Below the pieces are notes generated by a model that had not been told where the DNA came from, made no database searches, and was given only the letters and a program-made list of their open reading frames with translations. The translations under genes were made by a program, and so were the position numbers. 64,000 nucleotides of DNA from Paludibacter sp. (GTDB lineage Bacteria; Bacteroidota; Bacteroidia; Bacteroidales; Paludibacteraceae): assembly GCF_009712605.1 (NCBI RefSeq), contig NZ_WASO01000015.1, positions 372,001 through 436,000 on the forward strand. The letters are read 5' to 3'. Below are positions 1-64,000 of this stretch, in pieces (position 1 is the stretch's first letter; every line of letters begins with the position of its first letter).

Positions 1-1
1 A

Positions 2-1642
2 AGTCCGTTACAGATTTCCCGGTCACTTTATCACCCAAAAATGCCAAAAGCATTAGGTGGCCCTGTTGTCCTGAAAGAAGGCAAAGCAACCGAATCGGTA
101 GCCGATCAGGCTGCAATTAAAGAACTTTTCCCGAATACTTACGGAATGCCATTGATCACATTCGAACCGGCAACTGAAAAAGTAGCTGCTCCTGCAGTGA
201 ATGTTGGCGTTATTCTTTCAGGTGGTCAGGCTCCTGGTGGTCATAACGTTATTTCCGGTATTTTCGATGGTATCAAAGCGTTGAATCCGGAAAGCAAACT
301 TTATGGTTTTTTAGGTGGTCCAAGCGGATTGGTTGATCACAAATACGTTGAACTGACTGCTGATATTATTGACGAATACCGTAATACCGGTGGTTTTGAT
401 ATTATCGGTTCTGGTCGTACAAAGCTCGAAGAAACCGAACAGTTTGATAAGGGTGCTGAAATTTGCAAAGAATTAGGTATCAATGCTATCGTGATTATCG
501 GTGGTGACGATTCAAATACAAATGCTTGTGTTCTTGCTGAATACTACGCACAAAAGAAAACAGGTATCCAGGTGATCGGTTGCCCGAAAACAATTGACGG
601 TGACCTGAAAAACGAAATGATCGAAACTTCTTTTGGTTTCGATACCGCTTGTAAAGTTTATTCTGAGTTGATCGGTAACATCCAGCGTGATGCTAACTCG
701 GCAAAAAAATATTACCACTTTATCCGTTTGATGGGTCGTTCTGCTTCGCACATCGCTCTTGAATGTGCTTTGCAAAGCCAACCTAACGTTTGTATCGTTT
801 CGGAAGAAGTAGAGGCAAAAAATCTGACACTGAGCGATGTTGTTGAACAAATCGTAAAAGTGATTGTTGACCGTGCAAATCAGGGTCTGAACTTTGGAAC
901 GATTTTGATTCCTGAAGGTCTGATCGAATTCATCCCTGCTATGAAGAAACTGATAGCAGAATTGAATGACCTGTTGGCTCACAACGATGATTTCAACGCG
1001 CTGGAAACAGAAGATGAAAAACGTCAGTACGTGAAAGGTTTGCTTTCTCCGGAAAGCCGCGAAGTTTATCGCGATCTGCCTAAGGGTATTGCACGTCAGT
1101 TGACACTCGATCGCGACCCGCACGGTAACGTTCAGGTTTCTTTGATCGAAACAGAAAAGCTGTTGATCGAAATGGTGGCTAAACGTTTGGCCAAACTGAA
1201 AGCAGCAGGTTCTTTCAAAGGAAAATTCTCTGCTATCAACCACTTCTTTGGGTACGAAGGACGTTGCGCTATCCCATCTAACTTTGATGCTAACTACACC
1301 TATTCATTGGGATATACAGCAGCTCTTTTGATTTCTGCAGGCAAAACCGGTTACATGTCATCTGTACGTAACCTGACTGCTCCTGCGGAAGAATGGATCG
1401 CCGGCGGTGTGCCCATCACGATGATGATGAACATGGAACGTCGTCACGGTGCTATGAAACCTGTAATCCAGAAAGCTTTGGTTCGTCTGGATGGCGCTCC
1501 TTTCCAGTATTTCGCTTCAAAACGCGATACATGGGCAACTACTACAAGTTTCGTTTATCCTGGCCCTATCCAGTATTACGGTCCTGCTGAAGTGTGCGAA
1601 CAACCTACCCGTACGCTGAAACTGGAACATAACGCTGAATAA
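2..1642 (+). CDS. pfp: Diphosphate--fructose-6-phosphate 1-phosphotransferase, 5'-truncated by window edge
   Basis: Cytosolic glycolytic enzyme that phosphorylates fructose 6-phosphate reversibly with pyrophosphate. The PPi-type signature GGDDSNTNA (instead of the GGDGT of ATP enzymes) is at nt 500-526 and PKTIDGDL is at nt 586-609; both are typical of the long, about 550-residue PFP class. The reading frame stays open upstream of the ATG at 41 to base 2 and encodes [13 protein letters not shown]. This resembles the N-terminus of Bacteroides PFPs as I recall them, so the ATG at 41 is probably an internal Met and the true start lies a few codons off the window. A strong terminator follows at 1667-1713. 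It fits with pyruvate phosphate dikinase elsewhere in the window as PPi-using glycolysis. Confidence 0.95.
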
Positions 1643-1666
1643 TCCGGTATTCCGATAAATTTCTTT

Positions 1667-1713
1667 GATAGTGAACAAATGGCGGAAGCCTGTTTGTTCA
1701 CTATCTTTTTTTA
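1667..1713 (+). terminator. Rho-independent terminator of pfp
   Basis: A 13-bp perfect stem GATAGTGAACAAA / TTTGTTCACTATC with a 13-base loop is followed by seven T. It lies 24 bases after the pfp stop and before folK, so folK must be transcribed from its own start or by read-through. Confidence 0.9.
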
Positions 1714-1725
1714 ATACCTCGCATT

Positions 1726-2211
1726 ATGAGCAAAGTCTATCTTAGTCTGGGATCCAATCTGGGCGATAAGCAACGCAATCTTAGTGTTGCAATCAGCGAA
1801 ATAGAACAGCGTTGCGGAAAGGTTGAATTGTGCTCTTCTTTCTACTCTACTCCTCCATGGGGATTTAACTCCAACAATGAGTTCGTAAACCTTGCTCTTT
1901 CCATAACAACCACGCTTGAGCCTTTGGATTTGTTGAATGTCTTGAAACACATAGAACAGGTTTCAGGCCGTCAACAAAAAGCGAAAAGCGGTTATGAAGA
2001 CCGACCTTTGGATATTGATATATTGTTTTACGACAACTCGATAATTAATTCGGAGACACTCACCGTTCCTCACCCACGACTTCATTTGCGTTTGTTCGTA
2101 TTGGTTCCAATGAACGAAATTGCACCGCAGCTGATACATCCTATATTTCACAAAACCATTGAAACGCTGCTGATGGAGTGCAATGATTCCACTCAGATCT
2201 GTAAAATTTAG
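1726..2211 (+). CDS. folK: 2-amino-4-hydroxy-6-hydroxymethyldihydropteridine diphosphokinase (HPPK)
   Basis: Cytosolic folate enzyme that transfers pyrophosphate from ATP to 6-hydroxymethyl-7,8-dihydropterin. The 161 residues match the usual single-domain length. The N-terminal LSLGSNLGDK motif is at residues 6-15, the substrate-binding FYSTPPWGF region is near residue 40, and the signature RPLDIDILFYD (two Mg-binding Asp) is near residues 93-103. The start is the ATG at 1726, 13 bases after the T-run of the pfp terminator. No other folate genes are adjacent. Confidence 0.95.
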   Translation: MSKVYLSLGSNLGDKQRNLSVAISEIEQRCGKVELCSSFYSTPPWGFNSNNEFVNLALSITTTLEPLDLLNVLKHIEQVSGRQQKAKSGYEDRPLDIDILFYDNSIINSETLTVPHPRLHLRLFVLVPMNEIAPQLIHPIFHKTIETLLMECNDSTQICKI

Positions 2212-2404
2212 TTGTTTGGCACGTGCGTTTTGAAAAATTAACGCCAAATTAAAAAATCCAACATTGCACACTTCCCTTGTTTTGCTGAAAAAAATATTGC
2301 ATTTTTGCAAGTAAATTAATGTTTAAAATTGAGGACAATAAACAATAACTCATTCCGTTTTGTTTGCAAAGTCTTGAATTGTAAACCTTCTAAATCATAA
2401 ATCT

Positions 2405-2833
2405 ATGGGATTAATTAAAGAGTTCAAGGAATTTGCCATGAGAGGCAATGTGATTGACCTGGCAGTCGGTGTGATCATTGGTGGCGCTTTTGGAAAAATT
2501 GTTGACTCAGTGGTAAACGATTTGGTTATGCCATTGATCTCGGCAATTATCGGTAAACCTGATTTTAGCAGCCTTTATATTGTTCTGAAAGGAACTATTG
2601 TTGAGGGAACTCCTTTGGCAGAGGCTCGTAAAGTTGCTGGATCTTCTATTTTTGCTTACGGTAATTTTATTACTATCGCCATCAACTTCATGCTTTTGGC
2701 CTTAGTGATATTTTTACTGATAAAGGGTGTTAATACTCTGAAAAAGAAACAGGAAGCAGCACCTGCCGCGCCTCCGGCTCCTACGGCACAGGAACAACTT
2801 CTTGCTGAAATACGTGATTTGTTGAAAAAATAA
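2405..2833 (+). CDS. mscL: Large-conductance mechanosensitive channel
   Basis: Inner-membrane homopentameric channel that opens under membrane tension to release solutes on osmotic downshock. The N-terminal helix and TM1 ([20 protein letters not shown], residues about 5-24) match the MscL signature, TM2 is at about 80-103 ([20 protein letters not shown]), and a charged cytoplasmic helix ends the 142-residue protein. An Ala/Pro-rich linker (AAPAAPPAP) lies before the C-terminal helix. A stand-alone gene bounded by a 193-base upstream spacer and a terminator at 2855-2887. Confidence 0.96.
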
Positions 2834-2854
2834 ATTCTCCGTAGTCTCATTTTT

Positions 2855-2887
2855 AAAGGAAACTGAAAGCTTCGGTTTCCTTTTTTT
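2855..2887 (+). terminator. Rho-independent terminator of mscL
   Basis: Stem AAAGGAAAC / GTTTCCTTT, extended inward by TGAA/TTCG pairing around an AGC loop, then a T-run to 2887. Confidence 0.88.
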
Positions 2888-2928
2888 ATTCTTGAAGAAT
2901 ATTTCACATGTAATATACATCATACTGT

Positions 2929-3342
2929 ATGAAGCCTTATCTGGGATTGTTCGTTGCGTTTTTTGTTCTCACTTTGGTTAGTTGTGTGGGGATTACGCCC
3001 TCATCGGCAGCCGAAAATTTGGCTGAATGCATGCAATCGGGCCAATATGAAAGGGCAGCTGAAAATCTTGCAACTGATCCGGATGCGACGCCTGAGCAGA
3101 AAGAGCAATGCAAAAAAGAATTTATTACTTCTCTGAAAGAAAAGGAGGCAAAATATTTCGCTAAAAATGGAGATTTGAAAAGTTATACCATTATTGATGA
3201 GGCAGTAACGCCCGATGAATCGAAAGCCTTTGTCAGAATTAGATATGGATTGGGAAACGGGTCTTCATTAGACGAAATCATTCCGTTGGTAAAATCGGGA
3301 GGTCGGTGGAAATATATTTGTAGAGATAGTAAAGCTAATTGA
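2929..3342 (+). CDS. Small lipoprotein, DUF4878-like
   Basis: Exported 137-residue protein. The N-terminus has a hydrophobic signal ending in LVSC (Cys19), a lipobox, so it is probably lipid-anchored in the periplasm or outer membrane. The body resembles DUF4878-type (NTF2-like fold) lipoproteins: a helical start with SAAENLAECMQSGQYERAAE, then a strand-rich end with KAFVRIRYGLGNG and GGRWKYICRDS. The family assignment is by memory of the pattern and is not certain. No enzymatic motif is visible. It follows mscL after that gene's terminator, so it should be a separate transcript. Confidence 0.7.
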   Translation: MKPYLGLFVAFFVLTLVSCVGITPSSAAENLAECMQSGQYERAAENLATDPDATPEQKEQCKKEFITSLKEKEAKYFAKNGDLKSYTIIDEAVTPDESKAFVRIRYGLGNGSSLDEIIPLVKSGGRWKYICRDSKAN

Positions 3343-3353
3343 AAATATATTTA

Positions 3354-3366
3354 AGTTAAATTAACT
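3354..3366. repeat. 13-bp palindrome AGTTAAATTAACT
   Basis: Perfect inverted repeat (6-bp arms, one central base) 12 bases after the lipoprotein stop. It could be part of a weak terminator or an operator for the next gene; there is no T-run next to it. Confidence 0.4.
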
Positions 3367-3459
3367 ACTTTAACCTTGAAAGAAGTATTTGTCGGAAAAC
3401 AATTTGTGATTTTTGAATGTATTTTTGTTCCGCATGTTTAACCCTTAAAATTGTATCGA

Positions 3460-3837
3460 ATGAAAAAATTAATTGTTTCCGTAATGGTTGCTGCAGCTTT
3501 CATTTTTGCTGCTAATGCTCAAACAGTAAAAACCACTAAAGATGCTGCTAAAGCTACAGTAACTCAAACGAAGAAAGATGCTAAGACAGTGAAAGAAGCA
3601 GCTAAAACAGATGTAAAGGCTGCCAAAGAAGTTAAAAAAGCAGAGACTAAAAAAGCTGCTGAAGCAACAACAAAAACAACCAAAGAAGCAACCAAAGCTA
3701 AAGCTGGTGAAGTGAAAAAAGCCGCTGAAACCAAAGCTGTTGAATCAAAAACCGGTAAAAAAGTAGAAAAAGCTACTGAAGTAAAAAAGAGTGCAGATAA
3801 AACTGTGAAAGCTGCAAAAGAAGCTGTAAAGAAATAA
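3460..3837 (+). CDS. Exported Lys/Ala/Thr-rich low-complexity protein
   Basis: The ATG at 3460 gives MKKLIVSVMVAAAFIFAANAQ, a clean signal peptide cut after Ala-Asn-Ala; a TTG nine bases upstream is less likely. The mature part (about 105 residues) is almost only Lys, Ala, Thr, Glu and Val in degenerate repeats such as KKAAEATTKTTKEATKAK, with no Cys or aromatic residues. It should be strongly basic, helical or disordered, and located in the periplasm or envelope. Composition recalls histone H1 tails, but the signal peptide argues against a DNA role in the cytosol. A possible -7 box TATTTTTG is at 3420-3427. A bidirectional terminator follows. Confidence 0.8.
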   Translation: MKKLIVSVMVAAAFIFAANAQTVKTTKDAAKATVTQTKKDAKTVKEAAKTDVKAAKEVKKAETKKAAEATTKTTKEATKAKAGEVKKAAETKAVESKTGKKVEKATEVKKSADKTVKAAKEAVKK

Positions 3838-3862
3838 GCACTTGACTTCAGAGAAAACAAAC

Positions 3863-3900
3863 AAGGCGTCTTCCCTATAAAGGAAAGACGCCTTTATTTT
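3863..3900. terminator. Bidirectional terminator between convergent genes
   Basis: Stem AGGCGTCTT / AAGACGCCT with a C-rich/G-rich inner part, then TTATTTT on the + side. It sits between the + Lys/Ala-rich gene and the - DUF4831 gene whose stop is at 3915. Confidence 0.8.
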
Positions 3901-3914
3901 GGCGGTTGCCCAGA

Positions 3915-4964
3915 TTATTTCTCAATGGAGATCAATGCTCCGGTAAGTGGATCGAATTGGATTTTGACTGTGTTTTTGTTGAAGATAGAAGCAGATAAGG
4001 CTTGTACTGTACCAAATTGTGCCAGATTTATCTTCTTGTTAATGAGAATATTCCCCGTCGGATCAATCACGGAAACGTCTGCTACGCCGGGTATTCTGTA
4101 ATACAATCCGCTTGGGCCGCTTTTTTGGTTGGTAGCAATATTTTTGTCAGATATATCCGCAACGTTTATATAGTAAGGTTGTCCGCTAAGATCATCTTTC
4201 GATACTATTCCGCCTAAGGTTGAAAGTCTGAATAGTACTTCGTTTTTCATCTGTTTTTCAGGTGTCACGTCAAATGTGATGGTTGACGATACGGATACTG
4301 TTTTCCCAACGAAAAGGGCAGTCAGTTCTTTTTCCGATTTGTCGAGGTTTGATAGCATCAGAGCCAGCGCGTCTCCGTCGGGTAATTTGTCGTTGTCGCC
4401 GGTAATCAGGTTCAGACGGCTGTCGCGGATGCGGTAGATCTGTTTGGCCGAAAGTTCTGCCATTTTTGCTACCGAATTAGCTTGCAATGCTTCTTCGTTT
4501 AACACAGCTCCGCTGAAACTAAGATTCGGAGTTGTCTCGTTTTGTGGAGCCGGAGAGGAGCTCATCTTGTTCGGATTGAAGGGAATATTTACTCCAAACA
4601 AAGTGCCATTGGGGGTCAGGGTGATGTATGATGCACCGGATGCAGGATCCAGTTTTACGGTGAAACTATTGTTAGGGTCCGGCTTAGATTTGAGCACTAT
4701 TTTAACCGATTTTACCGACCATGTGGTGCTGTTTTCTGTAATCACATCTTTTGTGCCCAGATACCGTTCCGAATAGCGGTAGTATGGTCCTGCCAGTTTA
4801 ATGGTTTTTACAGCTTCCACTTCAATCCCCAAAACCGTTTTTGGCAGATTGTAGATCACTCCATTGGAAAATCCGGCTCTTTCCTGACTGCTTACCACTT
4901 CTGTCTGAGCAAACAGAAAAGGCGCAACGCACATTGCGGCAGTTAACAAATAATATTTTATCAT
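3915..4964 (-). CDS. Exported DUF4831 family protein
   Basis: 349 residues with an N-terminal signal peptide (cleavage near LFAQ, residue 20). The early region with VIYNLPKTVLGIEVEA and GPYYRYSERYLG is the pattern I associate with DUF4831, a Bacteroidetes family of unknown function. The rest is strand-rich, with ITGDNDKLPDGDALALML in the middle and no catalytic motif I can name. The start ATG is one base after the stop of nnr (TGAAATG), so the two genes are translationally close and very probably cotranscribed. Confidence 0.8.
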   Translation of the reverse strand: MIKYYLLTAAMCVAPFLFAQTEVVSSQERAGFSNGVIYNLPKTVLGIEVEAVKTIKLAGPYYRYSERYLGTKDVITENSTTWSVKSVKIVLKSKPDPNNSFTVKLDPASGASYITLTPNGTLFGVNIPFNPNKMSSSPAPQNETTPNLSFSGAVLNEEALQANSVAKMAELSAKQIYRIRDSRLNLITGDNDKLPDGDALALMLSNLDKSEKELTALFVGKTVSVSSTITFDVTPEKQMKNEVLFRLSTLGGIVSKDDLSGQPYYINVADISDKNIATNQKSGPSGLYYRIPGVADVSVIDPTGNILINKKINLAQFGTVQALSASIFNKNTVKIQFDPLTGALISIEK

Positions 4965-4965
4965 T

Positions 4966-6498
4966 TCAATTATGTTTGTTTGATGTTTGACTTCTCAATT
5001 CGTTGAATGCACACCCGAGACTGGCTGTTATGTCGCCAGCCGTAATGCTTTCAAACGCAATGGTTCTGGTAGCTATGTCTCCTGCCAGTCCATGCAGGAA
5101 AACACCCAGACGAGCGGCATCGAAAGCATTATAACCTTGCGCCTGCAAAGCTAATAAAATTCCCGTTAAAGTGTCTCCGCTTCCTGCTGTTGCCATGCCG
5201 GGATTACCAGTACTGTTGAAACTGATCTCTCCGTCTGTGTTGATAACTGCGGTGTAGGCTCCTTTGAGCACCACAGTAACCTTGTTTTTAACGGCAAAAT
5301 CGCGAGCTTTCTCCAAACGTTCGTAGCCCGTTGTCGATTTTCCGGCCAGTCGGTCGAATTCGGCAGGGTGGGGCGTCAGGATTGAGTTTGCGGGTATAAG
5401 CTTCATCCATTCGGGATGCTGTGCCAGAATGTTGAGCGCATCGGCATCAATCACCATCGGCTTGTCGCAGGTTTGCAACAGTTGGTGCAGCGCCTGCGTA
5501 GCCTCAGTCGAGGTTCCCATGCCGCAACCGATTCCTACGGCATTGATTTTCTCTCCCGGCAGCACGGACGTAATGATGTTTTCTCCTTCATCGGGAATCG
5601 TCATCGCTTCCGGAACGCTTATCTGAAGAATGTCGTTGCCTGAAGCGGGAATGTGCACCGTCAATAAGCCGACACCACTACGAAGACAGCTTCTGGCAGC
5701 CAATACAACGGCTCCCATTTTTCCCTTACTTCCGCCTGCAAATAATGCATGACCGAAGGTGCCTTTGTGGGCAAACCGGTCGCGTGGTTTCAGCAATTGC
5801 GCCATCTCTTCACCGGTCGCAAAGGAGTAAGCTGTCTGGCATTTTTCGATCGCTTGTGGGTGCAATCCGATAGGCAATACCTGCCAGTCTCCGACCACTT
5901 TGCTATTTTCGGCAAACAAAAAAGCAAGTTTTGGAAACTGAAACGACAGCGTATAAGTTGCATGAATGCAATGCTCCGGATTGTTTTGCTGGTTATCTTC
6001 ACCGAAGAATCCGGAAGGAATGTCGATGGAAACGACCGTAGCTCCCGAGGCATTGATATGCCTGATCAGCGAGACGAAAGGCTCTTTCAGCGGACGATTC
6101 AGACCGGTGCCGAAAAGTCCGTCGATCACCCAATCATCCGGTTTTACTTCTGGAAGAAACCCCGGATCTGTTATCTCTGTAAACCGAAGATCGGTCTTTT
6201 TTGCAATTTCATCCCTGTAAAATGCGCAATCGGGAGATAGCTTCTGTGAGTAGTTGAACAGAAAGCACTCAACTTTAAAGCCGGCTGTGGCTAACAGCAT
6301 GGCAATCACCAAAGCATCACCTCCATTGTTTCCATTGCCGGCAAGTACTTTAAATGAGGTGTCGTATTCTGCGTGTTGCCACAACCACTCGGCAGCTGTT
6401 CCCGCAGCTCGCTGCATTAGGTCAACCGACGAAATGGGCTCGTGTTCGATGGTGTATGTGTCGATAGCTTTAATCTGGTACGAAGCTGGAATTTTCAT
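4966..6498 (-). CDS. nnr: Bifunctional NAD(P)H-hydrate epimerase / ADP-dependent NAD(P)H-hydrate dehydratase
   Basis: Repairs hydrated NAD(P)H: the N-terminal YjeF_N domain (about 1-215) epimerises R and S NAD(P)HX, and the C-terminal ribokinase-like domain (about 225-505) dehydrates S-NAD(P)HX using ADP. Visible motifs are GNGNNGGDALVIAM near residues 54-67 in the epimerase half, and HPAEFDRLAG and GNPGMATAGSGDTLTGIL in the kinase-like half, the last being the nucleotide-binding GSGD site. The length of 510 is normal for the fused form. It sits in a minus-strand run with 1 base to the DUF4831 gene and 74 bases from the DUF2750 gene. Confidence 0.95.
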   Translation of the reverse strand: MKIPASYQIKAIDTYTIEHEPISSVDLMQRAAGTAAEWLWQHAEYDTSFKVLAGNGNNGGDALVIAMLLATAGFKVECFLFNYSQKLSPDCAFYRDEIAKKTDLRFTEITDPGFLPEVKPDDWVIDGLFGTGLNRPLKEPFVSLIRHINASGATVVSIDIPSGFFGEDNQQNNPEHCIHATYTLSFQFPKLAFLFAENSKVVGDWQVLPIGLHPQAIEKCQTAYSFATGEEMAQLLKPRDRFAHKGTFGHALFAGGSKGKMGAVVLAARSCLRSGVGLLTVHIPASGNDILQISVPEAMTIPDEGENIITSVLPGEKINAVGIGCGMGTSTEATQALHQLLQTCDKPMVIDADALNILAQHPEWMKLIPANSILTPHPAEFDRLAGKSTTGYERLEKARDFAVKNKVTVVLKGAYTAVINTDGEISFNSTGNPGMATAGSGDTLTGILLALQAQGYNAFDAARLGVFLHGLAGDIATRTIAFESITAGDITASLGCAFNELRSQTSNKHN

Positions 6499-6572
6499 GC
6501 GATCAAGATTAGTAAGTAAACAGACTTCATCAATAAATCGTCAATGTTTCGGATTATAAAGATACCGCTTTT

Positions 6573-7031
6573 TTACTCGTTCAGAATCTTTTCTACTTCG
6601 GTCACAAGGTCATTCAGGTGGGCATAGTTTTGAAGGACAAGAGTTTTCTCTTGTGCCTTCAATTCTTTTGCCAGTTCTACAATCAACTCGAGAGGGTCGA
6701 TTTCAATACCGTGCATATTCGGGTCGAAATCGGGGCCCACCATCATATTGTCGTTGGCCATGCCGATGCACCAGGTTTCTATAAATTCACTCAACAGAAT
6801 CTCAACCGGTTCGTACCCCGACCATTCTTCTTTCGCACATGCTTTGGCAAGCGCTTTCCCCGACCAGAAACAAATCAATGGCAAGGGTTCTCCGCTTTCG
6901 TCTTCATAGTCGTTCGAGCCTGTGATTGCAAATCCTTCTTCGCTTTGAAGTCCCCATACAATTCCTGATTCACATACCGCCTGAATAAAACGGTCGCGTT
7001 GCATTTGCGTTATTATTTTGTCTTGTAGCAT
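6573..7031 (-). CDS. DUF2750 domain protein
   Basis: 152-residue cytosolic protein without signal peptide or membrane segment. The segment RFIQAVCESGIVWGLQSEEG and the following acidic, Trp-containing stretch (FWSGKALAKACAKEEW, EFIETWCIGMANDN) match the DUF2750 pattern, whose function is unknown. The C-terminal 40 residues are predicted helical (LIVELAKELKAQEKTLVLQN). It lies 38 bases downstream of the AICAR formyltransferase gene and 74 upstream of nnr, so probably within one transcript. Confidence 0.75.
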   Translation of the reverse strand: MLQDKIITQMQRDRFIQAVCESGIVWGLQSEEGFAITGSNDYEDESGEPLPLICFWSGKALAKACAKEEWSGYEPVEILLSEFIETWCIGMANDNMMVGPDFDPNMHGIEIDPLELIVELAKELKAQEKTLVLQNYAHLNDLVTEVEKILNE

Positions 7032-7069
7032 AGTTCTGGATGGGTTGACCCGTATTTTGTTGATGAAAA

Positions 7070-8155
7070 TTAATGGTGGAACAAACGCACACCGGTGTTG
7101 ATTAGCGTGATGCCCAATTTATCGCAAGTGTCGATAATTTCCTGATCGCGAATGGATCCCATCGGGGTGGCGATATATTTGACACCGTATTTGTGTGCCA
7201 GTTCGATGTTATCTTTCTGCGGGAAAAATCCATCCGATAGCAGACATGAATCGGGTAGCTGGTTCAACATAATCTGGTTGCCGAAAGCTTCTTCGCGTTT
7301 TTGTTCAATTAGTTGATCGAGGTCGGTACGTTTCAGGTCGGTGCGGTCTTTCAGAAACGAGTAATCGAGTTGCGATTTCTGGTACCAGATATTGGCTTTG
7401 CCTAATGCCAGCCCAGAGCAAAGTATGCGCGATTGCTGTCCGGAGCCGATGCCGATCACATGGCCGTTGTTAACCACGCAAATGGAGTTCGACATGGTAT
7501 ATTTCAGCGTGATGAAACCCAGTTTCAGGTCGTTCAGGATTTTAGCCGGTACGTTTTTGTTGGCGGTAACTACTTTGGAGAACATTTCGTCCGAAACGTG
7601 GAGGTTGTTTCGTTTCTGTTTCACAGTGATGCCGAACACCTCGCGCGACTCTACCTCTTCGGGTTCGTAAGCGGCATCGATTTCAAATACCACGAAGCCT
7701 CCTTTTTTCTTAGCGGCAAGAATCTCCAATGCTTCGGGTTCGTAGCCCGGAGCTACAATGCCGTCGCACACTTCCGATTTGATAAGCAATGCAGTAGCCC
7801 TGTCCACCGGATGGCTAAGGGCAATAAAATCGCCGAACGATGCCAGACGGTCGGTGCCGCGTGCTCGTGCGTATGCCGATGCCAGCGGTGAGAGCTCGTT
7901 TTTTATCAGGTAGGCCCCTTTTTCGGCTTCGGTCAGGACTTTGGCAACTGCCACGCCCGATGGTGTTACGTGTTTGAACGAGGTGGCAGCTTCGGTATTC
8001 AGCGTAGCGCTGGCTTCTTTTACCAGTTGCCACGAGTTGAGGGCATCCAGCACGTTAATTACACTCGGATTGCCGTTTTTAAGCGTCAAAGCGCCTTTCG
8101 GGTCAATTACTTCCGCATAATCCTGATAAGGATTCATTCCGTATTTCAGTTTCAT
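7070..8155 (-). CDS. purH: Phosphoribosylaminoimidazolecarboxamide (AICAR) formyltransferase, stand-alone
   Basis: Catalyses the penultimate step of purine synthesis, AICAR plus 10-formyl-THF to FAICAR. At 361 residues only the transformylase domain is present; the IMP cyclohydrolase domain that normally precedes it in PurH is missing, so that step must be encoded elsewhere. The catalytic Lys-His pair is visible as SFKHVTPSG (K61, H62). Other family blocks are YARARGTDRLASFGDF, VIGIGSGQQSRI, SDGFFPQKDN and the C-terminal LFHH. Several blocks look closer to eukaryotic ATIC than to E. coli PurH, by memory comparison. The start is the ATG at 8155. Confidence 0.93.
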   Translation of the reverse strand: MKLKYGMNPYQDYAEVIDPKGALTLKNGNPSVINVLDALNSWQLVKEASATLNTEAATSFKHVTPSGVAVAKVLTEAEKGAYLIKNELSPLASAYARARGTDRLASFGDFIALSHPVDRATALLIKSEVCDGIVAPGYEPEALEILAAKKKGGFVVFEIDAAYEPEEVESREVFGITVKQKRNNLHVSDEMFSKVVTANKNVPAKILNDLKLGFITLKYTMSNSICVVNNGHVIGIGSGQQSRILCSGLALGKANIWYQKSQLDYSFLKDRTDLKRTDLDQLIEQKREEAFGNQIMLNQLPDSCLLSDGFFPQKDNIELAHKYGVKYIATPMGSIRDQEIIDTCDKLGITLINTGVRLFHH

Positions 8156-8260
8156 AATATAGTGAGGTTTATGTTGTTGTCTTTTTTTACCATTAAGGAA
8201 TTGAGGTGATTAAGTTTTTTTATTCCTGTTTCTTAATTTCGTAATGGTTGAAATGGGTTA

Positions 8261-9391
8261 TTACAAATCTTCTTCGGTCAGTACTTTTATGCCGTTATCT
8301 AATAGCAATTGAGCCGTGATGCCGTTGCCGGGTACGACCGATCCCGAAAAGTTTCCGTCATACACTTGTCCGCATCCGCACGAGGGACTCCGTTGCTTGA
8401 GGATGACAGTGGCAATGCCGTACAACCGCGCAATCTCTAGCACCTGACGGGCTCCCGCTTCAAAATTTGCGGTTATGTCTTCTCCGTCGGATGTAATTGC
8501 TCGTCCATTTTTGAGCTCTACCGCCGGACGCGGGGTAGGCAAGCCACCCATCTGTTCGGGACAGACCGGAATCAATACCTCTTCTTCTGCCAGACGCAAC
8601 ACTTTTTCATGAGGAACGCTCTCTCCGTTGTACCGGCAGACAAGTCCCAGCAGGCAGGAACTACAAAGTTTCATGCGATGGTTATTTGAATGAAATTGTT
8701 CGGCTTGAAGATTGTAGTTATCTTTACCTTTAATTTTTAGACACTTCCAAATTGCTTCAGCTTTTGCAAACAATAGCATTTCAATAGTTGCTATATCAGT
8801 ATGATTATGATCTGCAACTGATTTTAAAATTAATAGGTAGTGATTGTAAAATTCCGAATTGTCCAGTTTTTCCCAATTACCCGATATATCGCTGATTCTT
8901 TTATTTCCTTCTAGTACTTTGTTGTTTCTACTGCTTAAGATGGGAAATAATTGCTTGTCTTCGATGCTGTATAATTCCTGTAAACAATTCAAACTAAGAG
9001 ATACTCTCGCATCGAAAATAGCATATTGTTGTGGGTTATGTATTACCAACGCTTTTGACCACGAAGCGACTCCTTTTTTGCCAAGACGAATAAGAGATTT
9101 TGGAGCCAGTGCCATATATTCATCAATTGTGTCATTTGAAATCCTTTTGATTCCACCCCAGACAGAGATATAGGCCTTAATAATACGTTTGCGTTTGTCA
9201 CTATCGCTCTCGCTTTCCCATAACTCATGTAATTTCTTTTTCAATTCTACTGTTTTGTCAAAGCAAGTTTCACCTTCAAGGGTTATTCCAAAATTGGCAT
9301 GAAAATAATCCTCTTGGATCTTCCATTGATACCAATTTCTATTATCTAGATATTTAGAACAGTAACAATTTAAGGCATCAGTTAAATTCAT
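8261..9391 (-). CDS. Fusion: uncharacterised N-terminal domain + DUF523 (TudS-like) desulfidase domain
   Basis: 376 residues in two parts. Residues 240-376 are a complete DUF523 domain starting at its own Met (nt 8674): CSSCLLGLVCRYNGES, PVCPEQMGGLPTPR and KQRSPSCGCGQ carry the Cys positions expected to hold a [4Fe-4S] cluster; DUF523 includes the thiouracil desulfidase TudS. Residues 1-239 belong to no family I can name; the most distinctive block is GVASWSKALVIHNPQQYAIF followed by DARVSLSLN, with WGGIKRIS before it. The DNA of the N-terminal part is clearly AT-rich (about one third G+C in sampled blocks) while the DUF523 part is near or above half, suggesting that the two halves have different histories. 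The reading frame is open across the junction. Confidence 0.8.
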   Translation of the reverse strand: MNLTDALNCYCSKYLDNRNWYQWKIQEDYFHANFGITLEGETCFDKTVELKKKLHELWESESDSDKRKRIIKAYISVWGGIKRISNDTIDEYMALAPKSLIRLGKKGVASWSKALVIHNPQQYAIFDARVSLSLNCLQELYSIEDKQLFPILSSRNNKVLEGNKRISDISGNWEKLDNSEFYNHYLLILKSVADHNHTDIATIEMLLFAKAEAIWKCLKIKGKDNYNLQAEQFHSNNHRMKLCSSCLLGLVCRYNGESVPHEKVLRLAEEEVLIPVCPEQMGGLPTPRPAVELKNGRAITSDGEDITANFEAGARQVLEIARLYGIATVILKQRSPSCGCGQVYDGNFSGSVVPGNGITAQLLLDNGIKVLTEEDL

Positions 9392-9467
9392 TGTAAATTG
9401 GCTTGATGTGAATGTTTTATTGTGCTTTTTCTTATCCTTTTAATATTGAAACGAAAAGATAGCTTTC

Positions 9468-9818
9468 TCACAAATTCACCCCGCACTTTTTCAATAGATA
9501 GATCATTCCAAAATAGAGTAACACCATCACTAAGGTAGAAAGGACGAGCGATAGATAAAAGTTCATTCCTTTACGCAACAGTACCGGGAATAGTATAAAG
9601 AAACTCAGCGAAGGAATTACCAGCCAAAAGATGCCCGAGGAAAGATCGGCAATTTTGTGCACATCCTTGGTGTCGATATACATCCACACGAAAGCCATCA
9701 ACGAGAGGAGCGGAATGGAAGCAAAGATGCTGCCCACCAGTGAACTTCGTTTTGAAATCTCGGAGATGGCCACAATCAGAATGGCCGAAATCAATACTTT
9801 GATGATGTAATATACCAT
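9468..9818 (-). CDS. DUF3147 family membrane protein
   Basis: 116 residues, almost wholly hydrophobic, with four likely membrane helices (about 4-20, 28-48, 60-80, 88-108). The N-terminal YYIIKVLISAILIVAISEIS followed by KRSSLVGS and DTKDVHKIADLSSGIFWLV match the DUF3147 pattern (inner-membrane, unknown function). It starts 21 bases after uvrA ends, so it is probably cotranscribed with uvrA. Confidence 0.82.
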   Translation of the reverse strand: MVYYIIKVLISAILIVAISEISKRSSLVGSIFASIPLLSLMAFVWMYIDTKDVHKIADLSSGIFWLVIPSLSFFILFPVLLRKGMNFYLSLVLSTLVMVLLYFGMIYLLKKCGVNL

Positions 9819-9839
9819 ACCTGTTGCTTTTAGATTGTT

Positions 9840-12641
9840 CTATTTTAACTCTTTCTCTAAAAACATGCCGGTATATGACTTCTCGCATTGCACCAGCTTT
9901 TCAGGCGTACCCTCGAAAACGATTTCACCGCCGCCGGCACCGCTTTCGGGTCCGAGGTCGATGATGTGGTCGGCGCATTTAATCACCTCCATGTTGTGCT
10001 CGATGATGATGACAGTGTGTCCGCGGTCGATCAGCGCATCGAAGGCCTTCATCAGCGTTTTGATGTCGTGGAAGTGCAATCCGGTGGTTGGTTCGTCGAA
10101 CACGAAGAGCATGGGCGATGTCTTCTCTTCGGAGAGGAACGAAGCCAGTTTCACGCGCTGGCTTTCACCACCCGAGAGGGTGCTCGATGCCTGTCCCAGT
10201 TTGATATAACCAAGTCCTACATCCTGCAGGGGTTTCAACCGTTTTACAATTTTCTTTTCGGTAAGCCCTTTGCCTTCGGCGAAAAACTCGATGGACTGGT
10301 CGACAGTCATCTCCAGCACGTCGAAGATACTGGCACCGTTGTACATCACCTCCAGCACATCCGATTTGAACCGTTTGCCGTGGCAATGTTCACACTCGAG
10401 AGTGATGTCGGCCATAAATTGCATCTCCACAGTGATAGTTCCCTCGCCCTGACACTCTTCGCAGCGTCCGCCTTCCACGTTGAACGAGAAGTGCGATGCG
10501 GAAAAGCCCATCTGTTTGGATAGCTGTTGTTCGGCAAAGAGGCGACGGATCTCGTCGTAGGCTTTCATGTAGGTTACCGGGTTGGAGCGCGACGATTTGC
10601 CGATCGGGTTCTGATCCACAAATTCGATGTCGTTGGCGAGGTGCATACTGCCGTCGAGTTGGCCGTAAACGCCGACATGTTCGGCGACGCCGCCGTAATG
10701 TTTTTTCAACGCAGGATAAAGAATGTCGCGCACCAGCGACGACTTGCCGCTACCACTCACACCGGTAACCACCGTCATTACGTTGAGCGGAAAACGCACC
10801 GAAATATTCTTCAGGTTGTTCTCGTTGGCTCCCTTTACCTCAATGTAGTTGTTCCACTTGCGGCGTTTGGCAGGTACGGGAATTTTCTCCGTTCCGGCAA
10901 GGTAATTGAGTGTATGCGACTGATTTGTTTTAGAGATAATATTTTGTGGTACCGGTAGGGGCGATGCCAGCACCACTTCGCCGCCCAACCGTCCGGCATT
11001 CGGACCAATGTCAATGATGTAGTCGGCGGCACGGATAATATCTTCGTCGTGTTCTACCACTACCACGGTATTGCCCAAATTGCGCAACTGTTTCAACACT
11101 TTCACCAGTAGAGCCGTATCGCGTGAGTGCAGCCCGATGCTCGGTTCATCAAGGATGTAAAGCGAGCCCACGAGGCTGCTGCCCAATGAGGTGGCTAAGT
11201 TGATGCGCTGGCTTTCACCGCCCGACAGCGTGTTGGAGAGTCGGTTCAGCGTGAGGTAGCCCAGCCCTACATCGAGCAGGAACTGTATGCGGTTGTTGAT
11301 TTCGACAAGCAGTCGTTTGGTGATCTGCTTCTCTTGCTCGTTCAGTTCAATCACATCGAAAAACAGTTTGAGTTCCGACATGGGCAATTCTACCAGTTCG
11401 GAGATGGATTTGCCGCCGATCTTTACCCACTGTGACTCTTTTTTCAGGCGGGTGCCGTGGCATTCGGGGCAGATGGTTTTTCCCCGGTAGCGGGCCAGCA
11501 TCACACGGTATTGTATTTTGTACTGATTGGCTTCCAGAAAGCGGAAAAATGCGTCGATACCTTCAAAATATTGACATCCTTTCCAAAGCATCTCCTTCTC
11601 CTCTTTGGTCAGGTCAATGTAGGGGTGATGAATCGGGAACCCGGCTTTGCGTGCTCCTGCCACCACCTGCTTCTTCCATTCGCCCATTACTTCGCCGCGC
11701 CAGCAAATGACCGCATCTTCGTAAACAGATAGTTGTTTGTTCGGAATTACCAGATTTTCGTCGATACCAATTACCTTGCCAAATCCTTCGCAACGGGGGC
11801 AGGCTCCCACCGGACTGTTGAAACTGAATAACTGTTCCGACGGCTCTTCAAAGGTGATGCCGTCTGCCTCAAACGACTTGGAAAAGAGTTGTTGGTGAGT
11901 GCCTTCTTCGGCTTGTACCTCAAGTACACAATTGTTTTTTCCTTCAAAAAAGGCAGTTTCTACCGAGTCAGCCAGTCGGCTGAGGGTTTCCTTGTCGGTT
12001 TGAGCAGCAAGGCGGTCGACCACCACAAAAATCTCGGCTTTAGTTTTCAAAGCTCTGTTTTTTACGGCATCGGCAATGCGCATAAATTCTTCGCCGACCT
12101 TCAATCGGTTAAAGCCTTCCTTCTGAAGAATTTCTGCATGTTTTTCGATTGTCCTTCCTTCGGGAACAAGAAACGGAACCATAACGATGACGGCAGTTCC
12201 TTCCGGCAAAGCCGAAAAATAGTCTACCACGTCTTCCACCGTGTGTTTCTTGACTGGTTCGCCAGATACCGGCGAGTAGGTTTTACCCACGCGGGAGTAA
12301 AGCAGTTTGATGTATTCGTAAATTTCGGTGGAGGTTCCTACCGTGGAGCGCGGATTGCGGGTGTTTACCTTTTGCTGAATGGCAATAGCGGGAGGCAGTC
12401 CTTTGATGTAGTCCACCTCGGGCTTGTTCATGCGACCCAAAAACTGCCGGGCATATGAAGAGAGACTTTCTACGTAACGGCGTTGTCCCTCGGCATACAG
12501 CGTGTCGAACGCTAATGATGATTTGCCGGAACCGGATAGCCCTGTGATGACTACCAGAGAGTTGCGGGGAATCTCAATGTCGATATTTTTGAGATTGTTG
12601 ACTCTGGCTCCTTTGATTATAATATTTCCTTTATTGGACAT
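9840..12641 (-). CDS. uvrA: Excinuclease ABC subunit A
   Basis: Damage-recognition ATPase of nucleotide excision repair, working with UvrB and UvrC. Two ABC ATPase halves are present: first Walker [14 protein letters not shown] (residues 34-46), signature [12 protein letters not shown]; second Walker [14 protein letters not shown], signature [12 protein letters not shown]. Zn-binding Cys motifs [24 protein letters not shown] and CEHCHGKR are intact. I place the start at the ATG at 12641 (MSNKGN) because a -7 box at 12664-12671 puts transcription start near 12658, which would exclude the in-frame ATG at 12662. First gene of a minus-strand run. Confidence 0.97.
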
Positions 12642-12663
12642 GGATGCTTGATTATGTAACATG

Positions 12664-12671
12664 CAAAGTTA
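12664..12671 (-). promoter_or_regulatory. Likely -7 box of uvrA promoter
   Basis: Reads TAACTTTG on the minus strand (TAnnTTTG consensus). No good -33 TTTG at 19-21 bases; the closest TTG is 12 bases upstream. It helps decide the uvrA start. Confidence 0.5.
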
Positions 12672-12960
12672 CGCATTAGTTTTCAATAGAGGTGGTTGCT
12701 TCCTGCTTTTGAAATCCCGTGAAGCGGAGTTTTTGTCAGCGCTTTTGAACTTATGTTTTCTTAATTTTTTATTCTTTAAAAACTACAAACGGGATGTGTT
12801 TGCCAATTTTCTAACAGGCAAAATGTCAATTAATTGATTTTAGATATTTGTTGAAAGATATGTGGGTAATTTTAATTCAGTTTGAATTAGTTAATATTTT
12901 TTGCATGTCTTGGTGCTCTATTTTTTGCAATACAGCAACACCATTGTAAACTATTTGCTG
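12672..12960. other. AT-rich divergent intergenic region
   Basis: About 300 bases between divergent uvrA and the small-protein/GNAT pair. Apart from the two -7 boxes at its edges I see no ORF, RNA or strong hairpin in it. Confidence 0.5.
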
Positions 12961-12968
12961 TAATTTTG
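12961..12968 (+). promoter_or_regulatory. Likely -7 box of the small-protein/GNAT promoter
   Basis: TAATTTTG fits TAnnTTTG and would start transcription near 12974, 22 bases before the ATG at 12996. The -33 element is not evident at normal spacing. Confidence 0.5.
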
Positions 12969-12995
12969 TCCGACTTTTTTCATCTAACCAAAAGT

Positions 12996-13157
12996 ATGAC
13001 CAAACCGAACAAAGAAACTCCCGTGTTGAAAGGGATTGATGCGATTAATTTTATCAATGAAATGAAAGAGGCAGATATGAATAAAGCGTGCCGTGTAGAA
13101 AAAGAGCGCACGTTTAATCACTTTGCTCAGTTAGCTGCTATTTCTAATTTTCGATAA
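12996..13157 (+). CDS. Small protein upstream of GNAT acetyltransferase
   Basis: 53 residues from the ATG at 12996 (a TTG at 12966 would lie upstream of the inferred transcription start). Soluble, mixed charge, with GIDAINFINEMKEADMNK and ERTFNHFAQLAAISNF. No ribbon-helix-helix or other known antitoxin signature that I can recognise. It ends 3 bases before the acetyltransferase start, so the pair is one translational unit and may be functional partners. Function unknown. Confidence 0.65.
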   Translation: MTKPNKETPVLKGIDAINFINEMKEADMNKACRVEKERTFNHFAQLAAISNFR

Positions 13158-13160
13158 GCC

Positions 13161-13697
13161 ATGGATTTTTCCACATGCAAGATGATTCGTCTTACTCAGG
13201 ATCTTCAATTGAAGCCTTTCGATTGTGGACGTGAAGACGTTAATTCATACCTTTTTGACGGAGCCAAATCGTACGACAAACAGTTGTTGTCGGTGACTTA
13301 TTTGATAGAGAACGCTGATGAAACGATTGCTTTCGTGGCCCTGACAAACGACAGAATTACGCTTGAGTCGACGCCAATCACCGGAAGATGGAAGAAATAT
13401 TTTTTCGAATATCTGCCTATCGGAAAGAAATACATTAGTTATCCGGCGGTTAAGATGGTACAGTTGGGTGTTTCAAAGTATTATCAACACCAGCAGGTCG
13501 GTACGGCCGTGGTTGATTTTGTGAAACGCTGGCTGATGACCAACCGCTTTACCGGTTGCCGTTTTCTAACGGTGGAGGGGATCAAGGAATCGCTTCCATT
13601 CTATGAGAAAAACGGGTTTTACTACATTACGAATGACGACGTAGACTCCGATGCCCGCATCATGTACTACGATCTGAAACGCTTGGAAGATTTATAA
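13161..13697 (+). CDS. GNAT family N-acetyltransferase
   Basis: 178-residue cytosolic protein of the GCN5-related fold. The acetyl-CoA-binding strand and loop is KMVQLGVSKYYQHQQVGTAV (V-x-x-L-G-V then Q-x-x-G-x-A), followed by the helix VVDFVKRWL. The closing beta-bulge motif is SLPFYEKNGFYYI. Its substrate cannot be read from the sequence. The tight coupling to a 53-residue upstream gene recalls GNAT toxin pairs, but the antitoxin-like gene is not of the usual DUF1778 type, so a toxin role is only a possibility. Confidence 0.87.
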   Translation: MDFSTCKMIRLTQDLQLKPFDCGREDVNSYLFDGAKSYDKQLLSVTYLIENADETIAFVALTNDRITLESTPITGRWKKYFFEYLPIGKKYISYPAVKMVQLGVSKYYQHQQVGTAVVDFVKRWLMTNRFTGCRFLTVEGIKESLPFYEKNGFYYITNDDVDSDARIMYYDLKRLEDL

Positions 13698-13700
13698 CAG

Positions 13701-13725
13701 GAGTCCCGGTTTCGGGACTTTTTTA
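13701..13725 (+). terminator. Rho-independent terminator of the GNAT gene
   Basis: Stem AGTCCCG / CGGGACT with a GTTT loop, then TTTTTT. Confidence 0.9.
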
Positions 13726-13773
13726 TTTTCTACCTCTCTTTTTTCTTAAAAAACACAAAAGCTTATCTAAGGG

Positions 13774-13806
13774 TTGGCAATTGCCTCTTATCGGAACGTA
13801 TCTTTG
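13774..13806 (+). promoter_or_regulatory. Promoter of the metal-efflux locus
   Basis: TTG at 13774-13776, 22 bases, then TATCTTTG at 13799-13806. Transcription would begin near 13811-13813, practically on the first ATG (13813), so the mRNA may be leaderless or the true start may be the ATG at 13822. Confidence 0.6.
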
Positions 13807-13812
13807 TAGCCG

Positions 13813-14286
13813 ATGAAGCAAATGTTCCGATATGTCACCATCACCTTGCTTGCCGGCGTTGTATTTCTGGTAGGCAGCGGTGTAAACTACATTCATTACT
13901 GTTGTCATGAGTGCAGCATAAAAGGTATCGGCGAAATTGCAAAAGAACTTTGCATGGCCAATCAACCTGTTGCGCCTGTTGAAAAGGCAGCTGATGCCGA
14001 TTGCTGTTCAGCAAAGCACTCGACCCCAAAACCGATGTCGTGCGGGCATATGTCACACACCGGAACGAAAGATTGCTGCAAGATCACCCGACTGCAAATA
14101 GATCTGAACGACCAGATAGCGAAGATTTCCGTCAATGCTGATTTTACATGGCATGTTGATTTACCCAACAGTCAGCTGTTATCCGCAATTTTCGAACGTC
14201 CCGTCGTTACGACAGAACACGTTTGTCCACCCCCTTTGTACTCCTCCAGGCACCTGCTTAGCCTGAAATCCGTCCTTTTGATTTGA
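13813..14286 (+). CDS. Cys/His-rich membrane-anchored protein of the metal-efflux locus
   Basis: 157 residues. One N-terminal hydrophobic segment (about 6-26) acts as signal or anchor. Potential metal-binding clusters follow: YCCHECS (29-35), ADCCSAKHS (62-70), SCGHMSH (76-82) and DCCK (87-90). The C-terminal part (TRLQIDLNDQIAKISVNADF) looks strand-forming, ending in a Pro-rich, hydrophobic tail. I do not recognise a Pfam family; similar Cys/His-rich proteins precede copper or zinc efflux genes in Bacteroidetes, and the genes that follow support a metal-related role. ATG at 13822 is an alternative start. Confidence 0.72.
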   Translation: MKQMFRYVTITLLAGVVFLVGSGVNYIHYCCHECSIKGIGEIAKELCMANQPVAPVEKAADADCCSAKHSTPKPMSCGHMSHTGTKDCCKITRLQIDLNDQIAKISVNADFTWHVDLPNSQLLSAIFERPVVTTEHVCPPPLYSSRHLLSLKSVLLI

Positions 14287-14390
14287 TTGAATGATTATTC
14301 CGGATTGTACTGATCCGAAATTTCTTGTCGTATCTTCGCGTATAACACGTCGAAGCAGAATTCAATTTGAATCGAAGATCAGCGAAGCTA

Positions 14391-14436
14391 AAATATGCCA
14401 ATTAGTCCATGTGCCAATGAAATTTGCATATGCAGT
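14391..14436. repeat. TGCCAAT word repeat, copy 1
   Basis: Contains ATATGCCAAT and ATGTGCCAAT separated by TAGTCC. The same words recur at 14836-14866 and 48076-48120, always in a spacer between genes. Confidence 0.6.
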
Positions 14437-14443
14437 TGTCATT

Positions 14444-14480
14444 TTCAAATCTTCAAATTTCCAAATTTTCAAATTCAAAA
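14444..14480. repeat. TTCAAAT degenerate tandem words
   Basis: Four to five near copies of TTCAAAT(T) in a row, ending four bases before the ATG of the HMA gene. They form part of the leader of that gene if transcription comes from upstream. Confidence 0.55.
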
Positions 14481-14483
14481 ATC

Positions 14484-14822
14484 ATGAAATCAATCAAATA
14501 TATCCTCATAGCCATTATCGTGGCATTTGCAGCTCAACTCAATGCGCAGAAAACAGTTCAAACGGCTTCTCTGAAAGTATCAGGCAATTGTGAATCTTGT
14601 AAAATCCGTATCGAAAAAGCAGCCAAAACTGCAGGTGTAACTACCGCCGACTGGAACCAGTCGACCAAGATGCTTAAAATCACCTTCGATGCAAGCAAAA
14701 CCAACGTCGATAAGGTAAGTAAGGCCATTGCTGCCGTCGGTCACGATACTGAAAAGTACAAAGCCGACGCAAAAACTTACAATGCGCTGCCTGGTTGCTG
14801 CAAATATCCGAGAGGAAAATAA
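14484..14822 (+). CDS. Periplasmic heavy-metal-associated (HMA) domain protein
   Basis: 112 residues from the ATG at 14484, which gives a signal peptide MKSIKYILIAIIVAFAAQ cut near LNAQ. The mature protein is one ferredoxin-like HMA domain with the metal site GNCESCKIRIE (C36, C39), plus a C-terminal CCKYP pair. This is a CopZ/MerP-like soluble metal carrier located in the periplasm, most likely handing Cu(I) to the efflux pump encoded downstream. The longer in-frame start at 14424 would place repeat DNA in the coding sequence and hide the signal peptide, so I reject it. Confidence 0.88.
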   Translation: MKSIKYILIAIIVAFAAQLNAQKTVQTASLKVSGNCESCKIRIEKAAKTAGVTTADWNQSTKMLKITFDASKTNVDKVSKAIAAVGHDTEKYKADAKTYNALPGCCKYPRGK

Positions 14823-14835
14823 ATGTGCTAAATTT

Positions 14836-14866
14836 TTAATATGCCAATGTGCCAATTGAATTTTCA
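14836..14866. repeat. TGCCAAT word repeat, copy 2
   Basis: Contains ATATGCCAATGTGCCAATTG just downstream of the HMA gene; same words as 14391-14436. Confidence 0.55.
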
Positions 14867-14892
14867 TAATGATGAAGTCATCTTGACTTTTT

Positions 14893-14930
14893 GTTTTTTG
14901 ACCCCCAACCCCCAAAATGGGGGCTGTAAC
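14893..14930. repeat. CCCCC-rich inverted element, left copy
   Basis: TTTTTTGACCCCCAACCCCC then AAAATGGGGGCTGTAAC; a CCCCCAAAATGGGGG hairpin. It is an inverted, diverged partner of 14970-15004. Confidence 0.6.
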
Positions 14931-14969
14931 CTTGTGTAATGCACAATATTTTTCGTTTTAAGGACGAAT

Positions 14970-15004
14970 TCCTCCCCATTTAGGGGAGGTTAGGAGGGGT
15001 CAGA
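14970..15004. repeat. CCCCC-rich inverted element, right copy
   Basis: CCTCCCC attta GGGGAGG (perfect 7-bp arms, 14971-14989) followed by TTAGGAGGGGTCAG. On the reverse strand it reads like the left copy (TGACCCC...CCCC...GGGG). Confidence 0.6.
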
Positions 15005-15107
15005 AGATGAAAATTAAGAACAAAATACATTGTTCCAAAAAAGTCAAGACGAGTTCGATGTGATTTCAGATTCAATGATACATTGTCAATAGTCAATCGT
15101 ACATTTT

Positions 15108-18100
15108 ATGAACAATCGGATTATCGGTTTCTTTCTCCGGAATAAACTGATAACGACTATTTTGCTCGTTATTTTCGTTGTCTGGGGAATTATTACAGCT
15201 CCCTTCGATTGGAACATCTCATTTCTTCCGCGTGATCCGGTACCGGTGGATGCCATACCGGATTACGGGGAGAATCAGCAGATTGTAGCCACCGAATGGA
15301 TGGGTCGCTCGCCGAAAGACATCCAGGATCAAATCACTTATCCTTTAACGACATCGTTGATGGGAATTCCGGGCGTGAAAACGATACGGAGTACTTCCAT
15401 GTTTGGTATGTCGTTTATCTACATTATTTTCAAGGATAACGTGGAGTTTTACTGGAGTCGTTCGCGGGTGCTCGAAAAGTTGAGTTCGTTGCCGCCCGGC
15501 ACGTTACCCGAAGGGGTCAAACCCTCGTTGGGTCCCGATGCCACGGCACTCGGACAGGTATATTGGTACACGCTCGAAGGACGGAACCCTAAAACCGGCA
15601 AGCCTGTCGGGGGCTGGGATCCGCAGGAGTTGCGTACCCTTCAGGATTATTATGTGAAATATTCGCTCGCGTCGGCCGATGGCGTGTCGGAAGTGGGTAG
15701 CATCGGAGGTTTTGTGAAAGAGTATCAGATCGACCTCAATCCCGATGCCATGAAAACCTATGGCGTGACGGTGATGGATGTGATGAAAGCGGTGCAAAAT
15801 TCCAACCTCGATATTGGAGCGGAAACCATGGAGATGAATCAGGTGGAGTATGTGATTCGTGGATTAGGTTACGTTAAATCACTCGCAGACATTGAAAAAG
15901 CTGTTGTTGCCGTCAGTGAGGATAATACGCCGATTACTGTCAAACAGATCGGCAATGTTACTTTCGGCCCGGCAACACGCCGTGGCGGATTGGATAAAAA
16001 TGGTATCGAAGCAGTCGGTGGAGTAGTGGTGGCACGCTACAAGTCGAATCCGCTGGAGGTGATTTCCAATGTCAAAAAGAAGATTGCAGAGATGGAACAG
16101 TCGCTGCCGTCGAAAACACTGCCCGATGGAACAGTGAGTAAAGTGACTGTCGTGCCATTTTATGATCGTACGGGATTGATACGCGAAACCATTGGAACGC
16201 TCGAAACGGCTCTCACGCACGAAATTCTGATCTGTATTATCGTTATCATTGTATTAGTGACCAACCTGCGGGCATCGGCAATCATCTCCGGGTTGTTGCC
16301 AATAGCCGTGTTGATGACCTTTATCGTGATGCGGTTGGTCGGAGTGGATGCCAATATCGTGGCGCTGTCGGGTATTGCCATTGCTATCGGGGTGATGGTG
16401 GATATCGGCATTGTCTTTACCGAAAATATCGTCCGGCATCTCGAACTGCCCGAAAACAGGAATCTTCCGAAGAAACAATACGACGAACTGATACTTAAGG
16501 CAACCATTGAGGTGGCTCCGGCAATCATTACGGCTCTGCTGACGACAATTATCAGTTTTTTGCCGGTATTTGCCATGGAGGCTGCCGAAGGAAAGCTGTT
16601 TCGTCCGTTGGCTTTCACCAAAACCTTTGCCATTGTGGCTTCCATGTTGCTTGGCCTGATGGTATTGCCGACCCTTGCCAAATGGATTTTTTCGCTGAGG
16701 CTGGATACCCGTAGGTCACGAAAAAGCGGTAACGGTATTTTGATCGTTGCCGGACTCCTTTTCTCCATCGTATGGGAAACGTGGACGGCTTTGGCTCTGA
16801 CGTTGGTCGGTATCAATAATTTGACCGCTCACTTGTGGAAAGATCCATGGCAACGGTATCAGAAGTATGTCAACCTTGTAATTGCCATTCTGTTTGCGCT
16901 GTACTATCTGACGGAAGAGTGGTTGCCCTTGGGCGCTCAAAACCATTTTGCTCTCAATTTCATCTTTATCGTTCTGATCGTCGGCATCGTACTGACCCTG
17001 CTGTCCTTGATGGTACATTACTACGAACCGGTATTGCGCTGGTGTCTGGCACACAAGGTGAAGTTTTTGGCAATTCCGGTAATTACCCTTTTGTTTGGTA
17101 TTGTGATATGGCTGGGAGTCGATCGTATTTTCGGTTTTGCTGCCGACGGTATTGAAAAAACGGGCTGGCACATTCGCCAGAGTAGCGGTTGGCAAAAGGT
17201 GACTTCCGTTTTTCCGGGTATCGGCAAAGAATTTATGCCCTCGCTCAACGAAGGTTCATTTTTGCTGATGCCTACCAGTATGCCGCATGCCGGAGTGGAA
17301 CGCAATATCGAGTATGAAAAGCAGCTCGACCGGCGATTGGCATCTATCCCCGAAGTGGAGATTTCGGTTGGAAAATGGGGACGGGTCAACTCCGCGCTCG
17401 ATCCGGCAAACACTCAGATGTTTGAAAATGTGATCAATTACAAGCCGGAATATATTTTGGATCAGGACGGACATCGACGTCGGTTCAAAACAAATTCGTC
17501 GGGAGCGTATGTCTTGAAAAACAATACGACTTACGATCCGAACAAACAGGGCTTTGTAGCTATCGATACCTCATTGTTGATTCCGGCGGTTCATGGTAAT
17601 TATTTCCGTCAATGGCGACCGCAGATTCATAAACCGGACGATATCTGGCAGGAGATTGTGAAGGTGACGCAACTGCCGGGACTGACTTCTGCCCCTAAAC
17701 TGCAACCGATTGAAACTCGTTTAGTGATGCTTTCTACGGGCATGCGGGCTCCGATGGGGATTAAAATTTATGGTCCCGATCTGGAGACGATAGAAAAGAA
17801 CGGCATTGCCATCGAGCAGCAGTTGAAACAGGTGTCGTCTGTGCAGGCCTCTTCGGTGTTTGCCGAACGCGGGGTTGGAGCTCCTTACCTCTTGATAAAT
17901 ATTGATCGTGAGGCGATTGCTCGTTACGGATTGAGTGTGAAAGAGGTGCAGGATGTGATTCTGTCGGCTGTGGGCGGAATGGCACTGAGTACTACCGTGG
18001 AAGGCCGCGAACGCTTTCCGGTACGGGTGCGTTATGCCCGTGAATTGCGCTCGACGCCCGAAGACCTAAAGCATATCCTTGTTCCGGCCATGACAGATGG

Positions 18101-18938
18101 TTCGCAGATCCCGCTGGGAGAACTCGCCAAAATTGAGTATGCAAGCGGTCCGCAGATGATCCGGAGCGAGAATACGTTCCTGACCGGATATGTTACTTTC
18201 GACCGAAAACCGCAGTTTGCCGAAGTGGATGTGGTCAACCAGGCCGATAAATTCCTGAAACAACAGATCGATGCAGGCAAACTTAAACTTGGCAAAGGCG
18301 TTACTTACCAGTTTGCAGGTAATTACGAGCAGGAAATCCGTGCCACTAAGCGGTTGTCTATTGTTATTCCAATCAGTTTATTACTTATCTTTCTGATTCT
18401 GTACCGACAATTCAAAACCATAACCGCCTCGTGTATCCACTTTTCGGGTGTTTTTGTGGCTTTTGCGGGAGGTTTTATCATGCTATGGCTTTATGGCCAG
18501 GGGTGGTTTCTCAACTTTTCGTTTACCGGAGTCAACATGCGCGACCTGTTTCAGATGCATCCGGTCAACCTGAGCGTGGCGGTCTGGGTTGGTTTTATTG
18601 CTCTGTTCGGATTGGCTACCAACGACGGCGTGATTATGGGAACTTACATTCACCAGATTTTCGAAGAACGGAAACCCACTACGGTACTTGCCGTTCGTGA
18701 AGCGGTGGTTGAAGCCGGTAAAAAACGGGTGCGTCCAGCGATGATGACGGCAGCCGTAGCCATTATTGCCCTGTTACCCGTTCTGACGTCGACAGGAAAA
18801 GGCGCTGATATTATGGTTCCGATGGCAATTCCAACTTTCGGAGGAATGATTATCCAGATCATGACCATGTATGTTGTGCCGGTTTTGCAGTCGATCTGGA
18901 GAGAACGGGAAGTGAAGAAGCAAATTATAAACCATTAA
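15108..18938 (+). CDS. cusA: CusA/CzcA-family heavy-metal efflux RND pump, extended form
   Basis: Inner-membrane proton-driven pump that expels metal ions (probably Cu/Ag) through a TolC-like channel. The start MNNRIIGFFLRNKLITTILL, followed by PVDAIPDYGENQQIVATEWM, is the HME-RND signature. TM4 carries VDIGIVFTENIVRHLE with the acidic residues for proton relay, and the PSLNEGSFLLMPTSMP block lies in the pore domain. At 1276 residues it is about 230 longer than E. coli CusA. Extra hydrophobic segments lie at about 530-645, and a periplasmic loop is lengthened at about 775-845. Next gene starts 1 base after the stop. Confidence 0.92.
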   Translation: MNNRIIGFFLRNKLITTILLVIFVVWGIITAPFDWNISFLPRDPVPVDAIPDYGENQQIVATEWMGRSPKDIQDQITYPLTTSLMGIPGVKTIRSTSMFGMSFIYIIFKDNVEFYWSRSRVLEKLSSLPPGTLPEGVKPSLGPDATALGQVYWYTLEGRNPKTGKPVGGWDPQELRTLQDYYVKYSLASADGVSEVGSIGGFVKEYQIDLNPDAMKTYGVTVMDVMKAVQNSNLDIGAETMEMNQVEYVIRGLGYVKSLADIEKAVVAVSEDNTPITVKQIGNVTFGPATRRGGLDKNGIEAVGGVVVARYKSNPLEVISNVKKKIAEMEQSLPSKTLPDGTVSKVTVVPFYDRTGLIRETIGTLETALTHEILICIIVIIVLVTNLRASAIISGLLPIAVLMTFIVMRLVGVDANIVALSGIAIAIGVMVDIGIVFTENIVRHLELPENRNLPKKQYDELILKATIEVAPAIITALLTTIISFLPVFAMEAAEGKLFRPLAFTKTFAIVASMLLGLMVLPTLAKWIFSLRLDTRRSRKSGNGILIVAGLLFSIVWETWTALALTLVGINNLTAHLWKDPWQRYQKYVNLVIAILFALYYLTEEWLPLGAQNHFALNFIFIVLIVGIVLTLLSLMVHYYEPVLRWCLAHKVKFLAIPVITLLFGIVIWLGVDRIFGFAADGIEKTGWHIRQSSGWQKVTSVFPGIGKEFMPSLNEGSFLLMPTSMPHAGVERNIEYEKQLDRRLASIPEVEISVGKWGRVNSALDPANTQMFENVINYKPEYILDQDGHRRRFKTNSSGAYVLKNNTTYDPNKQGFVAIDTSLLIPAVHGNYFRQWRPQIHKPDDIWQEIVKVTQLPGLTSAPKLQPIETRLVMLSTGMRAPMGIKIYGPDLETIEKNGIAIEQQLKQVSSVQASSVFAERGVGAPYLLINIDREAIARYGLSVKEVQDVILSAVGGMALSTTVEGRERFPVRVRYARELRSTPEDLKHILVPAMTDGSQIPLGELAKIEYASGPQMIRSENTFLTGYVTFDRKPQFAEVDVVNQADKFLKQQIDAGKLKLGKGVTYQFAGNYEQEIRATKRLSIVIPISLLLIFLILYRQFKTITASCIHFSGVFVAFAGGFIMLWLYGQGWFLNFSFTGVNMRDLFQMHPVNLSVAVWVGFIALFGLATNDGVIMGTYIHQIFEERKPTTVLAVREAVVEAGKKRVRPAMMTAAVAIIALLPVLTSTGKGADIMVPMAIPTFGGMIIQIMTMYVVPVLQSIWREREVKKQIINH

Positions 18939-19002
18939 AATGTTTAGACATATGAAAGATAACCGTCTTAAAGCCTTAATGGTTGAAATTTATTATTTGC
19001 TT

Positions 19003-20385
19003 ATGAAAACAATATTGTTGTTCATGCTATTTGTTTTTGTTGCTGGAACGGCTAAGGCGCAGGATTCACTGGATGGCTATTTGAAGATTGCCGCTCAAAA
19101 CAATCCGGCACTGAAGTCTAAGTACAACAAGTATCTGGCTGCGTTGCAGAAGGTGCCTCAGGTCGGCGCATTGCCCGATCCCGATCTGTCATTCGGCTAT
19201 TTCATCGAACCGATGGAGGTGTTGGGCGGCAAGCAGCGGGCGCAGATTCAGTTGATGCAGATGTTTCCATGGTCGGGTACGCTGAAAGCAGCAAAAAACG
19301 AGACGGCGCAGATGGCTCAATCCGATTTTGAGGCTTTCCGTGCCGAGAAAGAGGAATTGTTCTACAACGTACGAAAGAGCTATTTTCAACTCTGGTTTAC
19401 TGACCGGCAAATCATCGTCAACGATTCAACCTTGGTGTTGCTCCAAAGTATCGAAAAATTGTTGCTGGCGAAACTTGGCAGTGAGAATGGTAGTGTCGCA
19501 TCAACCGCTTCACGATCAGTAACGAGCGAACCATCGTCGCAAAAAGGGGGTATGGGCATGAATGCCGATGATGGTAGTGGGGGAAGCGCCCGTTCGGCTC
19601 CGGCAATGGGTAGCAGCAGCTCCATGAGCAAAGCCGGATCGGCTTTGAACGATTTGTTGCAATTGCGGACAGAAACCGGAACACTCGAAAATGCGATTGC
19701 TTCGTTGAAGCAGCGCCGTACGGTGATGGCAACGCAGTTCAATTTGTTGCTCAATCGGGTACCGGACGCACCGGTCGATTTGCCGAAAGAACTGCCGGTT
19801 CCGGATGGTGATTATCAGAGTGCTGCTTTGTTTGATTCCATCAAGCAGAACAATCCGATGCTGAAAATGTCACAATCCGATATTGCTGCTTATCGCTACC
19901 GTCAGGTGATGAACCGGAAAATGGGCTATCCGATGGTAGGTATCGGGCTGAATTATACGGTAGTGCAAAAAAGTGAGATGAGCACCTCGTCGATGAATGG
20001 CAAGGATATGGTGATGCCCATGTTGTCGGTTAAGTTGCCACTTTACCGGAAAAAGTATACGGCTGCGGTGCATGAAGCGCAATTGCTGGAGCAATCGGCT
20101 TTGGAAAATGCAGTGAACGTGCAGAATATGCTCTTCATGGAATTGACCGATACGCAATTGGCCATCGACGAAGCCAATCGAAATCTGCGACTTGCAACGC
20201 AAAACAGGGAGCTGACGCAGCAGCGGTTCAATCTGCTGCGAACGCAGTTTGCTGTTTCCGGTAGCGGTTTCGACGAGCTGCTGCGCACGCAACAATCGTT
20301 GCTCGACTACCGGATTTCTTTGTTGCAGGCTCAAACCGACAAACGGATTGCGTATGCGGAATTGCAGAAACTGGTGGCAAAATAA
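19003..20385 (+). CDS. cusC: TolC-family outer-membrane channel of the efflux system
   Basis: 460 residues from the ATG at 19003, which gives the signal peptide MKTILLFMLFVFVAGTAKAQ; the longer start at 18940 adds 21 residues that spoil it. The long helical repeats of OEP proteins are visible (AAQNNPALKSKYNKYLAALQ, and ALENAVNVQNMLFMELTDTQ near the end). A Met/Ser/Gly-rich insertion at about 170-205 (GGMGMNADDGSGGSARS, MGSSSSMSK) lies between helices and could bind metal. Forms the outer-membrane part of the tripartite pump with the flanking genes. Confidence 0.88.
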   Translation: MKTILLFMLFVFVAGTAKAQDSLDGYLKIAAQNNPALKSKYNKYLAALQKVPQVGALPDPDLSFGYFIEPMEVLGGKQRAQIQLMQMFPWSGTLKAAKNETAQMAQSDFEAFRAEKEELFYNVRKSYFQLWFTDRQIIVNDSTLVLLQSIEKLLLAKLGSENGSVASTASRSVTSEPSSQKGGMGMNADDGSGGSARSAPAMGSSSSMSKAGSALNDLLQLRTETGTLENAIASLKQRRTVMATQFNLLLNRVPDAPVDLPKELPVPDGDYQSAALFDSIKQNNPMLKMSQSDIAAYRYRQVMNRKMGYPMVGIGLNYTVVQKSEMSTSSMNGKDMVMPMLSVKLPLYRKKYTAAVHEAQLLEQSALENAVNVQNMLFMELTDTQLAIDEANRNLRLATQNRELTQQRFNLLRTQFAVSGSGFDELLRTQQSLLDYRISLLQAQTDKRIAYAELQKLVAK

Positions 20386-20389
20386 TGTT

Positions 20390-20422
20390 CAGTACTCAGT
20401 AAACAGTATTCAGTACACAGTG
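20390..20422. repeat. CAGTA word repeat
   Basis: CAGTA-type words in a row (CAGTACTCAGTAAACAGTAT, then TCAGTACACAGTG) start five bases after the channel gene stop. Confidence 0.6.
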
Positions 20423-20433
20423 AAAACATAATA

Positions 20434-20466
20434 GTCTTGAATCTTGGTTCTTGACTCTTTGATCTT
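20434..20466. repeat. CTTGA word repeat
   Basis: GTCTTGAATCTTGGTTCTTG followed by ACTCTTTGATCTT: about four near copies of (T)CTTGA in the same spacer, nine bases before the adaptor ATG. Confidence 0.55.
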
Positions 20467-20474
20467 AAAAAATT

Positions 20475-21866
20475 ATGATTCGAAATAAATATATCCAATG
20501 GGCGCTGATTTTTGTGGTCGGGCTGGGATTGGGATGGTTGTTCTTTTCTCATTCATCCCAAAATTATCCGGTTGCCGCTCAAAAATCCGAAAGCGCCAAA
20601 CAAATATGGACTTGTTCTATGCACCCGCAGATCCGGCAGGATCATCCGGGGAAATGTCCTCTTTGCGGCATGGATCTTATTCCGTTGCAGCAAAATAATG
20701 AAGCTCAGAATCCGGCAGTCATTACCTTGTCGGAAGATGCCGTGCAGACGGCTAATATTCAGACCTCACCGGTTATGAAAGGCGCTGCTGCAAAAGAGAT
20801 CAGGCTTTACGGACGGGTGGAAAACGACGAACGTGCCGTATCGGTACTGCCGGCGCATTTACCGGGGCGTATCGATAAACTGTTGATCAATTTTACCGGC
20901 GACAGGGTAGTGCAAGGGCAAACCATTGCTATTGTCTATTCTCCAGAGTTGGTGCAGGCGCAACAGGAATTGTTGGAGGCGAAGAAACTGAACGGTAGCG
21001 TGCCCGGAGCATTAGAGGCTGCCCGCGAAAAGCTTCGTCAGTGGAAATTGACTCCGGCTCAGATCAACGCGGTGGAAAATGGCGGGCGTCCGGTGACGGA
21101 ATTTGAAGTGAAGGCGACAACCTCGGGTGTGGTAACCAAAAAGATGGTCAATCAGGGCGATTATGTGTCGCAGGGTGCCGCGTTGTACGAGGTGACGGAT
21201 TTGTCGCGGCTGTGGGTGTTGTTCGATGTTTACGAAACGGATCTACCATGGATTAAGGCAGGCGATAATCTCTCGTACGAACTTCAGTCTATGCCCGGCA
21301 AAGAATTTTCCGGCAGAGTGTCGTTCGTTTCTCCTATGGTCGACAGCCGTTCGCGCACGGTCAAAATCAGGGTGGAAGCTCCGAACCGGAATGCGCTTTT
21401 CAAACCGGGAATGCTGGCTTCGGGTGTGTTGAAAGCAAAATTGAAAGGCAATGCTTCCGATCTGATCGTTCCGCGTTCGGCAGTGCTTTGGACCGGTACG
21501 CGTTCGGTGGTTTACGTCAAAGTGCCAAATGCCGCTACACCCTCTTTTGAAATGCGTAACGTGACCCTCGGTACCGATTTGGGCGAGAGCATTATTGTAA
21601 CGGCAGGTTTACACGAAGGCGAAAATGTGGTCACCAACGGTGTGTTTAGTGTCGATGCGGCAGCACAATTGGCAGGCAAGCCGAGTATGATGAATCATCC
21701 TGAAACGGCGCCAGTGGTTGCCGGAGAAAAGACAGCAAAGAAGACGAACATGCAACATAAAAAGATAGTCTACGTTTGTCCGATGAAAGAAGATGCTGAC
21801 ATTGTCTTGGATCATCCGGGTAAATGTCCTAAATGTGGTATGAATTTGGTGAAGAAAGAGTTATAA
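20475..21866 (+). CDS. cusB: CusB-like periplasmic adaptor with N- and C-terminal metal-binding domains
   Basis: 463-residue membrane-fusion protein linking the pump and the outer-membrane channel. TM anchor at 8-25. A heavy-metal-binding domain follows (WTCSMHPQIRQ, HPGKCPLCGMDLIP, residues 45-70). Then come the adaptor barrel-sandwich and beta-barrel (RIDKLLINFTGDRVVQGQTI, LFDVYETDLPWIKAGD, VSFVSPMVDSRSRTVKIRVE). A second metal-binding motif of the same kind ends the protein (YVCPMKEDADI, HPGKCPKCGMNLV). The C-terminal copy is an addition to the usual CusB layout and is nearly identical to the next gene's product. Confidence 0.92.
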   Translation: MIRNKYIQWALIFVVGLGLGWLFFSHSSQNYPVAAQKSESAKQIWTCSMHPQIRQDHPGKCPLCGMDLIPLQQNNEAQNPAVITLSEDAVQTANIQTSPVMKGAAAKEIRLYGRVENDERAVSVLPAHLPGRIDKLLINFTGDRVVQGQTIAIVYSPELVQAQQELLEAKKLNGSVPGALEAAREKLRQWKLTPAQINAVENGGRPVTEFEVKATTSGVVTKKMVNQGDYVSQGAALYEVTDLSRLWVLFDVYETDLPWIKAGDNLSYELQSMPGKEFSGRVSFVSPMVDSRSRTVKIRVEAPNRNALFKPGMLASGVLKAKLKGNASDLIVPRSAVLWTGTRSVVYVKVPNAATPSFEMRNVTLGTDLGESIIVTAGLHEGENVVTNGVFSVDAAAQLAGKPSMMNHPETAPVVAGEKTAKKTNMQHKKIVYVCPMKEDADIVLDHPGKCPKCGMNLVKKEL

Positions 21867-21884
21867 ATTGTAATACAAATAATT

Positions 21885-22091
21885 ATGAAGACTAAAACAA
21901 TTTTTGTGATGATGGCAATTGCGGGTGTAGTTGCAATTGCTTCTTGTGGCAAATCGGCTCAAAAGAGCGAGGCAGTAAAAGAATCGGCTCCAACCGCAAA
22001 GGTGGTCTATACCTGTCCGATGGATACGGATGTGGTGTCTGATCATCCCGGCAAATGTCCGAAGTGTGGCATGGATCTGGTTAAAAAATAA
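21885..22091 (+). CDS. Small heavy-metal-binding-domain lipoprotein
   Basis: 68 residues. Signal peptide with lipobox AIASC (Cys21), so it is probably lipid-anchored. The mature part is one metal-binding motif, VYTCPMDTDVVSDHPGKCPK followed by CGMDLVKK, closely matching the C-terminal motif of the adaptor 19 bases upstream. It looks like a detached copy of that domain, by duplication. A likely role is periplasmic metal carrier or sponge for the efflux pump. Confidence 0.88.
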   Translation: MKTKTIFVMMAIAGVVAIASCGKSAQKSEAVKESAPTAKVVYTCPMDTDVVSDHPGKCPKCGMDLVKK

Positions 22092-22166
22092 ATGACAGAA
22101 AAGAAAGAGGTTGTTTAAAAATCCAATATTGCTATTGATAAACTTATAAGCAGAAAGGTAATCTCA

Positions 22167-22200
22167 TTTTTATACCCCTAAATCCCCTGAAGGGGACTTT
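22167..22200. repeat. CCCCT-rich inverted element, left copy
   Basis: TTTTTATACCCCTAAATC then CCCCTGAAGGGG (22184-22195). Inverted partner of 22221-22253; together they can form a long hairpin. Confidence 0.6.
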
Positions 22201-22220
22201 TACGCCAATAAAAATAGCAG

Positions 22221-22253
22221 ATTTATAGCCCCTTCAGGGGTTGGGGTAAAAAA
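22221..22253. repeat. CCCCT-rich inverted element, right copy
   Basis: CCCCTTCAGGGG at 22229-22240 followed by TTGGGGTAAAAAAC; on the minus strand it reads like the left copy. It may also act as the terminator region between the efflux locus and convergent sdaA. Confidence 0.6.
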
Positions 22254-22339
22254 CAAACAATGATCTACTTTCGAATCGTAAGTTATTCCAAAATCAATAT
22301 CTATTTTTAGACAGCCTCTTTTTAATTTTAGAATAGAAA

Positions 22340-23539
22340 TCAGCAGATATTCTTCAATATAGCCAGACCACCTTGCGCTGTTTCTTTATATGATGCGGCA
22401 AGGTCTTTCCCTGTGCGCAGCATCGTTTTGCAAATTTGGTCGAAGGAAATACGGTGTTTTCCATCCGAAAGCAACGAGTAGGTACAGCAGTTGAAAGCAC
22501 GATCTGCAGCCATAGCATTTCTCTCGATGCAAGGTATTTGTACCAATCCGGCCACCGGATCGCAGGTGAGCCCCAGATGATGCTCCATACCCATTTCTGC
22601 GGCATATTCTATTTGAGTATTTGTCCCTCCAAAAAGTTGGGTGGCCGCGGCTGCTGCCATTGAACAGGCGGTGCCTATTTCTCCCTGGCATCCTACATCG
22701 GCACCCGAAATAGAGGCATTTGTTTTTACTAAATTACCAATCAGACCGGCAGTTGCTAAAGCTCTCAAAATGCGGGCTTCGGAAAAATTGTGGTATTTTT
22801 TTAGTTGGTAAAGTACGGCTGGAACTACTGCACAGGCACCACAGGTAGGAGCGGTTACAATAAGTCCTCCCGCTGCGTTTTCTTCGGCTACGGCCAATGC
22901 AAAGGCATATACCATTCCACGGCGTTGCAACGATTCGCTGTAGCCTTTTGCTTTTACATAATAGTTGGGTGCTTTCCGTGGTAGTTTTAATATACCGGGC
23001 AATGTTCCTTCGTTTTCAATTCCCCGTTCCACAGCATCGCACATAGTTTTCCAAACTTTCTTCAGAAAATCGTTGATTGCCTCCCCTTCAAATTGTTCAA
23101 CGACTTGCCAGAATGCCAATCCTTCTTTGTCGCAGTAAGTGAGAACTTCTTCCATGGTGGTGAATGGATAGATCGCGTTTTTAGTTTGCGATTGCCCTTC
23201 TTCTGCAAGAGCTCCGCCGCCTACGCTGAAAACCTGCCAGGTATCGGCGCTGTTTCCGTCACCATTCAGGGCTTCGAATTTCATGCCATTCGGATGGTAG
23301 GGTAAGAACGTTTTCGGTTCCCATACAATTTCTACCTGTTTGCCTTTCATTTGATCCAGAATCGCTTTGTCGGTAAGGTGACCTTTGCCCGTTGCAGCCA
23401 GACTTCCGTATAATGTCACTTTGAAATGGTTAGTCTCAGGATGTTTTTCCATAAACATGGCAGCTGCTTTGGAGGGAGCCATCGTGTGACTGCTGGAAGG
23501 TCCGTATCCTATCCGGTATAATTCGGTAATTGAATCCAT
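22340..23539 (-). CDS. sdaA: L-serine ammonia-lyase (iron-sulfur, single chain)
   Basis: Deaminates L-serine to pyruvate and ammonia with a [4Fe-4S] cluster. 399 residues from the ATG at 23539. The beta domain begins with GYGPSSSHTMAPSKAA; the alpha domain has the Gly/Ala-rich blocks TAPTCGACAVVPAVL, GADVGCQGEIGTACSMAAAA and DPVAGLVQIPCIERN, with Cys residues able to ligate the cluster. A promoter at 23556-23586 would start transcription near 23550, so the upstream in-frame ATG at 23575 is excluded. Usually 400-460 residues, so normal length. Confidence 0.95.
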   Translation of the reverse strand: MDSITELYRIGYGPSSSHTMAPSKAAAMFMEKHPETNHFKVTLYGSLAATGKGHLTDKAILDQMKGKQVEIVWEPKTFLPYHPNGMKFEALNGDGNSADTWQVFSVGGGALAEEGQSQTKNAIYPFTTMEEVLTYCDKEGLAFWQVVEQFEGEAINDFLKKVWKTMCDAVERGIENEGTLPGILKLPRKAPNYYVKAKGYSESLQRRGMVYAFALAVAEENAAGGLIVTAPTCGACAVVPAVLYQLKKYHNFSEARILRALATAGLIGNLVKTNASISGADVGCQGEIGTACSMAAAAATQLFGGTNTQIEYAAEMGMEHHLGLTCDPVAGLVQIPCIERNAMAADRAFNCCTYSLLSDGKHRISFDQICKTMLRTGKDLAASYKETAQGGLAILKNIC

Positions 23540-23555
23540 TCTGTATATTTTTTCA

Positions 23556-23586
23556 CAAAAATAGAAGTTTTTCAACCATTATCAAA
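23556..23586 (-). promoter_or_regulatory. sdaA promoter
   Basis: On the minus strand TTTG, 19 bases, TATTTTTG: a full match to the Bacteroidetes -33/-7 consensus. The leader would be only about 11 bases. Confidence 0.7.
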
Positions 23587-23643
23587 TTTATTCTGCAAAG
23601 TACTTAACCTATCGGTTTCTTTACGTTTTTTTACCCTTCTCAA

Positions 23644-23674
23644 TTGCATTTCGCTTCTCCGTAACGTATCTTTG
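23644..23674 (+). promoter_or_regulatory. Promoter of the gnd-zwf-pgl operon
   Basis: TTG at 23644-23646, 20 bases, TATCTTTG at 23667-23674. Divergent from the sdaA promoter 58 bases away. Transcription start near 23680. Confidence 0.72.
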
Positions 23675-23683
23675 TATCACTCA

Positions 23684-23733
23684 TCCGGCTTGTTTTACAC
23701 AATGCCGGAATATTTTTTATCGGGTAAATCCCG
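23684..23733 (+). promoter_or_regulatory. Leader hairpins upstream of gnd
   Basis: In the inferred 5' leader, TCCGGC (23684-23689) pairs with GCCGGA (23704-23709), followed by ATATTTTTTAT. A second small hairpin CGGG-TAAAT-CCCG is at 23721-23733. The first resembles a weak intrinsic terminator and could act as an attenuator; this is inference. Confidence 0.4.
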
Positions 23734-23765
23734 TTCAATATTTATTTTATAAAAGTTTTGTAACA

Positions 23766-24662
23766 ATGAAAATAGGATTTATAGGTTTAGGCAAGATGGG
23801 CGGTAAGATGGTACAGCGCCTGCTAAATGATGGTCATCAGGTGGTGGTATATAATCTTACTCAACCGGAAGTCGATGAGGCTGTTGCGGCTGGCGCTATT
23901 GCAGCTTCCGATCTGAAAGATTTGGTTGGCAAGTTGGACGGTAAAAAACTGGTGTGGCTGATGGTGCCTTCTGGAAAACCGGTGGATATCAATTTGGATG
24001 CATTGTCAGAATTGCTTCAGGAAGGTGATATTATCGTGGATGGTGGTAATAGCTACTGGCGCGATTCTGTTGCTCGTGGAGAAAAGCTCAAGGCAAAGGG
24101 AATTCATTATATTGATTGCGGTACCAGCGGTGGCGTGTGGGGTCTGCAAAATGGTTATTGTCTGATGTATGGCGGACCGAAAGAAGCTTGTGATTTTGCA
24201 GAGCCAATCTTTAAAAGTCTGGCTCCCGAAAACGGATACATCTATTGTGGAGAAAGCGGTGCCGGGCATATGACCAAGATGGTGCATAATGGCATCGAAT
24301 ACGGGATGATGCAGGCCTATGCCGAAGGTTTTGAAATAATGAAGAATTCGCCTTACAATGTTGATCTGGAAAAGGTGGCGAAAGTTTGGATGAATGGTTC
24401 GGTGGTGCGCTCGTGGTTGCTCGAACTGATCGGTAATGCACTTGAAAATGATCAGGAATTGAGCGATTTGCAACCATGGGTGGCCGATAGTGGCGAAGGT
24501 CGCTGGACGGTACAAACGGCCATGGATTTTGACGTTCCGGCACAGGTTATCACCTCTTCGCTTTTTGCTCGTTTTCAGTCGCGTCAGGAAAATTCGTATG
24601 CAATGAAATTACTGGCAGCCATGCGGAATCAGTTTGGCGGCCACGCAGTGAAAAAATCATAA
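23766..24662 (+). CDS. gnd: 6-phosphogluconate dehydrogenase, decarboxylating (short form)
   Basis: Oxidises 6-phosphogluconate to ribulose 5-phosphate and CO2. 298 residues, the short GntZ/YqeC-like form rather than the 470-residue form. Rossmann start MKIGFIGLGKMGGKMVQRLL, substrate block CGTSGGVWGLQNGYCLMYGG, and catalytic lysine region GAGHMTKMVHNGIEYGMMQA. Coenzyme preference cannot be fixed, though short forms are often NAD-linked. First gene of the oxidative pentose-phosphate operon, 12 bases before zwf. Confidence 0.95.
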   Translation: MKIGFIGLGKMGGKMVQRLLNDGHQVVVYNLTQPEVDEAVAAGAIAASDLKDLVGKLDGKKLVWLMVPSGKPVDINLDALSELLQEGDIIVDGGNSYWRDSVARGEKLKAKGIHYIDCGTSGGVWGLQNGYCLMYGGPKEACDFAEPIFKSLAPENGYIYCGESGAGHMTKMVHNGIEYGMMQAYAEGFEIMKNSPYNVDLEKVAKVWMNGSVVRSWLLELIGNALENDQELSDLQPWVADSGEGRWTVQTAMDFDVPAQVITSSLFARFQSRQENSYAMKLLAAMRNQFGGHAVKKS

Positions 24663-24674
24663 GGGAGGACGATT

Positions 24675-26204
24675 ATGGGACAAATACAAGACCAGGTGCT
24701 GGTGATCTTCGGAGCATCGGGCGACCTTACTTACCGTAAATTGATTCCTGCGTTGTTCGATCTATTCATGCAGGATTTACTGCCTAAGAATTTTACTATT
24801 CTGGGTGTGAGCCGCACAGAATTCACGGATGCGACTTTCCGTGACAAGATGAACGATGGTATTCGCCAGTTTGCCTACTTCAAAAATCCGAGCAAAGAAA
24901 AGCTTTCCGTTTTTGATGAAAAACTTCATTACCTTGCTATCGAAACGAAAGAGGCAAGCGAATATGTAAAGCTTCAACATAAGCTCAAAAAAATTGATCA
25001 CGATCATCAAACAGGGGGCAATTACCTTTTTTATCTCTCCACGCCTCCGGCTTTGTATGGCTTGATTCCTCAGTTTCTGGCAAAATACGGGCTCAACAAA
25101 GGGCACAACGGTTTTCCGCGACTGATTATTGAAAAACCGTTCGGAGAAGATGTTTATTCTGCTTTTCAACTCAATAAGTTGTTGCTGGAATTCTTCAAAG
25201 AAGAGCAGATTTACCGCATTGACCATTATCTTGGCAAAGAAACTGTTCAGAATGTACTTGTAACCCGTTTTGCAAATGGTATTTATGAACCGCTTTGGAA
25301 TCGGAATTATATCGACCGTGTGGAGATTACCGCAGCCGAAAGTCTCGGAGTGGAAGGCCGTGGTGGATATTACGACCACGCGGGAGCGCTTCGTGATATG
25401 GTGCAAAATCACCTGTTGCAACTGGTGGCTTTGGTTGCCATGGAACCTCCTACCGAGATTAGTGCCGGTGCCATCCGCAACGAAAAAATGAAAGTGTTTC
25501 AGTCGCTGCGACCGCTGAAGGAACATGACTTGTTCAATAGCGTGATACGCGGTCAATACATGTCGTCGAATATTCGGGGCGGTCATTTCAAAGGCTATCG
25601 AGAGGAAGCTGGGGTCGATCCGATGTCGCGAACAGAAACTTACGTAGCACTGAAATTCTTTATCGATAACTGGCGCTGGGGTGGGGTGCCGTTTTATATC
25701 CGTACCGGAAAACGAATGCCGACGCGCGTTTCTGAAATTGTAATTCATTTCAAACCAACGCCGCATAAGCTCTTTGTAAGCAATCCCGAGTTCTGGACAA
25801 TGGGCAATCAGCTCGTACTGCGCATTCATCCCGATGAGGGCATTTTGCTGAAAACCGGCATGAAAGTGCCCGGTGCTGGCTTTGAGGTGAAAACCGTGAA
25901 TATGGATTTTCATTACAAAGACTTGCAGGAAACCTATGTGCCGGGAGCTTACGAACGTCTTTTGCTGGATGGAATGATGGGTGATGCTACGCTTTATACC
26001 CGTGGCGATGGTCTGGAGGCAGCCTGGTGTTTCGTACAGCCAATTCTTGACTTTTGGAAACACAATCCGAATGCTCCGCTCTATGGTTATCCGGCCGGAA
26101 CCTGGGGTCCTGACTGTGCCGATAAATTGATTGGAGGAGAGAAACAAACATGGCGCTATCCGTGTAAGAATCTTGCTGATGATGGAATTTACTGTGAATT
26201 ATGA
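24675..26204 (+). CDS. zwf: Glucose-6-phosphate 1-dehydrogenase
   Basis: First enzyme of the oxidative pentose-phosphate path: glucose 6-phosphate to 6-phosphogluconolactone. 509 residues, normal length. Nucleotide-binding GASGDLTYRKLIPALFDL at about 13-30 and the active-site RIDHYLGKETVQN (catalytic His nearby), plus the C-terminal beta domain with PFYIRTGKRMPTR. Its stop TGA overlaps the ATG of pgl by four bases. Confidence 0.97.
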   Translation: MGQIQDQVLVIFGASGDLTYRKLIPALFDLFMQDLLPKNFTILGVSRTEFTDATFRDKMNDGIRQFAYFKNPSKEKLSVFDEKLHYLAIETKEASEYVKLQHKLKKIDHDHQTGGNYLFYLSTPPALYGLIPQFLAKYGLNKGHNGFPRLIIEKPFGEDVYSAFQLNKLLLEFFKEEQIYRIDHYLGKETVQNVLVTRFANGIYEPLWNRNYIDRVEITAAESLGVEGRGGYYDHAGALRDMVQNHLLQLVALVAMEPPTEISAGAIRNEKMKVFQSLRPLKEHDLFNSVIRGQYMSSNIRGGHFKGYREEAGVDPMSRTETYVALKFFIDNWRWGGVPFYIRTGKRMPTRVSEIVIHFKPTPHKLFVSNPEFWTMGNQLVLRIHPDEGILLKTGMKVPGAGFEVKTVNMDFHYKDLQETYVPGAYERLLLDGMMGDATLYTRGDGLEAAWCFVQPILDFWKHNPNAPLYGYPAGTWGPDCADKLIGGEKQTWRYPCKNLADDGIYCEL

Positions 26205-26902
26205 TGAGGCGAGTTTCCATATTTGAAACCAGCGACGAATTGAATCGTGAAGTGGTCAATTTGGTGGATTTTCTACTGGAATCCAAGCCGGTGGTCAATA
26301 TCAGTCTTTCGGGAGGTTCTACTCCGAAGGCACTGTTTGATTTCTGGGCTAAGGTGAAACAAGAGCCTGATTACTGGAAGAGGATTTACCTCTTTTGGGG
26401 TGATGAGCGTTGTGTGCCTCCCGATCATGAAATGAGCAATTATGGCATGACAAAAATTCATTTGCTCGATAAAATACCCATTCCGGCAGAAAATGTCTTT
26501 CGCATTATGGGCGAGAACGATCCGGAGCAGGAAGCTGTGAGATATGCCAATTTAATCGAACGAAAAGTGCCTTGTTTTGATCTGGTTCTGCTTGGTTTGG
26601 GGGATGATGGTCACACGGTTTCCATCTTTCCTTCGTCGATAAAGCGTTGGACGGATCCGCATACCTGCATCGTTAATCCGCATCCTGAAAGTGGAATGAA
26701 CCGTATAACGATTACAGGGAAGGTGGTGAATGCCGCCAACTACGTGGCCTTTCTGGTGACTGGTCGCAATAAAGCAATTAAAGTACAAGAAATAGTATTG
26801 AACAGGAGGAAATGCATTAATAAATATCCGGCAGCCAAAGTGTACCCGGCTTCCGGAAACCTTCTCTGGTTGCTGGACAAGGATGCGGCTTCTTTGCTGT
26901 AA
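26201..26902 (+). CDS. pgl: 6-phosphogluconolactonase
   Basis: Hydrolyses 6-phosphogluconolactone, completing the operon's three reactions. 233 residues with the SugE/DevB-type blocks NISLSGGSTPKALFDF, LFWGDERCVPPDHEMSNYGM and DLVLLGLGDDGHTVSIFPSS. Overlaps zwf by four bases (ATGA); ATG at 26204 is an equal alternative start. The promoter of the next gene begins inside the last codons. Confidence 0.95.
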   Translation: MMRRVSIFETSDELNREVVNLVDFLLESKPVVNISLSGGSTPKALFDFWAKVKQEPDYWKRIYLFWGDERCVPPDHEMSNYGMTKIHLLDKIPIPAENVFRIMGENDPEQEAVRYANLIERKVPCFDLVLLGLGDDGHTVSIFPSSIKRWTDPHTCIVNPHPESGMNRITITGKVVNAANYVAFLVTGRNKAIKVQEIVLNRRKCINKYPAAKVYPASGNLLWLLDKDAASLL

Positions 26903-26923
26903 TTGAGCATTTCATTACCTTTG
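26893..26923 (+). promoter_or_regulatory. Promoter of the hemerythrin-like/LuxR gene pair
   Basis: TTTG at 26893-26896, 19 bases, TACCTTTG at 26916-26923. The -33 element lies within the 3' end of pgl. Start near 26929, 13 bases before the ATG. Confidence 0.72.
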
Positions 26924-26941
26924 CAATAAAAATGATTTGAT

Positions 26942-27634
26942 ATGTCAATGATTTTATCGGATATGAAGCTCAGCGAGGTAATCCTTCAGCATTATGTGTT
27001 GATGCCGGTTATTCGTCGTTTCAATATAAAACTGGGTTTTGGAGAAAAAACGATCAAGAGGGTGTGCGATGAATATAACCTGGATACCGACCTTTTTCTG
27101 GCGGTAATCAATTTGTATATTCAACAAACGTATGTGATGGAGCAACCCCTGACGGTTGAGCAGGTTACTGCAACTGTCGAATATCTCAAAAACACCAATA
27201 ATCTCATCATGCAATCGCAGTTTCCTAATGTGGAACGACACTTGCATGCACTTATGTCCAATAGCTTTGAACACAACAAAACTATTGGGGTGATTAATAA
27301 TTTCTTTCAGGAAATAAAAAGCGAGTTATTGGCTGGAATTGAATATGATAACAAGCAAAGGTTTCCTTATATCGAGCGTTTATGTAATGATGAGACGGAG
27401 GCATGGGCGCAAAAGCCAGCCGATTCTCCGGTGAAAGAGCCGGTGGATGAGAAGATATTCGATTTGCGTAGCATGTTGATGAAATACCTTACAGGAGAAG
27501 CAGATCAAAACCTTTGCTATGCTGTCTTCTTTGCCCTGTTTACTCTCGAAAACGATATCCGCCAGTACAACAAGATCTGCGAACGACTTCTCAATCCTGC
27601 GGTTAATAATCTCGAAATAAATGCTGAAAGATAG
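26942..27634 (+). CDS. Hemerythrin/RIC-like helical protein lacking clear iron ligands
   Basis: 230 residues, all-helical, no signal. The N-terminal 60 residues (PVIRRFNIKLGFGEKTIKRV, then CDEYNLDTDLFLAVI) resemble the DUF542 part of RIC/YtfE iron-sulfur repair proteins, but lack its Cys pair. The middle (EYLKNTNNLIMQSQFPNVER, FFQEIKSELLAGIEYDNKQR, FPYIERL) follows the hemerythrin helix pattern, yet the HH and HxxxE/EE ligand positions appear as NN, AG and D-N. So the fold is inferred and iron binding is doubtful. It overlaps the next, LuxR-type gene by 14 bases, suggesting a sensor-regulator pair. Confidence 0.68.
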   Translation: MSMILSDMKLSEVILQHYVLMPVIRRFNIKLGFGEKTIKRVCDEYNLDTDLFLAVINLYIQQTYVMEQPLTVEQVTATVEYLKNTNNLIMQSQFPNVERHLHALMSNSFEHNKTIGVINNFFQEIKSELLAGIEYDNKQRFPYIERLCNDETEAWAQKPADSPVKEPVDEKIFDLRSMLMKYLTGEADQNLCYAVFFALFTLENDIRQYNKICERLLNPAVNNLEINAER

Positions 27635-28178
27635 AAAAATAGCTGTTATTACAAGCCATTTTCTGGAAGGCAGGGGCTTGTGTTCGCTGCTGACTGAAAA
27701 TTTTAGTGATATTGAGATTCGTCTTTTCTCCTCACCGGTGGAACTGTCAGATTCTGAAAGCAACAGCTATGATTTGTTTCTTGTGTCAGCCGACTTGTTT
27801 GTTATTCATTTTGAGTATCTATTGCCCAGAAAAAACAAAGTTGTGGTTTTTGGTAATGCTTTGTCTGATGAATTTCAACACTCTTCCTTGCCGTTTCTCA
27901 ATATCAATACTTCCGAGGCTGACTTTGTAAAACAGGTTGATAATTTGCTTAATAAGTCAATTTCTTACGATAATAGCGATGGTTTGACTGTTCGTGAAAC
28001 CGAAGTGTTGACGTTGGTCGCCAAAGGGCTGCTTAATAAAGAAATTGCTGATCAGTTGGGAATAAGTCTGCATACAGTGATTTCGCACCGAAAGAACATT
28101 GCTTCCAAACTGGGGATTAAGACAGTTTCAGGTTTTACGATGTATGCGGCCATGAATGGGCTTATTTCTTTAAGTTAA
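27621..28178 (+). CDS. LuxR-type DNA-binding response regulator with degenerate receiver
   Basis: 185 residues. The C-terminal LuxR/GerE helix-turn-helix is clear: LTVRETEVLTLVAKGLLNKE then IADQLGISLHTVISHRKNIA (about 124-163). The N-terminal 115 residues have receiver-like spacing (KIAVITSHFLEGRGLCSLL, YDLFLVSADLF) but no proper acidic pocket or phospho-acceptor Asp in the usual DxxMP context, so it is probably not phosphorylated in the normal way. Overlap with the preceding gene implies translational coupling. Target genes unknown; the promoter at 28.67 kb with its palindrome is a candidate. Confidence 0.85.
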   Translation: MLKDRKIAVITSHFLEGRGLCSLLTENFSDIEIRLFSSPVELSDSESNSYDLFLVSADLFVIHFEYLLPRKNKVVVFGNALSDEFQHSSLPFLNINTSEADFVKQVDNLLNKSISYDNSDGLTVRETEVLTLVAKGLLNKEIADQLGISLHTVISHRKNIASKLGIKTVSGFTMYAAMNGLISLS

Positions 28179-28275
28179 TGCCTGATTTTAAATAGATATT
28201 TAGTTCAACCATTTACAAAATGTTATTTTCATAGAGATACGATCTGTCTGATTTTACTAATCAGAGCGTCGGTTT

Positions 28276-28317
28276 AAGCGGGACTTTCAAACAAAAGGAA
28301 GCCCGCTTGTTTTTTTA
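28276..28317 (+). terminator. Terminator of the LuxR-type gene
   Basis: Stem AAGCGGG / CCCGCTT extended by CTTTC/GGAAG pairing, then GTTTTTTT. Confidence 0.85.
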
Positions 28318-28669
28318 TGTATGACGATTGGGGAATGATCGGACTAAGCGTTTGATGGCATGGAGATTCTTGCATTTTCACTCAATTTTTCCGATAAAGT
28401 GGTCAGAATGTTTGAAGATGGAACAAATATGGTGCAAAGTGAAATATCAAATGGATATTCAATAAGTTTAGATTGCATTAAAATGATATTAATATATTGT
28501 TAATAATGGAAATGTGTCAAAATGGGCCTCTGCTTGCTGTTTTTATAAGTGTATATGATACACTATACAAAAAAGAATGTAATACATTGATAATTAACAA
28601 TATAAGTCAAAATTAAAAATACTAACGAAAAATAAAAAACAGTATATATAGTAAATAAAACAAAAAATA
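28318..28669. other. AT-rich intergenic region
   Basis: About 350 bases without a credible ORF. It becomes very AT-rich from about 28480 on and holds one 17-base dyad (28548-28564). Such curved, A-tract DNA upstream of a strong promoter can act as an UP-like or binding region; this is inference. Confidence 0.5.
28548..28564. repeat. Operator-like dyad AGTGTAT-atg-ATACACT
   Basis: Perfect 7-bp inverted repeat with a three-base spacer, 106 bases upstream of the -33 element at 28670. Confidence 0.5.
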
Positions 28670-28702
28670 TTTGGAAAACATGTTGTACAACATATAAATT
28701 TG
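28670..28702 (+). promoter_or_regulatory. Strong promoter with palindrome in its spacer
   Basis: TTTG at 28670-28673, 21 bases, TAAATTTG at 28695-28702. The spacer contains the perfect 14-bp palindrome ATGTTGTACAACAT (28680-28693), one base before the -7 box, where a bound repressor would block RNA polymerase. Start near 28709. Confidence 0.7.
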
Positions 28703-28738
28703 CATTGTCAAAAAGAAACAAGTAGTTGATAGATTTCT

Positions 28739-28787
28739 AATACAAAGCTTACCTGAAAAACACTGGGTGAACTTTGTATTTTTTTTT
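28739..28787 (+). terminator. Leader terminator/attenuator upstream of the 28848 gene
   Basis: AATACAAAG (28739-28747) pairs with CTTTGTATT (28772-28780), extended inside by TTACC/GGTGA pairing, then nine T to 28787. It lies about 30 bases after the inferred start of transcription and 60 before the ATG, so it would yield an RNA of about 80 bases or act as an attenuator. Confidence 0.6.
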
Positions 28788-28847
28788 AGATTGTAGTTTT
28801 ATTTAGTTTTAGACAAAAAGATTGTGTAACTTTTAATTATTTAGGTT

Positions 28848-29213
28848 ATGAAAAAGATGATGTTAGTTTTAGTAGTGTTCGTGGCAGGTGTAGTTTCAAC
28901 TTATGCCATTAATCCGGTAGAAACAGGAGTATTTTATACCTTTAACAACGAACCGGTATTTAATCGTTTGATGAAGTATTTGAATGTGGATGACGAACAG
29001 GCAGATAACCTGAAGTATATCTTCGAAACAACTGCAAGTAAAATGCAAACAGCAGTCAAAAGCAACAACGATGCTGCTTATAGTAAAGCTGTAAATTTCA
29101 ATCTTGCAAATGCCAAAAACATTCTTACTCATTCTCAGTACATCAAATATCTGTCAATGATTAATCTTACACTTACAAACAGATATCAGGAAATATCTCT
29201 TGGTGAAAAGTAA
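28848..29213 (+). CDS. Small exported protein of unknown function
   Basis: 121 residues with a signal peptide MKKMMLVLVVFVAGVVSTYA. The mature part is helical and charged (VFNRLMKYLNVDDEQADNLK, NAKNILTHSQYIKYLSMINL) with no Cys. The spacing of Leu, Gln and Tyr in THSQYIKYLSMINLTLTNR slightly recalls the LTxxQ repeats of Spy/CpxP periplasmic proteins, but I cannot assign it. It sits behind the strongest and most structured promoter region of the window, so it is probably abundant and tightly regulated. A terminator follows. Confidence 0.75.
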   Translation: MKKMMLVLVVFVAGVVSTYAINPVETGVFYTFNNEPVFNRLMKYLNVDDEQADNLKYIFETTASKMQTAVKSNNDAAYSKAVNFNLANAKNILTHSQYIKYLSMINLTLTNRYQEISLGEK

Positions 29214-29280
29214 AAATTATGAATGGTGAAATGCACTGTCAAGGCCCGGCTTTGCCAGGGTTGATAATTGGAAATCTTAT

Positions 29281-29320
29281 AAATGGGTATGCGAGTCTTT
29301 CGGATACCCATTTTTGTTTT
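29281..29320. terminator. Bidirectional terminator
   Basis: Perfect 10-bp stem AAATGGGTAT / ATACCCATTT with T-runs on both sides, between the small exported gene (+) and the epimerase (-). Confidence 0.9.
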
Positions 29321-29325
29321 TGATG

Positions 29326-30447
29326 CTAAATGCTTACTTTCTCTAACTTGGAAAGATAGGAACCCTCCATTCTTGCTCCAAGCCCGGGAGTCTCAGGTAA
29401 AGAGACTTTGCCGTTTTCTCCATAAACGATCCCTCCAGTCACAGGATCCTCAACAAACATCAGTGGTGTGTCGAAATCATAGTGAATAATTAAATCGCTT
29501 GTTAATGCGAGATGGGCAGAGGCGGTAAAGGCAAGTCGCGATTCCAGAAAGCCGCCGATTTGAATGTAGTTGTTGTTTTGCTTTGCGATTTCAATTATTT
29601 TCAATGCTTCAAAAATTCCTCCCGATTTTCCAAGCTTGATGTTGAAATAATCGCAGGCGTTTAGTTCGTTCAGTCGCTTTGCATCATAGCTGTTACAGCA
29701 CGATTCGTCTGCCATTATAGGTATGGGGCTCATTTGTTTGATATGCGGTAATTCCATGAACTCTTCGCGAAGGATTGGCTCCTCACACAGTTGAATATTA
29801 TATTGCTGCATGGCTTGCAATATTTCTACTACTTCATCGGTTTTCCATCCCTGATTGGCGTCTATCCGCATGGGTAATTCCATTCCAATGGCTTCCCTGA
29901 TTAGCCGTATGCGTTCTATATCGGCCTCTTTTGACTCCCCCAGCTTGATCTTGATTACCGTAAAGCCTTGTTCTTTTATCTTAATCGCATCTTGCACCAT
30001 CTTTTGTGGGTCGCCTATGCTAACGGTACAGTCGGTGTATATGCTTTTCGTTTGGGTTCCTCCAAGGAATTTGTAAAGTGGTAAGCCTGCATGTTGTGAT
30101 GCAATATCGTATAAGGCAATATCAAATGCGCTTTTGATGCTGGAGTTAGCATAAATGGTTTTATTCAAGGTCGAGGTACATCCGGCAATGTCAAGAGCAT
30201 TCTTTCCTTTCAAGGCCTTCGCAAGATATTGCCCTACGATAAATCCGGTTTCCATGCTTTCTCCATTGATTGTCATGAACGGACTGCATTCTCCGAAGCC
30301 GGAGATGCCTTTGTTGGTGTGAATTACTACGACCACATTTTGAGCATGTGTCAATGGTCCGAGTGATATTACAAACGGTTCTTTTAATTTTATAGGCGAT
30401 TTGTAGATGTCAACACCACTTATAATCAACTCTTCGTTCTCTTTCAT
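29326..30447 (-). CDS. Enolase-superfamily epimerase, dipeptide (Ala-Glu type) epimerase-like
   Basis: 373-residue member of the muconate-cycloisomerase/dipeptide-epimerase branch. The N-terminal capping domain is followed by the TIM barrel with the base motif KIKLG (second Lys catalytic), metal ligands DANQGW, EEPI and ADES, and the opposite base in NIKLGKSGG. Likely role: epimerising L-Ala-D/L-Glu or a similar dipeptide from cell-wall recycling, which fits the LD-carboxypeptidase gene further along the same strand. Substrate is inferred; other dipeptides are possible. Confidence 0.85.
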   Translation of the reverse strand: MKENEELIISGVDIYKSPIKLKEPFVISLGPLTHAQNVVVVIHTNKGISGFGECSPFMTINGESMETGFIVGQYLAKALKGKNALDIAGCTSTLNKTIYANSSIKSAFDIALYDIASQHAGLPLYKFLGGTQTKSIYTDCTVSIGDPQKMVQDAIKIKEQGFTVIKIKLGESKEADIERIRLIREAIGMELPMRIDANQGWKTDEVVEILQAMQQYNIQLCEEPILREEFMELPHIKQMSPIPIMADESCCNSYDAKRLNELNACDYFNIKLGKSGGIFEALKIIEIAKQNNNYIQIGGFLESRLAFTASAHLALTSDLIIHYDFDTPLMFVEDPVTGGIVYGENGKVSLPETPGLGARMEGSYLSKLEKVSI

Positions 30448-30510
30448 CGTCTTCTGAAATTATGTATGTATCAATAATGGGAAATACGCACTTGTTTAGT
30501 CTGTAAAAGT

Positions 30511-30548
30511 ATAAAAAAAGGCCACCTCTTTATTTAGAGGTGGCCTTT
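30511..30548 (-). terminator. Rho-independent terminator of ppdK
   Basis: Perfect 13-bp stem AAAGGCCACCTCT / AGAGGTGGCCTTT with a six-base loop; the T-run on the minus strand comes from the A-run at 30513-30519. Confidence 0.92.
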
Positions 30549-30562
30549 GAATGTATTGGCGC

Positions 30563-33283
30563 TTATCGCACTGCGGCTTGCGCTGCGGCTATGCGGGCGA
30601 TAGGTACACGGAAGGGTGAACAACTTACGTAGTTCATGCCAAGCGTGTGGCAGAATTCTACAGAAGAAGGTTCTCCGCCATGTTCTCCGCAAATACCCAC
30701 TTTCAATTCGGGTTTCGTGGCACGTCCTCCGGCTACAGCCTGACGCATCAGGCCACCAACGCCTTCCTGGTCAAGAACTTCAAAAGGATCGTTTTTCAGA
30801 ATGCCTAAATCCTGATAGATTTTCAGGAATTTGCCTGCATCGTCACGTGAATAACCGAATGTCATTTGAGTAAGGTCGTTGGTGCCGAAGGAGAAGAATT
30901 CGGCAACTTCAGCAATTTTGCCTGCTGTAACCGCTGCGCGGGGAACTTCAATCATTGTACCAATCTTATATGCAATGCGTTTGCCTCTTTCAGTAAACAC
31001 TTTTTCAGCTGTTTCGTTGATGATTTGAGCCTGAAGCTTCAGCTCTTCAATCACACCAACCAAAGGCACCATAATTTCAGGATGAACGTCAATGCCTTTC
31101 TCCTGTACATTCAATGCGGCTTCGATAATGGCACGAGCTTGCATTTCCGTAATTTCAGGGTATGTGTTTCCTAAGCGGCATCCACGGTGTCCGAGCATTG
31201 GGTTAAATTCTTCCAGTGAGTTGCAGGCAGCTACAACTTCGTCGAGAGTTAAGCCCATTTCTGTAGCAAGTTCTTTTTGAGTAGCCAGTTGGTGAGGTAC
31301 AAATTCATGAAGAGGAGGATCGAGCAAACGAATTGTGACACCAAAGCCGTCCATTGCTTCAAAAATACCTTCAAAGTCACCTCTTTGCATTGGCAACAGC
31401 TTTTTAAGGGCTTCGCGACGTCCGGCTTCATCTTTTGAAAGAATCATTTCGCGCATTGCTTTAATGCGGTCTCCTTCGAAGAACATGTGCTCTGTGCGGC
31501 ATAATCCGATACCCTTTGCACCAAACCCACGAGCAACTCTTGCGTCGTTAGGGGTGTCGGCATTAGTGCGAACATCCATTTTGGTGTATTTGTCGGCCAA
31601 CGTCATGATTTCAGCAAAGTCGCCACTAACTTCGGCATCTTTTGTATTTACTTTACCATCGTAAACGTCACCTGTAGAACCATTCAACGAAATCCAGTCA
31701 CCTTCTTTGTAGGTTGTACCGCGCATTGTAATTGTGCGGGCTTTGTAATCTATCTTTATTTCTCCTGCTCCGGAAACACAGCATTTACCCATACCTCTAG
31801 CAACAACAGCAGCGTGAGAAGTCATACCGCCACGGGCAGTAAGGATGCCCTGAGCTACGTGCATACCACGAAGGTCTTCGGGAGATGTTTCAATACGGAC
31901 GAGGATAACTTTTTCGCGTTTTTCGGCCCATGCTTCAGCATCATCAGCAAAGAAAACGATACGGCCGGTAGCTGCGCCCGGAGATGCAGGTAAACCTTTT
32001 GCCATGACTTTAGCCGATTTTATAGCTTTCGGGTCAAAAATCGGGTGCAAGAGTTCATCCAGTTTTTGAGGTTCAATTCGCAAGAGGGCTGTCTTTTCGT
32101 CAATCATTCCCTCTTTTAACATCTCATTGGCAATGCGAACCATAGCAGCGCCGGTACGTTTACCGTTTCGGGTTTGGAGTAACCACAGTTTACCGTCCTG
32201 AATTGTAAATTCGATATCCTGCATATCAGCACTATGGTTTTCCAGTTTTTGCTGAATTTCATTTAGTTCTGCATATGCTTCCGGCATAGCTTCTTCAAGA
32301 GAAGGATATTGTTCTTTGCGAACATCTTCACTGATGTTTTGCAGAGCAGCCCAGCGGCGTGAACCTTCTATGGTGATTTGTTGGGGTGTGCGGATACCGG
32401 CTACCACGTCTTCTCCCTGAGCGTTGATAAGGTATTCACCGTTAAAAATATCTTCTCCGGTGGATGCGTCACGGGTGAACGCAACACCAGTAGCTGAGTT
32501 ATTGCCCATGTTGCCGAATACCATCGCTTGAACATTTACGGCAGTTCCCCATTCTGCAGGAATTTTATTCAGTTTGCGGTAGAGAATTGCGCGTTCGTTC
32601 ATCCAACTGTCAAATACAGCCATAACAGCTCCCCAGAGTTGTTCCCATGGGTCGGTAGGGAAGTCTTTACCGGTATTTTCTTTTACGGCAGCTTTGAATT
32701 TAACCACCAGTTCGCGGAGATCTTCAGTTGTGAGATCAGTGTCGTTTACTATGCCTTTGTCGTGTTTTGCTTTGTGGATGATTACTTCAAATGGATCTTC
32801 ATCTTCTTTGCTTACGGGTTTCATTCCTAAAACAACATCACCATACATTTGAACAAAGCGACGGTAAGAGTCCCATGCAAAACGGGGATTACCGCTTTTA
32901 GCAGCTAAAGTTTCCACAGCAGCATCATTCAACCCGAGATTGAGGATCGTGTCCATCATACCCGGCATGGATGCGCGTGCGCCTGAACGTACTGAAACGA
33001 GTAAAGGATTGGTATTATCTCCGAACTTCGGGCCGGCAACGGCGTCTTCAACTTGTTTCATTGCGGCTTCTACTTCCGGTTTGATGAGTTGAACAACGGC
33101 ATCTTGCCCGATTCTATAATATTCATTACACATTTCGGTAGTAATGGTAAAACCCGGAGGTACCGGAATTCCGATTAGATTCATTTCAGCCAGATTTGCA
33201 CCTTTGCCTCCAAGCAAATCTCTCATCTTTCCGTCTCCTTCGGCGGTTTTGTTACCGAAAGAATAAACATTTTTTGTACTCAT
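30563..33283 (-). CDS. ppdK: Pyruvate, phosphate dikinase
   Basis: Interconverts pyruvate + ATP + Pi and PEP + AMP + PPi. 906 residues, normal size. N-terminal ATP-grasp domain with GKGANLAEMNLIGIPVPPGF; central phosphohistidine domain with the catalytic His in TARGGMTSHAAVVARGMGK; C-terminal PEP-binding TIM barrel ending GICGEHGGEPSSVEF. With PPi-dependent Pfp it supports a PPi-linked, reversible glycolysis. It has a 700-base upstream gap and its own terminator, so it is a single-gene transcript. Confidence 0.97.
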   Translation of the reverse strand: MSTKNVYSFGNKTAEGDGKMRDLLGGKGANLAEMNLIGIPVPPGFTITTEMCNEYYRIGQDAVVQLIKPEVEAAMKQVEDAVAGPKFGDNTNPLLVSVRSGARASMPGMMDTILNLGLNDAAVETLAAKSGNPRFAWDSYRRFVQMYGDVVLGMKPVSKEDEDPFEVIIHKAKHDKGIVNDTDLTTEDLRELVVKFKAAVKENTGKDFPTDPWEQLWGAVMAVFDSWMNERAILYRKLNKIPAEWGTAVNVQAMVFGNMGNNSATGVAFTRDASTGEDIFNGEYLINAQGEDVVAGIRTPQQITIEGSRRWAALQNISEDVRKEQYPSLEEAMPEAYAELNEIQQKLENHSADMQDIEFTIQDGKLWLLQTRNGKRTGAAMVRIANEMLKEGMIDEKTALLRIEPQKLDELLHPIFDPKAIKSAKVMAKGLPASPGAATGRIVFFADDAEAWAEKREKVILVRIETSPEDLRGMHVAQGILTARGGMTSHAAVVARGMGKCCVSGAGEIKIDYKARTITMRGTTYKEGDWISLNGSTGDVYDGKVNTKDAEVSGDFAEIMTLADKYTKMDVRTNADTPNDARVARGFGAKGIGLCRTEHMFFEGDRIKAMREMILSKDEAGRREALKKLLPMQRGDFEGIFEAMDGFGVTIRLLDPPLHEFVPHQLATQKELATEMGLTLDEVVAACNSLEEFNPMLGHRGCRLGNTYPEITEMQARAIIEAALNVQEKGIDVHPEIMVPLVGVIEELKLQAQIINETAEKVFTERGKRIAYKIGTMIEVPRAAVTAGKIAEVAEFFSFGTNDLTQMTFGYSRDDAGKFLKIYQDLGILKNDPFEVLDQEGVGGLMRQAVAGGRATKPELKVGICGEHGGEPSSVEFCHTLGMNYVSCSPFRVPIARIAAAQAAVR

Positions 33284-33903
33284 AATAACGTGTTTGTGAT
33301 AATTAGAAAGTATTGGTTAAGATTAAAAAGTCACACAGGTCGTAATGCTGAACCATAATATTTCGGATTATACATTTTTTGTATATCCTTTCCATTATTA
33401 TGGTATTAATATCTGAAGATAATATTGTTGTATGAAAAAAGCAATTTTTGCCAAATTTTGAAACCTTTCCTACAACTTACTTATCTACAGCTTTCAACAA
33501 AATCATTGTTTCAAAAGTAGCAAATTGTTTGGATAAACGCTGATTCTTTATTCTTTATTAATGTTAAAATTATCATGACCTAATAGGATGCTTATATATG
33601 CTTAAATAGCGGTAAAACAGCATCATAAATTGGGTTACCACTTTACGTAATCTGAACAACGATGAAAATGTAAGTTATGTTAACAGATTTCAGTCTTTAT
33701 ACTTTATGAAGGTTTGGAGAGATGATGTTGAACAAAGAAATTTAGCTTGAATTTAGAAGCACGAAAAGCCCATGTTTTGGAAAGAACTAATAAAAATGAA
33801 ATAGCTTTCAATAACTGCACGGAATTTAAATAGAGCGCCAGAGGTGAGCTTCATGAATTTCACAACTTCGATTTCATGAAGTTTGACCCTAAATTGTCTC
33901 CCA
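33284..33903. other. Long intergenic region upstream of ppdK
   Basis: About 620 bases with no credible ORF. Seen in it: a minus-strand -7 candidate TACTTTTG (33512-33519) without a clear -33 element, which would give ppdK a leader of about 220 bases; a dyad TATACAT..GTATA near 33371; and a 9-bp inverted repeat at 33849-33881. I recognise no tRNA or riboswitch. Confidence 0.45.
33849..33881. repeat. Inverted repeat CTTCATGAA...TTCATGAAG
   Basis: 9-bp perfect arms with a 15-base loop, no T-run next to it; function unknown. Confidence 0.4.
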
Positions 33904-33940
33904 TAAAAAAAGAGACCTGAGGATAAGTTCAGGTCTCTTT
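33904..33940 (-). terminator. Rho-independent terminator of the LD-carboxypeptidase gene
   Basis: Perfect 12-bp stem AAAGAGACCTGA / TCAGGTCTCTTT, loop of eight; the T-run on the minus strand is from the A-run at 33905-33911. Confidence 0.9.
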
Positions 33941-33986
33941 GAGTAATATATGGATCAGAAGATCTCTCCGTTCTGAAATAGGAACT

Positions 33987-34874
33987 TTAGAAGTTCAATT
34001 TAGCTCCATCATTTGTGACGTTCATTGTAGTTTGAACGCCAAAGGGTATTGAATAATTATCGTCAATATGACCCGCCTGAAATCCAAACAGGGTAGGGTA
34101 GTTGTACTCGGAGACAGCATCAGCTATTAGCTCGTAAACTGTAGTTTTCATATCTTCGTCTTCATCGTATTCATTAAATTGACCGACAATGAGACCGGAA
34201 ATTTGTTCCAGAATACCTCCAATTTTAAGATTCCATATATACCTGTCGATTTGATATGGCTTTTCTCCTATGTCCTCAATGAATAAAATTTTATCTTCCG
34301 GATCAATATCAAAATGAGTTCCTCTCATGCCGCACATCACCGCCAGATTCCCTCCAATTATTTTGCCCTGACACTTCCCGGTTCTGTTTAGCGGATGTGG
34401 CATAATGTCAGTATATTCCGAAAGTTCACCAAAAAGCAGTTGTTTCAAACGATCGGCTGCCTCTCCGTTAGCGCTAATGTCTTTTGCCATAATGCCATGA
34501 AGCGAAGAAATATCGTAAGCCGCAATAGCAAGGTGGAGTATCGTGATGTCGCTAAATCCAATTAACCATTTGGGATAAAGTTCGAAATGAGAAAAATCGA
34601 CATCGTCAATTATCTGTACAAGGCCATACCCACCCCGGCTGCAAAGCACTGCTTTAATGTCTTTTTGGTCAAAAGCCCATTGTAGGTCATCCAATCTTTC
34701 AGAAGGGGTACCTGCGTATCGCCCATATTGATTTTTAGCATTTTTGCCTATCAAAGGAGTCAATCCCCAGGATTCAAGAATGCTGGCAGCATTGTCAATC
34801 AGTGTCGGATCAATATTTCCGGATGGCGATATAATGGCGATTTTGTCACCATATTGTAGGTATGGAGGTTTCAT
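33987..34874 (-). CDS. ldcA: LD-carboxypeptidase (peptidase S66)
   Basis: Removes the terminal D-Ala from murein tetrapeptides during cell-wall recycling; cytosolic, as no signal peptide is seen. 295 residues. Start motif YGDKIAIISPSG, SRGGYGLVQIIDDVDF, nucleophile Ser in LIGFSDIT, the Glu in FIEDIGEKPYQIDR and the His in GFQAGHIDDNYSIPFG form the expected Ser-Glu-His set. 39 bases downstream of hflX, so probably cotranscribed with it. Confidence 0.93.
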   Translation of the reverse strand: MKPPYLQYGDKIAIISPSGNIDPTLIDNAASILESWGLTPLIGKNAKNQYGRYAGTPSERLDDLQWAFDQKDIKAVLCSRGGYGLVQIIDDVDFSHFELYPKWLIGFSDITILHLAIAAYDISSLHGIMAKDISANGEAADRLKQLLFGELSEYTDIMPHPLNRTGKCQGKIIGGNLAVMCGMRGTHFDIDPEDKILFIEDIGEKPYQIDRYIWNLKIGGILEQISGLIVGQFNEYDEDEDMKTTVYELIADAVSEYNYPTLFGFQAGHIDDNYSIPFGVQTTMNVTNDGAKLNF

Positions 34875-34913
34875 GGTTACATGTTTTTTACAGTTTGAGG
34901 CGAAAGTTCATCT

Positions 34914-36131
34914 TTAATCAAAATCCTCTTCTGTATAATTTTGATATAAAAAGTCGTTGTATGGAAAGCGGGTAATATGAATTTCTTTGACCTTGCCATA
35001 GAAAAGTGATCTCAAAGCGTCGATGTTTGTTCTGTTTTTGGCCGATATAAAAATACAATTGTCGTGCATTTTTGCCATCCACGTTTGCTCTAGTTCTGCA
35101 AGACTTATATTCTCTTTTGTGAGAGGTGTCAGGTCATCTTCTGCTTTAGGAGTATAAGTAAATGCATCAGTTTTATTAAAGACAACAATGGTAGGCTTTT
35201 CTTCTTTATTGATGTCAATAAGCGTTTTGTTCACAATTTCATACTGTTCTTCAAAGTTCGGATGCGAAATGTCGACTACATGTACGAGCAAATCAGCTTC
35301 ACGGACTTCGTCTAACGTAGACTTGAATGATTCAACCAGATGATGGGGGAGTTTTCTGATAAAGCCTACAGTATCTGTCAATAGAAAGGGCAAATTATCA
35401 ATGATGACTTTTCTTACTGTGGTGTCAAGAGTCGCAAATAATTTGTTTTCTGCAAAAACATCCGATTTGCTCAATAAGTTCATCAAGGTTGATTTTCCAA
35501 CGTTGGTATAACCGACTAAAGCCACCCTCACCATTTTGCCTCTGTTTTTTCGTTGCGAAGCTTTTTGCTTATCAATAGCTTTAAGTTCTTCCTTGAGTAA
35601 GGAAATCTTTGTGAGAATGATACGTCTGTCGGTTTCAATTTGGGCTTCACCCGGACCGCGCATACCGATACCTCCTCTTTGACGTTCAAGATGAGTCCAC
35701 ATTCTGGTCAGACGTGGTAACAAGTATTGGTATTGGGCAAGCTCCACCTGTGTCTTGGCATGAGCCGTTTGGGCTCTCTTGGCAAAAATGTCTAGAATCA
35801 GATTGGTTCTGTCTAATACTTTTATTTGGAGAGCGTCTTCAATGTTTTTAAGTTGTGCCGGAGTCAGTTCATCATCGAAGACAATCATTCCGATTTCTTC
35901 ATTGTCGATGATGTAATTTTTAATTTCCTCCAGTTTCCCTTGTCCTACAAATGTTTTAGGATGGGGATAATCCAAGCGCTGGAAGAATTTTTTTACAGGA
36001 ATAGCGCCTGCTGTTTCGGCAAGAAAAGCAAGTTCAGACAAATATTCTTTTGCCTGTTGTTCATTTTGTTCTCTGGTGATTAAGCCCACGAGAACTGTTT
36101 GTTCTGAATAAATTTCGGTTTGTTCAATCAT
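34914..36131 (-). CDS. hflX: Ribosome-associated GTPase HflX
   Basis: GTPase that splits or rescues stalled ribosomes, often in stress. 405 residues. HflX N-terminal domain with the Gly-rich GGIGMRGPGEAQIETDRR (153-170), then the G domain: GYTNVGKST (207-215), DTVGFI (253-258), NKTD (319-322). A terminator hairpin lies between it and tonB upstream on this strand, so it may depend on read-through or on a promoter in the 68-base gap that I cannot identify. Confidence 0.95.
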   Translation of the reverse strand: MIEQTEIYSEQTVLVGLITREQNEQQAKEYLSELAFLAETAGAIPVKKFFQRLDYPHPKTFVGQGKLEEIKNYIIDNEEIGMIVFDDELTPAQLKNIEDALQIKVLDRTNLILDIFAKRAQTAHAKTQVELAQYQYLLPRLTRMWTHLERQRGGIGMRGPGEAQIETDRRIILTKISLLKEELKAIDKQKASQRKNRGKMVRVALVGYTNVGKSTLMNLLSKSDVFAENKLFATLDTTVRKVIIDNLPFLLTDTVGFIRKLPHHLVESFKSTLDEVREADLLVHVVDISHPNFEEQYEIVNKTLIDINKEEKPTIVVFNKTDAFTYTPKAEDDLTPLTKENISLAELEQTWMAKMHDNCIFISAKNRTNIDALRSLFYGKVKEIHITRFPYNDFLYQNYTEEDFD

Positions 36132-36144
36132 ATATTATTCAAGT

Positions 36145-36180
36145 AAAAAAACCGTTTGACATTGTGCCAAACGGTTTTTT
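36145..36180 (-). terminator. Terminator after tonB
   Basis: Stem AAAAAACCGTTTG / CAAACGGTTTTTT with a nine-base loop, A/T runs on both sides, so it works in either direction. It separates tonB from hflX. Confidence 0.85.
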
Positions 36181-36199
36181 CTAATATCAAGTGTAAAGA

Positions 36200-36964
36200 C
36201 TACTGCAACTTAAAGTTTACAGGAAGTGTATATTTTACACGAACGGGTTGGTTACGTTGTTTTCCAGGTGTCCATCTGGGCATGCTTTGGATTACACGTA
36301 CAGCTTCTTTATCGAGGCTTGGGTCAACACCACGTACAACTTGTACATCGACGATAGAACCGTCTTTATTAACCACAAACTGACAAATAACGCGTCCTTG
36401 AATACCGTTTTCCTGAGCAACTACCGGGTATTTGATGTTTTTAGCCAAGTAGCTTGCAACATCGCCATCCGGGAATGCCGGCATTTCTTCTACAATAGTA
36501 AATACTTCTTCCGGAGCTTGTTTTACTTCAACTACCGGTTCTACTTTCGGAGCTTCTACCACAGGAGGAGGTCCGCCTGTTTCTACCATGATCACCTGTT
36601 TACCAAAGTCTTTAGTAACCTGAGTTGTGTCAGTAGTAACTTTAGGAGCCACAAACTTCACCTGCTCAACTATCTTCTCTGCGGGAGGAGGAGGAGGAGG
36701 AGGAGGAGGAGCATCCTTTTGTTTGGTAATTTCAACCGAAGTTTCAACCTGTACTTTTTTTCCTATGTTTTCCTTATCAAGGAAACTTTTTATCAAAGGG
36801 TAAGCAATTACAGCTCCCAGAAGGAATAGTCCGATGGCCAACGAAATAAGTACATATTTCTTGTACTTTTTCCGGAGCTGATAAGAACCGTATTCTTTGT
36901 TACGATTCTTGAAGACCATTTCTTCAAGTGATTCTATATACTGTTTTTCATTAGTCATAGCCAT
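36200..36964 (-). CDS. tonB: Energy transducer TonB
   Basis: Carries proton-motive energy from ExbB/ExbD to outer-membrane TonB-dependent transporters. 254 residues: cytosolic N-terminus with FKNRNKEYGSYQLRKKYKKY, one TM at about 38-58, a Pro-rich periplasmic spacer (nine Pro in a row near residue 90, then Val/Pro/Glu-rich), and the TonB C-terminal domain (YPVVAQENGIQGRVICQFVV, SMPRWTPGKQRNQPVRVKYT). Last gene of the exbB-exbD-exbD-tonB operon, 23 bases after the second exbD. Confidence 0.95.
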   Translation of the reverse strand: MAMTNEKQYIESLEEMVFKNRNKEYGSYQLRKKYKKYVLISLAIGLFLLGAVIAYPLIKSFLDKENIGKKVQVETSVEITKQKDAPPPPPPPPPAEKIVEQVKFVAPKVTTDTTQVTKDFGKQVIMVETGGPPPVVEAPKVEPVVEVKQAPEEVFTIVEEMPAFPDGDVASYLAKNIKYPVVAQENGIQGRVICQFVVNKDGSIVDVQVVRGVDPSLDKEAVRVIQSMPRWTPGKQRNQPVRVKYTLPVNFKLQ

Positions 36965-36987
36965 TTTCTTTCAGTATTAATTCACAA

Positions 36988-37614
36988 CTATCTGGGTTGT
37001 GCTTTAAGCAATGCCTTTTCAGCACTACTCAAATCAACAATCGCATAGCTAGCTATGTTTGTAATTGCCATTTCATCTACAATAGAGACGATATCTTTGT
37101 ACTTAGCGGAATCATCTGCTTTTATCAAAATGATAGGACCAACATTATCATCTTTTTTCAGACTTTTAATGTGTTCCTCTGCAGCAGCATCCGATACGTG
37201 AATTTTACCTTTAACCCGGCTGTCGTTGTATTCTGTAATTTTGGTAAATAGATCTTTGTTTTTCAACAAAAGAACTTTTCTGATACCATCTTTACTGAAA
37301 TTAGATTTTACAAATTGAGGCTGGGGTTTTCCCGGTTCAATCGCACCCACATAATAATATACACGATCGCTGTCAGTTAAAAGAATGTTCAACGTACGTC
37401 TAGCATCAATTTTAGGCGGTACCGTTTTATCATCCTTCTCAGGCATCGTAATAGTCATTATTTTGGGCTTACTGAACGCGGCGGTAAGAATAAAGAACGT
37501 CAACAAAAGACACATCAAGTCCACCATCGGTGTCATATCGATCCGGCCAGGATGTTTTTTGGGGCGTTTCTTTGCACCTTTCTGCGCTTTTTCTTCTGTA
37601 ACTACTTCACCCAT
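36988..37614 (-). CDS. exbD: ExbD/TolR-family transporter subunit (second copy)
   Basis: 208 residues. Cytosolic N-terminus, one TM helix carrying the proton-carrying Asp in RIDMTPMVDLMCLLLTFFIL (about 25-44), then a periplasmic domain of about 150 residues. Longer than E. coli ExbD (141), as is common in Bacteroidetes. It pairs with the 37662-38300 gene; two different ExbD subunits beside one ExbB may form a hetero-oligomer. Confidence 0.92.
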   Translation of the reverse strand: MGEVVTEEKAQKGAKKRPKKHPGRIDMTPMVDLMCLLLTFFILTAAFSKPKIMTITMPEKDDKTVPPKIDARRTLNILLTDSDRVYYYVGAIEPGKPQPQFVKSNFSKDGIRKVLLLKNKDLFTKITEYNDSRVKGKIHVSDAAAEEHIKSLKKDDNVGPIILIKADDSAKYKDIVSIVDEMAITNIASYAIVDLSSAEKALLKAQPR

Positions 37615-37661
37615 AATTTTTTATGTTATATCTGTTAGATAAATCTTTTTCTCAGTTAATC

Positions 37662-38300
37662 CTATTGTTTAGGAATATCTTTAATTCCGACTTCTTGTTT
37701 GTCGTACGTGGTCACGAAATTAAACTTGTTAATTCCGTTCTTTTGAATCAAGTCCAACACTTTCTTAACAACAGGATAGGGTGCATTTCCATCAGCTTTG
37801 ATCGCAACTTGAGCCTGTGAATTGACAAAGCGAGCTTTGTTCAACCACCATGCAAATTGGTTGTCAATAGAGTCTGTTGGAATACCAACCTGAAATTTAT
37901 CAGATTCTTTCGAATCTTCAGTGTTAAGCCATTGTTTCAAATAAGCCATAGGCATACCGAAAGAACTTTTTCTTGAGAATTGTGTAATTTCTTTCGGTGT
38001 AAAACTAATTTTATACTGATCACCCATGGCTTTTAATAATTCCGCACGAAAATGTTTGGAAGTATCCTTCCCGTTGTCGAAATTGAAATAGATTTTTTTA
38101 TCCGTAGAAATGAAAATAGTCATAATATCATTATCCGGAGCAACTTTCTCCGATACTGAATTAGGTATTGTCAATTTTGCCGGATCAACAGGACGAAACG
38201 TAGCAGTCAAAATAAAGAAAGTAAGCAGCAGCGAAAATAAGTCCACCATAGGCGTCATGTCTATGTGTGGTGATCTCGCAATTGATTTTATTTTTGGCAT
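37662..38300 (-). CDS. exbD: ExbD/TolR-family transporter subunit (first copy)
   Basis: 212 residues with the same layout: short basic N-terminus, TM with HIDMTPMVDLFSLLLTFFIL (about 12-31), then a periplasmic domain ending YDKQEVGIKDIPKQ. 63 bases after exbB and 47 before the second exbD. The TM motif is nearly identical between the two copies, but the periplasmic parts differ much, so they are not a recent duplication. Confidence 0.92.
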   Translation of the reverse strand: MPKIKSIARSPHIDMTPMVDLFSLLLTFFILTATFRPVDPAKLTIPNSVSEKVAPDNDIMTIFISTDKKIYFNFDNGKDTSKHFRAELLKAMGDQYKISFTPKEITQFSRKSSFGMPMAYLKQWLNTEDSKESDKFQVGIPTDSIDNQFAWWLNKARFVNSQAQVAIKADGNAPYPVVKKVLDLIQKNGINKFNFVTTYDKQEVGIKDIPKQ

Positions 38301-38363
38301 GGAATTATTATTTAATTGTTCTTCTAATTAATTTTTTAATAAGTCCGCCTGCTTATTCCCTCT

Positions 38364-39188
38364 TTATTTTGTGGAAGCTGCAAACGATTGTACTAAGCTA
38401 AAACCTGCTTCGTCAATTTTATATGTGAAGTTGTCAATACGGGTTGAGAAGTAGTTGTACAAAATGATTGCCAACAAAGAACCACCGATACCGAATGCTG
38501 TGTTAATAAGAGCTTCAGAGATACCAGTTGACAAAGCAACAGCATCAGGAGCACCAGCAGTTGCCAAAGCAGCAAAAGCACGGATCATACCTAATACAGT
38601 ACCCATAAGACCGGTTAACACGGAGATAGAAGCGATAGTAGAAATAATTACAACGTTGCGAGAAAGAATAGGTAATTCAAGAGCTGTAGCTTCTTCGAAT
38701 TCTTTTTGCAGAGCCAAAATTTTCTGATCTTTCGTCAGAGTAGATTCTGTTTGCAGTGCACGGTAACGAAGAAGACCAGCTTTCAATACGTTAGCCAATG
38801 AACCTTTTTGTTTGTCACAGCGAACGAGTGCTTCTTCGATTTTGTCGTTTTTCAAATCTTCCTGAACATTTTTTACAAATACATTCAAACGACCTTTACC
38901 GGCAGCCTGACCTAAAGAAATAAAACGTTCGATTGTAAAGATGATCAATACTAAGTTGATGGTCATCAACAGAGGTACGATAAATCCCCCTTTGTAGATA
39001 ATAGCTAAGTAGTTGCCGGGTAAACCTTTTCCTTCAGGGTTGCCACCTTCAAAGTTAATGGGGTTACCCATGATGAAATGGTAAACTAATGCGCACACCA
39101 CAAAAGCAACTAGAATGGCGACGATAGTCATGGTGGATCTTAGTGCATCCCCCAATTTCTGTTCTTTTTTTTGATTTGTCTTGCTCAT
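38364..39188 (-). CDS. exbB: ExbB/MotA/TolQ-family proton channel
   Basis: 274-residue inner-membrane channel of the TonB motor. Three TM segments (about 17-37, 70-90, 175-240 region), with the conserved Thr/Gly-rich stretch ISVLTGLMGTVLGMIRAFAA and the last helix STGISEALINTAFGIGGSLL. An extra N-terminal TM precedes the usual one, as seen in many Bacteroidetes copies. First gene of its operon, behind the promoter at 39239-39267. Confidence 0.93.
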   Translation of the reverse strand: MSKTNQKKEQKLGDALRSTMTIVAILVAFVVCALVYHFIMGNPINFEGGNPEGKGLPGNYLAIIYKGGFIVPLLMTINLVLIIFTIERFISLGQAAGKGRLNVFVKNVQEDLKNDKIEEALVRCDKQKGSLANVLKAGLLRYRALQTESTLTKDQKILALQKEFEEATALELPILSRNVVIISTIASISVLTGLMGTVLGMIRAFAALATAGAPDAVALSTGISEALINTAFGIGGSLLAIILYNYFSTRIDNFTYKIDEAGFSLVQSFAASTK

Positions 39189-39238
39189 TGTAAAAAAAAT
39201 TTAATGGTTTGAGTTGATAATTTGTTTTCTTACGAATG

Positions 39239-39267
39239 CAAAGGTAAAAAAATATTTATTATCCCAA
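39239..39267 (-). promoter_or_regulatory. Promoter of the exbB-exbD-exbD-tonB operon
   Basis: On the minus strand TTG, 18 bases, TACCTTTG; start near 39233, about 45 bases before the ATG. Confidence 0.58.
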
Positions 39268-39338
39268 TGCACGTAAATTTGTTTTTGTAGTTGGAAAATT
39301 ACTTTTTTTATTTTTTTTGAAGGTCAGTCCAAAGAGTG

Positions 39339-39386
39339 TCTAAGATTCTTTTAATTAGTGATATTTCTAAATAAAAGAATCTTAGA
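39339..39386. repeat. 15-bp perfect inverted repeat
   Basis: TCTAAGATTCTTTTA (39339-39353) and TAAAAGAATCTTAGA (39372-39386) around an 18-base loop, 17 bases after the TPR gene stop. There is no T-run, so it is not a classic terminator; it may be an mRNA end-protecting or processing hairpin. Confidence 0.65.
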
Positions 39387-39403
39387 TTTGATGTTAAATA
39401 GAA

Positions 39404-41107
39404 TTATTTTTTGACTGCAGGACGATTCATGGTTTTCTCAATCACGTCATTGATCTTTTTCGCATTAGAGTCGTTAGGATCGATTTCTAATACTTTATTC
39501 CCGTATTCAATAGCTTTACGACCGATTTCGTGAGATTTCGTTGAGTTGAACTGTAGAAAATAATAATAATTCAGGTATGAATAAGCTTCTTTTCTTTCTG
39601 CTTTATATTTATCGGCTTCTGCCTGAGTTTTTTCAATCAACGTTTGATATGCATTTAATGCAGCTCCGGTTTTACTATCCGGGTCAGTCTGTGAAAGTGA
39701 TCTTGCCTTCCAGAGGTAGCTTCCATAAAATGTCGGAACTTTTTCAATCAGCAAAGTAAATGTGCTATCTGCTTTCAAGAATTGTTGTGTTGTATAATAG
39801 GCTTTACCTAAGTAATAATAATCCTGAACAGTTTTGAAAGGAGTCGCAAGTTTCTTTTGGTAAGCTTCAATAGCTTTGCTGTAAGCATTACATGTGGTGA
39901 AAGAAGCTGCGGCTTCTGAAAGATAATCAACGCGAACAGTGTCCAGAGAATAAGCTTTCATGAGATATGTGCCGGCAATTGAATCTTGTTTCAATTTTGC
40001 AAATGAGCGACCCAGATAAGCATAATCAGAAGGACGTACGCTTTCTTCCGGTGCTTTTTTGAAAAATGTTTCAAGAGCGTCTTTTGCTTCTGAATATTTG
40101 CCGATTTCATAGTTAGAATATGCAAGAGCACGATAAAGGTCGGTATTTGCTGCATTAGATGAAATTGCATTTTGTGCTTGTTTAGCCACTTCTGCAAAGT
40201 CTTTCAGCTCAAACAAAGTGTTGATGTACTGCATTTGAGCATCTGTGTTCCCAGACGACAATTCAAGGAATTTCTGGAAGTTTTGTTTTGCATCATTCGA
40301 ATTACCTAATTGTGCGTTAAGGAAGCCGAGTTCTTTATATGCAGGTGCATAAGATGCATCCAATTGAACTACTTGTTTGTAAGCCGTCAAACCGTCAGGA
40401 TAATTTTTTGAACGAACCCACAGGCGGCCGATACGTAATTGGGCAGCCGGCGACTTCGGATTGATTTTTGACGCCATATTGTAGTTGCGGATTGCATTTG
40501 ATCCGTCATTTAACAGGTAAATATACGCATCACCTTCAACAAGATAAATGTTGAAATCTTTGGGATTTAATTTTTCAGCCTGACGTAAAGCCGAGAAGAT
40601 CATAGCGGTGTCGTTTGTCATGCTGATGACATAAGCTTCTGCAATTTTAATATAAGCAGTTGCCTGATCTTCTTTCGCCATTTTAACTTTGTTTTGTTTG
40701 CTAGGTAATAAAGCTTTAGCCTGATTTATATACTCTTGAGCCTTAGCTGTGTTTTTAAGGAAGAGAGCAGACTCTGCCAATCCGATGAAGTTTAATGGAT
40801 TTGCAGCTTCTACACTTGTTCCTTTTTCAAACATTTTGGAAGCATCTGTAGTTGCTTTTTTGATATTTACAGCCAAAGTATCAGCCAAATATTTACGGAT
40901 GTAATAATCGCCGTAATAAAAATAATTGGTGCCATTCTGAGGTTGTTGCCCAAGGAGCGATTGATAGGCTTTGTTTGCATTCTCAAATTGTTCACTTTGC
41001 GTAAAACGGATTGCATCTTGTAAGGTTTGAGCTTTTGTGATGCTCACGCCGGCTACCCACAAGGCTACGCAAATAAATAGTCCGATTGTTTTTGTTTTTG
41101 ATGACAT
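39404..41107 (-). CDS. Exported tetratricopeptide-repeat protein
   Basis: 567 residues with a signal peptide (about 1-26, ends ITKAQ). The mature part is a TPR array through nearly the whole length, for example AYKELGFLNAQLGNSNDAKQ, AYSNYEIGKYSEAKDALETF and YYLGKAYYTTQQFLKADSTF. It is a periplasmic scaffold or binding protein; no enzyme domain is seen. 32 bases after the PstS-like gene and upstream of the TonB motor operon. Similar TPR and PstS-like genes next to exbB clusters are common in Bacteroidetes as I recall, so a role with TonB-driven transport is inferred. Confidence 0.88.
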   Translation of the reverse strand: MSSKTKTIGLFICVALWVAGVSITKAQTLQDAIRFTQSEQFENANKAYQSLLGQQPQNGTNYFYYGDYYIRKYLADTLAVNIKKATTDASKMFEKGTSVEAANPLNFIGLAESALFLKNTAKAQEYINQAKALLPSKQNKVKMAKEDQATAYIKIAEAYVISMTNDTAMIFSALRQAEKLNPKDFNIYLVEGDAYIYLLNDGSNAIRNYNMASKINPKSPAAQLRIGRLWVRSKNYPDGLTAYKQVVQLDASYAPAYKELGFLNAQLGNSNDAKQNFQKFLELSSGNTDAQMQYINTLFELKDFAEVAKQAQNAISSNAANTDLYRALAYSNYEIGKYSEAKDALETFFKKAPEESVRPSDYAYLGRSFAKLKQDSIAGTYLMKAYSLDTVRVDYLSEAAASFTTCNAYSKAIEAYQKKLATPFKTVQDYYYLGKAYYTTQQFLKADSTFTLLIEKVPTFYGSYLWKARSLSQTDPDSKTGAALNAYQTLIEKTQAEADKYKAERKEAYSYLNYYYFLQFNSTKSHEIGRKAIEYGNKVLEIDPNDSNAKKINDVIEKTMNRPAVKK

Positions 41108-41139
41108 AGATGTTCAAATTGAATATTAGTAGCTTATGT

Positions 41140-42099
41140 TTATTTCTTTAATTCGATAACTCTTATTGGAGCCGAAGCAGGAACCATTCCGGAACGAAGG
41201 ATGACAGTCTGACCTTTTTCGCCGGCAATAAAGGATGCTAACCCAATGCCTAATCCGTTGTAAGTTTGTCTGTTGATGAAATATACATCTCTGACAAACG
41301 GATATGACTGGTCTAGTATATATGCTTGGAATGGTTTGTAATAAGTGTCAGCATCCGTGCTTCCTTCGAATGCGGTAATGCCTGCAACCTGAGTTCTTTG
41401 TAAAAAGTTGTGAGAAATAGAGTCCTGAGGATCGCTGATCCAGTTAACACTTATAATTCCAATGGTTCCTTTGTCTTTTTCGACTGCATTAATTACCTGA
41501 TTGTTGGATGTGGATGCTGAAAATGTTGAAGGAAATTCTTTAATATTGAATTTTTCCATGAAATAGCGCACATTGGCAGACCCGTTTTTGTCGAACACCA
41601 TTTTAATGTTACCAAGTCCAGATCTTGGATCTATCTGATTCCAGCTTTTGATTTTTCCAAGGAAAATATCTCTTATCTGATCATATAGAAATTTATTCGT
41701 CTTATTGTTTTTGTTTACAATAAAAGCGACTGCATCATGAGCTATTAATGTTGTTGTGGGCACTATTAAATTGGCACGTAAATCGTCAATCTGTTTCTTA
41801 GATAACTGTTTCCCAATGACCATCGTTTGTATAGAGTCTTTTAGAAAAAGGTTTACAATATTGGTTTCAGCATCATATATGGTGTCGAAGGAAGCATTCT
41901 TATAAAAATTAGTGAATAAGTCAAACTGAGCTTCCATCATGAGTTTGTATGAATCATCGATACCAACCTTGATTTTTCCGGATGTGGGAGTGTCTAAGCT
42001 CTTATTTGTATTGCGTTGGCCGCACGATAACAGAACAATGCCACAAAGTGCAGTGGAAAATAAGACAATAATAAACGGGCGGATTGTATTGCGCTTCAT
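41140..42099 (-). CDS. PstS-like phosphate-binding lipoprotein
   Basis: 319 residues. Signal peptide with lipobox VLLSC (Cys26). The mature part is a PBP-like two-lobe domain: KVGIDDSYKLMMEAQFDLFT, VAFIVNKNNKTNKF and IRDIFLGKIKSWNQIDP (a PstS hallmark), plus GSANVRYFMEK and GTIGIISVNWIS. No pstCAB genes are nearby, so it may not feed an ABC importer; with the TonB motor genes next door it may sense or bind a ligand for the envelope. Phosphate as ligand is family inference. Confidence 0.87.
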   Translation of the reverse strand: MKRNTIRPFIIVLFSTALCGIVLLSCGQRNTNKSLDTPTSGKIKVGIDDSYKLMMEAQFDLFTNFYKNASFDTIYDAETNIVNLFLKDSIQTMVIGKQLSKKQIDDLRANLIVPTTTLIAHDAVAFIVNKNNKTNKFLYDQIRDIFLGKIKSWNQIDPRSGLGNIKMVFDKNGSANVRYFMEKFNIKEFPSTFSASTSNNQVINAVEKDKGTIGIISVNWISDPQDSISHNFLQRTQVAGITAFEGSTDADTYYKPFQAYILDQSYPFVRDVYFINRQTYNGLGIGLASFIAGEKGQTVILRSGMVPASAPIRVIELKK

Positions 42100-42144
42100 G
42101 ATAAGATGATTTTAGTTTAGTGAGAGATAATATAAAATAGTATT

Positions 42145-42384
42145 TTACTCTTCTCCTTCTTGAGCAGATTCCTTTCTGTCTCTTTTGGTCACCATGCGAG
42201 CCAGTCGGTAGCCTCCATATAATAGTAAAATGACTCCAATGATTATTCGAAGTTCACTTTGCAATCCTCCAAGATAAAATTGATGATTAAAAATAATATA
42301 CTGAGGATTAATAAGAAGCAATAACCCCAGAATGAAATACATGAGGATTACAGCAAAAGAAATGTACTTTCCAAACTTCTGCAT
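42145..42384 (-). CDS. Small membrane protein with two TM helices
   Basis: 79 residues: TM1 about 8-27 (SFAVILMYFILGLLLLINP), TM2 about 44-62 (LRIIIGVILLLYGGYRLA), then a charged tail KRDRKESAQEGEE. No family recognised. It begins the run small membrane protein - PstS-like - TPR, 45 bases before the PstS-like gene. Confidence 0.8.
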   Translation of the reverse strand: MQKFGKYISFAVILMYFILGLLLLINPQYIIFNHQFYLGGLQSELRIIIGVILLLYGGYRLARMVTKRDRKESAQEGEE

Positions 42385-42566
42385 TTGTTCTTTTTACTTA
42401 GGTTTTGGTTTTACCGTAGGGTTAATTTCAAACTGAAAGCTAAAATCACTATAAATTTATTGATCCTCTTCAAAGGAGCAACAATAAGACAAAAGTAGTA
42501 TTTTTTTTAGTGATTGTAATAGTTTTTGTTTTATTTCTGCTTTTTTTTGAAAATAGAAACACTTGG

Positions 42567-43121
42567 TTATGCTATAACATGCACGGGAACAAGTATTTCC
42601 ATGCCCTTGCGTAGCGCTTTTTCGTTTTGAGGTAAAAGGTGATGATGGCGTTCGGGTAATGATTTCTTTAACCCTAACAGAACATCTTCAATTTTTACAA
42701 TCGGACGAACTTTGAGAAATCCGCCAAGAATGAACATGTTAAATGTCTTTGCCATATTCAGGGCGATGGATTGTTCAAGAGCATCAATGCGATAGATGTT
42801 GATATCTGTGCGTTTAGGAGGGCGCACGAAACCATGACCATCATATATCAATGTTCCACCAGGTTTAATGCGGCTTTCGAATTTATCCAACGATGGCTGG
42901 TTCAGGATAATAGCAGTATCAAATTCGTACAAAATAGGAGAACTGATCCGCTCGTCACTCAAAATAACAGTGACATTTGCAGTTCCACCTCGCTGTTCGG
43001 GACCGTATGATGGCATCCACGATACTTCTTTTCCTTGCATAAGACCTGAGTAGGCGAGAATTTTGCCCATAGATAGGACTCCTTGTCCTCCAAAGCCGGC
43101 TATAATTATTTCTTCTTTCAT
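42567..43121 (-). CDS. korC: 2-oxoacid:ferredoxin oxidoreductase, gamma subunit
   Basis: 184 residues of the POR gamma domain, which takes part in CoA binding: IIAGFGGQGVLSMGKILAYS at the N-terminus and SYGPEQRGGTANVTVILSDE after it. Last of four subunit genes (ferredoxin, alpha, beta, gamma), 65 bases after beta. Confidence 0.92.
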   Translation of the reverse strand: MKEEIIIAGFGGQGVLSMGKILAYSGLMQGKEVSWMPSYGPEQRGGTANVTVILSDERISSPILYEFDTAIILNQPSLDKFESRIKPGGTLIYDGHGFVRPPKRTDINIYRIDALEQSIALNMAKTFNMFILGGFLKVRPIVKIEDVLLGLKKSLPERHHHLLPQNEKALRKGMEILVPVHVIA

Positions 43122-43186
43122 CTGTATTGCAGTTTGTAATCAAAAGACCAGAAACCCTTTGAAATGAGTCTCTGGTCAAGATTTTC

Positions 43187-43948
43187 TTATCTGTCTTTAA
43201 TATCTCCTAACGGATAGGCGGGAAACATATTTTCTACCATCCATTTATTTGCCTGGTGAGGAGTCATTTTCCATCCGGAATTACATGTTGATACAACTTC
43301 CACGATGGATGTCCCTTTGCTGGCCATAGAATTTTCAAGCGCTTTGCGAATCGCTTTTTTTGCTCTTACAGTAGATGCTGCGGTGTGAACGGCTTGACGG
43401 GTTACGTAGCAAGTGCCATCTAAAAGAGCAAGCATTTCACTGATTTTTAATGGATAACCTTCCATAGAAACATCGCGTCCATTAGGACATGTAGCGGTCT
43501 TCATTCCTTCCAAAGTGGTAGGTGCCATCTGTCCGCCAGTCATACCATAAATTCCATTGTTTATGAAAAAGATGGCAATGTTCTCTCCACGATTGCAGGC
43601 ATGTATTGTTTCTGCAGTTCCGATAGCGGCAAGGTCTCCGTCGCCCTGATAAGTGAAAACGCAATTTTCAGGGTTAAGGCGTTTGGCTGCTGTTGCTAAC
43701 GCTGGAGCACGTCCGTGAGCAGCTTCCTGCCAGTCAATATCGATATAGTTGTAAGCAAATACAGCACAGCCAACAGGTGCTATACCTACGGTTTTATCAG
43801 CAATGTTCATCTCTTCAATCACCTCGGCGATGAGTTTATGAACGACGCCGTGACTACAACCCGGGCAATAGTGCATCGGAGTTTCTGTCAGTAAAGGAGT
43901 TTTGCCGTATACTTGATTCTCGGGTTTAATAATTTCTTCTAAAGTCAT
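43187..43948 (-). CDS. korB: 2-oxoacid:ferredoxin oxidoreductase, beta subunit (ThDP-binding)
   Basis: 253 residues from the ATG at 43948; the longer frame begins with TTG at 43987 and is less likely. Thiamine diphosphate site: YCPGCSHGVVHKLIAEVIEE near the start, then GDGDLAAIGTAETIHACNRG and the metal-binding INNGIYGMTGGQMAPTT. Binds the 2-oxoacid-derived intermediate and passes electrons to the ferredoxin subunit. Confidence 0.93.
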   Translation of the reverse strand: MTLEEIIKPENQVYGKTPLLTETPMHYCPGCSHGVVHKLIAEVIEEMNIADKTVGIAPVGCAVFAYNYIDIDWQEAAHGRAPALATAAKRLNPENCVFTYQGDGDLAAIGTAETIHACNRGENIAIFFINNGIYGMTGGQMAPTTLEGMKTATCPNGRDVSMEGYPLKISEMLALLDGTCYVTRQAVHTAASTVRAKKAIRKALENSMASKGTSIVEVVSTCNSGWKMTPHQANKWMVENMFPAYPLGDIKDR

Positions 43949-43994
43949 AGTAGTAAAATTTACTGGGTGAAAAAAGCTTTCTGCCAAACTGATT

Positions 43995-45074
43995 TTATTT
44001 AATCAATTTGGATTTCAAGGCCTTTACTACTTCATCGGGAGTCGGGGTCATACCGCCCTGACGACCGTAAAATTCTACAGGGGTAACACCGTTTACGGCC
44101 AGTCGAACATCTTCAACCATTTGTCCTGCGTTGAGCTCTACCGAAAGAATTCCTTTTACCTGTTTTGCGAATTTAGCAATTGCTTCGGTAGGGAACGGAT
44201 AGAGTGTTATTGGTCTTAATAAACCAGCTTTGATGCCTTCCGATCTCAATATTTCTATCGTTTTCTGGCAAATACGTGCACACGATCCGAAAGCTGTGAT
44301 CAGGTATTCAGCGTCGTCGCAGAAATATTCTTCAAAACGAACTTCATTTTGTTCAACCTGATTGTATTTTTCCTGCAAGCGGTTGTTGATTTTTTCCATT
44401 TCCTCAGAACGGAGTTCCAGTGAGGTAATGACGTTTTGTTGTTTGCGTCCATGTTTGCCTGTTGTTGCCCAAGGGCATTTTTCTCTTACCTGTTCATCGG
44501 TAAGTCTGGGTTGATAGGGCGGCAATTGTACTTTTTCCATCATTTGGCCGATAATACCATCTGAAAGCACCATTACCGGATTGCGGTATTTGAATGCCAG
44601 ATCAAATGCAAGGACAGTGTGATCAGCCATTTCCTGAACGGAAGCAGGAGCCAGAGTGATCAGCTTGTAGTCACCATGTCCACCACCTTTTACAGTCTGA
44701 AAATAATCGGCCTGACTTGGTTGGATAGTGCCTAAGCCGGGTCCTCCGCGCGTAACATTCACGACCACGCAAGGCAATTCGGCGCCGGCAATATAGGATA
44801 AACCTTCCTGCATCAGGCTGATACCGGGGCTTGAAGATGAAGTCATTACTTTTTTGCCGCAACCAGCTCCTCCATAAACCATATTGATGGATGCGGTTTC
44901 GCTTTCAGCCTGCAAAACTACCATTCCGGTTGTTTTCCACGGCTCTAACGCCATCAGGGTTTCCAGTATTTCTGACTGGGGAGTTATAGGGTACCCGAAA
45001 TAACCATCGCATCCGCAGCGAATAGCAGCTTCAGCAACAGCTTCGTTACCTTTCATCAATTTAATTTCTTCCAT
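43995..45074 (-). CDS. vorB: 2-oxoacid:ferredoxin oxidoreductase, alpha subunit (VorB/KorA-like)
   Basis: 359 residues: pyrimidine-binding domain (GNEAVAEAAIRCGCDGYFGY, PITPQSEILE, QAESETASINMVYGGAGCGK) and transketolase-C-like domain (YLITAFGSCARICQKTIEIL). Bacteroides orthologues are often named 3-methyl-2-oxobutanoate dehydrogenase VorB, but 2-oxoglutarate specificity (Kor) cannot be excluded from sequence. The reaction gives acyl-CoA, CO2 and reduced ferredoxin. Starts 6 bases after the ferredoxin gene. Confidence 0.93.
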   Translation of the reverse strand: MEEIKLMKGNEAVAEAAIRCGCDGYFGYPITPQSEILETLMALEPWKTTGMVVLQAESETASINMVYGGAGCGKKVMTSSSSPGISLMQEGLSYIAGAELPCVVVNVTRGGPGLGTIQPSQADYFQTVKGGGHGDYKLITLAPASVQEMADHTVLAFDLAFKYRNPVMVLSDGIIGQMMEKVQLPPYQPRLTDEQVREKCPWATTGKHGRKQQNVITSLELRSEEMEKINNRLQEKYNQVEQNEVRFEEYFCDDAEYLITAFGSCARICQKTIEILRSEGIKAGLLRPITLYPFPTEAIAKFAKQVKGILSVELNAGQMVEDVRLAVNGVTPVEFYGRQGGMTPTPDEVVKALKSKLIK

Positions 45075-45080
45075 GATTAA

Positions 45081-45305
45081 TCAGTTTTTTACTCTGTAAA
45101 CCGTAATACAGGCATCAGGACATACATAAGCGCATGAAGCGCATCCGGTGCAAGCTTCTGCCGTTTCCATATAAGCATAATGGTAACCTTTGGAGTTGGC
45201 ATCTATGTTCATATTCAACACTTTGGACGGGCAAGCCTCTTTGCATAGCTGGCAACCTTTACATCGTTCGGTGTCGATTACAACAGCTCCTCTGTTTTTA
45301 GCCAT
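45081..45305 (-). CDS. korD: Ferredoxin-type subunit (2x[4Fe-4S]) of the 2-oxoacid oxidoreductase
   Basis: 74 residues with two 4Fe-4S motifs: CKGCQLCKEACP and CTGCASCAYVCP. First gene of the operon ferredoxin-alpha-beta-gamma. It accepts electrons from the ThDP subunit and passes them to free ferredoxin. Confidence 0.94.
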   Translation of the reverse strand: MAKNRGAVVIDTERCKGCQLCKEACPSKVLNMNIDANSKGYHYAYMETAEACTGCASCAYVCPDACITVYRVKN

Positions 45306-45635
45306 ATTTACAAATGTTGGGGTTTGATTGGTTTGTTATGTGAAAGTGTAAATGCCGGGTTGCTCAAGAATTTCTTCCGAACGAAGGGAGTTGTTCCCGT
45401 ATTTTAGCATTTTTTTGAATTGGCAACATTCATATTGCCTCCGCTTGCACATAAAAATAGTTTCGGGGCGCAAATATACCACATGTTTTGCACTAACCGT
45501 ACTAAGGAAGGGTTAAAAAGGTTGAATTTGGAGTGTGGAAATTGTGAATCTGCAGAAGAAGGGAGTAGGTTGTTACAGTGCGTTTTGCTAATTATCCTTC
45601 TGCATGGATTGATTTGAGGCTTTGCTTGAAAAATA
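45306..45635. other. Intergenic region upstream of the oxidoreductase operon
   Basis: 330 bases between the ferredoxin gene and the tRNA terminator. Contains a minus-strand -7 candidate TATATTTG (45471-45478) that would give a leader of about 160 bases. Short ORFs here (such as 45420-45617 on +) have no support. Confidence 0.45.
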
Positions 45636-45669
45636 AAAAGCTCGCAAATCATTGATTGTGCGAGCTTTT
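45636..45669 (-). terminator. Terminator of tRNA-Ser
   Basis: AAAAGCTCGCA / TGCGAGCTTTT (11 bp) with a loop that is itself palindromic (AATCATTGATT), so an almost complete hairpin; A/T runs on both sides. Confidence 0.88.
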
Positions 45670-45689
45670 ATTATTTTCTGATTTCCTTT

Positions 45690-45777
45690 TGGCGGAGAGA
45701 AAGGGATTCGAACCCCTGGAACCTCTCAGTTCAACGGTTTTCAAGACCGCCGCAATCGACCACTCTGCCATCTCTCC
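45690..45777 (-). tRNA. tRNA-Ser (anticodon UGA)
   Basis: 88 bases including encoded CCA. Acceptor arms GGAGAGA / TCTCTCC pair perfectly, discriminator G, T-arm GGGTTCGAATCCC, a long variable arm typical of tRNA-Ser, and anticodon loop CTTGAAA giving anticodon TGA. Confidence 0.96.
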
Positions 45778-45788
45778 AAAAGCGGGTG

Positions 45789-45820
45789 CAAAGATAAGTG
45801 GTTTATTTTGTATTTGCAAA
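45789..45820 (-). promoter_or_regulatory. tRNA-Ser promoter
   Basis: On the minus strand TTTG, 20 bases, TATCTTTG; start near 45783, six bases before the tRNA. Confidence 0.75.
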
Positions 45821-45975
45821 TGTTAAGCCTGAAAAATGAAATGAAATGTGCATTTTTTGTGGTGTGAAGAAAGTTGCTCTGTGTAAGTTTTTGAAAATTA
45901 ATCGTAAAGCTTTTTTGACTTTTTGTGGCTAAAAACGGATGTAAGTGTTGTTTTTACTGAAAAGGGCAATCTTAT

Positions 45976-46008
45976 TGAAATGGGTTTCCGAAAAACAGTT
46001 ATCTTTGC
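45976..46008 (+). promoter_or_regulatory. rnpA-yidD promoter
   Basis: TTG at 45976-45978, 22 bases, TATCTTTG at 46001-46008; start near 46014, about 25 bases before rnpA. Confidence 0.65.
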
Positions 46009-46038
46009 AATGGTTGAAAACGATTTTGAAGCAAAACT

Positions 46039-46425
46039 ATGTCGAATACTGGGCTTTCATTTCCTAAAAAAGAACATCTAACGGGGGAGATTCGTGTTAA
46101 ACGGTTATTTACCGAGGGACAATCTTTTTTGGTATATCCGCTCAGGGTTGTTTTTCTTCCTGATGAGCCACGAGGAATTCCTTTGCAGGCATTGTTTAGT
46201 GTCCCTAAACGGCGGTTTAAACGGGCTAATAAAAGAAATTTGCTGAAACGTCGTATGCGTGAGGCTTTCCGTTTGCATAAATCATCATTGACCGGAGTTT
46301 TAACGGAAAATGCCCGTACAGTGGATGTGGCATTTACTTATATCGCAAACGAGCCAATTGCTTTTAGTCTTATTGAGCGTAAAATGATTGAGGCGCTGAA
46401 TATTTTGAAGGAAAAAGCAGTATGA
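46039..46425 (+). CDS. rnpA: Ribonuclease P protein component
   Basis: 128-residue basic protein that helps the RNase P RNA cleave tRNA 5' leaders. Family blocks [20 protein letters not shown] at the start and the RNR motif region [20 protein letters not shown]. Its stop overlaps yidD by four bases; rpmH is not adjacent, unlike the common rpmH-rnpA-yidD order. Confidence 0.94.
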
Positions 46426-46643
46426 GGAAATTTTTGTCGTGGATAGTGTTGTTGCCTATCTATTTCTATCGCTATTGTATATCGCCTCTGAAACCTCCCA
46501 CGTGCCGGTATACACCAACCTGTTCACAATACGCAGTGGAAGCTGTACGAAAATATGGTCCATTGAAAGGGATGGTTCTTGCAGTGAAACGAATATTGAG
46601 ATGTCATCCCTGGGGAGGACACGGTTATGATCCGGTTCCATAG
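46422..46643 (+). CDS. yidD: Membrane protein insertion efficiency factor YidD
   Basis: 73 residues. N-terminal amphipathic/hydrophobic part [20 protein letters not shown], then the signature [20 protein letters not shown] and [13 protein letters not shown], with three conserved Cys. Located at the inner face of the membrane and aids YidC-dependent insertion. Overlaps rnpA by four bases (ATGA). Confidence 0.95.
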
Positions 46644-47072
46644 ATTCATAAAAAGCAGTTTCTTTGAGGATTTGCTTATTTCTTATTGATTTCCGGTTAA
46701 TCAAAGCTGATGATGTATGATAATGAAAATGAGCTTTTTGTAATTATTATGAGTTGGCTTAGTGTTTTTTAACTGGAACGATGGATATGTTAGTGAGTAG
46801 CCGAATAATTTTGTTTCTGCCTCAAATGTTAAATCGGAATGTTTGGTATTATTCTGAAATTTAGTTGTTTGTGTGAACTAAAGACGTCGACATTTGAAGG
46901 TAAAATGTTAAAAGCAGTAGCCGGCTTACGAAATAGTGGGTAAACATTTATTTACACGCCGTTGAGTTTGGTATCAAAACCATTGGCGAAAAGTACTTTT
47001 ATTGGAATAAATAATAGCAAGAAACCCGACTGAACCCGGATTTCTTCATTCTATAATCAACAAACTAAATTT
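46644..47072. other. Intergenic region upstream of the bat operon
   Basis: 430 bases without a credible ORF. An imperfect hairpin AAGAAACCCG...CGGATTTCTT is near 47020-47046, just before moxR, and a weak promoter candidate (TTTG 46967-46970, TACTTTTA 46994-47001, spacing 23) could serve the operon. Confidence 0.4.
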
Positions 47073-48071
47073 ATGATGAATCCAACAGTTGATATCAGAG
47101 AATTGAATGAGCGCATAGAAAAGCAGAGCGCGTTTGTGGATGCCCTGACCATGGGGATGAACCAAATGATTGTCGGTCAAAAACACCTGGTAGAATCCTT
47201 ATTGATCGGTATGCTTTCCAACGGACACGTATTGCTTGAAGGTGTGCCTGGTTTGGCAAAAACACTGGCAATCAAAACACTGGCACAGCTGATTGATGCC
47301 AACTATAGTCGTATTCAGTTTACTCCCGACCTTTTACCTGCCGACGTTATCGGTACGATGATTTACAGTCAGAAAAAAGAGGAATTCGCTATTAAAAAAG
47401 GACCGATTTTCTCTCATTTCATCCTAGCAGACGAAATTAACCGTGCTCCGGCAAAAGTACAGAGTGCTTTGCTCGAAGCGATGCAGGAACGTCAGGTGAC
47501 CATCGGTGATCATACTTTCAAACTCGAAGAGCCTTTTCTTGTTTTGGCAACTCAGAACCCGATTGAACAGGAAGGTACTTATCCCCTTCCTGAAGCTCAG
47601 GTCGACCGTTTCATGCTGAAGGTGATTATCAATTACCCGAAGAAAGAGGAAGAAAAAGCAATTATCCGTCTCAATATGTCGGAATCGCTGCCTACGATTA
47701 AGCCGATGCTGAAACCTGAAGATATTGTTACCGCCCGTAATGTGGTTCGCGAAGTGTATATCGACGAAAAAATTGAACGTTACATCGTCGATATCGTATT
47801 TGCTACCCGTTTCCCGGATGAATATGGCATCAAAAATCTTTCCAGCATGATTTCGTTCGGTGGTTCGCCCCGTGCGTCTATCAATCTTGCGCTTGCAGCA
47901 AAAGCCTATGCCTTTATCAAACGCCGCGGCTATGTGATTCCGGAAGACGTTCGTGCCGTTTGCTTCGATGTATTGCGCCACCGTATCGGTTTAAGCTACG
48001 AAGCAGAAGCCAACAACATGACTTCGGAAGAGATTATCAGCGAAATTCTGAATGCAGTAGAAGTCCCCTGA
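47073..48071 (+). CDS. moxR: MoxR-type AAA+ ATPase
   Basis: 332 residues. Chaperone-like ATPase that usually works with VWA-domain proteins of the same operon. Walker A GVPGLAKT at about 56-63, Walker B FILADEINRAP near 112-122, sensor 1 ATQNPIEQEGTYPLPEAQVD, then the lid domain ending SEEIISEILNAVEVP. First gene of the Bat operon, with a 124-base repeat-containing spacer to the next gene. Confidence 0.95.
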   Translation: MMNPTVDIRELNERIEKQSAFVDALTMGMNQMIVGQKHLVESLLIGMLSNGHVLLEGVPGLAKTLAIKTLAQLIDANYSRIQFTPDLLPADVIGTMIYSQKKEEFAIKKGPIFSHFILADEINRAPAKVQSALLEAMQERQVTIGDHTFKLEEPFLVLATQNPIEQEGTYPLPEAQVDRFMLKVIINYPKKEEEKAIIRLNMSESLPTIKPMLKPEDIVTARNVVREVYIDEKIERYIVDIVFATRFPDEYGIKNLSSMISFGGSPRASINLALAAKAYAFIKRRGYVIPEDVRAVCFDVLRHRIGLSYEAEANNMTSEEIISEILNAVEVP

Positions 48072-48075
48072 TTTT

Positions 48076-48120
48076 CAATGTGCCAATAAGGCAATATGCC
48101 AATGAACTAATGTGCAAGTT
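48076..48120. repeat. TGCCAAT word repeat, copy 3
   Basis: AATGTGCCAATAAGGCAATA then TGCCAATGAACTAATGTGC; same words as at 14.4 and 14.8 kb, here between moxR and the DUF58 gene. Confidence 0.55.
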
Positions 48121-48153
48121 TGTACAAGCTTGCAACAATAGAATATTGGAATT

Positions 48154-48178
48154 TGAACCCTGAACCCTGAACCCTGAA
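48154..48178. repeat. TGAACCC tandem repeat
   Basis: Three perfect copies of TGAACCC plus TGAA, ending 17 bases before the DUF58 start. Confidence 0.75.
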
Positions 48179-48195
48179 ATTGGAATAACAATTGA

Positions 48196-49062
48196 ATGGA
48201 AACATCGGAATTACTAAAAAAAGTCCGGCAGATTGAAATAAAGACCCGTGGATTGTCGCGCAATATTTTTGCCGGCGAATACCATTCGGCTTTTAAGGGG
48301 CGAGGCATGACCTTTTCGGAAGTGCGCGAATATCAGTTTGGCGACGATATTCGAAGCATCGACTGGAATGTTACGGCTCGTTTCAATCATCCTTATGTCA
48401 AAGTTTTTGAAGAAGAACGGGAACTGACCGTGATGTTGCTGGTGGACGTGTCGGGTAGTCGCGATTTTGGTACTGTGAACCAAACCAAGCGCAACCTGAT
48501 GACTGAAATTGCCGCAACGATTGCTTTCTCGGCTATTCAGAACAAAGATAAAATCGGGGTGGTTTTCTTTTCGGACAAGATTGAAAAATTCATTCCTCCC
48601 CAAAAGGGGAAAAAGCATATTTTGTACATCATTCGGGAGTTGCTCGATTTTCAGCCCGAAAGTTCCCGTACAGATGTGTCGCAGGTATTGCAATACTTTA
48701 CAAATGCCATCAAACGTCGTTGCACGGCATTCCTCATTTCCGACTTTATTGACGGCGAATTTGAACGCGCGATGATGATTGCCAACCGTAAACATGATGT
48801 GGTGGCTCTTCAGGTATATGATCCGCGAGAAACAGAATTGCCCGATATTGGTCTGGTAAAACTGAAGGATGCAGAAACGGGAGAACGTTTGTGGGTAGAT
48901 ACTTCTGATCGCCGTTTGCGTATGGCATACCATAACTGGTGGGGCGAAAATCAGATTTCGCTGCAACAGGTTCTGGCCAAATGCAATGTTGATTCAGTGT
49001 CGATTAGTACCGATGAAGATTACGTGAAATCATTAATGCGGCTTTTCAAGCTGAGAAGTTGA
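48196..49062 (+). CDS. DUF58 domain protein of the Bat operon
   Basis: 288 residues, cytosolic. The DUF58 block HSAFKGRGMTFSEVREYQFG, then DDIRSIDWNVTARFNHPYVK, is followed by a VWA-like fold with the metal-site motif VDVSGSRDFG. Standard second gene of moxR-bat operons, thought to work with the MoxR ATPase. Its stop is 35 bases before the next gene. Confidence 0.92.
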   Translation: METSELLKKVRQIEIKTRGLSRNIFAGEYHSAFKGRGMTFSEVREYQFGDDIRSIDWNVTARFNHPYVKVFEEERELTVMLLVDVSGSRDFGTVNQTKRNLMTEIAATIAFSAIQNKDKIGVVFFSDKIEKFIPPQKGKKHILYIIRELLDFQPESSRTDVSQVLQYFTNAIKRRCTAFLISDFIDGEFERAMMIANRKHDVVALQVYDPRETELPDIGLVKLKDAETGERLWVDTSDRRLRMAYHNWWGENQISLQQVLAKCNVDSVSISTDEDYVKSLMRLFKLRS

Positions 49063-49097
49063 TATTGTGAGAATTCCCTGCTTAATAAGCTTAAAAC

Positions 49098-50096
49098 ATG
49101 AGAACATTTTACAGATTATTGCTTTTCCTTTTTGCCCTGTTGTTTGCTCATAATGGATATAGCCAGCAGATTTCGGTAAAGGCGTCTATTGATTCAACCC
49201 TGATATTGATAGGAAAGCAATCGCATTTATCTTTCGAAGTAGCTCAGCCAAAACATATGGTTGTCAGGTTTCCATTACTTGCCGATACTCTGGTGAATGG
49301 AGTGAATATTCTCGGTAAACCAAAAATGGATACAGTTGACTTGGGGCATGACCGTATCCAGGTGAAACAAACCTATACCGTTACTTCTTTCGATTCAGCG
49401 CTTTATTACATCCCATCCTATAAATTGATTTCAGGGCGGGATACATTCAAGACTAATCCTTTGTCGCTGAAAGTTATCACTTACAGTGTAGATACAGCCA
49501 AACAATCCATTTTTGATATTAAGAAAGTCTATGCTCCGCCGTTCGATTGGGCAGCATTTTTCAGAATGATCCTCATAATTGCGTTGATTCTGATTGTCTT
49601 GGCTGCTATTGTATATGTGATTTGGAAATATGTTCTGAAAAAACCGATACCGTTTATTGAGAAAACAGTGCAGGTGTTGCTTCCGCATCAGAAGGCTATT
49701 CAGGAACTTGACCAGATCAGCTCTCAAAAGCTGTGGCAACATGGACGCGAGAAAGAATATTATACCCGTCTGACGGAAGTGATAAGGGTGTATATGGAAT
49801 CCCGTTTCAATATATCGGCTCTTGAAATGACCTCTGCTGAGATACTGGACGAAGCCCGGATGATACAAATGGAATACCCCGCGGCGTATGATAGCCTGAA
49901 AAAGCTCTTGCAAATAGGAGATTTGGTAAAGTTTGCCAAATGGCATCCTCAGCCGGAAGAAAATGAGCTTAGTTTGAATATTTGCTACCTGTTTGTAAAC
50001 CAGACTAAAGTGGAAGAAACTATAGTTGCGGAAGAACAGGTTGTTGATAACAAACCGGAGAGCGCTGAAGATGTTTCAGAGCCAAAGCTTCTCTAA
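49098..50096 (+). CDS. Membrane protein of the Bat operon (DUF4381-like position)
   Basis: 332 residues: signal peptide (about 1-22, ends NGYSQ), a strand-rich periplasmic domain of about 130 residues, one TM at about 153-173 (FFRMILIIALILIVLAAIVY), and a cytosolic helical domain with HGREKEYYTRLTEVIRVYME. The same layout is found between the DUF58 and batA genes in other Bacteroidetes. Role in the complex is unknown; the single TM with domains on both sides suits signal or force transfer across the membrane. Confidence 0.8.
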   Translation: MRTFYRLLLFLFALLFAHNGYSQQISVKASIDSTLILIGKQSHLSFEVAQPKHMVVRFPLLADTLVNGVNILGKPKMDTVDLGHDRIQVKQTYTVTSFDSALYYIPSYKLISGRDTFKTNPLSLKVITYSVDTAKQSIFDIKKVYAPPFDWAAFFRMILIIALILIVLAAIVYVIWKYVLKKPIPFIEKTVQVLLPHQKAIQELDQISSQKLWQHGREKEYYTRLTEVIRVYMESRFNISALEMTSAEILDEARMIQMEYPAAYDSLKKLLQIGDLVKFAKWHPQPEENELSLNICYLFVNQTKVEETIVAEEQVVDNKPESAEDVSEPKLL

Positions 50097-50122
50097 AGTT
50101 GAACTGAAAAATTATCTTGGAT

Positions 50123-51106
50123 ATGATCTTTAAAAATCCGGAATATCTGTTTTTGCTGCTTATTCTTATCCCTCTTATCGCGGGATATGTAATGAGACTA
50201 AGCAAGTCGGATGCCAGCCTGCAAATTTCATCAACACGCTATTTTGCAGGTTTTAAAAAGACAAAAAGACTTTACCTGCGGCATGTTCCGTTTGCACTGC
50301 GCATGCTGGCGCTTATAGCTTTGATTATTGTCATTGCACGTCCGCAAACATCCGATTCAGTGACTGATTCAACCTCTGAGGGTATTGATATAATGATGGC
50401 TGTGGATATATCGGGCACGATGCTTGCCAAAGATTTTCGACCCAACCGTATTGACGCCGCAAAAGCAGTAGCAACAGAGTTTATCAACAGTCGTCCCAAC
50501 GACAATATCGGTTTGGTGATTTTTGCCAGCGAAAGCTTTACCCAATGTCCGTTGACCACTAATCATGCTGCATTAATCAGTTTGTTACACAGCGTGCAAT
50601 TTGGGATGGTCGATGATGGTACAGCTATCGGAATGGGGCTTGGAAGCGCCGTCAGCCGCCTGCGCAATAGCCATGCGAAGTCGAAAGTTATTATTCTTTT
50701 GACTGATGGCTCGAATAATACCGGAGATATTGCTCCATTAACTGCTGCCGAAATTGCCAAACAGTTTGGTATCAGGGTTTATACGATTGGTGTCGGTACA
50801 CGTGGTGTAGCGCCAATGCCGGTTCAAACTCCGTTTGGATTACAATATCAGAACATGCCTGTGGAATTTGACGAAAGTACGCTTTCTCAAATTGCCCAAA
50901 TGACTCACGGAAAATATTACCGGGCAACCGACAATAATACGTTACAGTCTATTTACCAGGATATTGATAAACTGGAGAAACATAAACTTGAAGTAAAAGA
51001 ATATAATCGTCGGAGTGATGTTTATACAGGATTTGCTTTGTTGGCGTTACTCTTGCTTGGCGGAGAACTCGCCCTGCGTTATACAATGTTGCGCAGAATA
51101 CCGTAA
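50123..51106 (+). CDS. batA: BatA, VWA-domain membrane protein
   Basis: 327 residues from the ATG at 50123 (a TTG six bases upstream is less likely). TM at both ends (about 8-24 and 302-320) with a von Willebrand A domain between; its MIDAS is complete as VDISGTMLAKDF, with the T in DDGTAIGMGLG and D in LLTDGSNNTGD. Faces the cytosol or periplasm as part of a Bat complex linked to aerotolerance and envelope stability in Bacteroides. Confidence 0.93.
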   Translation: MIFKNPEYLFLLLILIPLIAGYVMRLSKSDASLQISSTRYFAGFKKTKRLYLRHVPFALRMLALIALIIVIARPQTSDSVTDSTSEGIDIMMAVDISGTMLAKDFRPNRIDAAKAVATEFINSRPNDNIGLVIFASESFTQCPLTTNHAALISLLHSVQFGMVDDGTAIGMGLGSAVSRLRNSHAKSKVIILLTDGSNNTGDIAPLTAAEIAKQFGIRVYTIGVGTRGVAPMPVQTPFGLQYQNMPVEFDESTLSQIAQMTHGKYYRATDNNTLQSIYQDIDKLEKHKLEVKEYNRRSDVYTGFALLALLLLGGELALRYTMLRRIP

Positions 51107-51147
51107 TAAGCGAACTAAAATCCGGAGATGATTAAAAATTAGACACG

Positions 51148-52164
51148 ATGTTTCATTTTGCACAACCAAATTATCTTTTTTTATTGCTGTTGGTTCCTCT
51201 GTTTCTTGCGTTGTTTTATTATAGCAACCTGGTAAGAAAGAGGAAGCTGGCAAAATTCGGCGATTATGAATTGCTGAAGGATTTGATGCCCAATGTTTCG
51301 CAAACACGTCAACGCATTAAATTTTATCTGACACTGGCAGCACTTACGCTTATAATACTAGCTATTGCTCGTCCCCAGTTCGGCTCCAGTACCGAATCGG
51401 TCAAAAGAAGGGGTATTGAAGTGATGATTGCACTTGACGTATCTAATTCTATGTTGGCGAAAGATGTATCTCCAAGCCGGCTTGAAAAGGCGAAACAAAT
51501 GTTGTCGAAGCTTTCCGAATCGTTGAGTAACGATAAAGTTGGTGTTATTGTATTTGCCGGAGAAGCTCAAATGCAGATTCCACTTACAGCGGATTATGTC
51601 GCTGCAAAGATGTTTCTTTCTTCAATAGAGCCGGGAATGATTTCCCGTCAGGGGACGGCTATCGGTTCAGCTATTGATCTTGGAATTCAGGGTTTATCAA
51701 CCAATTCAAAGACAGGAAAAACCATTATCGTCATCACAGACGTTGAAAACCATGAGGATAATGCGATTGATGCAGCTAAACTTGCAGCGGAAAAAGGCAT
51801 TATGGTGAATGTCGTCGGTATTGGGACTCCGGAAGGATCTCCGATTCCTGCAGCAGGAACAATGAGCTATAAGAAAGATCTCAATGGTAATGTAATTATT
51901 TCAAAATTAGATGAACAGATGGGTAAAGAAGTTGCCGCTGCCGGGAAAGGAATGTATGTAAGAGCCGATAATTCTAATGGAGCGTTAAAGGCGTTGACTT
52001 CTTCCTTGGATAAACTGGCAACAGCACCTGTCGAAAGCAAAATTTATTCTTCGCGTGACGAACAGTTTACGACGATGGCTTGGTTGGCTTTTTTTCTGTT
52101 AGTCATTGAGATTGCTATTCTTGGCCGCCAGAATAAATGGGTCAACAGATTTAAATGGTTTTAA
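51148..52164 (+). CDS. batB: BatB, VWA-domain membrane protein
   Basis: 338 residues, same architecture as BatA: TM about 7-24, second TM about 58-76, VWA domain with MIDAS ALDVSNSMLAKDVSP, and a C-terminal TM (MAWLAFFLLVIEIAILG). BatA and BatB are clear paralogues. 41 bases after batA. Confidence 0.93.
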   Translation: MFHFAQPNYLFLLLLVPLFLALFYYSNLVRKRKLAKFGDYELLKDLMPNVSQTRQRIKFYLTLAALTLIILAIARPQFGSSTESVKRRGIEVMIALDVSNSMLAKDVSPSRLEKAKQMLSKLSESLSNDKVGVIVFAGEAQMQIPLTADYVAAKMFLSSIEPGMISRQGTAIGSAIDLGIQGLSTNSKTGKTIIVITDVENHEDNAIDAAKLAAEKGIMVNVVGIGTPEGSPIPAAGTMSYKKDLNGNVIISKLDEQMGKEVAAAGKGMYVRADNSNGALKALTSSLDKLATAPVESKIYSSRDEQFTTMAWLAFFLLVIEIAILGRQNKWVNRFKWF

Positions 52165-52219
52165 TATTGCAGCTATCCTAAAATGAGATTGTTGCAATAA
52201 AACATCATCGCAGAAAATT

Positions 52220-52936
52220 ATGAGAACTCTTTTTATTTTACTCGGAATGTTGGCGTTTGTAACCTCTTTTGCTCAGAAAGAGAGTGCAAATGTGAATGCC
52301 GGAAACAAATTATATAATAAGCAAAAATATACTGAAGCAGAAAGTGCTTACAGAGATGCCCTGAAAAAGAATAAGAAGTCGTTTGAAGCGAACTATAATC
52401 TTGGAAATGCACTCTATAAACAAAACAAGTACGCGGAGGCATTGAATGCATACAAACAGGCATTGCCTCTGACTCAGGATAAAAAGAGGTTGGCCTCAGC
52501 AATGCACAATCTTGGGAATTCGCTGATGACACAAAGACAGTATGATAAGGCTTTGGAGGCTTACAAACAATCATTGCTGCTGAATCCGAATGACAATGAA
52601 ACCCGCTTCAATTATGCGTTTGCAAAGGCCATGATGAAAAATCAGCAGAACAAGAATAAAGATAAAAAGAACAAAGATCAGCAAAAGCAGCAAGATAAAA
52701 AGGATCAGAATAAGAAGGATCAGAAAAATAACAATCAGCAAAATAATAATCAGAATCAGAACAATAAAGACCAACAAAATAAAAACCAGCAACAGCAGCC
52801 TCAGGGTGGTGGCATGTCGAAACAAAATGCAGAACAGATTCTGGATGCTATTCAGCAAAATGAAAAGAACGTGCAGCAAAAAATGAATGAGAAAAAAATC
52901 AAGGCACGCTCACAAAACGCTGAAAAAGACTGGTAA
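52220..52936 (+). CDS. batC: BatC, TPR protein with Lys/Asn/Gln-rich tail
   Basis: 238 residues: signal peptide (ends FAQ, about 19), three TPR units (NAGNKLYNKQKYTEAESAYR, NLGNALYKQNKYAEALNAYK, NLGNSLMTQRQYDKALEAYK), then a very polar low-complexity stretch (about 140-200, only N, K, D and Q) and a C-terminal helix. Periplasmic binding protein of the Bat set. The low-complexity run is in frame and is coding, not a DNA repeat element. Confidence 0.9.
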   Translation: MRTLFILLGMLAFVTSFAQKESANVNAGNKLYNKQKYTEAESAYRDALKKNKKSFEANYNLGNALYKQNKYAEALNAYKQALPLTQDKKRLASAMHNLGNSLMTQRQYDKALEAYKQSLLLNPNDNETRFNYAFAKAMMKNQQNKNKDKKNKDQQKQQDKKDQNKKDQKNNNQQNNNQNQNNKDQQNKNQQQQPQGGGMSKQNAEQILDAIQQNEKNVQQKMNEKKIKARSQNAEKDW

Positions 52937-53038
52937 TTTGGGATTTACGGTAAATATCTGGTGCAAGAACCTGGTATTATGTCGAAATTGAAGTGTCGTT
53001 TTAATTTACAATTCAGCGTATAGAAATCGAAATATAAA

Positions 53039-54865
53039 ATGAAGAAATATAGTCTATTGGTAATTGTACTGATGCTGTTTTGTGCCGGTCAACTGAGTGC
53101 ACAGAAGATTACTTTTGTGGCCAAGGCTCCTTCATCAGTCGTTTTAGGTTCACCATTCCAACTATCGTATGTTATAAATACTGCTGCAGATGCAGATGAA
53201 CTTAGGTTGCCGGATCTTAGTAACTTTGAGATTTTGGCAGGCCCGTATACTACCAGTTCACAACAGATGATTAATGGTCACTATAGTGGTTCGCTGACAA
53301 TCACATATACATTGATGGCCCGTAAACTCGGAACGTTTCCGGTAGGTCCCGCAACCATAACCGTTGCTAAGCAGCGGCTCGTTTCCAATGGGTTATCACT
53401 CAAGGTGCTCCCGCAGGATAAAAATGCAAAGGCAAACAGTAACAATAGCGGAGGAGAATCACAGGGCGGCGGAAGTTCGTCAGTTTCCCTTTCGTCGGGG
53501 GATGCTTTTCTGAAAGCCAATGTTACCAAGACAAAAGTGTACGAGCAGGAAGCATTTCTGGTTACCTACAAGCTTTATTCTTTGCCGGATGTATTGGGTG
53601 TGGAAAGTTTTAAATTGCCCGAATTTAAAGGGTTTGTGATGCAGAAAATAGATTTGCCGACAGACCAGCGTCCGCAACTCGAAAATTATAGAGGGCACAA
53701 TTATACTACGTTTGTTCTCTACCAGGTGCTTTTGTTTCCTCAACGTTCGGGAACGTATGATATAGAGAAAGCTTCCGGAACATTCGGTTTTCGTTTGCGG
53801 AATCAAAGGAAAGTGAAAAGTATATTCGACGATTTCTTCGATACGTATCAGGATGTGAAACGTACATTGGTCGCTCCATCAATCCGCATAAACGTCACTC
53901 CGTTGCCTCTTGCAGGCAAACCGGCAACATTCTCAGGCGCTGTTGGTGATTTTCATCTGAATGCTCAGATAGATAAGACCACAATGAAAACCAATGAGCC
54001 AGTGACGGTTCGTATCACTATTTCTGGGACAGGGAACCTGAAGCTGATTAATACGTTGCCACTGAAATATCCGGCAGACTTTGAGGCTTACGAACCGAAG
54101 GTGGATAATAATTACCGACCTTCTGCCTCTGGTGTTACCGGAACCAAAACTATGGAATATTTGGCTATTCCCCGTCAACCGGGTGATTTTGTCATCTCCC
54201 CCGTTTCGTTCTCTTATTTTGATGTGTCGACACATACTTATAAAACTGTTTCTACACCGGAATATAAGATTCATGTGGATAAAGGATCCGGTAGCTCAGC
54301 TACTGTGGTTGACAACTACGCGCAAAAGGAAAATATCAAGGTGTTGAATAAGGATATTCGTTATATCAATACGGGTGATTTTAGTGTCTCGAAACAACCT
54401 GAATTTTTGATTAAATCAGTTGGTTTCTGGTTGTTGTATATTATTCCACTGTTGATTGCGGTGATATTATACTTTCTGTTCCGTAAACAAGCACGCGATA
54501 ACGCGAATATTGCTTTGGTTCGCAACCGAAAAGCAAATAAAATGGCTTTGAAACGGTTGAAACAGGCATCAGTATATCTCAAGGATCAGAAGAAAGAACC
54601 TTTCTATGATGAAGTGTTAAGAGCTTGTTGGGGGTATCTGAGTTATAAACTCAATATTCCGGTTGCTGATTTGACGAAAGAAAAAATGCAGGAAGAACTG
54701 GCAGCTCATTCTGTAGACGAGGCTCTTATTGGTCGTTACATGGAATTGCTCAATACATGTGAATTTGCACGTTATGCGCCGGCGACTTCGAATGATGCTT
54801 TGGATAAGGTGTTTGCAAAGGCGGTTGCAGTTATTGAAGCGTTGGAAGGATGCATTAAAAAATAA
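53039..54865 (+). CDS. batD: BatD protein
   Basis: 608 residues: signal peptide (ends LSAQ, about 22), two or more Ig-like strand-rich BatD repeats in the periplasm (ITFVAKAPSSVVLGSPFQLS; KTTMKTNEPVTVRITISGTG), a low-complexity Gly/Ser linker near 140-155, a TM at about 462-482 (WLLYIIPLLIAVILYFLF), and a cytosolic helical tail. Anchors the Bat complex and reaches into the periplasm. Confidence 0.93.
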   Translation: MKKYSLLVIVLMLFCAGQLSAQKITFVAKAPSSVVLGSPFQLSYVINTAADADELRLPDLSNFEILAGPYTTSSQQMINGHYSGSLTITYTLMARKLGTFPVGPATITVAKQRLVSNGLSLKVLPQDKNAKANSNNSGGESQGGGSSSVSLSSGDAFLKANVTKTKVYEQEAFLVTYKLYSLPDVLGVESFKLPEFKGFVMQKIDLPTDQRPQLENYRGHNYTTFVLYQVLLFPQRSGTYDIEKASGTFGFRLRNQRKVKSIFDDFFDTYQDVKRTLVAPSIRINVTPLPLAGKPATFSGAVGDFHLNAQIDKTTMKTNEPVTVRITISGTGNLKLINTLPLKYPADFEAYEPKVDNNYRPSASGVTGTKTMEYLAIPRQPGDFVISPVSFSYFDVSTHTYKTVSTPEYKIHVDKGSGSSATVVDNYAQKENIKVLNKDIRYINTGDFSVSKQPEFLIKSVGFWLLYIIPLLIAVILYFLFRKQARDNANIALVRNRKANKMALKRLKQASVYLKDQKKEPFYDEVLRACWGYLSYKLNIPVADLTKEKMQEELAAHSVDEALIGRYMELLNTCEFARYAPATSNDALDKVFAKAVAVIEALEGCIKK

Positions 54866-54870
54866 AGAAA

Positions 54871-55647
54871 ATGGAAATATTAAGATATAAAACCGGGATG
54901 AAAAGATATTTTGTTTTCTGCATATTTGCATTGATGACGTTAGTCGTATTTGCTCAGCAGGCATCTGTGAAAGAAGCAAATGCTTTGTATGCTCAGAAAA
55001 ATTATACGGCTGCCGTTCAGCAGTATGAAATGGTTCTGAATACACAGGGTTCTTCTGCTGAATTATATTACAATCTTGGGAACGCTTATTATCGTTCAGG
55101 AGATATAGCAAAGGCTATTTTGAGTTACAATAGGGCTTTGTTGCTGAAACCAAATTATGATGACGCAGAGTTTAATCTCGAAATAGCGCAAAAGAAAGTT
55201 GTGGATAATGTTGATGTAACATCTGTCTTCTTTTTGAAACAGTGGGTCAATAATTTGGGCGATATTATGTCTTCCAATGGTTGGGCAGTATTTAGCGTTA
55301 TTTTGTTTATTCTGGCTCTTACGTCTTTCCTTGTTTTTATTTTCGGACGTTACCGTTCATTGCGGAAGACCACATTTAATGTTGCTATTGCTTCATTTGT
55401 AATTGCATTGATTTCCATTGGGTATGCAGTAAAGCAAAGTAATAAGGTGGTGAACTCAACTGATGGAATCATTATGGTGGGTTCCGTTACCGCAAAAGAT
55501 TCCCCGGCCTTGAATGGAAAAGATATGTTTGTGATGCACGCCGGAACAAAGGTGACGATAAAAAACAGCGTATCCGGATGGACCGAAGTTGAACTTCCCG
55601 ACGGTAATGCCGGATTTATACCGGCTACAAGCATTGAGAAAATATAA
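54871..55647 (+). CDS. batE: BatE, TPR and SH3 protein
   Basis: 258 residues (249 if the ATG at 54898, directly before the signal peptide MKRYFVFCIFALMTLVVFAQ, is used; I cannot decide). TPR units near the start (KEANALYAQKNYTAAVQQYE, YNLGNAYYRSGDIAKAILSY), two TM helices at about 145-200, and a bacterial SH3 domain at the end (MHAGTKVTIKNSVSGWTEVE). Last gene of the operon; 5 bases after batD. Confidence 0.9.
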   Translation: MEILRYKTGMKRYFVFCIFALMTLVVFAQQASVKEANALYAQKNYTAAVQQYEMVLNTQGSSAELYYNLGNAYYRSGDIAKAILSYNRALLLKPNYDDAEFNLEIAQKKVVDNVDVTSVFFLKQWVNNLGDIMSSNGWAVFSVILFILALTSFLVFIFGRYRSLRKTTFNVAIASFVIALISIGYAVKQSNKVVNSTDGIIMVGSVTAKDSPALNGKDMFVMHAGTKVTIKNSVSGWTEVELPDGNAGFIPATSIEKI

Positions 55648-55665
55648 TTTTATCATTCATACTAC

Positions 55666-55707
55666 AAATAAGGCGCTAAACTATGTTCAGCGCCTTATTT
55701 GTTTTTT
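55666..55707. terminator. Terminator after the bat operon
   Basis: Perfect 12-bp stem AAATAAGGCGCT / AGCGCCTTATTT with an 11-base loop, then GTTTTTT; the T-run overlaps the convergent doxX stop codon. Confidence 0.9.
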
Positions 55708-56134
55708 ACTCCTTCTTTAACCACTTATCAATAATGTAGTCGGCAGAATATCGTCCTGGTCCCATTAATAAAATTATAATGTAAAGCAGTAGGTAAATTC
55801 CAGCAAGTTCTTTTGCTGCAAACGGCATTCCTGCATGAATAACAAAAAATGCGATACTCATTCCGAAGATGGATGGCAACGTTGCAAGACGGGTGAATAA
55901 CCCAAGCAGAATTAGCAGAGAACAGCCAACTTCTGAGATAAGAATCATTATTAAAGACGCAGAGTGACCGACTCCCAGCGGATCGGGAAATGCTTCGGAA
56001 AGAGAACTGAAATTACTTAGTTTTTCAAGTCCATGTGTCAGCATAAAACCTGCCGTAAGCAATCTTAATAAAAAGAGTGCGGCATCCATTGTGATGCTAT
56101 TTGCTGTTGAAAATAGCAAAGACGATCTGTTCAT
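55706..56134 (-). CDS. DoxX family membrane protein
   Basis: 142 residues with four TM helices. DoxX/DoxD blocks: LLRLLTAGFMLTHGLEKLSN, SLIMILISEVGCSLLILLGL, and AGIYLLLYIIILLMGPGRYS. Inner membrane; possible link to quinone or thiol redox chemistry by family, but no partner is adjacent. Confidence 0.9.
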   Translation of the reverse strand: MNRSSLLFSTANSITMDAALFLLRLLTAGFMLTHGLEKLSNFSSLSEAFPDPLGVGHSASLIMILISEVGCSLLILLGLFTRLATLPSIFGMSIAFFVIHAGMPFAAKELAGIYLLLYIIILLMGPGRYSADYIIDKWLKKE

Positions 56135-56347
56135 ACCTGATTGTTTTTGTTGAATTTTATAGTGCTAAATAATGTTTTAATATTTCAAAGATACATCTGG
56201 AGGTGACAAAATCCAAATATAATGGAAGAATGTTATAGTCTCAGATTGGCGATTGATAATCATTTTCCATATTTAGGCGGATTAAGAGGCAATAACAAGC
56301 CGATATTTATTGAAATGCGGGATTATTTAATCATTAAAAAAATGCCC

Positions 56348-56355
56348 TACCTTTG
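56348..56355 (+). promoter_or_regulatory. Likely -7 box of nadE
   Basis: TACCTTTG, giving a start near 56361, 16 bases before the ATG. No -33 element at normal spacing. Confidence 0.5.
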
Positions 56356-56376
56356 CAATAGAAAATTCCAATCTAT

Positions 56377-58308
56377 ATGAACCACGGATTCCTAAAAGTT
56401 GCTACAGCAATTCCAAATGTCAGAGTCGCTGATTGTACTTATAACGTAACACGTATTCAAGCGTTAATCGAAAAAGCTTATCAGCAAGATGTGCAGATAG
56501 TTTGTTTCCCGGAACTATGCATAACAGCTTACACATGTGCGGATCTTTTCCATCAACAGCTGCTTATTTCAGAGGCTGAGAATGCGTTGCGGAATTTAGT
56601 GAAGGAAACGGCTCATCTGAATATTATTTCAATTGTAGGTTTGCCGGTAAAAGTAGGAAGTCGCTTGTTTAATTGCGCGGTTGTGTTTAAGGCCGGCGAA
56701 ATCGTTGCTGTTGTTCCTAAAACTCATTTGCCTAATTATAATGAATTCTACGAAAAACGGTGGTTTGTCTCCTCAAAAGATGCGATTGTCGACTCAGTTG
56801 AGCTGGCTGGCCAGCACGTACCATTCGGAATTAATCTGTTGATAGGACAGGGAGATTTTCGCTTTGCCATTGAACTTTGCGAAGATCTTTGGGTTGCCGT
56901 TCCTCCCAGTTCGCTACACTCTATCATGGGGGCGCAGGTTATTTTTAATCTGTCGGCCAGCAACGAAATTATTTCCAAGAACGATTATCTTCTGTCGCTA
57001 ATATCACAACAATCAGCCCGTTGTATGGCGGGATATGTATATGCCGGAGCCGGTTTCGGAGAATCAAGTCAGGATGTGGTTTTTGCAGGTAAAGGCATTG
57101 TGGCAGAAAATGGCCGTCTTGTTTCTATGGCAGAGCGTTTTTCATTTGACGAACAACTGCTCGTTAGCGAGATTGATATTGAATTGTTGGCTAATGAGCG
57201 ACAAAAGAATACTGGTTTTGCACAGGATAGTACAGCCTTATTTCCTTCGTTGCCGGAATATCGCCTGATTGAGTGTAATGTCCCTGAAATCGAAGCTTTC
57301 GCACTTTCCCGCGAAGTGTCTCCTACGCCTTTTATTCCTGCCGGCCTGGAACTGGATAAACGTTGCGAAGAGATTTTCTCTATACAAATTGGTGGATTGG
57401 CAAAACGCTTTGTTCATACTCAATCTAAGATAGCAGTTATTGGCATTTCCGGAGGATTGGATTCAACGCTAGCTCTTTTGGTAACCGTCCTTACGTTTGA
57501 TAAGCTGGCGATGCCCAGAAAAAATATTATTGGGATAACGATGCCTGGTTTTGGTACAACCGGGCGTACATATAAAAATGCCATCGACCTGATGAACTCA
57601 TTGGGAATCACCATTCGTGAGATTGATATTACGGAAGCCAGTCTTCAGCATTTTAGCGATATAGGCCACTCTGAAGATATTCATGACGTGACTTATGAGA
57701 ACACGCAGGCTCGTGAACGTACGCAAATACTGATGAATGTTGCAAACAAAGAAGGTGGTTTGGTAATTGGTACCGGCGATTTATCCGAATTGGCAATGGG
57801 GTGGTGTACCTATAATGGCGACCATATGTCGATGTACGGCGTTAATTCAGGTATTCCTAAAACGTTGATTCGTTATCTGGTGACCTGGGTGGCCAACCAT
57901 AAGGTAAGCGGAGATAGCGCAGCCACTTTGCACGATATTCTGGATACACCCGTTAGTCCGGAATTGCTTCCGATGGATGAGAACGACGAAATAGTTCAAA
58001 AGACGGAAGATATTATAGGGCCTTATGAACTACACGATTTCTTCCTTTATTACATGGTTCGCTACGGATTCAGACCGGCTAAAATATTTTATCTGGCACA
58101 GCATGCTTTTGAAGGAAAATATACCGACGAGGTGATTCTTAAATGGTTGAAGACTTTTATTCGGCGCTTTTTTAGTCAGCAATTTAAACGCTCGTGTTTG
58201 CCTGACGGACCGAAGGTTGGATCGATCAACCTTTCTCCACGGGGCGACTGGCGTATGCCCAGCGATGCTGTTGCTGCCATGTGGCTTCATGATATAGAGC
58301 GGCTGTAG
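56377..58308 (+). CDS. nadE: Glutamine-dependent NAD+ synthetase
   Basis: 643 residues in two domains. The N-terminal nitrilase-type glutaminase has Glu46 (CFPELCITAY), Lys115 (PKTHLPNYNEFYEKRW) and Cys168 (ELCEDLW). The C-terminal ATP pyrophosphatase domain has the P-loop GISGGLDSTLALLV and GTGDLSELAMGWCTYNGDH. It amidates deamido-NAD using ammonia from glutamine. Its stop is 2 bases from the stop of the convergent DUF2330 gene, leaving no room for a terminator. Confidence 0.96.
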   Translation: MNHGFLKVATAIPNVRVADCTYNVTRIQALIEKAYQQDVQIVCFPELCITAYTCADLFHQQLLISEAENALRNLVKETAHLNIISIVGLPVKVGSRLFNCAVVFKAGEIVAVVPKTHLPNYNEFYEKRWFVSSKDAIVDSVELAGQHVPFGINLLIGQGDFRFAIELCEDLWVAVPPSSLHSIMGAQVIFNLSASNEIISKNDYLLSLISQQSARCMAGYVYAGAGFGESSQDVVFAGKGIVAENGRLVSMAERFSFDEQLLVSEIDIELLANERQKNTGFAQDSTALFPSLPEYRLIECNVPEIEAFALSREVSPTPFIPAGLELDKRCEEIFSIQIGGLAKRFVHTQSKIAVIGISGGLDSTLALLVTVLTFDKLAMPRKNIIGITMPGFGTTGRTYKNAIDLMNSLGITIREIDITEASLQHFSDIGHSEDIHDVTYENTQARERTQILMNVANKEGGLVIGTGDLSELAMGWCTYNGDHMSMYGVNSGIPKTLIRYLVTWVANHKVSGDSAATLHDILDTPVSPELLPMDENDEIVQKTEDIIGPYELHDFFLYYMVRYGFRPAKIFYLAQHAFEGKYTDEVILKWLKTFIRRFFSQQFKRSCLPDGPKVGSINLSPRGDWRMPSDAVAAMWLHDIERL

Positions 58309-58310
58309 TT

Positions 58311-60299
58311 TCAGGGAATTAGCATCTTGTCAAGAATAGCATCTTCGTATTTCCACTGTCCATCAGTTTTCTTCATGATAACAAAGTATGCAGTGATAGG
58401 CGCAGCGTTGCCTGAAATATAAAAGATTGCACGGTTTTGTGCGGCATTAAATCCCACCCGTGAAATATAAGTGCCTGGTCCAAACATACCGGGCGTTCTG
58501 CTGAGTCCATGCCGTTCTTTCTCTTTCCGGTAAGCATCTTCCGTATAAATGGAAAAGTCTGGGATAAGTATACGATCTGTAATTTGGTGTTCTATCCTGT
58601 TGTTTTTTAGGTAGCTGTCGTACATTGTTTTCGCATCGTTGCCCAAAATATCTTTGATTAGCTTGGGCATAGTTTTGTTTTTGTCATCTACTGCAGATGT
58701 CATTTCGTAAACAGAACGGGCTTCCAGCATATATTCAAAATACGGGGGATAATTAGCATGTCCTTTCGGTGTTGTGCTGAAAAAGCCTTCGAAAACTTTA
58801 TATTCTGCATCAGTAATCGCAGGTGTTACTTTCTTCGTTACATTTTCCTTCAGAGTAAGCGACTTGACAACTTGTTCAAACAGGTTTTGATTCTTTTGGG
58901 CAATGCTCAACGGAGTTTCCATTGTTATAACAATAAATCCTTCCTGTTGCGGAAATATTGCATATCGTTTGACGACGTCAATAGCACTATCTTGCGAGCC
59001 TAAAAGCGGTGAACGTTGCGTTTTGATGTCAATGCGGATTGCTTTTAGTCCGTTTACCGAGATTGTCTCTGTTTTGCCATAATCTTCAAAAGGAGGCTTG
59101 AAGTGAGGATGTTGTAAATCAAATAAATATCTTTCCGCTGTCTTTGATGGTTCTGAAATGCGACTTATCGACAGGATTGTTTTGTCCTCATTAAACAGGT
59201 AAAGGCGATGAGTTTTGTCGATCAACATATCATCCGACTCGGATTTTTGCCATCCGGTCGGAATTTGTACGGAATATGACAGATATTTTGGTTGGTATGT
59301 CTCAAGCGAAATGGGTTGGTATGCAGTCTCTTCATGTAAACGACTATATACAATTCCCGAAGTCTCTTCTTCGATCCAAACGGCATGGTTAACTCCTTTT
59401 GATAGATCGTAAAAGATATCGTTTGAAAATGAATAATCGCCCTTGAATTGTGCCATCTGGAGGAATAATTTCTGCTTTCCAAAAAACTGTGAGGCATCTT
59501 GTATTATGCCCGTCAGTTCGTCGGTTCGTAATTCGGAAGACGTGGTTGCTTGCATATTAAATAGACCGAAGCATCCCGGAGCCAGATTGCTTACCGGCGT
59601 ACACGGCGTAATTGTGAACAGATCGATATTTCCGATTCCACCAAAAGAGTTAGTCGTTTTGAGAGGGTAATAAAGCTGGGGCGATTTGAACCGATATTCA
59701 ATCGGATCAATCATTTTCGTGGCAGAGTCAATCTTTACGAAATCGAAAACAAACCAATTAATTCCTCTCGCAGTATAATCAGCCGCAATCTTTGCAATAT
59801 CCTCAAAATCGCTTTTAGAACTAAGCTTTTTTGATGTGAGAAAATTGGTAATCCATTGAGTAAAGTCTGCTGTGCTATTGATTTTTATCACAGAAATGTC
59901 GTGTACTCCCAATTGCTCACTGAAGGTGATCTCAACGTTATTGACATGTGTGGAACTCTTTGTGAAGAATAACTTTTTTAACTGGTGCTCGTGCACTAGC
60001 GTTTTTGCCGATTCAAAAGCTTTTGGAGAAGCCAGTTGTACTTTGGGCTCAGATGGAAATGGGATAAAGCGGATAAGTCCGGTTGGCTTATCGGCATTCA
60101 AATCTGTGCTGAGTATAAGAATTTCTTCATTGAAATTGTGAAGGATGATTGCTTTCTGGCTCGTTTCGGAAATCTTTACATCACTTATACGTATTCCTCC
60201 CATGTCGGCATAAAGCGAACCGGAAAAGCTGCTGATAAGCACGAGCGTGAGCATACATGGCAAACAGTGCAAAATAATATTGAATTGGCTTGGCTTCAT
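58311..60299 (-). CDS. Exported DUF2330-like protein
   Basis: 662 residues, signal peptide to about residue 32 (LYADMGG at the cut). The N-terminal half fits DUF2330: KAIILHNFNEEILILSTDLN, RFIPFPSEPKVQLASPKAFE, QLGVHDISVIKINSTADFTQ, GINWFVFDFVKID and RFKSPQLYYPLKT. The second half (about 340-662) is a separate region, strand-rich then helical, that I cannot name. No catalytic motif. Last gene of the seven-gene exported set; function unknown. Confidence 0.82.
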   Translation of the reverse strand: MKPSQFNIILHCLPCMLTLVLISSFSGSLYADMGGIRISDVKISETSQKAIILHNFNEEILILSTDLNADKPTGLIRFIPFPSEPKVQLASPKAFESAKTLVHEHQLKKLFFTKSSTHVNNVEITFSEQLGVHDISVIKINSTADFTQWITNFLTSKKLSSKSDFEDIAKIAADYTARGINWFVFDFVKIDSATKMIDPIEYRFKSPQLYYPLKTTNSFGGIGNIDLFTITPCTPVSNLAPGCFGLFNMQATTSSELRTDELTGIIQDASQFFGKQKLFLQMAQFKGDYSFSNDIFYDLSKGVNHAVWIEEETSGIVYSRLHEETAYQPISLETYQPKYLSYSVQIPTGWQKSESDDMLIDKTHRLYLFNEDKTILSISRISEPSKTAERYLFDLQHPHFKPPFEDYGKTETISVNGLKAIRIDIKTQRSPLLGSQDSAIDVVKRYAIFPQQEGFIVITMETPLSIAQKNQNLFEQVVKSLTLKENVTKKVTPAITDAEYKVFEGFFSTTPKGHANYPPYFEYMLEARSVYEMTSAVDDKNKTMPKLIKDILGNDAKTMYDSYLKNNRIEHQITDRILIPDFSIYTEDAYRKEKERHGLSRTPGMFGPGTYISRVGFNAAQNRAIFYISGNAAPITAYFVIMKKTDGQWKYEDAILDKMLIP

Positions 60300-60341
60300 A
60301 CAGAGTAAGAATAAGGTGATGGTTTCGTTATTCAGTACATT

Positions 60342-60714
60342 TTATTTCGTTGGCGCTTTTTTTATCCGGGCAATGTAAGGATTCACAATAAATTTATTGG
60401 TGATATTAAGCGCTTTGTTTGGCTCAATTCCGGCTTCTTTTAAGGTGTAAGTAAAGCTTGCCGGAGATTCCATCGCTTTGCAATAGTCAGGTCTTGTACG
60501 ATTGATGGTTAACTGATTGTTCTTTACAATGAACTGAAAATCATTTTTTTTGCGTGCAGCCTGAACTGGCGACTGTGATGGTAACTTCCTGCTTGTCGTA
60601 ATCGAAACTAATCCCTAATAATGTTTCAGGTTCGGCTGCTTTCAACATCGGGGCGCAAAAGAAAGATGCGATAATGACAATAAATAGCACTTTGAGAAAA
60701 GAGATATTCTTCAT
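60342..60714 (-). pseudogene. Small exported protein gene broken by a one-base shift at an A8 tract
   Basis: From the ATG at 60714 a signal-peptide protein reads MKNISFLKVLFIVIIASFFC through SSGCTQKK and stops at TGA (60541). It runs into eight consecutive A (complement of T 60544-60551). Removing one A restores the frame: NDFQFIVKNNQLTINRTRPD, then YCKAMESPASFTYTLKEAGI and on to a TAA at 60342, for a protein of about 123 residues. Both halves keep normal codon texture, so this is a recent inactivation, a base-call error in the homopolymer, or a gene read by slippage. No family assigned. Confidence 0.75.
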
Positions 60715-60738
60715 AAGGAGTGGTTTTTAGTGTGAAAC

Positions 60739-61314
60739 TTATTTTTGAATGGATGTAATGCAGACGTAAGCACTTGGCATGTTCCAGTAATTGCGCTTAT
60801 AGACGGTATAAAATGTTATCCGGTATTTTGTGTTGGGTTTCAGTTTTGTGTAGTCGTTACCAATGATGCCTGCCAGATGATACCACGGACCACTTTTAGA
60901 CATTCCTTCGACGTGTAACACTGTATTATTTTGAGCATTGCTTTCTACCCAGGCAATGGTAGTAATCTTCTCTCTTGCAAAATCCTGACTAAAGAAATCC
61001 TGAGGTGCTTGTTTGCTTTCGGGCAGGATGTATTTGTCTACAGACATTTTCTGATATGTGTCCAGTTCAATTTTTAGCGAATCCAAAGTCTTTTGGAATT
61101 CAGCAGCTTCGGCGGGTGCATTTTGCTGTTTGCGCACGTCAATCCAGCGCTGATAGTTTGCCATTTCAAGTTGGATGGCAGTTTTGGTGGCTTCCAGACA
61201 GAGTTTTTTTATCTCTGATTGAGGAACCTCGGTTTGTTTGCTTGAAGGCTGTTGCGCAAGTGCTCCAAAAAATATGGCAGACAAAGCTAAAAAGAGTGTG
61301 TATTTTTTAGTCAT
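60739..61314 (-). CDS. Exported protein of unknown function
   Basis: 191 residues, signal peptide ending GALAQ (about 21). The first half is helical and charged (KLCLEATKTAIQLEMANYQR, AAEFQKTLDSLKIELDTYQK); the second half is strand-rich, ending in a compact domain with GPWYHLAGIIGNDYTKLKPN. Not recognised. 24 bases before the broken gene and 38 after the 62177 gene, within the exported set. Confidence 0.8.
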   Translation of the reverse strand: MTKKYTLFLALSAIFFGALAQQPSSKQTEVPQSEIKKLCLEATKTAIQLEMANYQRWIDVRKQQNAPAEAAEFQKTLDSLKIELDTYQKMSVDKYILPESKQAPQDFFSQDFAREKITTIAWVESNAQNNTVLHVEGMSKSGPWYHLAGIIGNDYTKLKPNTKYRITFYTVYKRNYWNMPSAYVCITSIQK

Positions 61315-61352
61315 GAGATGTAAATTTAATTTTGGAGTTAATAAGCAGATTT

Positions 61353-62177
61353 TTATAGCTGATTTGAAATGCCGACCAGACGGAGCATGGTTTGGGTTTC
61401 GGGATTGAATACGATTAATCCGTCGAGGAAGAACTTTAAAGTGCCTCCATATTGATTTGAAAGCTGATATACAGTCGATTTTTTGATGTAATAGATGGCA
61501 TTTTTGGTTGAAAAGAAAATGATTTTCGATTGAGGATCATAAGCAAGTGATAAGATGTTATTGCCATTACCTACAGATGCTAACCCTTTTAATTCTCCAG
61601 AAATGGGGTTAAGAGAGAAGACTGCACAACCGGTGGCAAAAATCAGATCGTGATTGGCTTCTATAACAGCATTGAAAGGCGACGGGGACGAGAATAGCTT
61701 CATGTATTTCCCACCTTTGGCAACAACATACAGGCTATTTTTGGCAGGTAGGTTTTTGTCATAAATATAAAGCAAGCTGTCTCCTGCCGTTATGCCCATG
61801 TCCGAATTTGGAAGAGCGACTATTCTGGAATAGTGTCCGACACTGTCCATAAAACAAAGTCCCTTATCACGGACAACAATTACGAATCCCTCTTTGTTAA
61901 TGGAGAAAGCATCAATTTTTTGGTCGGACGAAGTTCCGAATGGAAGCAGACCTCCCCATCCTAATAAGTACATCTTTGAATTGGTAGACAGTAAAATATG
62001 CTTGCTGCGTGTTATGTCGAGACTACCAATGAATGAGTCATTAATATTTGCTTCTTTAACCATTGCCTTAGAGAGCAGCCCTTCAAATCGAAGCGTGTCA
62101 GTGATATTGGCTCCAGAGAGATTTTGTATCCCCGTCAGGCATATAATAAACAGTATGGATGAAACGATATTTTTCAT
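61353..62177 (-). CDS. Exported beta-propeller-like protein of unknown function
   Basis: 274 residues with a signal peptide (ends LSGA, about 23). The mature part is a series of four-strand units such as AFSINKEGFVIVVRDKGLCF, NAVIEANHDLIFATGCAVFS and NNILSLAYDPQSKIIFFSTK, which look like blades of a beta-propeller. It probably serves as a surface or periplasmic binding module. No known family. Confidence 0.78.
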   Translation of the reverse strand: MKNIVSSILFIICLTGIQNLSGANITDTLRFEGLLSKAMVKEANINDSFIGSLDITRSKHILLSTNSKMYLLGWGGLLPFGTSSDQKIDAFSINKEGFVIVVRDKGLCFMDSVGHYSRIVALPNSDMGITAGDSLLYIYDKNLPAKNSLYVVAKGGKYMKLFSSPSPFNAVIEANHDLIFATGCAVFSLNPISGELKGLASVGNGNNILSLAYDPQSKIIFFSTKNAIYYIKKSTVYQLSNQYGGTLKFFLDGLIVFNPETQTMLRLVGISNQL

Positions 62178-62214
62178 GATTGAAAGATATTAAGCAGAAA
62201 TATGTACCTGGGAA

Positions 62215-63285
62215 TTACTTTTTCGGCTTGGAAAATAATAAAGAAGGCGAAGTGTATGTTTCGTGCATATCTTTGACTTTTACTGCCTTGTCTATAGCTA
62301 ATTCTGAAAATACCTCACTAATTTCTCCAAAACGATTGTCGAGATATGCAATGCCTAATTTTTTGTAAGCAGACTGAGCTAAATCGGTCACGGCATCTTC
62401 CAATGTGGTGAGAACAGCTTTATTGATGATCACATTTACATTTAAATTTTGAAGATCAACATTGGTGAGCTTCCCGGCTACAAAATCATTTGCGGCGTTT
62501 TCAACAGACGAAATGCTGTATCTGGTAATATTAAGCATGAAAGCTCCGATTGCGGCAGGCAGTTTGCCATTTGGTAAATCGCTAATTTCAGAGTTGCGGC
62601 TCATTATTTTTTTGAATTCAAGCGTTTCTCCGATATCGACTCTTTCGCTCTGTGTTGCTTCAATACCCTTTTCAGGTATCATTTCCGCCATATAGTTATA
62701 ATCGTAACAAAGCTTTAACGATCGGGTTTTGCCATCCAGAGTTGTTATAGTTAAGTTGTTGTTAGTCGGAACACTGCCATTGGGTGTCGTTCCAGTCCCT
62801 TGGGTTGTGTTTCCAGATCCAGGAAAAGGCCGGGGACGGGATGTCGTATTATTGTTTGTCGTGTGATTGCTTGCAACCGGAGGTGTCGGTTTAACGGGTT
62901 TGTAAACAGGAATGTCGTGAGAGCGATCATTTGCAGCTCTTGCTTTTGCCAGATTGGATTTTACAGTGGTATTAAACGGATCATACCATTGCGCTTTTTT
63001 GAGCATCCGGATGGCTTTGCTGTAATCGCCGGAATTCATGAACCGGATTGCGCTCTCATTGTAGTTGCTGGCTTTTTCAAGTCTTCTGTAATAAGAGGCA
63101 GAATAAGAACTGGTAGTGTTTGTATTGTAAGATGATGAGGTATTGCCTCTGTCTATACGTACCCCTGTCATATGCTCAAGCTGGCCGATTGCGCTTTGAG
63201 CGTTTATTTGGTTGCCTGCCGATATAAATGTGCAAAGCAGCATCAGACAGAGAATTTTTATGCCGGTTTGAGATCTGGTTTTCAT
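62215..63285 (-). CDS. Exported TPR-containing protein of unknown function
   Basis: 356 residues, signal peptide (ends INAQ, about 30). A short helical repeat pair near 70-115 (YYRRLEKASNYNESAIRFMN, SGDYSKAIRMLKKAQWYDPF) is TPR-like, followed by a Thr/Asn/Pro/Gly-rich linker (about 130-185) and a C-terminal helical-mixed domain of about 170 residues. No catalytic motif. Part of the exported set; 37 bases before the propeller-like gene. Confidence 0.78.
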   Translation of the reverse strand: MKTRSQTGIKILCLMLLCTFISAGNQINAQSAIGQLEHMTGVRIDRGNTSSSYNTNTTSSYSASYYRRLEKASNYNESAIRFMNSGDYSKAIRMLKKAQWYDPFNTTVKSNLAKARAANDRSHDIPVYKPVKPTPPVASNHTTNNNTTSRPRPFPGSGNTTQGTGTTPNGSVPTNNNLTITTLDGKTRSLKLCYDYNYMAEMIPEKGIEATQSERVDIGETLEFKKIMSRNSEISDLPNGKLPAAIGAFMLNITRYSISSVENAANDFVAGKLTNVDLQNLNVNVIINKAVLTTLEDAVTDLAQSAYKKLGIAYLDNRFGEISEVFSELAIDKAVKVKDMHETYTSPSLLFSKPKK

Positions 63286-63331
63286 GATCTTGTAAAATTA
63301 AAGGTGCTTTTGATAAAAGTGAGTCGTAAAA

Positions 63332-63730
63332 TTACAGTTCATTCAGTATTTCAGCTCTTTTGCTTTGATATTCAATATCGGTGATAAGTTTCTTGTTTTT
63401 AAGATCTTCCAGTTGAGCAAGCCGTGATTCTATATCGCCGTTTTGTTGCGTCGTTGTTTTGTCTGCCATATCTTCGTTATTTATATCTACGTCCATTACC
63501 GATAGCCCTTTGTTGCTAAAGAAGTTTACCAGTGAAAAAGTAGTAATGCCTAGTGCAAACAAGATGAAAATAATAAAGAACAGAGTAATCACAGGGCCTC
63601 CGTCGTCGAAACCTGATTCCTGACTGACCGTGACAAAGAAAACAATGCCAAAAATGGTGAAACAAAGTCCGGCGATTGCACCCATCAGGGAAGATGCTTT
63701 GCTTGGCTTTACTTTAGTGTTAAGCTTCAT
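63332..63730 (-). CDS. Membrane protein with C-terminal SHOCT domain
   Basis: 132 residues, two TM helices (about 17-36, 48-70), then a polar linker and a SHOCT-type helical pair at the end (IESRLAQLEDLKNKKLITDI, EYQSKRAEILNEL). SHOCT is a short oligomerisation motif. Role in the set is unknown; it could scaffold the complex at the inner membrane. Confidence 0.85.
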   Translation of the reverse strand: MKLNTKVKPSKASSLMGAIAGLCFTIFGIVFFVTVSQESGFDDGGPVITLFFIIFILFALGITTFSLVNFFSNKGLSVMDVDINNEDMADKTTTQQNGDIESRLAQLEDLKNKKLITDIEYQSKRAEILNEL

Positions 63731-63779
63731 TGTGTTGTAATTTGAAGTGGAAAGAGAGTTTTCCGGCAGGGAAACCCAT

Positions 63780-64000
63780 TTAATAGAAGCAGATGTGCAG
63801 TCCTATTTGTTTGAGCCAATAAAACTGATCTCCGCCGTAGAGGTTGTATACGGGACGTACCCCGATAGAAATTGCGATGGGAGCTAACGTGCATTGCAAC
63901 CCGAACGTGCCGTCAAGTCCGGCAAAAGTATTGTCGTGTTTGGCATTGTCATTCCAATGGGCTTTCTTCCACGATCCCACATGGCCACCAAAGCCGAGAT
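63780..64000 (-). CDS. C-terminal part of an outer-membrane beta-barrel-like protein, cut by window edge
   Basis: The frame is open from base 63999 downward through the GTG at 63980; only the last 72 residues are in the window. Alternating polar/hydrophobic strands with many Gly and aromatic residues (AGLDGTFGLQCTLAPIAISI, YNLYGGDQFYWLKQIGLHIC) and a final aromatic FY are typical of outer-membrane barrels recognised by BAM. First gene, as far as visible, of the exported set; 49 bases before the SHOCT gene. Confidence 0.72.
   Translation of the reverse strand, partial: LGFGGHVGSWKKAHWNDNAKHDNTFAGLDGTFGLQCTLAPIAISIGVRPVYNLYGGDQFYWLKQIGLHICFY

What the first reader, a model, noticed from the sequence alone, without database searches (positions are those of the whole stretch)
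8261..9391. Novel-looking fusion of an unknown domain to a DUF523/TudS-like desulfidase, with a sharp base-composition break
The last 137 residues are a full DUF523 domain with all expected Cys positions and its own internal Met at nt 8674. In front of it lies a 239-residue domain I cannot assign, in clearly AT-richer DNA. Known RudS-type fusions pair TudS with DUF1722, which this N-terminal part does not resemble. The AT-rich half suggests that a foreign gene was joined to a resident desulfidase. The GVASWSKAL and DARVSLSLN blocks may be helix-hairpin-helix-like, hinting at a nucleic-acid substrate such as thiolated RNA or DNA; this last step is speculation.
Basis: partly seen in the sequence, partly recalled or inferred. 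Interest (0 to 1): 0.72.

Follow-up and report, generated by a model that had tools for sequence, protein, structure and literature searches.

The report
DNA-glycosylase-like domain fused to desulfidase
A horizontally acquired gene for a protein shaped like a DNA base-removing enzyme has run together with its neighbour, a sulfur-removing enzyme, in some species of one bacterial genus; free-standing relatives of the front half often sit near anti-virus genes.

Summary
ORF 8261-9391 (-) is one 376-residue frame. Residues 240-376 are a complete TudS/DUF523 desulfidase. Residues 1-239 lie in AT-richer DNA (33.8% vs 51.9% GC), the largest GC step in any of 33 window ORFs. The front half can be placed, remotely: it models confidently (pLDDT 92.7) as an all-helical domain like HhH-GPD DNA glycosylases. 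The first 30 rows of the structural re-alignment are all DNA glycosylases (best Z 7.4, not decisive alone), and 14 of 15 relatives point weakly to Pfam OGG-like; the loop Asp (D127) is invariant, but the usual OGG lysine is missing. Free-standing relatives occur in Bacteroidota and Pseudomonadota; 6 of 11 surveyed loci have PADLOC-type neighbours. Among eight genus genomes, two are fused, one has two separate genes (one TAA between), one has TudS alone, four have neither. Best reading: a horizontally acquired, perhaps anti-phage, base-excision-type gene next to tudS, joined to it by absence of the stop between them, both halves probably working independently. Coupled excision plus desulfuration is not excluded but unsupported. 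The fusion is a local evolutionary event; the front family is the more interesting lead.

The parts
8675..9391 (-). Front domain, codons 1-239: HhH-GPD/OGG-like DNA-glycosylase-like protein, ordered 1-223, low-confidence linker from about 224
   Evidence: AlphaFold2 pLDDT 92.7, blocks from residue 221 on at 59 and 42; structural rows; PF21790 below cut-off, E 0.029
8675..8722 (-). Junction codons 224-239, read through; the separate-gene species G006 has a TAA 9 nt before the TudS ATG
   Evidence: 233-aa ORF ending 2202, TudS ORF from 2212 in L003; junction sequences
8261..8674 (-). TudS/DUF523 desulfidase domain, codons 240-376 and stop, with internal ATG at 8674
   Evidence: PF04463 146.4 bits; aligned to 6z92 with C246, C277, C338, E279, S335, S337 on the cluster and catalytic residues (numbering)
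9009..9011 (-). Codon of D127, invariant Asp of the putative GPD loop
   Evidence: D in 15 of 15 rows
9051..9053 (-). Codon of K113, invariant Lys, 4 residues after the position of the OGG2-type Lys (A109 here)
   Evidence: K in 15 of 15 rows; spacing compared with five OGG2 proteins

Best explanation
Two enzymes whose neighbouring genes have merged. The front gene encodes a horizontally spread protein with an HhH-GPD-like DNA glycosylase fold that probably flips out and excises some modified or abnormal base, perhaps as an anti-phage function; D127 would be the catalytic Asp, and K113 may be nucleophile or DNA contact (inferred). It sits between a 116-aa gene and tudS in frame with tudS, so without the stop between them the two are read as one protein with a flexible linker. 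The TudS half keeps its catalytic residues and should still remove sulfur from thiouracil compounds at its [4Fe-4S] cluster. The halves most likely act independently. Shown: the ORF, the two domains, the species pattern, purifying selection on the front gene, a confident model. Inferred: glycosylase activity, defence role, independence of the halves, direction of the stop change.
For: Confident N model with DNA glycosylases in each of the first 30 rows of the re-alignment; PF21790 OGG-like in 14 of 15 relatives at E up to 1, best 7.5e-6; D127 in 15 of 15. Relatives stand alone on plasmids and chromosomes. Genus: fused in G000 and G002, separate in G006, N absent in G005. In G002 the TudS ATG is ATA. 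dN/dS of N 0.21-0.26. Defence-type neighbours of free-standing relatives: 8 of 30 proteins scanned singly, 6 of 11 loci; 147 PADLOC families for 48 neighbours against 2 for 48 control ORFs.
Against: Foldseek finds no significant structural match (best E 0.51) and Z 7.4 is in a range that can mean only a common helical arrangement (note). The window domain is below the PF21790 cut-off (14.5 of 27 bits) and no sequence link to OGG2 is seen. The OGG-type Lys position is Ala, so activity is not assured. In the window's genus the gene is not among defence genes. N in G006 vs G002 has dS 0.635, above the neighbours' 0.225-0.507, so N may have been exchanged between species. No assay exists.
Confidence: 0.62

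Rival explanations
1. The fusion is functional coupling: the front half excises a sulfur-modified base from DNA, own or phage, and the TudS half desulfurates what is released.
For: Both halves act, or should act, on nucleobases; N is under selection; in G002 the separate TudS start is gone. Adding DUF1722 redirects TudS to tRNA in RudS (passages of PMC11417400).
Against: G006 keeps them separate and G005 has TudS alone; among 24 loci with an N relative, TudS is near only in L011 and L012, both of this genus type.
Confidence: 0.05
2. The front domain is an ordinary DNA-repair glycosylase, not a defence protein.
For: The fold neighbours are mainly repair enzymes; in the window the ORF lies just downstream of what reads as uvrA (name by my own recognition, not scanned).
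Against: Very patchy: 5 of 296 phylum genomes, counting the window's own and one weak partial match; defence-type neighbours elsewhere.
Confidence: 0.2
3. The front domain has lost catalysis and only reads DNA, for example as a sensor of modified or damaged bases.
For: The OGG-type Lys position is Ala in 14 of 15 and Pro in 1 of 15.
Against: D127 and K113 are invariant; monofunctional HhH-GPD glycosylases such as MutY and AlkA lack that Lys too (recalled).
Confidence: 0.13
4. The fusion in the window is a sequencing or assembly artefact.
For: A single change could create or remove a stop in such a junction.
Against: A second assembly (G002, the same sequence as L011) is fused with a diverged junction and without the internal ATG.
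Confidence: 0.02

Closest known systems
TudS (DUF523, PF04463; PDB 6z92 and others)
   Same: Whole domain, cluster Cys and catalytic Glu/Ser conserved
   Different: Here it follows a glycosylase-like domain; characterised TudS are stand-alone (passages of PMC10611767 and PMC11417400)
RudS (TudS-DUF1722)
   Same: A TudS domain in a two-domain protein
   Different: No DUF1722 found
PF21790 OGG-like (putative 8-oxoguanine DNA glycosylase OGG-like)
   Same: Weak match in 14 of 15 relatives; by eye a similar G-x-S-T-Y-T-K stretch in a member, L032
   Different: Window protein below the curated cut-off
Archaeal-type OGG2 (MjOgg, SsOgg; PF22175)
   Same: Best structural rows, Z 7.4 and 6.1; same Lys/Ala-to-Asp spacing of 18
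   Different: No OGG-type Lys (A109); no profile similarity
Brig1, Brig3 anti-phage DNA glycosylases
   Same: Possible way of working: base excision from phage DNA, in defence islands (passages of PMC11078745 and PMC13160076)
   Different: Those belong to the uracil-DNA-glycosylase superfamily; the N-domain models as HhH-GPD-like

Membership tests
TudS / DUF523 (PF04463) | Match to the family model over its cut-off | tested here: met
   146.4 bits against 34.7
TudS / DUF523 (PF04463) | Three cluster Cys and catalytic Glu, Ser, Ser | tested here: met
   C246, C277, C338, E279, S335, S337 align to Cys10, Cys43, Cys104, Glu45, Ser101, Ser103
TudS / DUF523 (PF04463) | Desulfuration of thiouracil compounds with a [4Fe-4S] cluster | not testable with these tools
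   Needs an assay
RudS | DUF1722 domain fused to TudS | tested here: not met
   Only PF04463 and a weak PF21790 at E up to 1 in the full protein
HhH-GPD DNA glycosylase superfamily | Overall fold | tested here: inconclusive
   First 30 rows all DNA glycosylases, Z 7.4 down to 3.0; Foldseek best E 0.51
HhH-GPD DNA glycosylase superfamily | Helix-hairpin-helix followed by a loop with a conserved Asp | tested here: met
   Order of elements in the model and D127 in 15 of 15; no coordinates were at hand for a residue-level superposition
OGG1/OGG2-type bifunctional glycosylase | Lys at the start of the second HhH helix | tested here: not met
   Equivalent position is A109; five OGG2 have Lys there
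OGG1/OGG2-type bifunctional glycosylase | Profile similarity to OGG2 | tested here: not met
   hhalign probability 0.2, E 0.3, outside the motif
PF21790 OGG-like | Score over the curated cut-off | tested here: not met
   14.5 bits against 27; relatives reach E 7.5e-6
Brig-type anti-phage glycosylases | Uracil-DNA-glycosylase fold | tested here: inconclusive
   No such row is listed, which does not exclude it

The most novel reading that the evidence does not exclude
The free-standing relatives are a new class of anti-phage base-excision effectors with an HhH-GPD-like fold and a displaced lysine (K113), and in this genus one has been captured by a desulfidase to make a two-step enzyme that excises a sulfur-modified base from DNA and strips its sulfur. 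(The first half alone, without the coupling, I hold at about 0.3.)
Probability: 0.05. Interest if true: 0.85.

Novelty: new variant of a known kind. Interest (0 to 1): 0.47.

Why it matters
The fusion looks like a recent evolutionary event caught midway: absent, adjacent and fused states coexist in one genus. More useful is the front family: a scattered, unnamed glycosylase-like family with defence-type neighbours, in a fold other than that of the Brig anti-phage glycosylases. If its members excise modified phage bases, base-excision immunity would have arisen in another fold; that is directly testable with small, soluble proteins.

Tried and rejected
RudS-like fusion: rejected, no DUF1722. 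A known defence family for the N-domain: none in PADLOC for the full protein or for 7 relatives, none in NCBIfam for the full protein. Phage origin: no match for the N-domain in the phage collection; in viral contigs the full protein found one locus, matching only the TudS side, and the N alignment found none confirmed. Solved relative of N by sequence: none at E up to 1; at E up to 10 one match, 6gcs, E 0.75, taken as chance. Profile link to OGG2: none. Profile against one PF21790 member, L032: 35 columns at the C-terminal end, probability 67. More PF21790 members on plasmids: none. BFVD structures: none at E up to 0.001. Full-length model: N-domain as before, TudS half poorly predicted (four of 15 rows cover it), so nothing is said about a domain interface. 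Papers: two searches for OGG-like/PF21790, 80 for HhH-GPD anti-phage enzymes, 39 and 81 for DUF523 and DUF523-glycosylase fusions; no paper on this family or fusion in the listings I saw (capped lists; open-licence papers only). Passages only were seen of PMC10611767, PMC11417400, PMC11078745, PMC13160076, PMC13092281 and PMC10273834.

Against the simple history: the neighbouring AICARFT-like gene puts G000 outermost, while the N gene puts G006 furthest (0.177 and 0.210 against 0.152), so exchange between species is possible, and whether the stop was lost twice or regained once is open.

Full report
WHAT IS THERE. The ORF 8261-9391 on the minus strand is one open frame of 376 codons. Pfam places 2-thiouracil desulfurase on residues 243-375 (E 7.2e-43), and the 137-residue tail aligns with TudS of known structure (6z92, E 1.6e-27). 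Read off that alignment, C246, C277 and C338 fall on the cluster ligands Cys10, Cys43 and Cys104, and E279, S335 and S337 on Glu45, Ser101 and Ser103, as named in passages of PMC10611767. The composition break is real: GC 0.338 against 0.519, GC3 0.297 against 0.522. The best within-ORF GC split is 0.193; the next of 33 window ORFs reaches 0.082.

WHAT THE FRONT HALF IS. A tblastn search of plasmids found 8 records with relatives at 28-43% identity, four of them Variovorax. A scan of named genomes confirmed 16 loci out of 80 candidate stretches, two of them (L011, L012) with the sequences of genus genomes G002 and G006. An alignment of 15 gave an AlphaFold2 model with mean pLDDT 92.7, nearly all helical, ordered to about residue 223. 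Foldseek against the PDB finds nothing significant; its first row is the M. jannaschii 8-oxoguanine glycosylase at E 0.51. Re-alignment of 992 chains puts DNA glycosylases in each of the first 30 rows: MjOgg Z 7.4, SsOgg 6.1, Pa-AGOG 5.7, MagIII 5.0, then MutY and OGG1. Such Z values can reflect only a common helical arrangement, so the weight lies on the uniform list and the coverage of the whole domain. Pfam's OGG-like family PF21790 shows in 14 of 15 members at E up to 1, best 7.5e-6, but the window domain is under the curated cut-off.

ACTIVE-SITE ANATOMY. The model has helices 97-101 and 108-118, a loop, D127 and helix 128-140, the order of an HhH followed by an Asp-bearing loop. D127 and K113 are identical in 15 of 15 rows. 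In five OGG2 proteins from this phylum the Lys of the second HhH helix precedes the Asp by 18 residues in four and 19 in one; that this pair is catalytic in OGG is recalled and mentioned for OGG1 in a passage of PMC13160076. Here a spacing of 18 lands on A109, and K113 lines up with a His invariant in those five OGG2. So this is not an OGG2, and whether K113 replaces the lysine is open.

HOW THE FUSION STANDS IN THE GENUS. Eight genomes of the genus are held. G000 (the window) and G002 are fused. G006 has the same two frames with one TAA between, 9 nt before the TudS ATG. G005 has TudS alone, 56 nt after the 116-aa ORF. G001 (78% complete), G003, G004 and G007 match neither half. In G002 the TudS ATG is ATA, so that species appears to make TudS only as part of the fusion. 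The order uvrA-like gene, 116-aa ORF, N or no N, TudS, AICARFT-like gene holds in G005 and G006. The N gene has dN/dS 0.21-0.26, weaker constraint than its neighbours' 0.015-0.106 but clearly purifying. Its dS against the window (0.49, 0.58) is near its neighbours' (0.50-0.73), while between G006 and G002 it is higher (0.635 against 0.225-0.507), so N may have been exchanged. The AICARFT-like gene gives the tree (G000,(G006,(G005,G002))) with support 83 and 69. On it, N was present early and lost in G005, and the stop was either lost twice or regained in G006. In four other Bacteroidota the N relative is 0.26-0.30 GC, at or a little below its flanks, in Persicobacter 0.42; in the genus it is 0.34-0.37 in richer surroundings. 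A tree sets the genus' N beside Anaerophaga, support 86/90. This fits acquisition from an AT-rich Bacteroidota source, but the donor is not shown. TudS is itself rare: 5 of 200 genomes of the family.

WHERE RELATIVES LIVE. One search listed 120 neighbouring ORFs of 15 loci. By hand, before any PADLOC result, I took 48 from 11 loci, leaving out four loci (L010, L020, L021, L022) and mostly short or distant ORFs. PADLOC at 1e-5 gave 147 families for these 48 (25 shown) against 2 for 48 ORFs from 12 hand-placed regions in six Bacteroidota genomes. Families overlap strongly, so this is not 147 independent hits, and the control is not matched for phylum: four of the 11 loci are Pseudomonadota. Thirty of the 48 were scanned singly at 1e-8: 8 matched, in 6 of 11 loci. 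They are a type II methyltransferase and a restriction enzyme (Anaerophaga), an OLD/GajA/AriA-like ATPase (Lutibacter), PDC-S06 (Aestuariibaculum), an IetA-like ATPase and a WYL protein (Rheinheimera), a WYL protein alone (Noviherbaspirillum; a general regulator, weak evidence) and UzuA right after the gene on a Persicobacter plasmid. The proteins scanned from Flavobacterium, Acinetobacter, Psychrosphaera and L030 gave none; those of L029 were not scanned singly. TudS lies near an N relative in 2 of 24 loci, both of this genus type.

MECHANISM. Most likely the front half binds DNA, flips out one kind of modified or damaged base and breaks its sugar bond with the help of D127; the abasic site would then block a phage, as reported for Brig glycosylases of another fold (passages). 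The tail separately recycles thiouracil compounds. No ThiI domain was found in 5 of 5 genus genomes, while 12 of 14 control genomes have one, so 4-thiouridine from the cell's own tRNA is a less likely source and scavenged or 2-thio compounds are likelier (inference). In RudS an added domain goes with a tRNA substrate (passages of PMC11417400), so a changed substrate here is conceivable; the separate and solo states in sister species argue for independence.

VERDICT. Observation confirmed, interpretation partly right. The fusion is a local event of one genus; the front family, a remote OGG-like group with defence-type neighbours, is the lead worth testing.

Noticed in passing
window 7070-8155 (-): A 361-aa gene with only an AICARFT/IMPCHase-family match on residues 2-252, next to tudS; the genome has another, longer match elsewhere (G000:C3, frame of 541 aa), so it looks like a stand-alone paralogue.
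   Followed up: partly
G000, G002, G005, G006, G007: No ThiI domain in 5 of 5 genomes of the genus although four of them carry TudS.
   Followed up: partly
L006:5998-7591: On a Persicobacter plasmid the N relative is directly followed by a GIY-YIG protein matching PADLOC UzuA (E 4.7e-62).
   Followed up: partly
L024:5914-6960, L021:5629-6693, L022:5506-6630: N relatives with extra parts: about 110 residues behind it in Psychrosphaera, roughly 120-140 in front of it in Microvirga; not identified.
   Followed up: no
L019:2860-3512: A Persicobacter copy of the N gene changes frame in the middle: pseudogene or assembly error.
   Followed up: no
L005:2994-3386: A TudS-like stretch, 35% identical, on a contig of the viral collection.
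   Followed up: no
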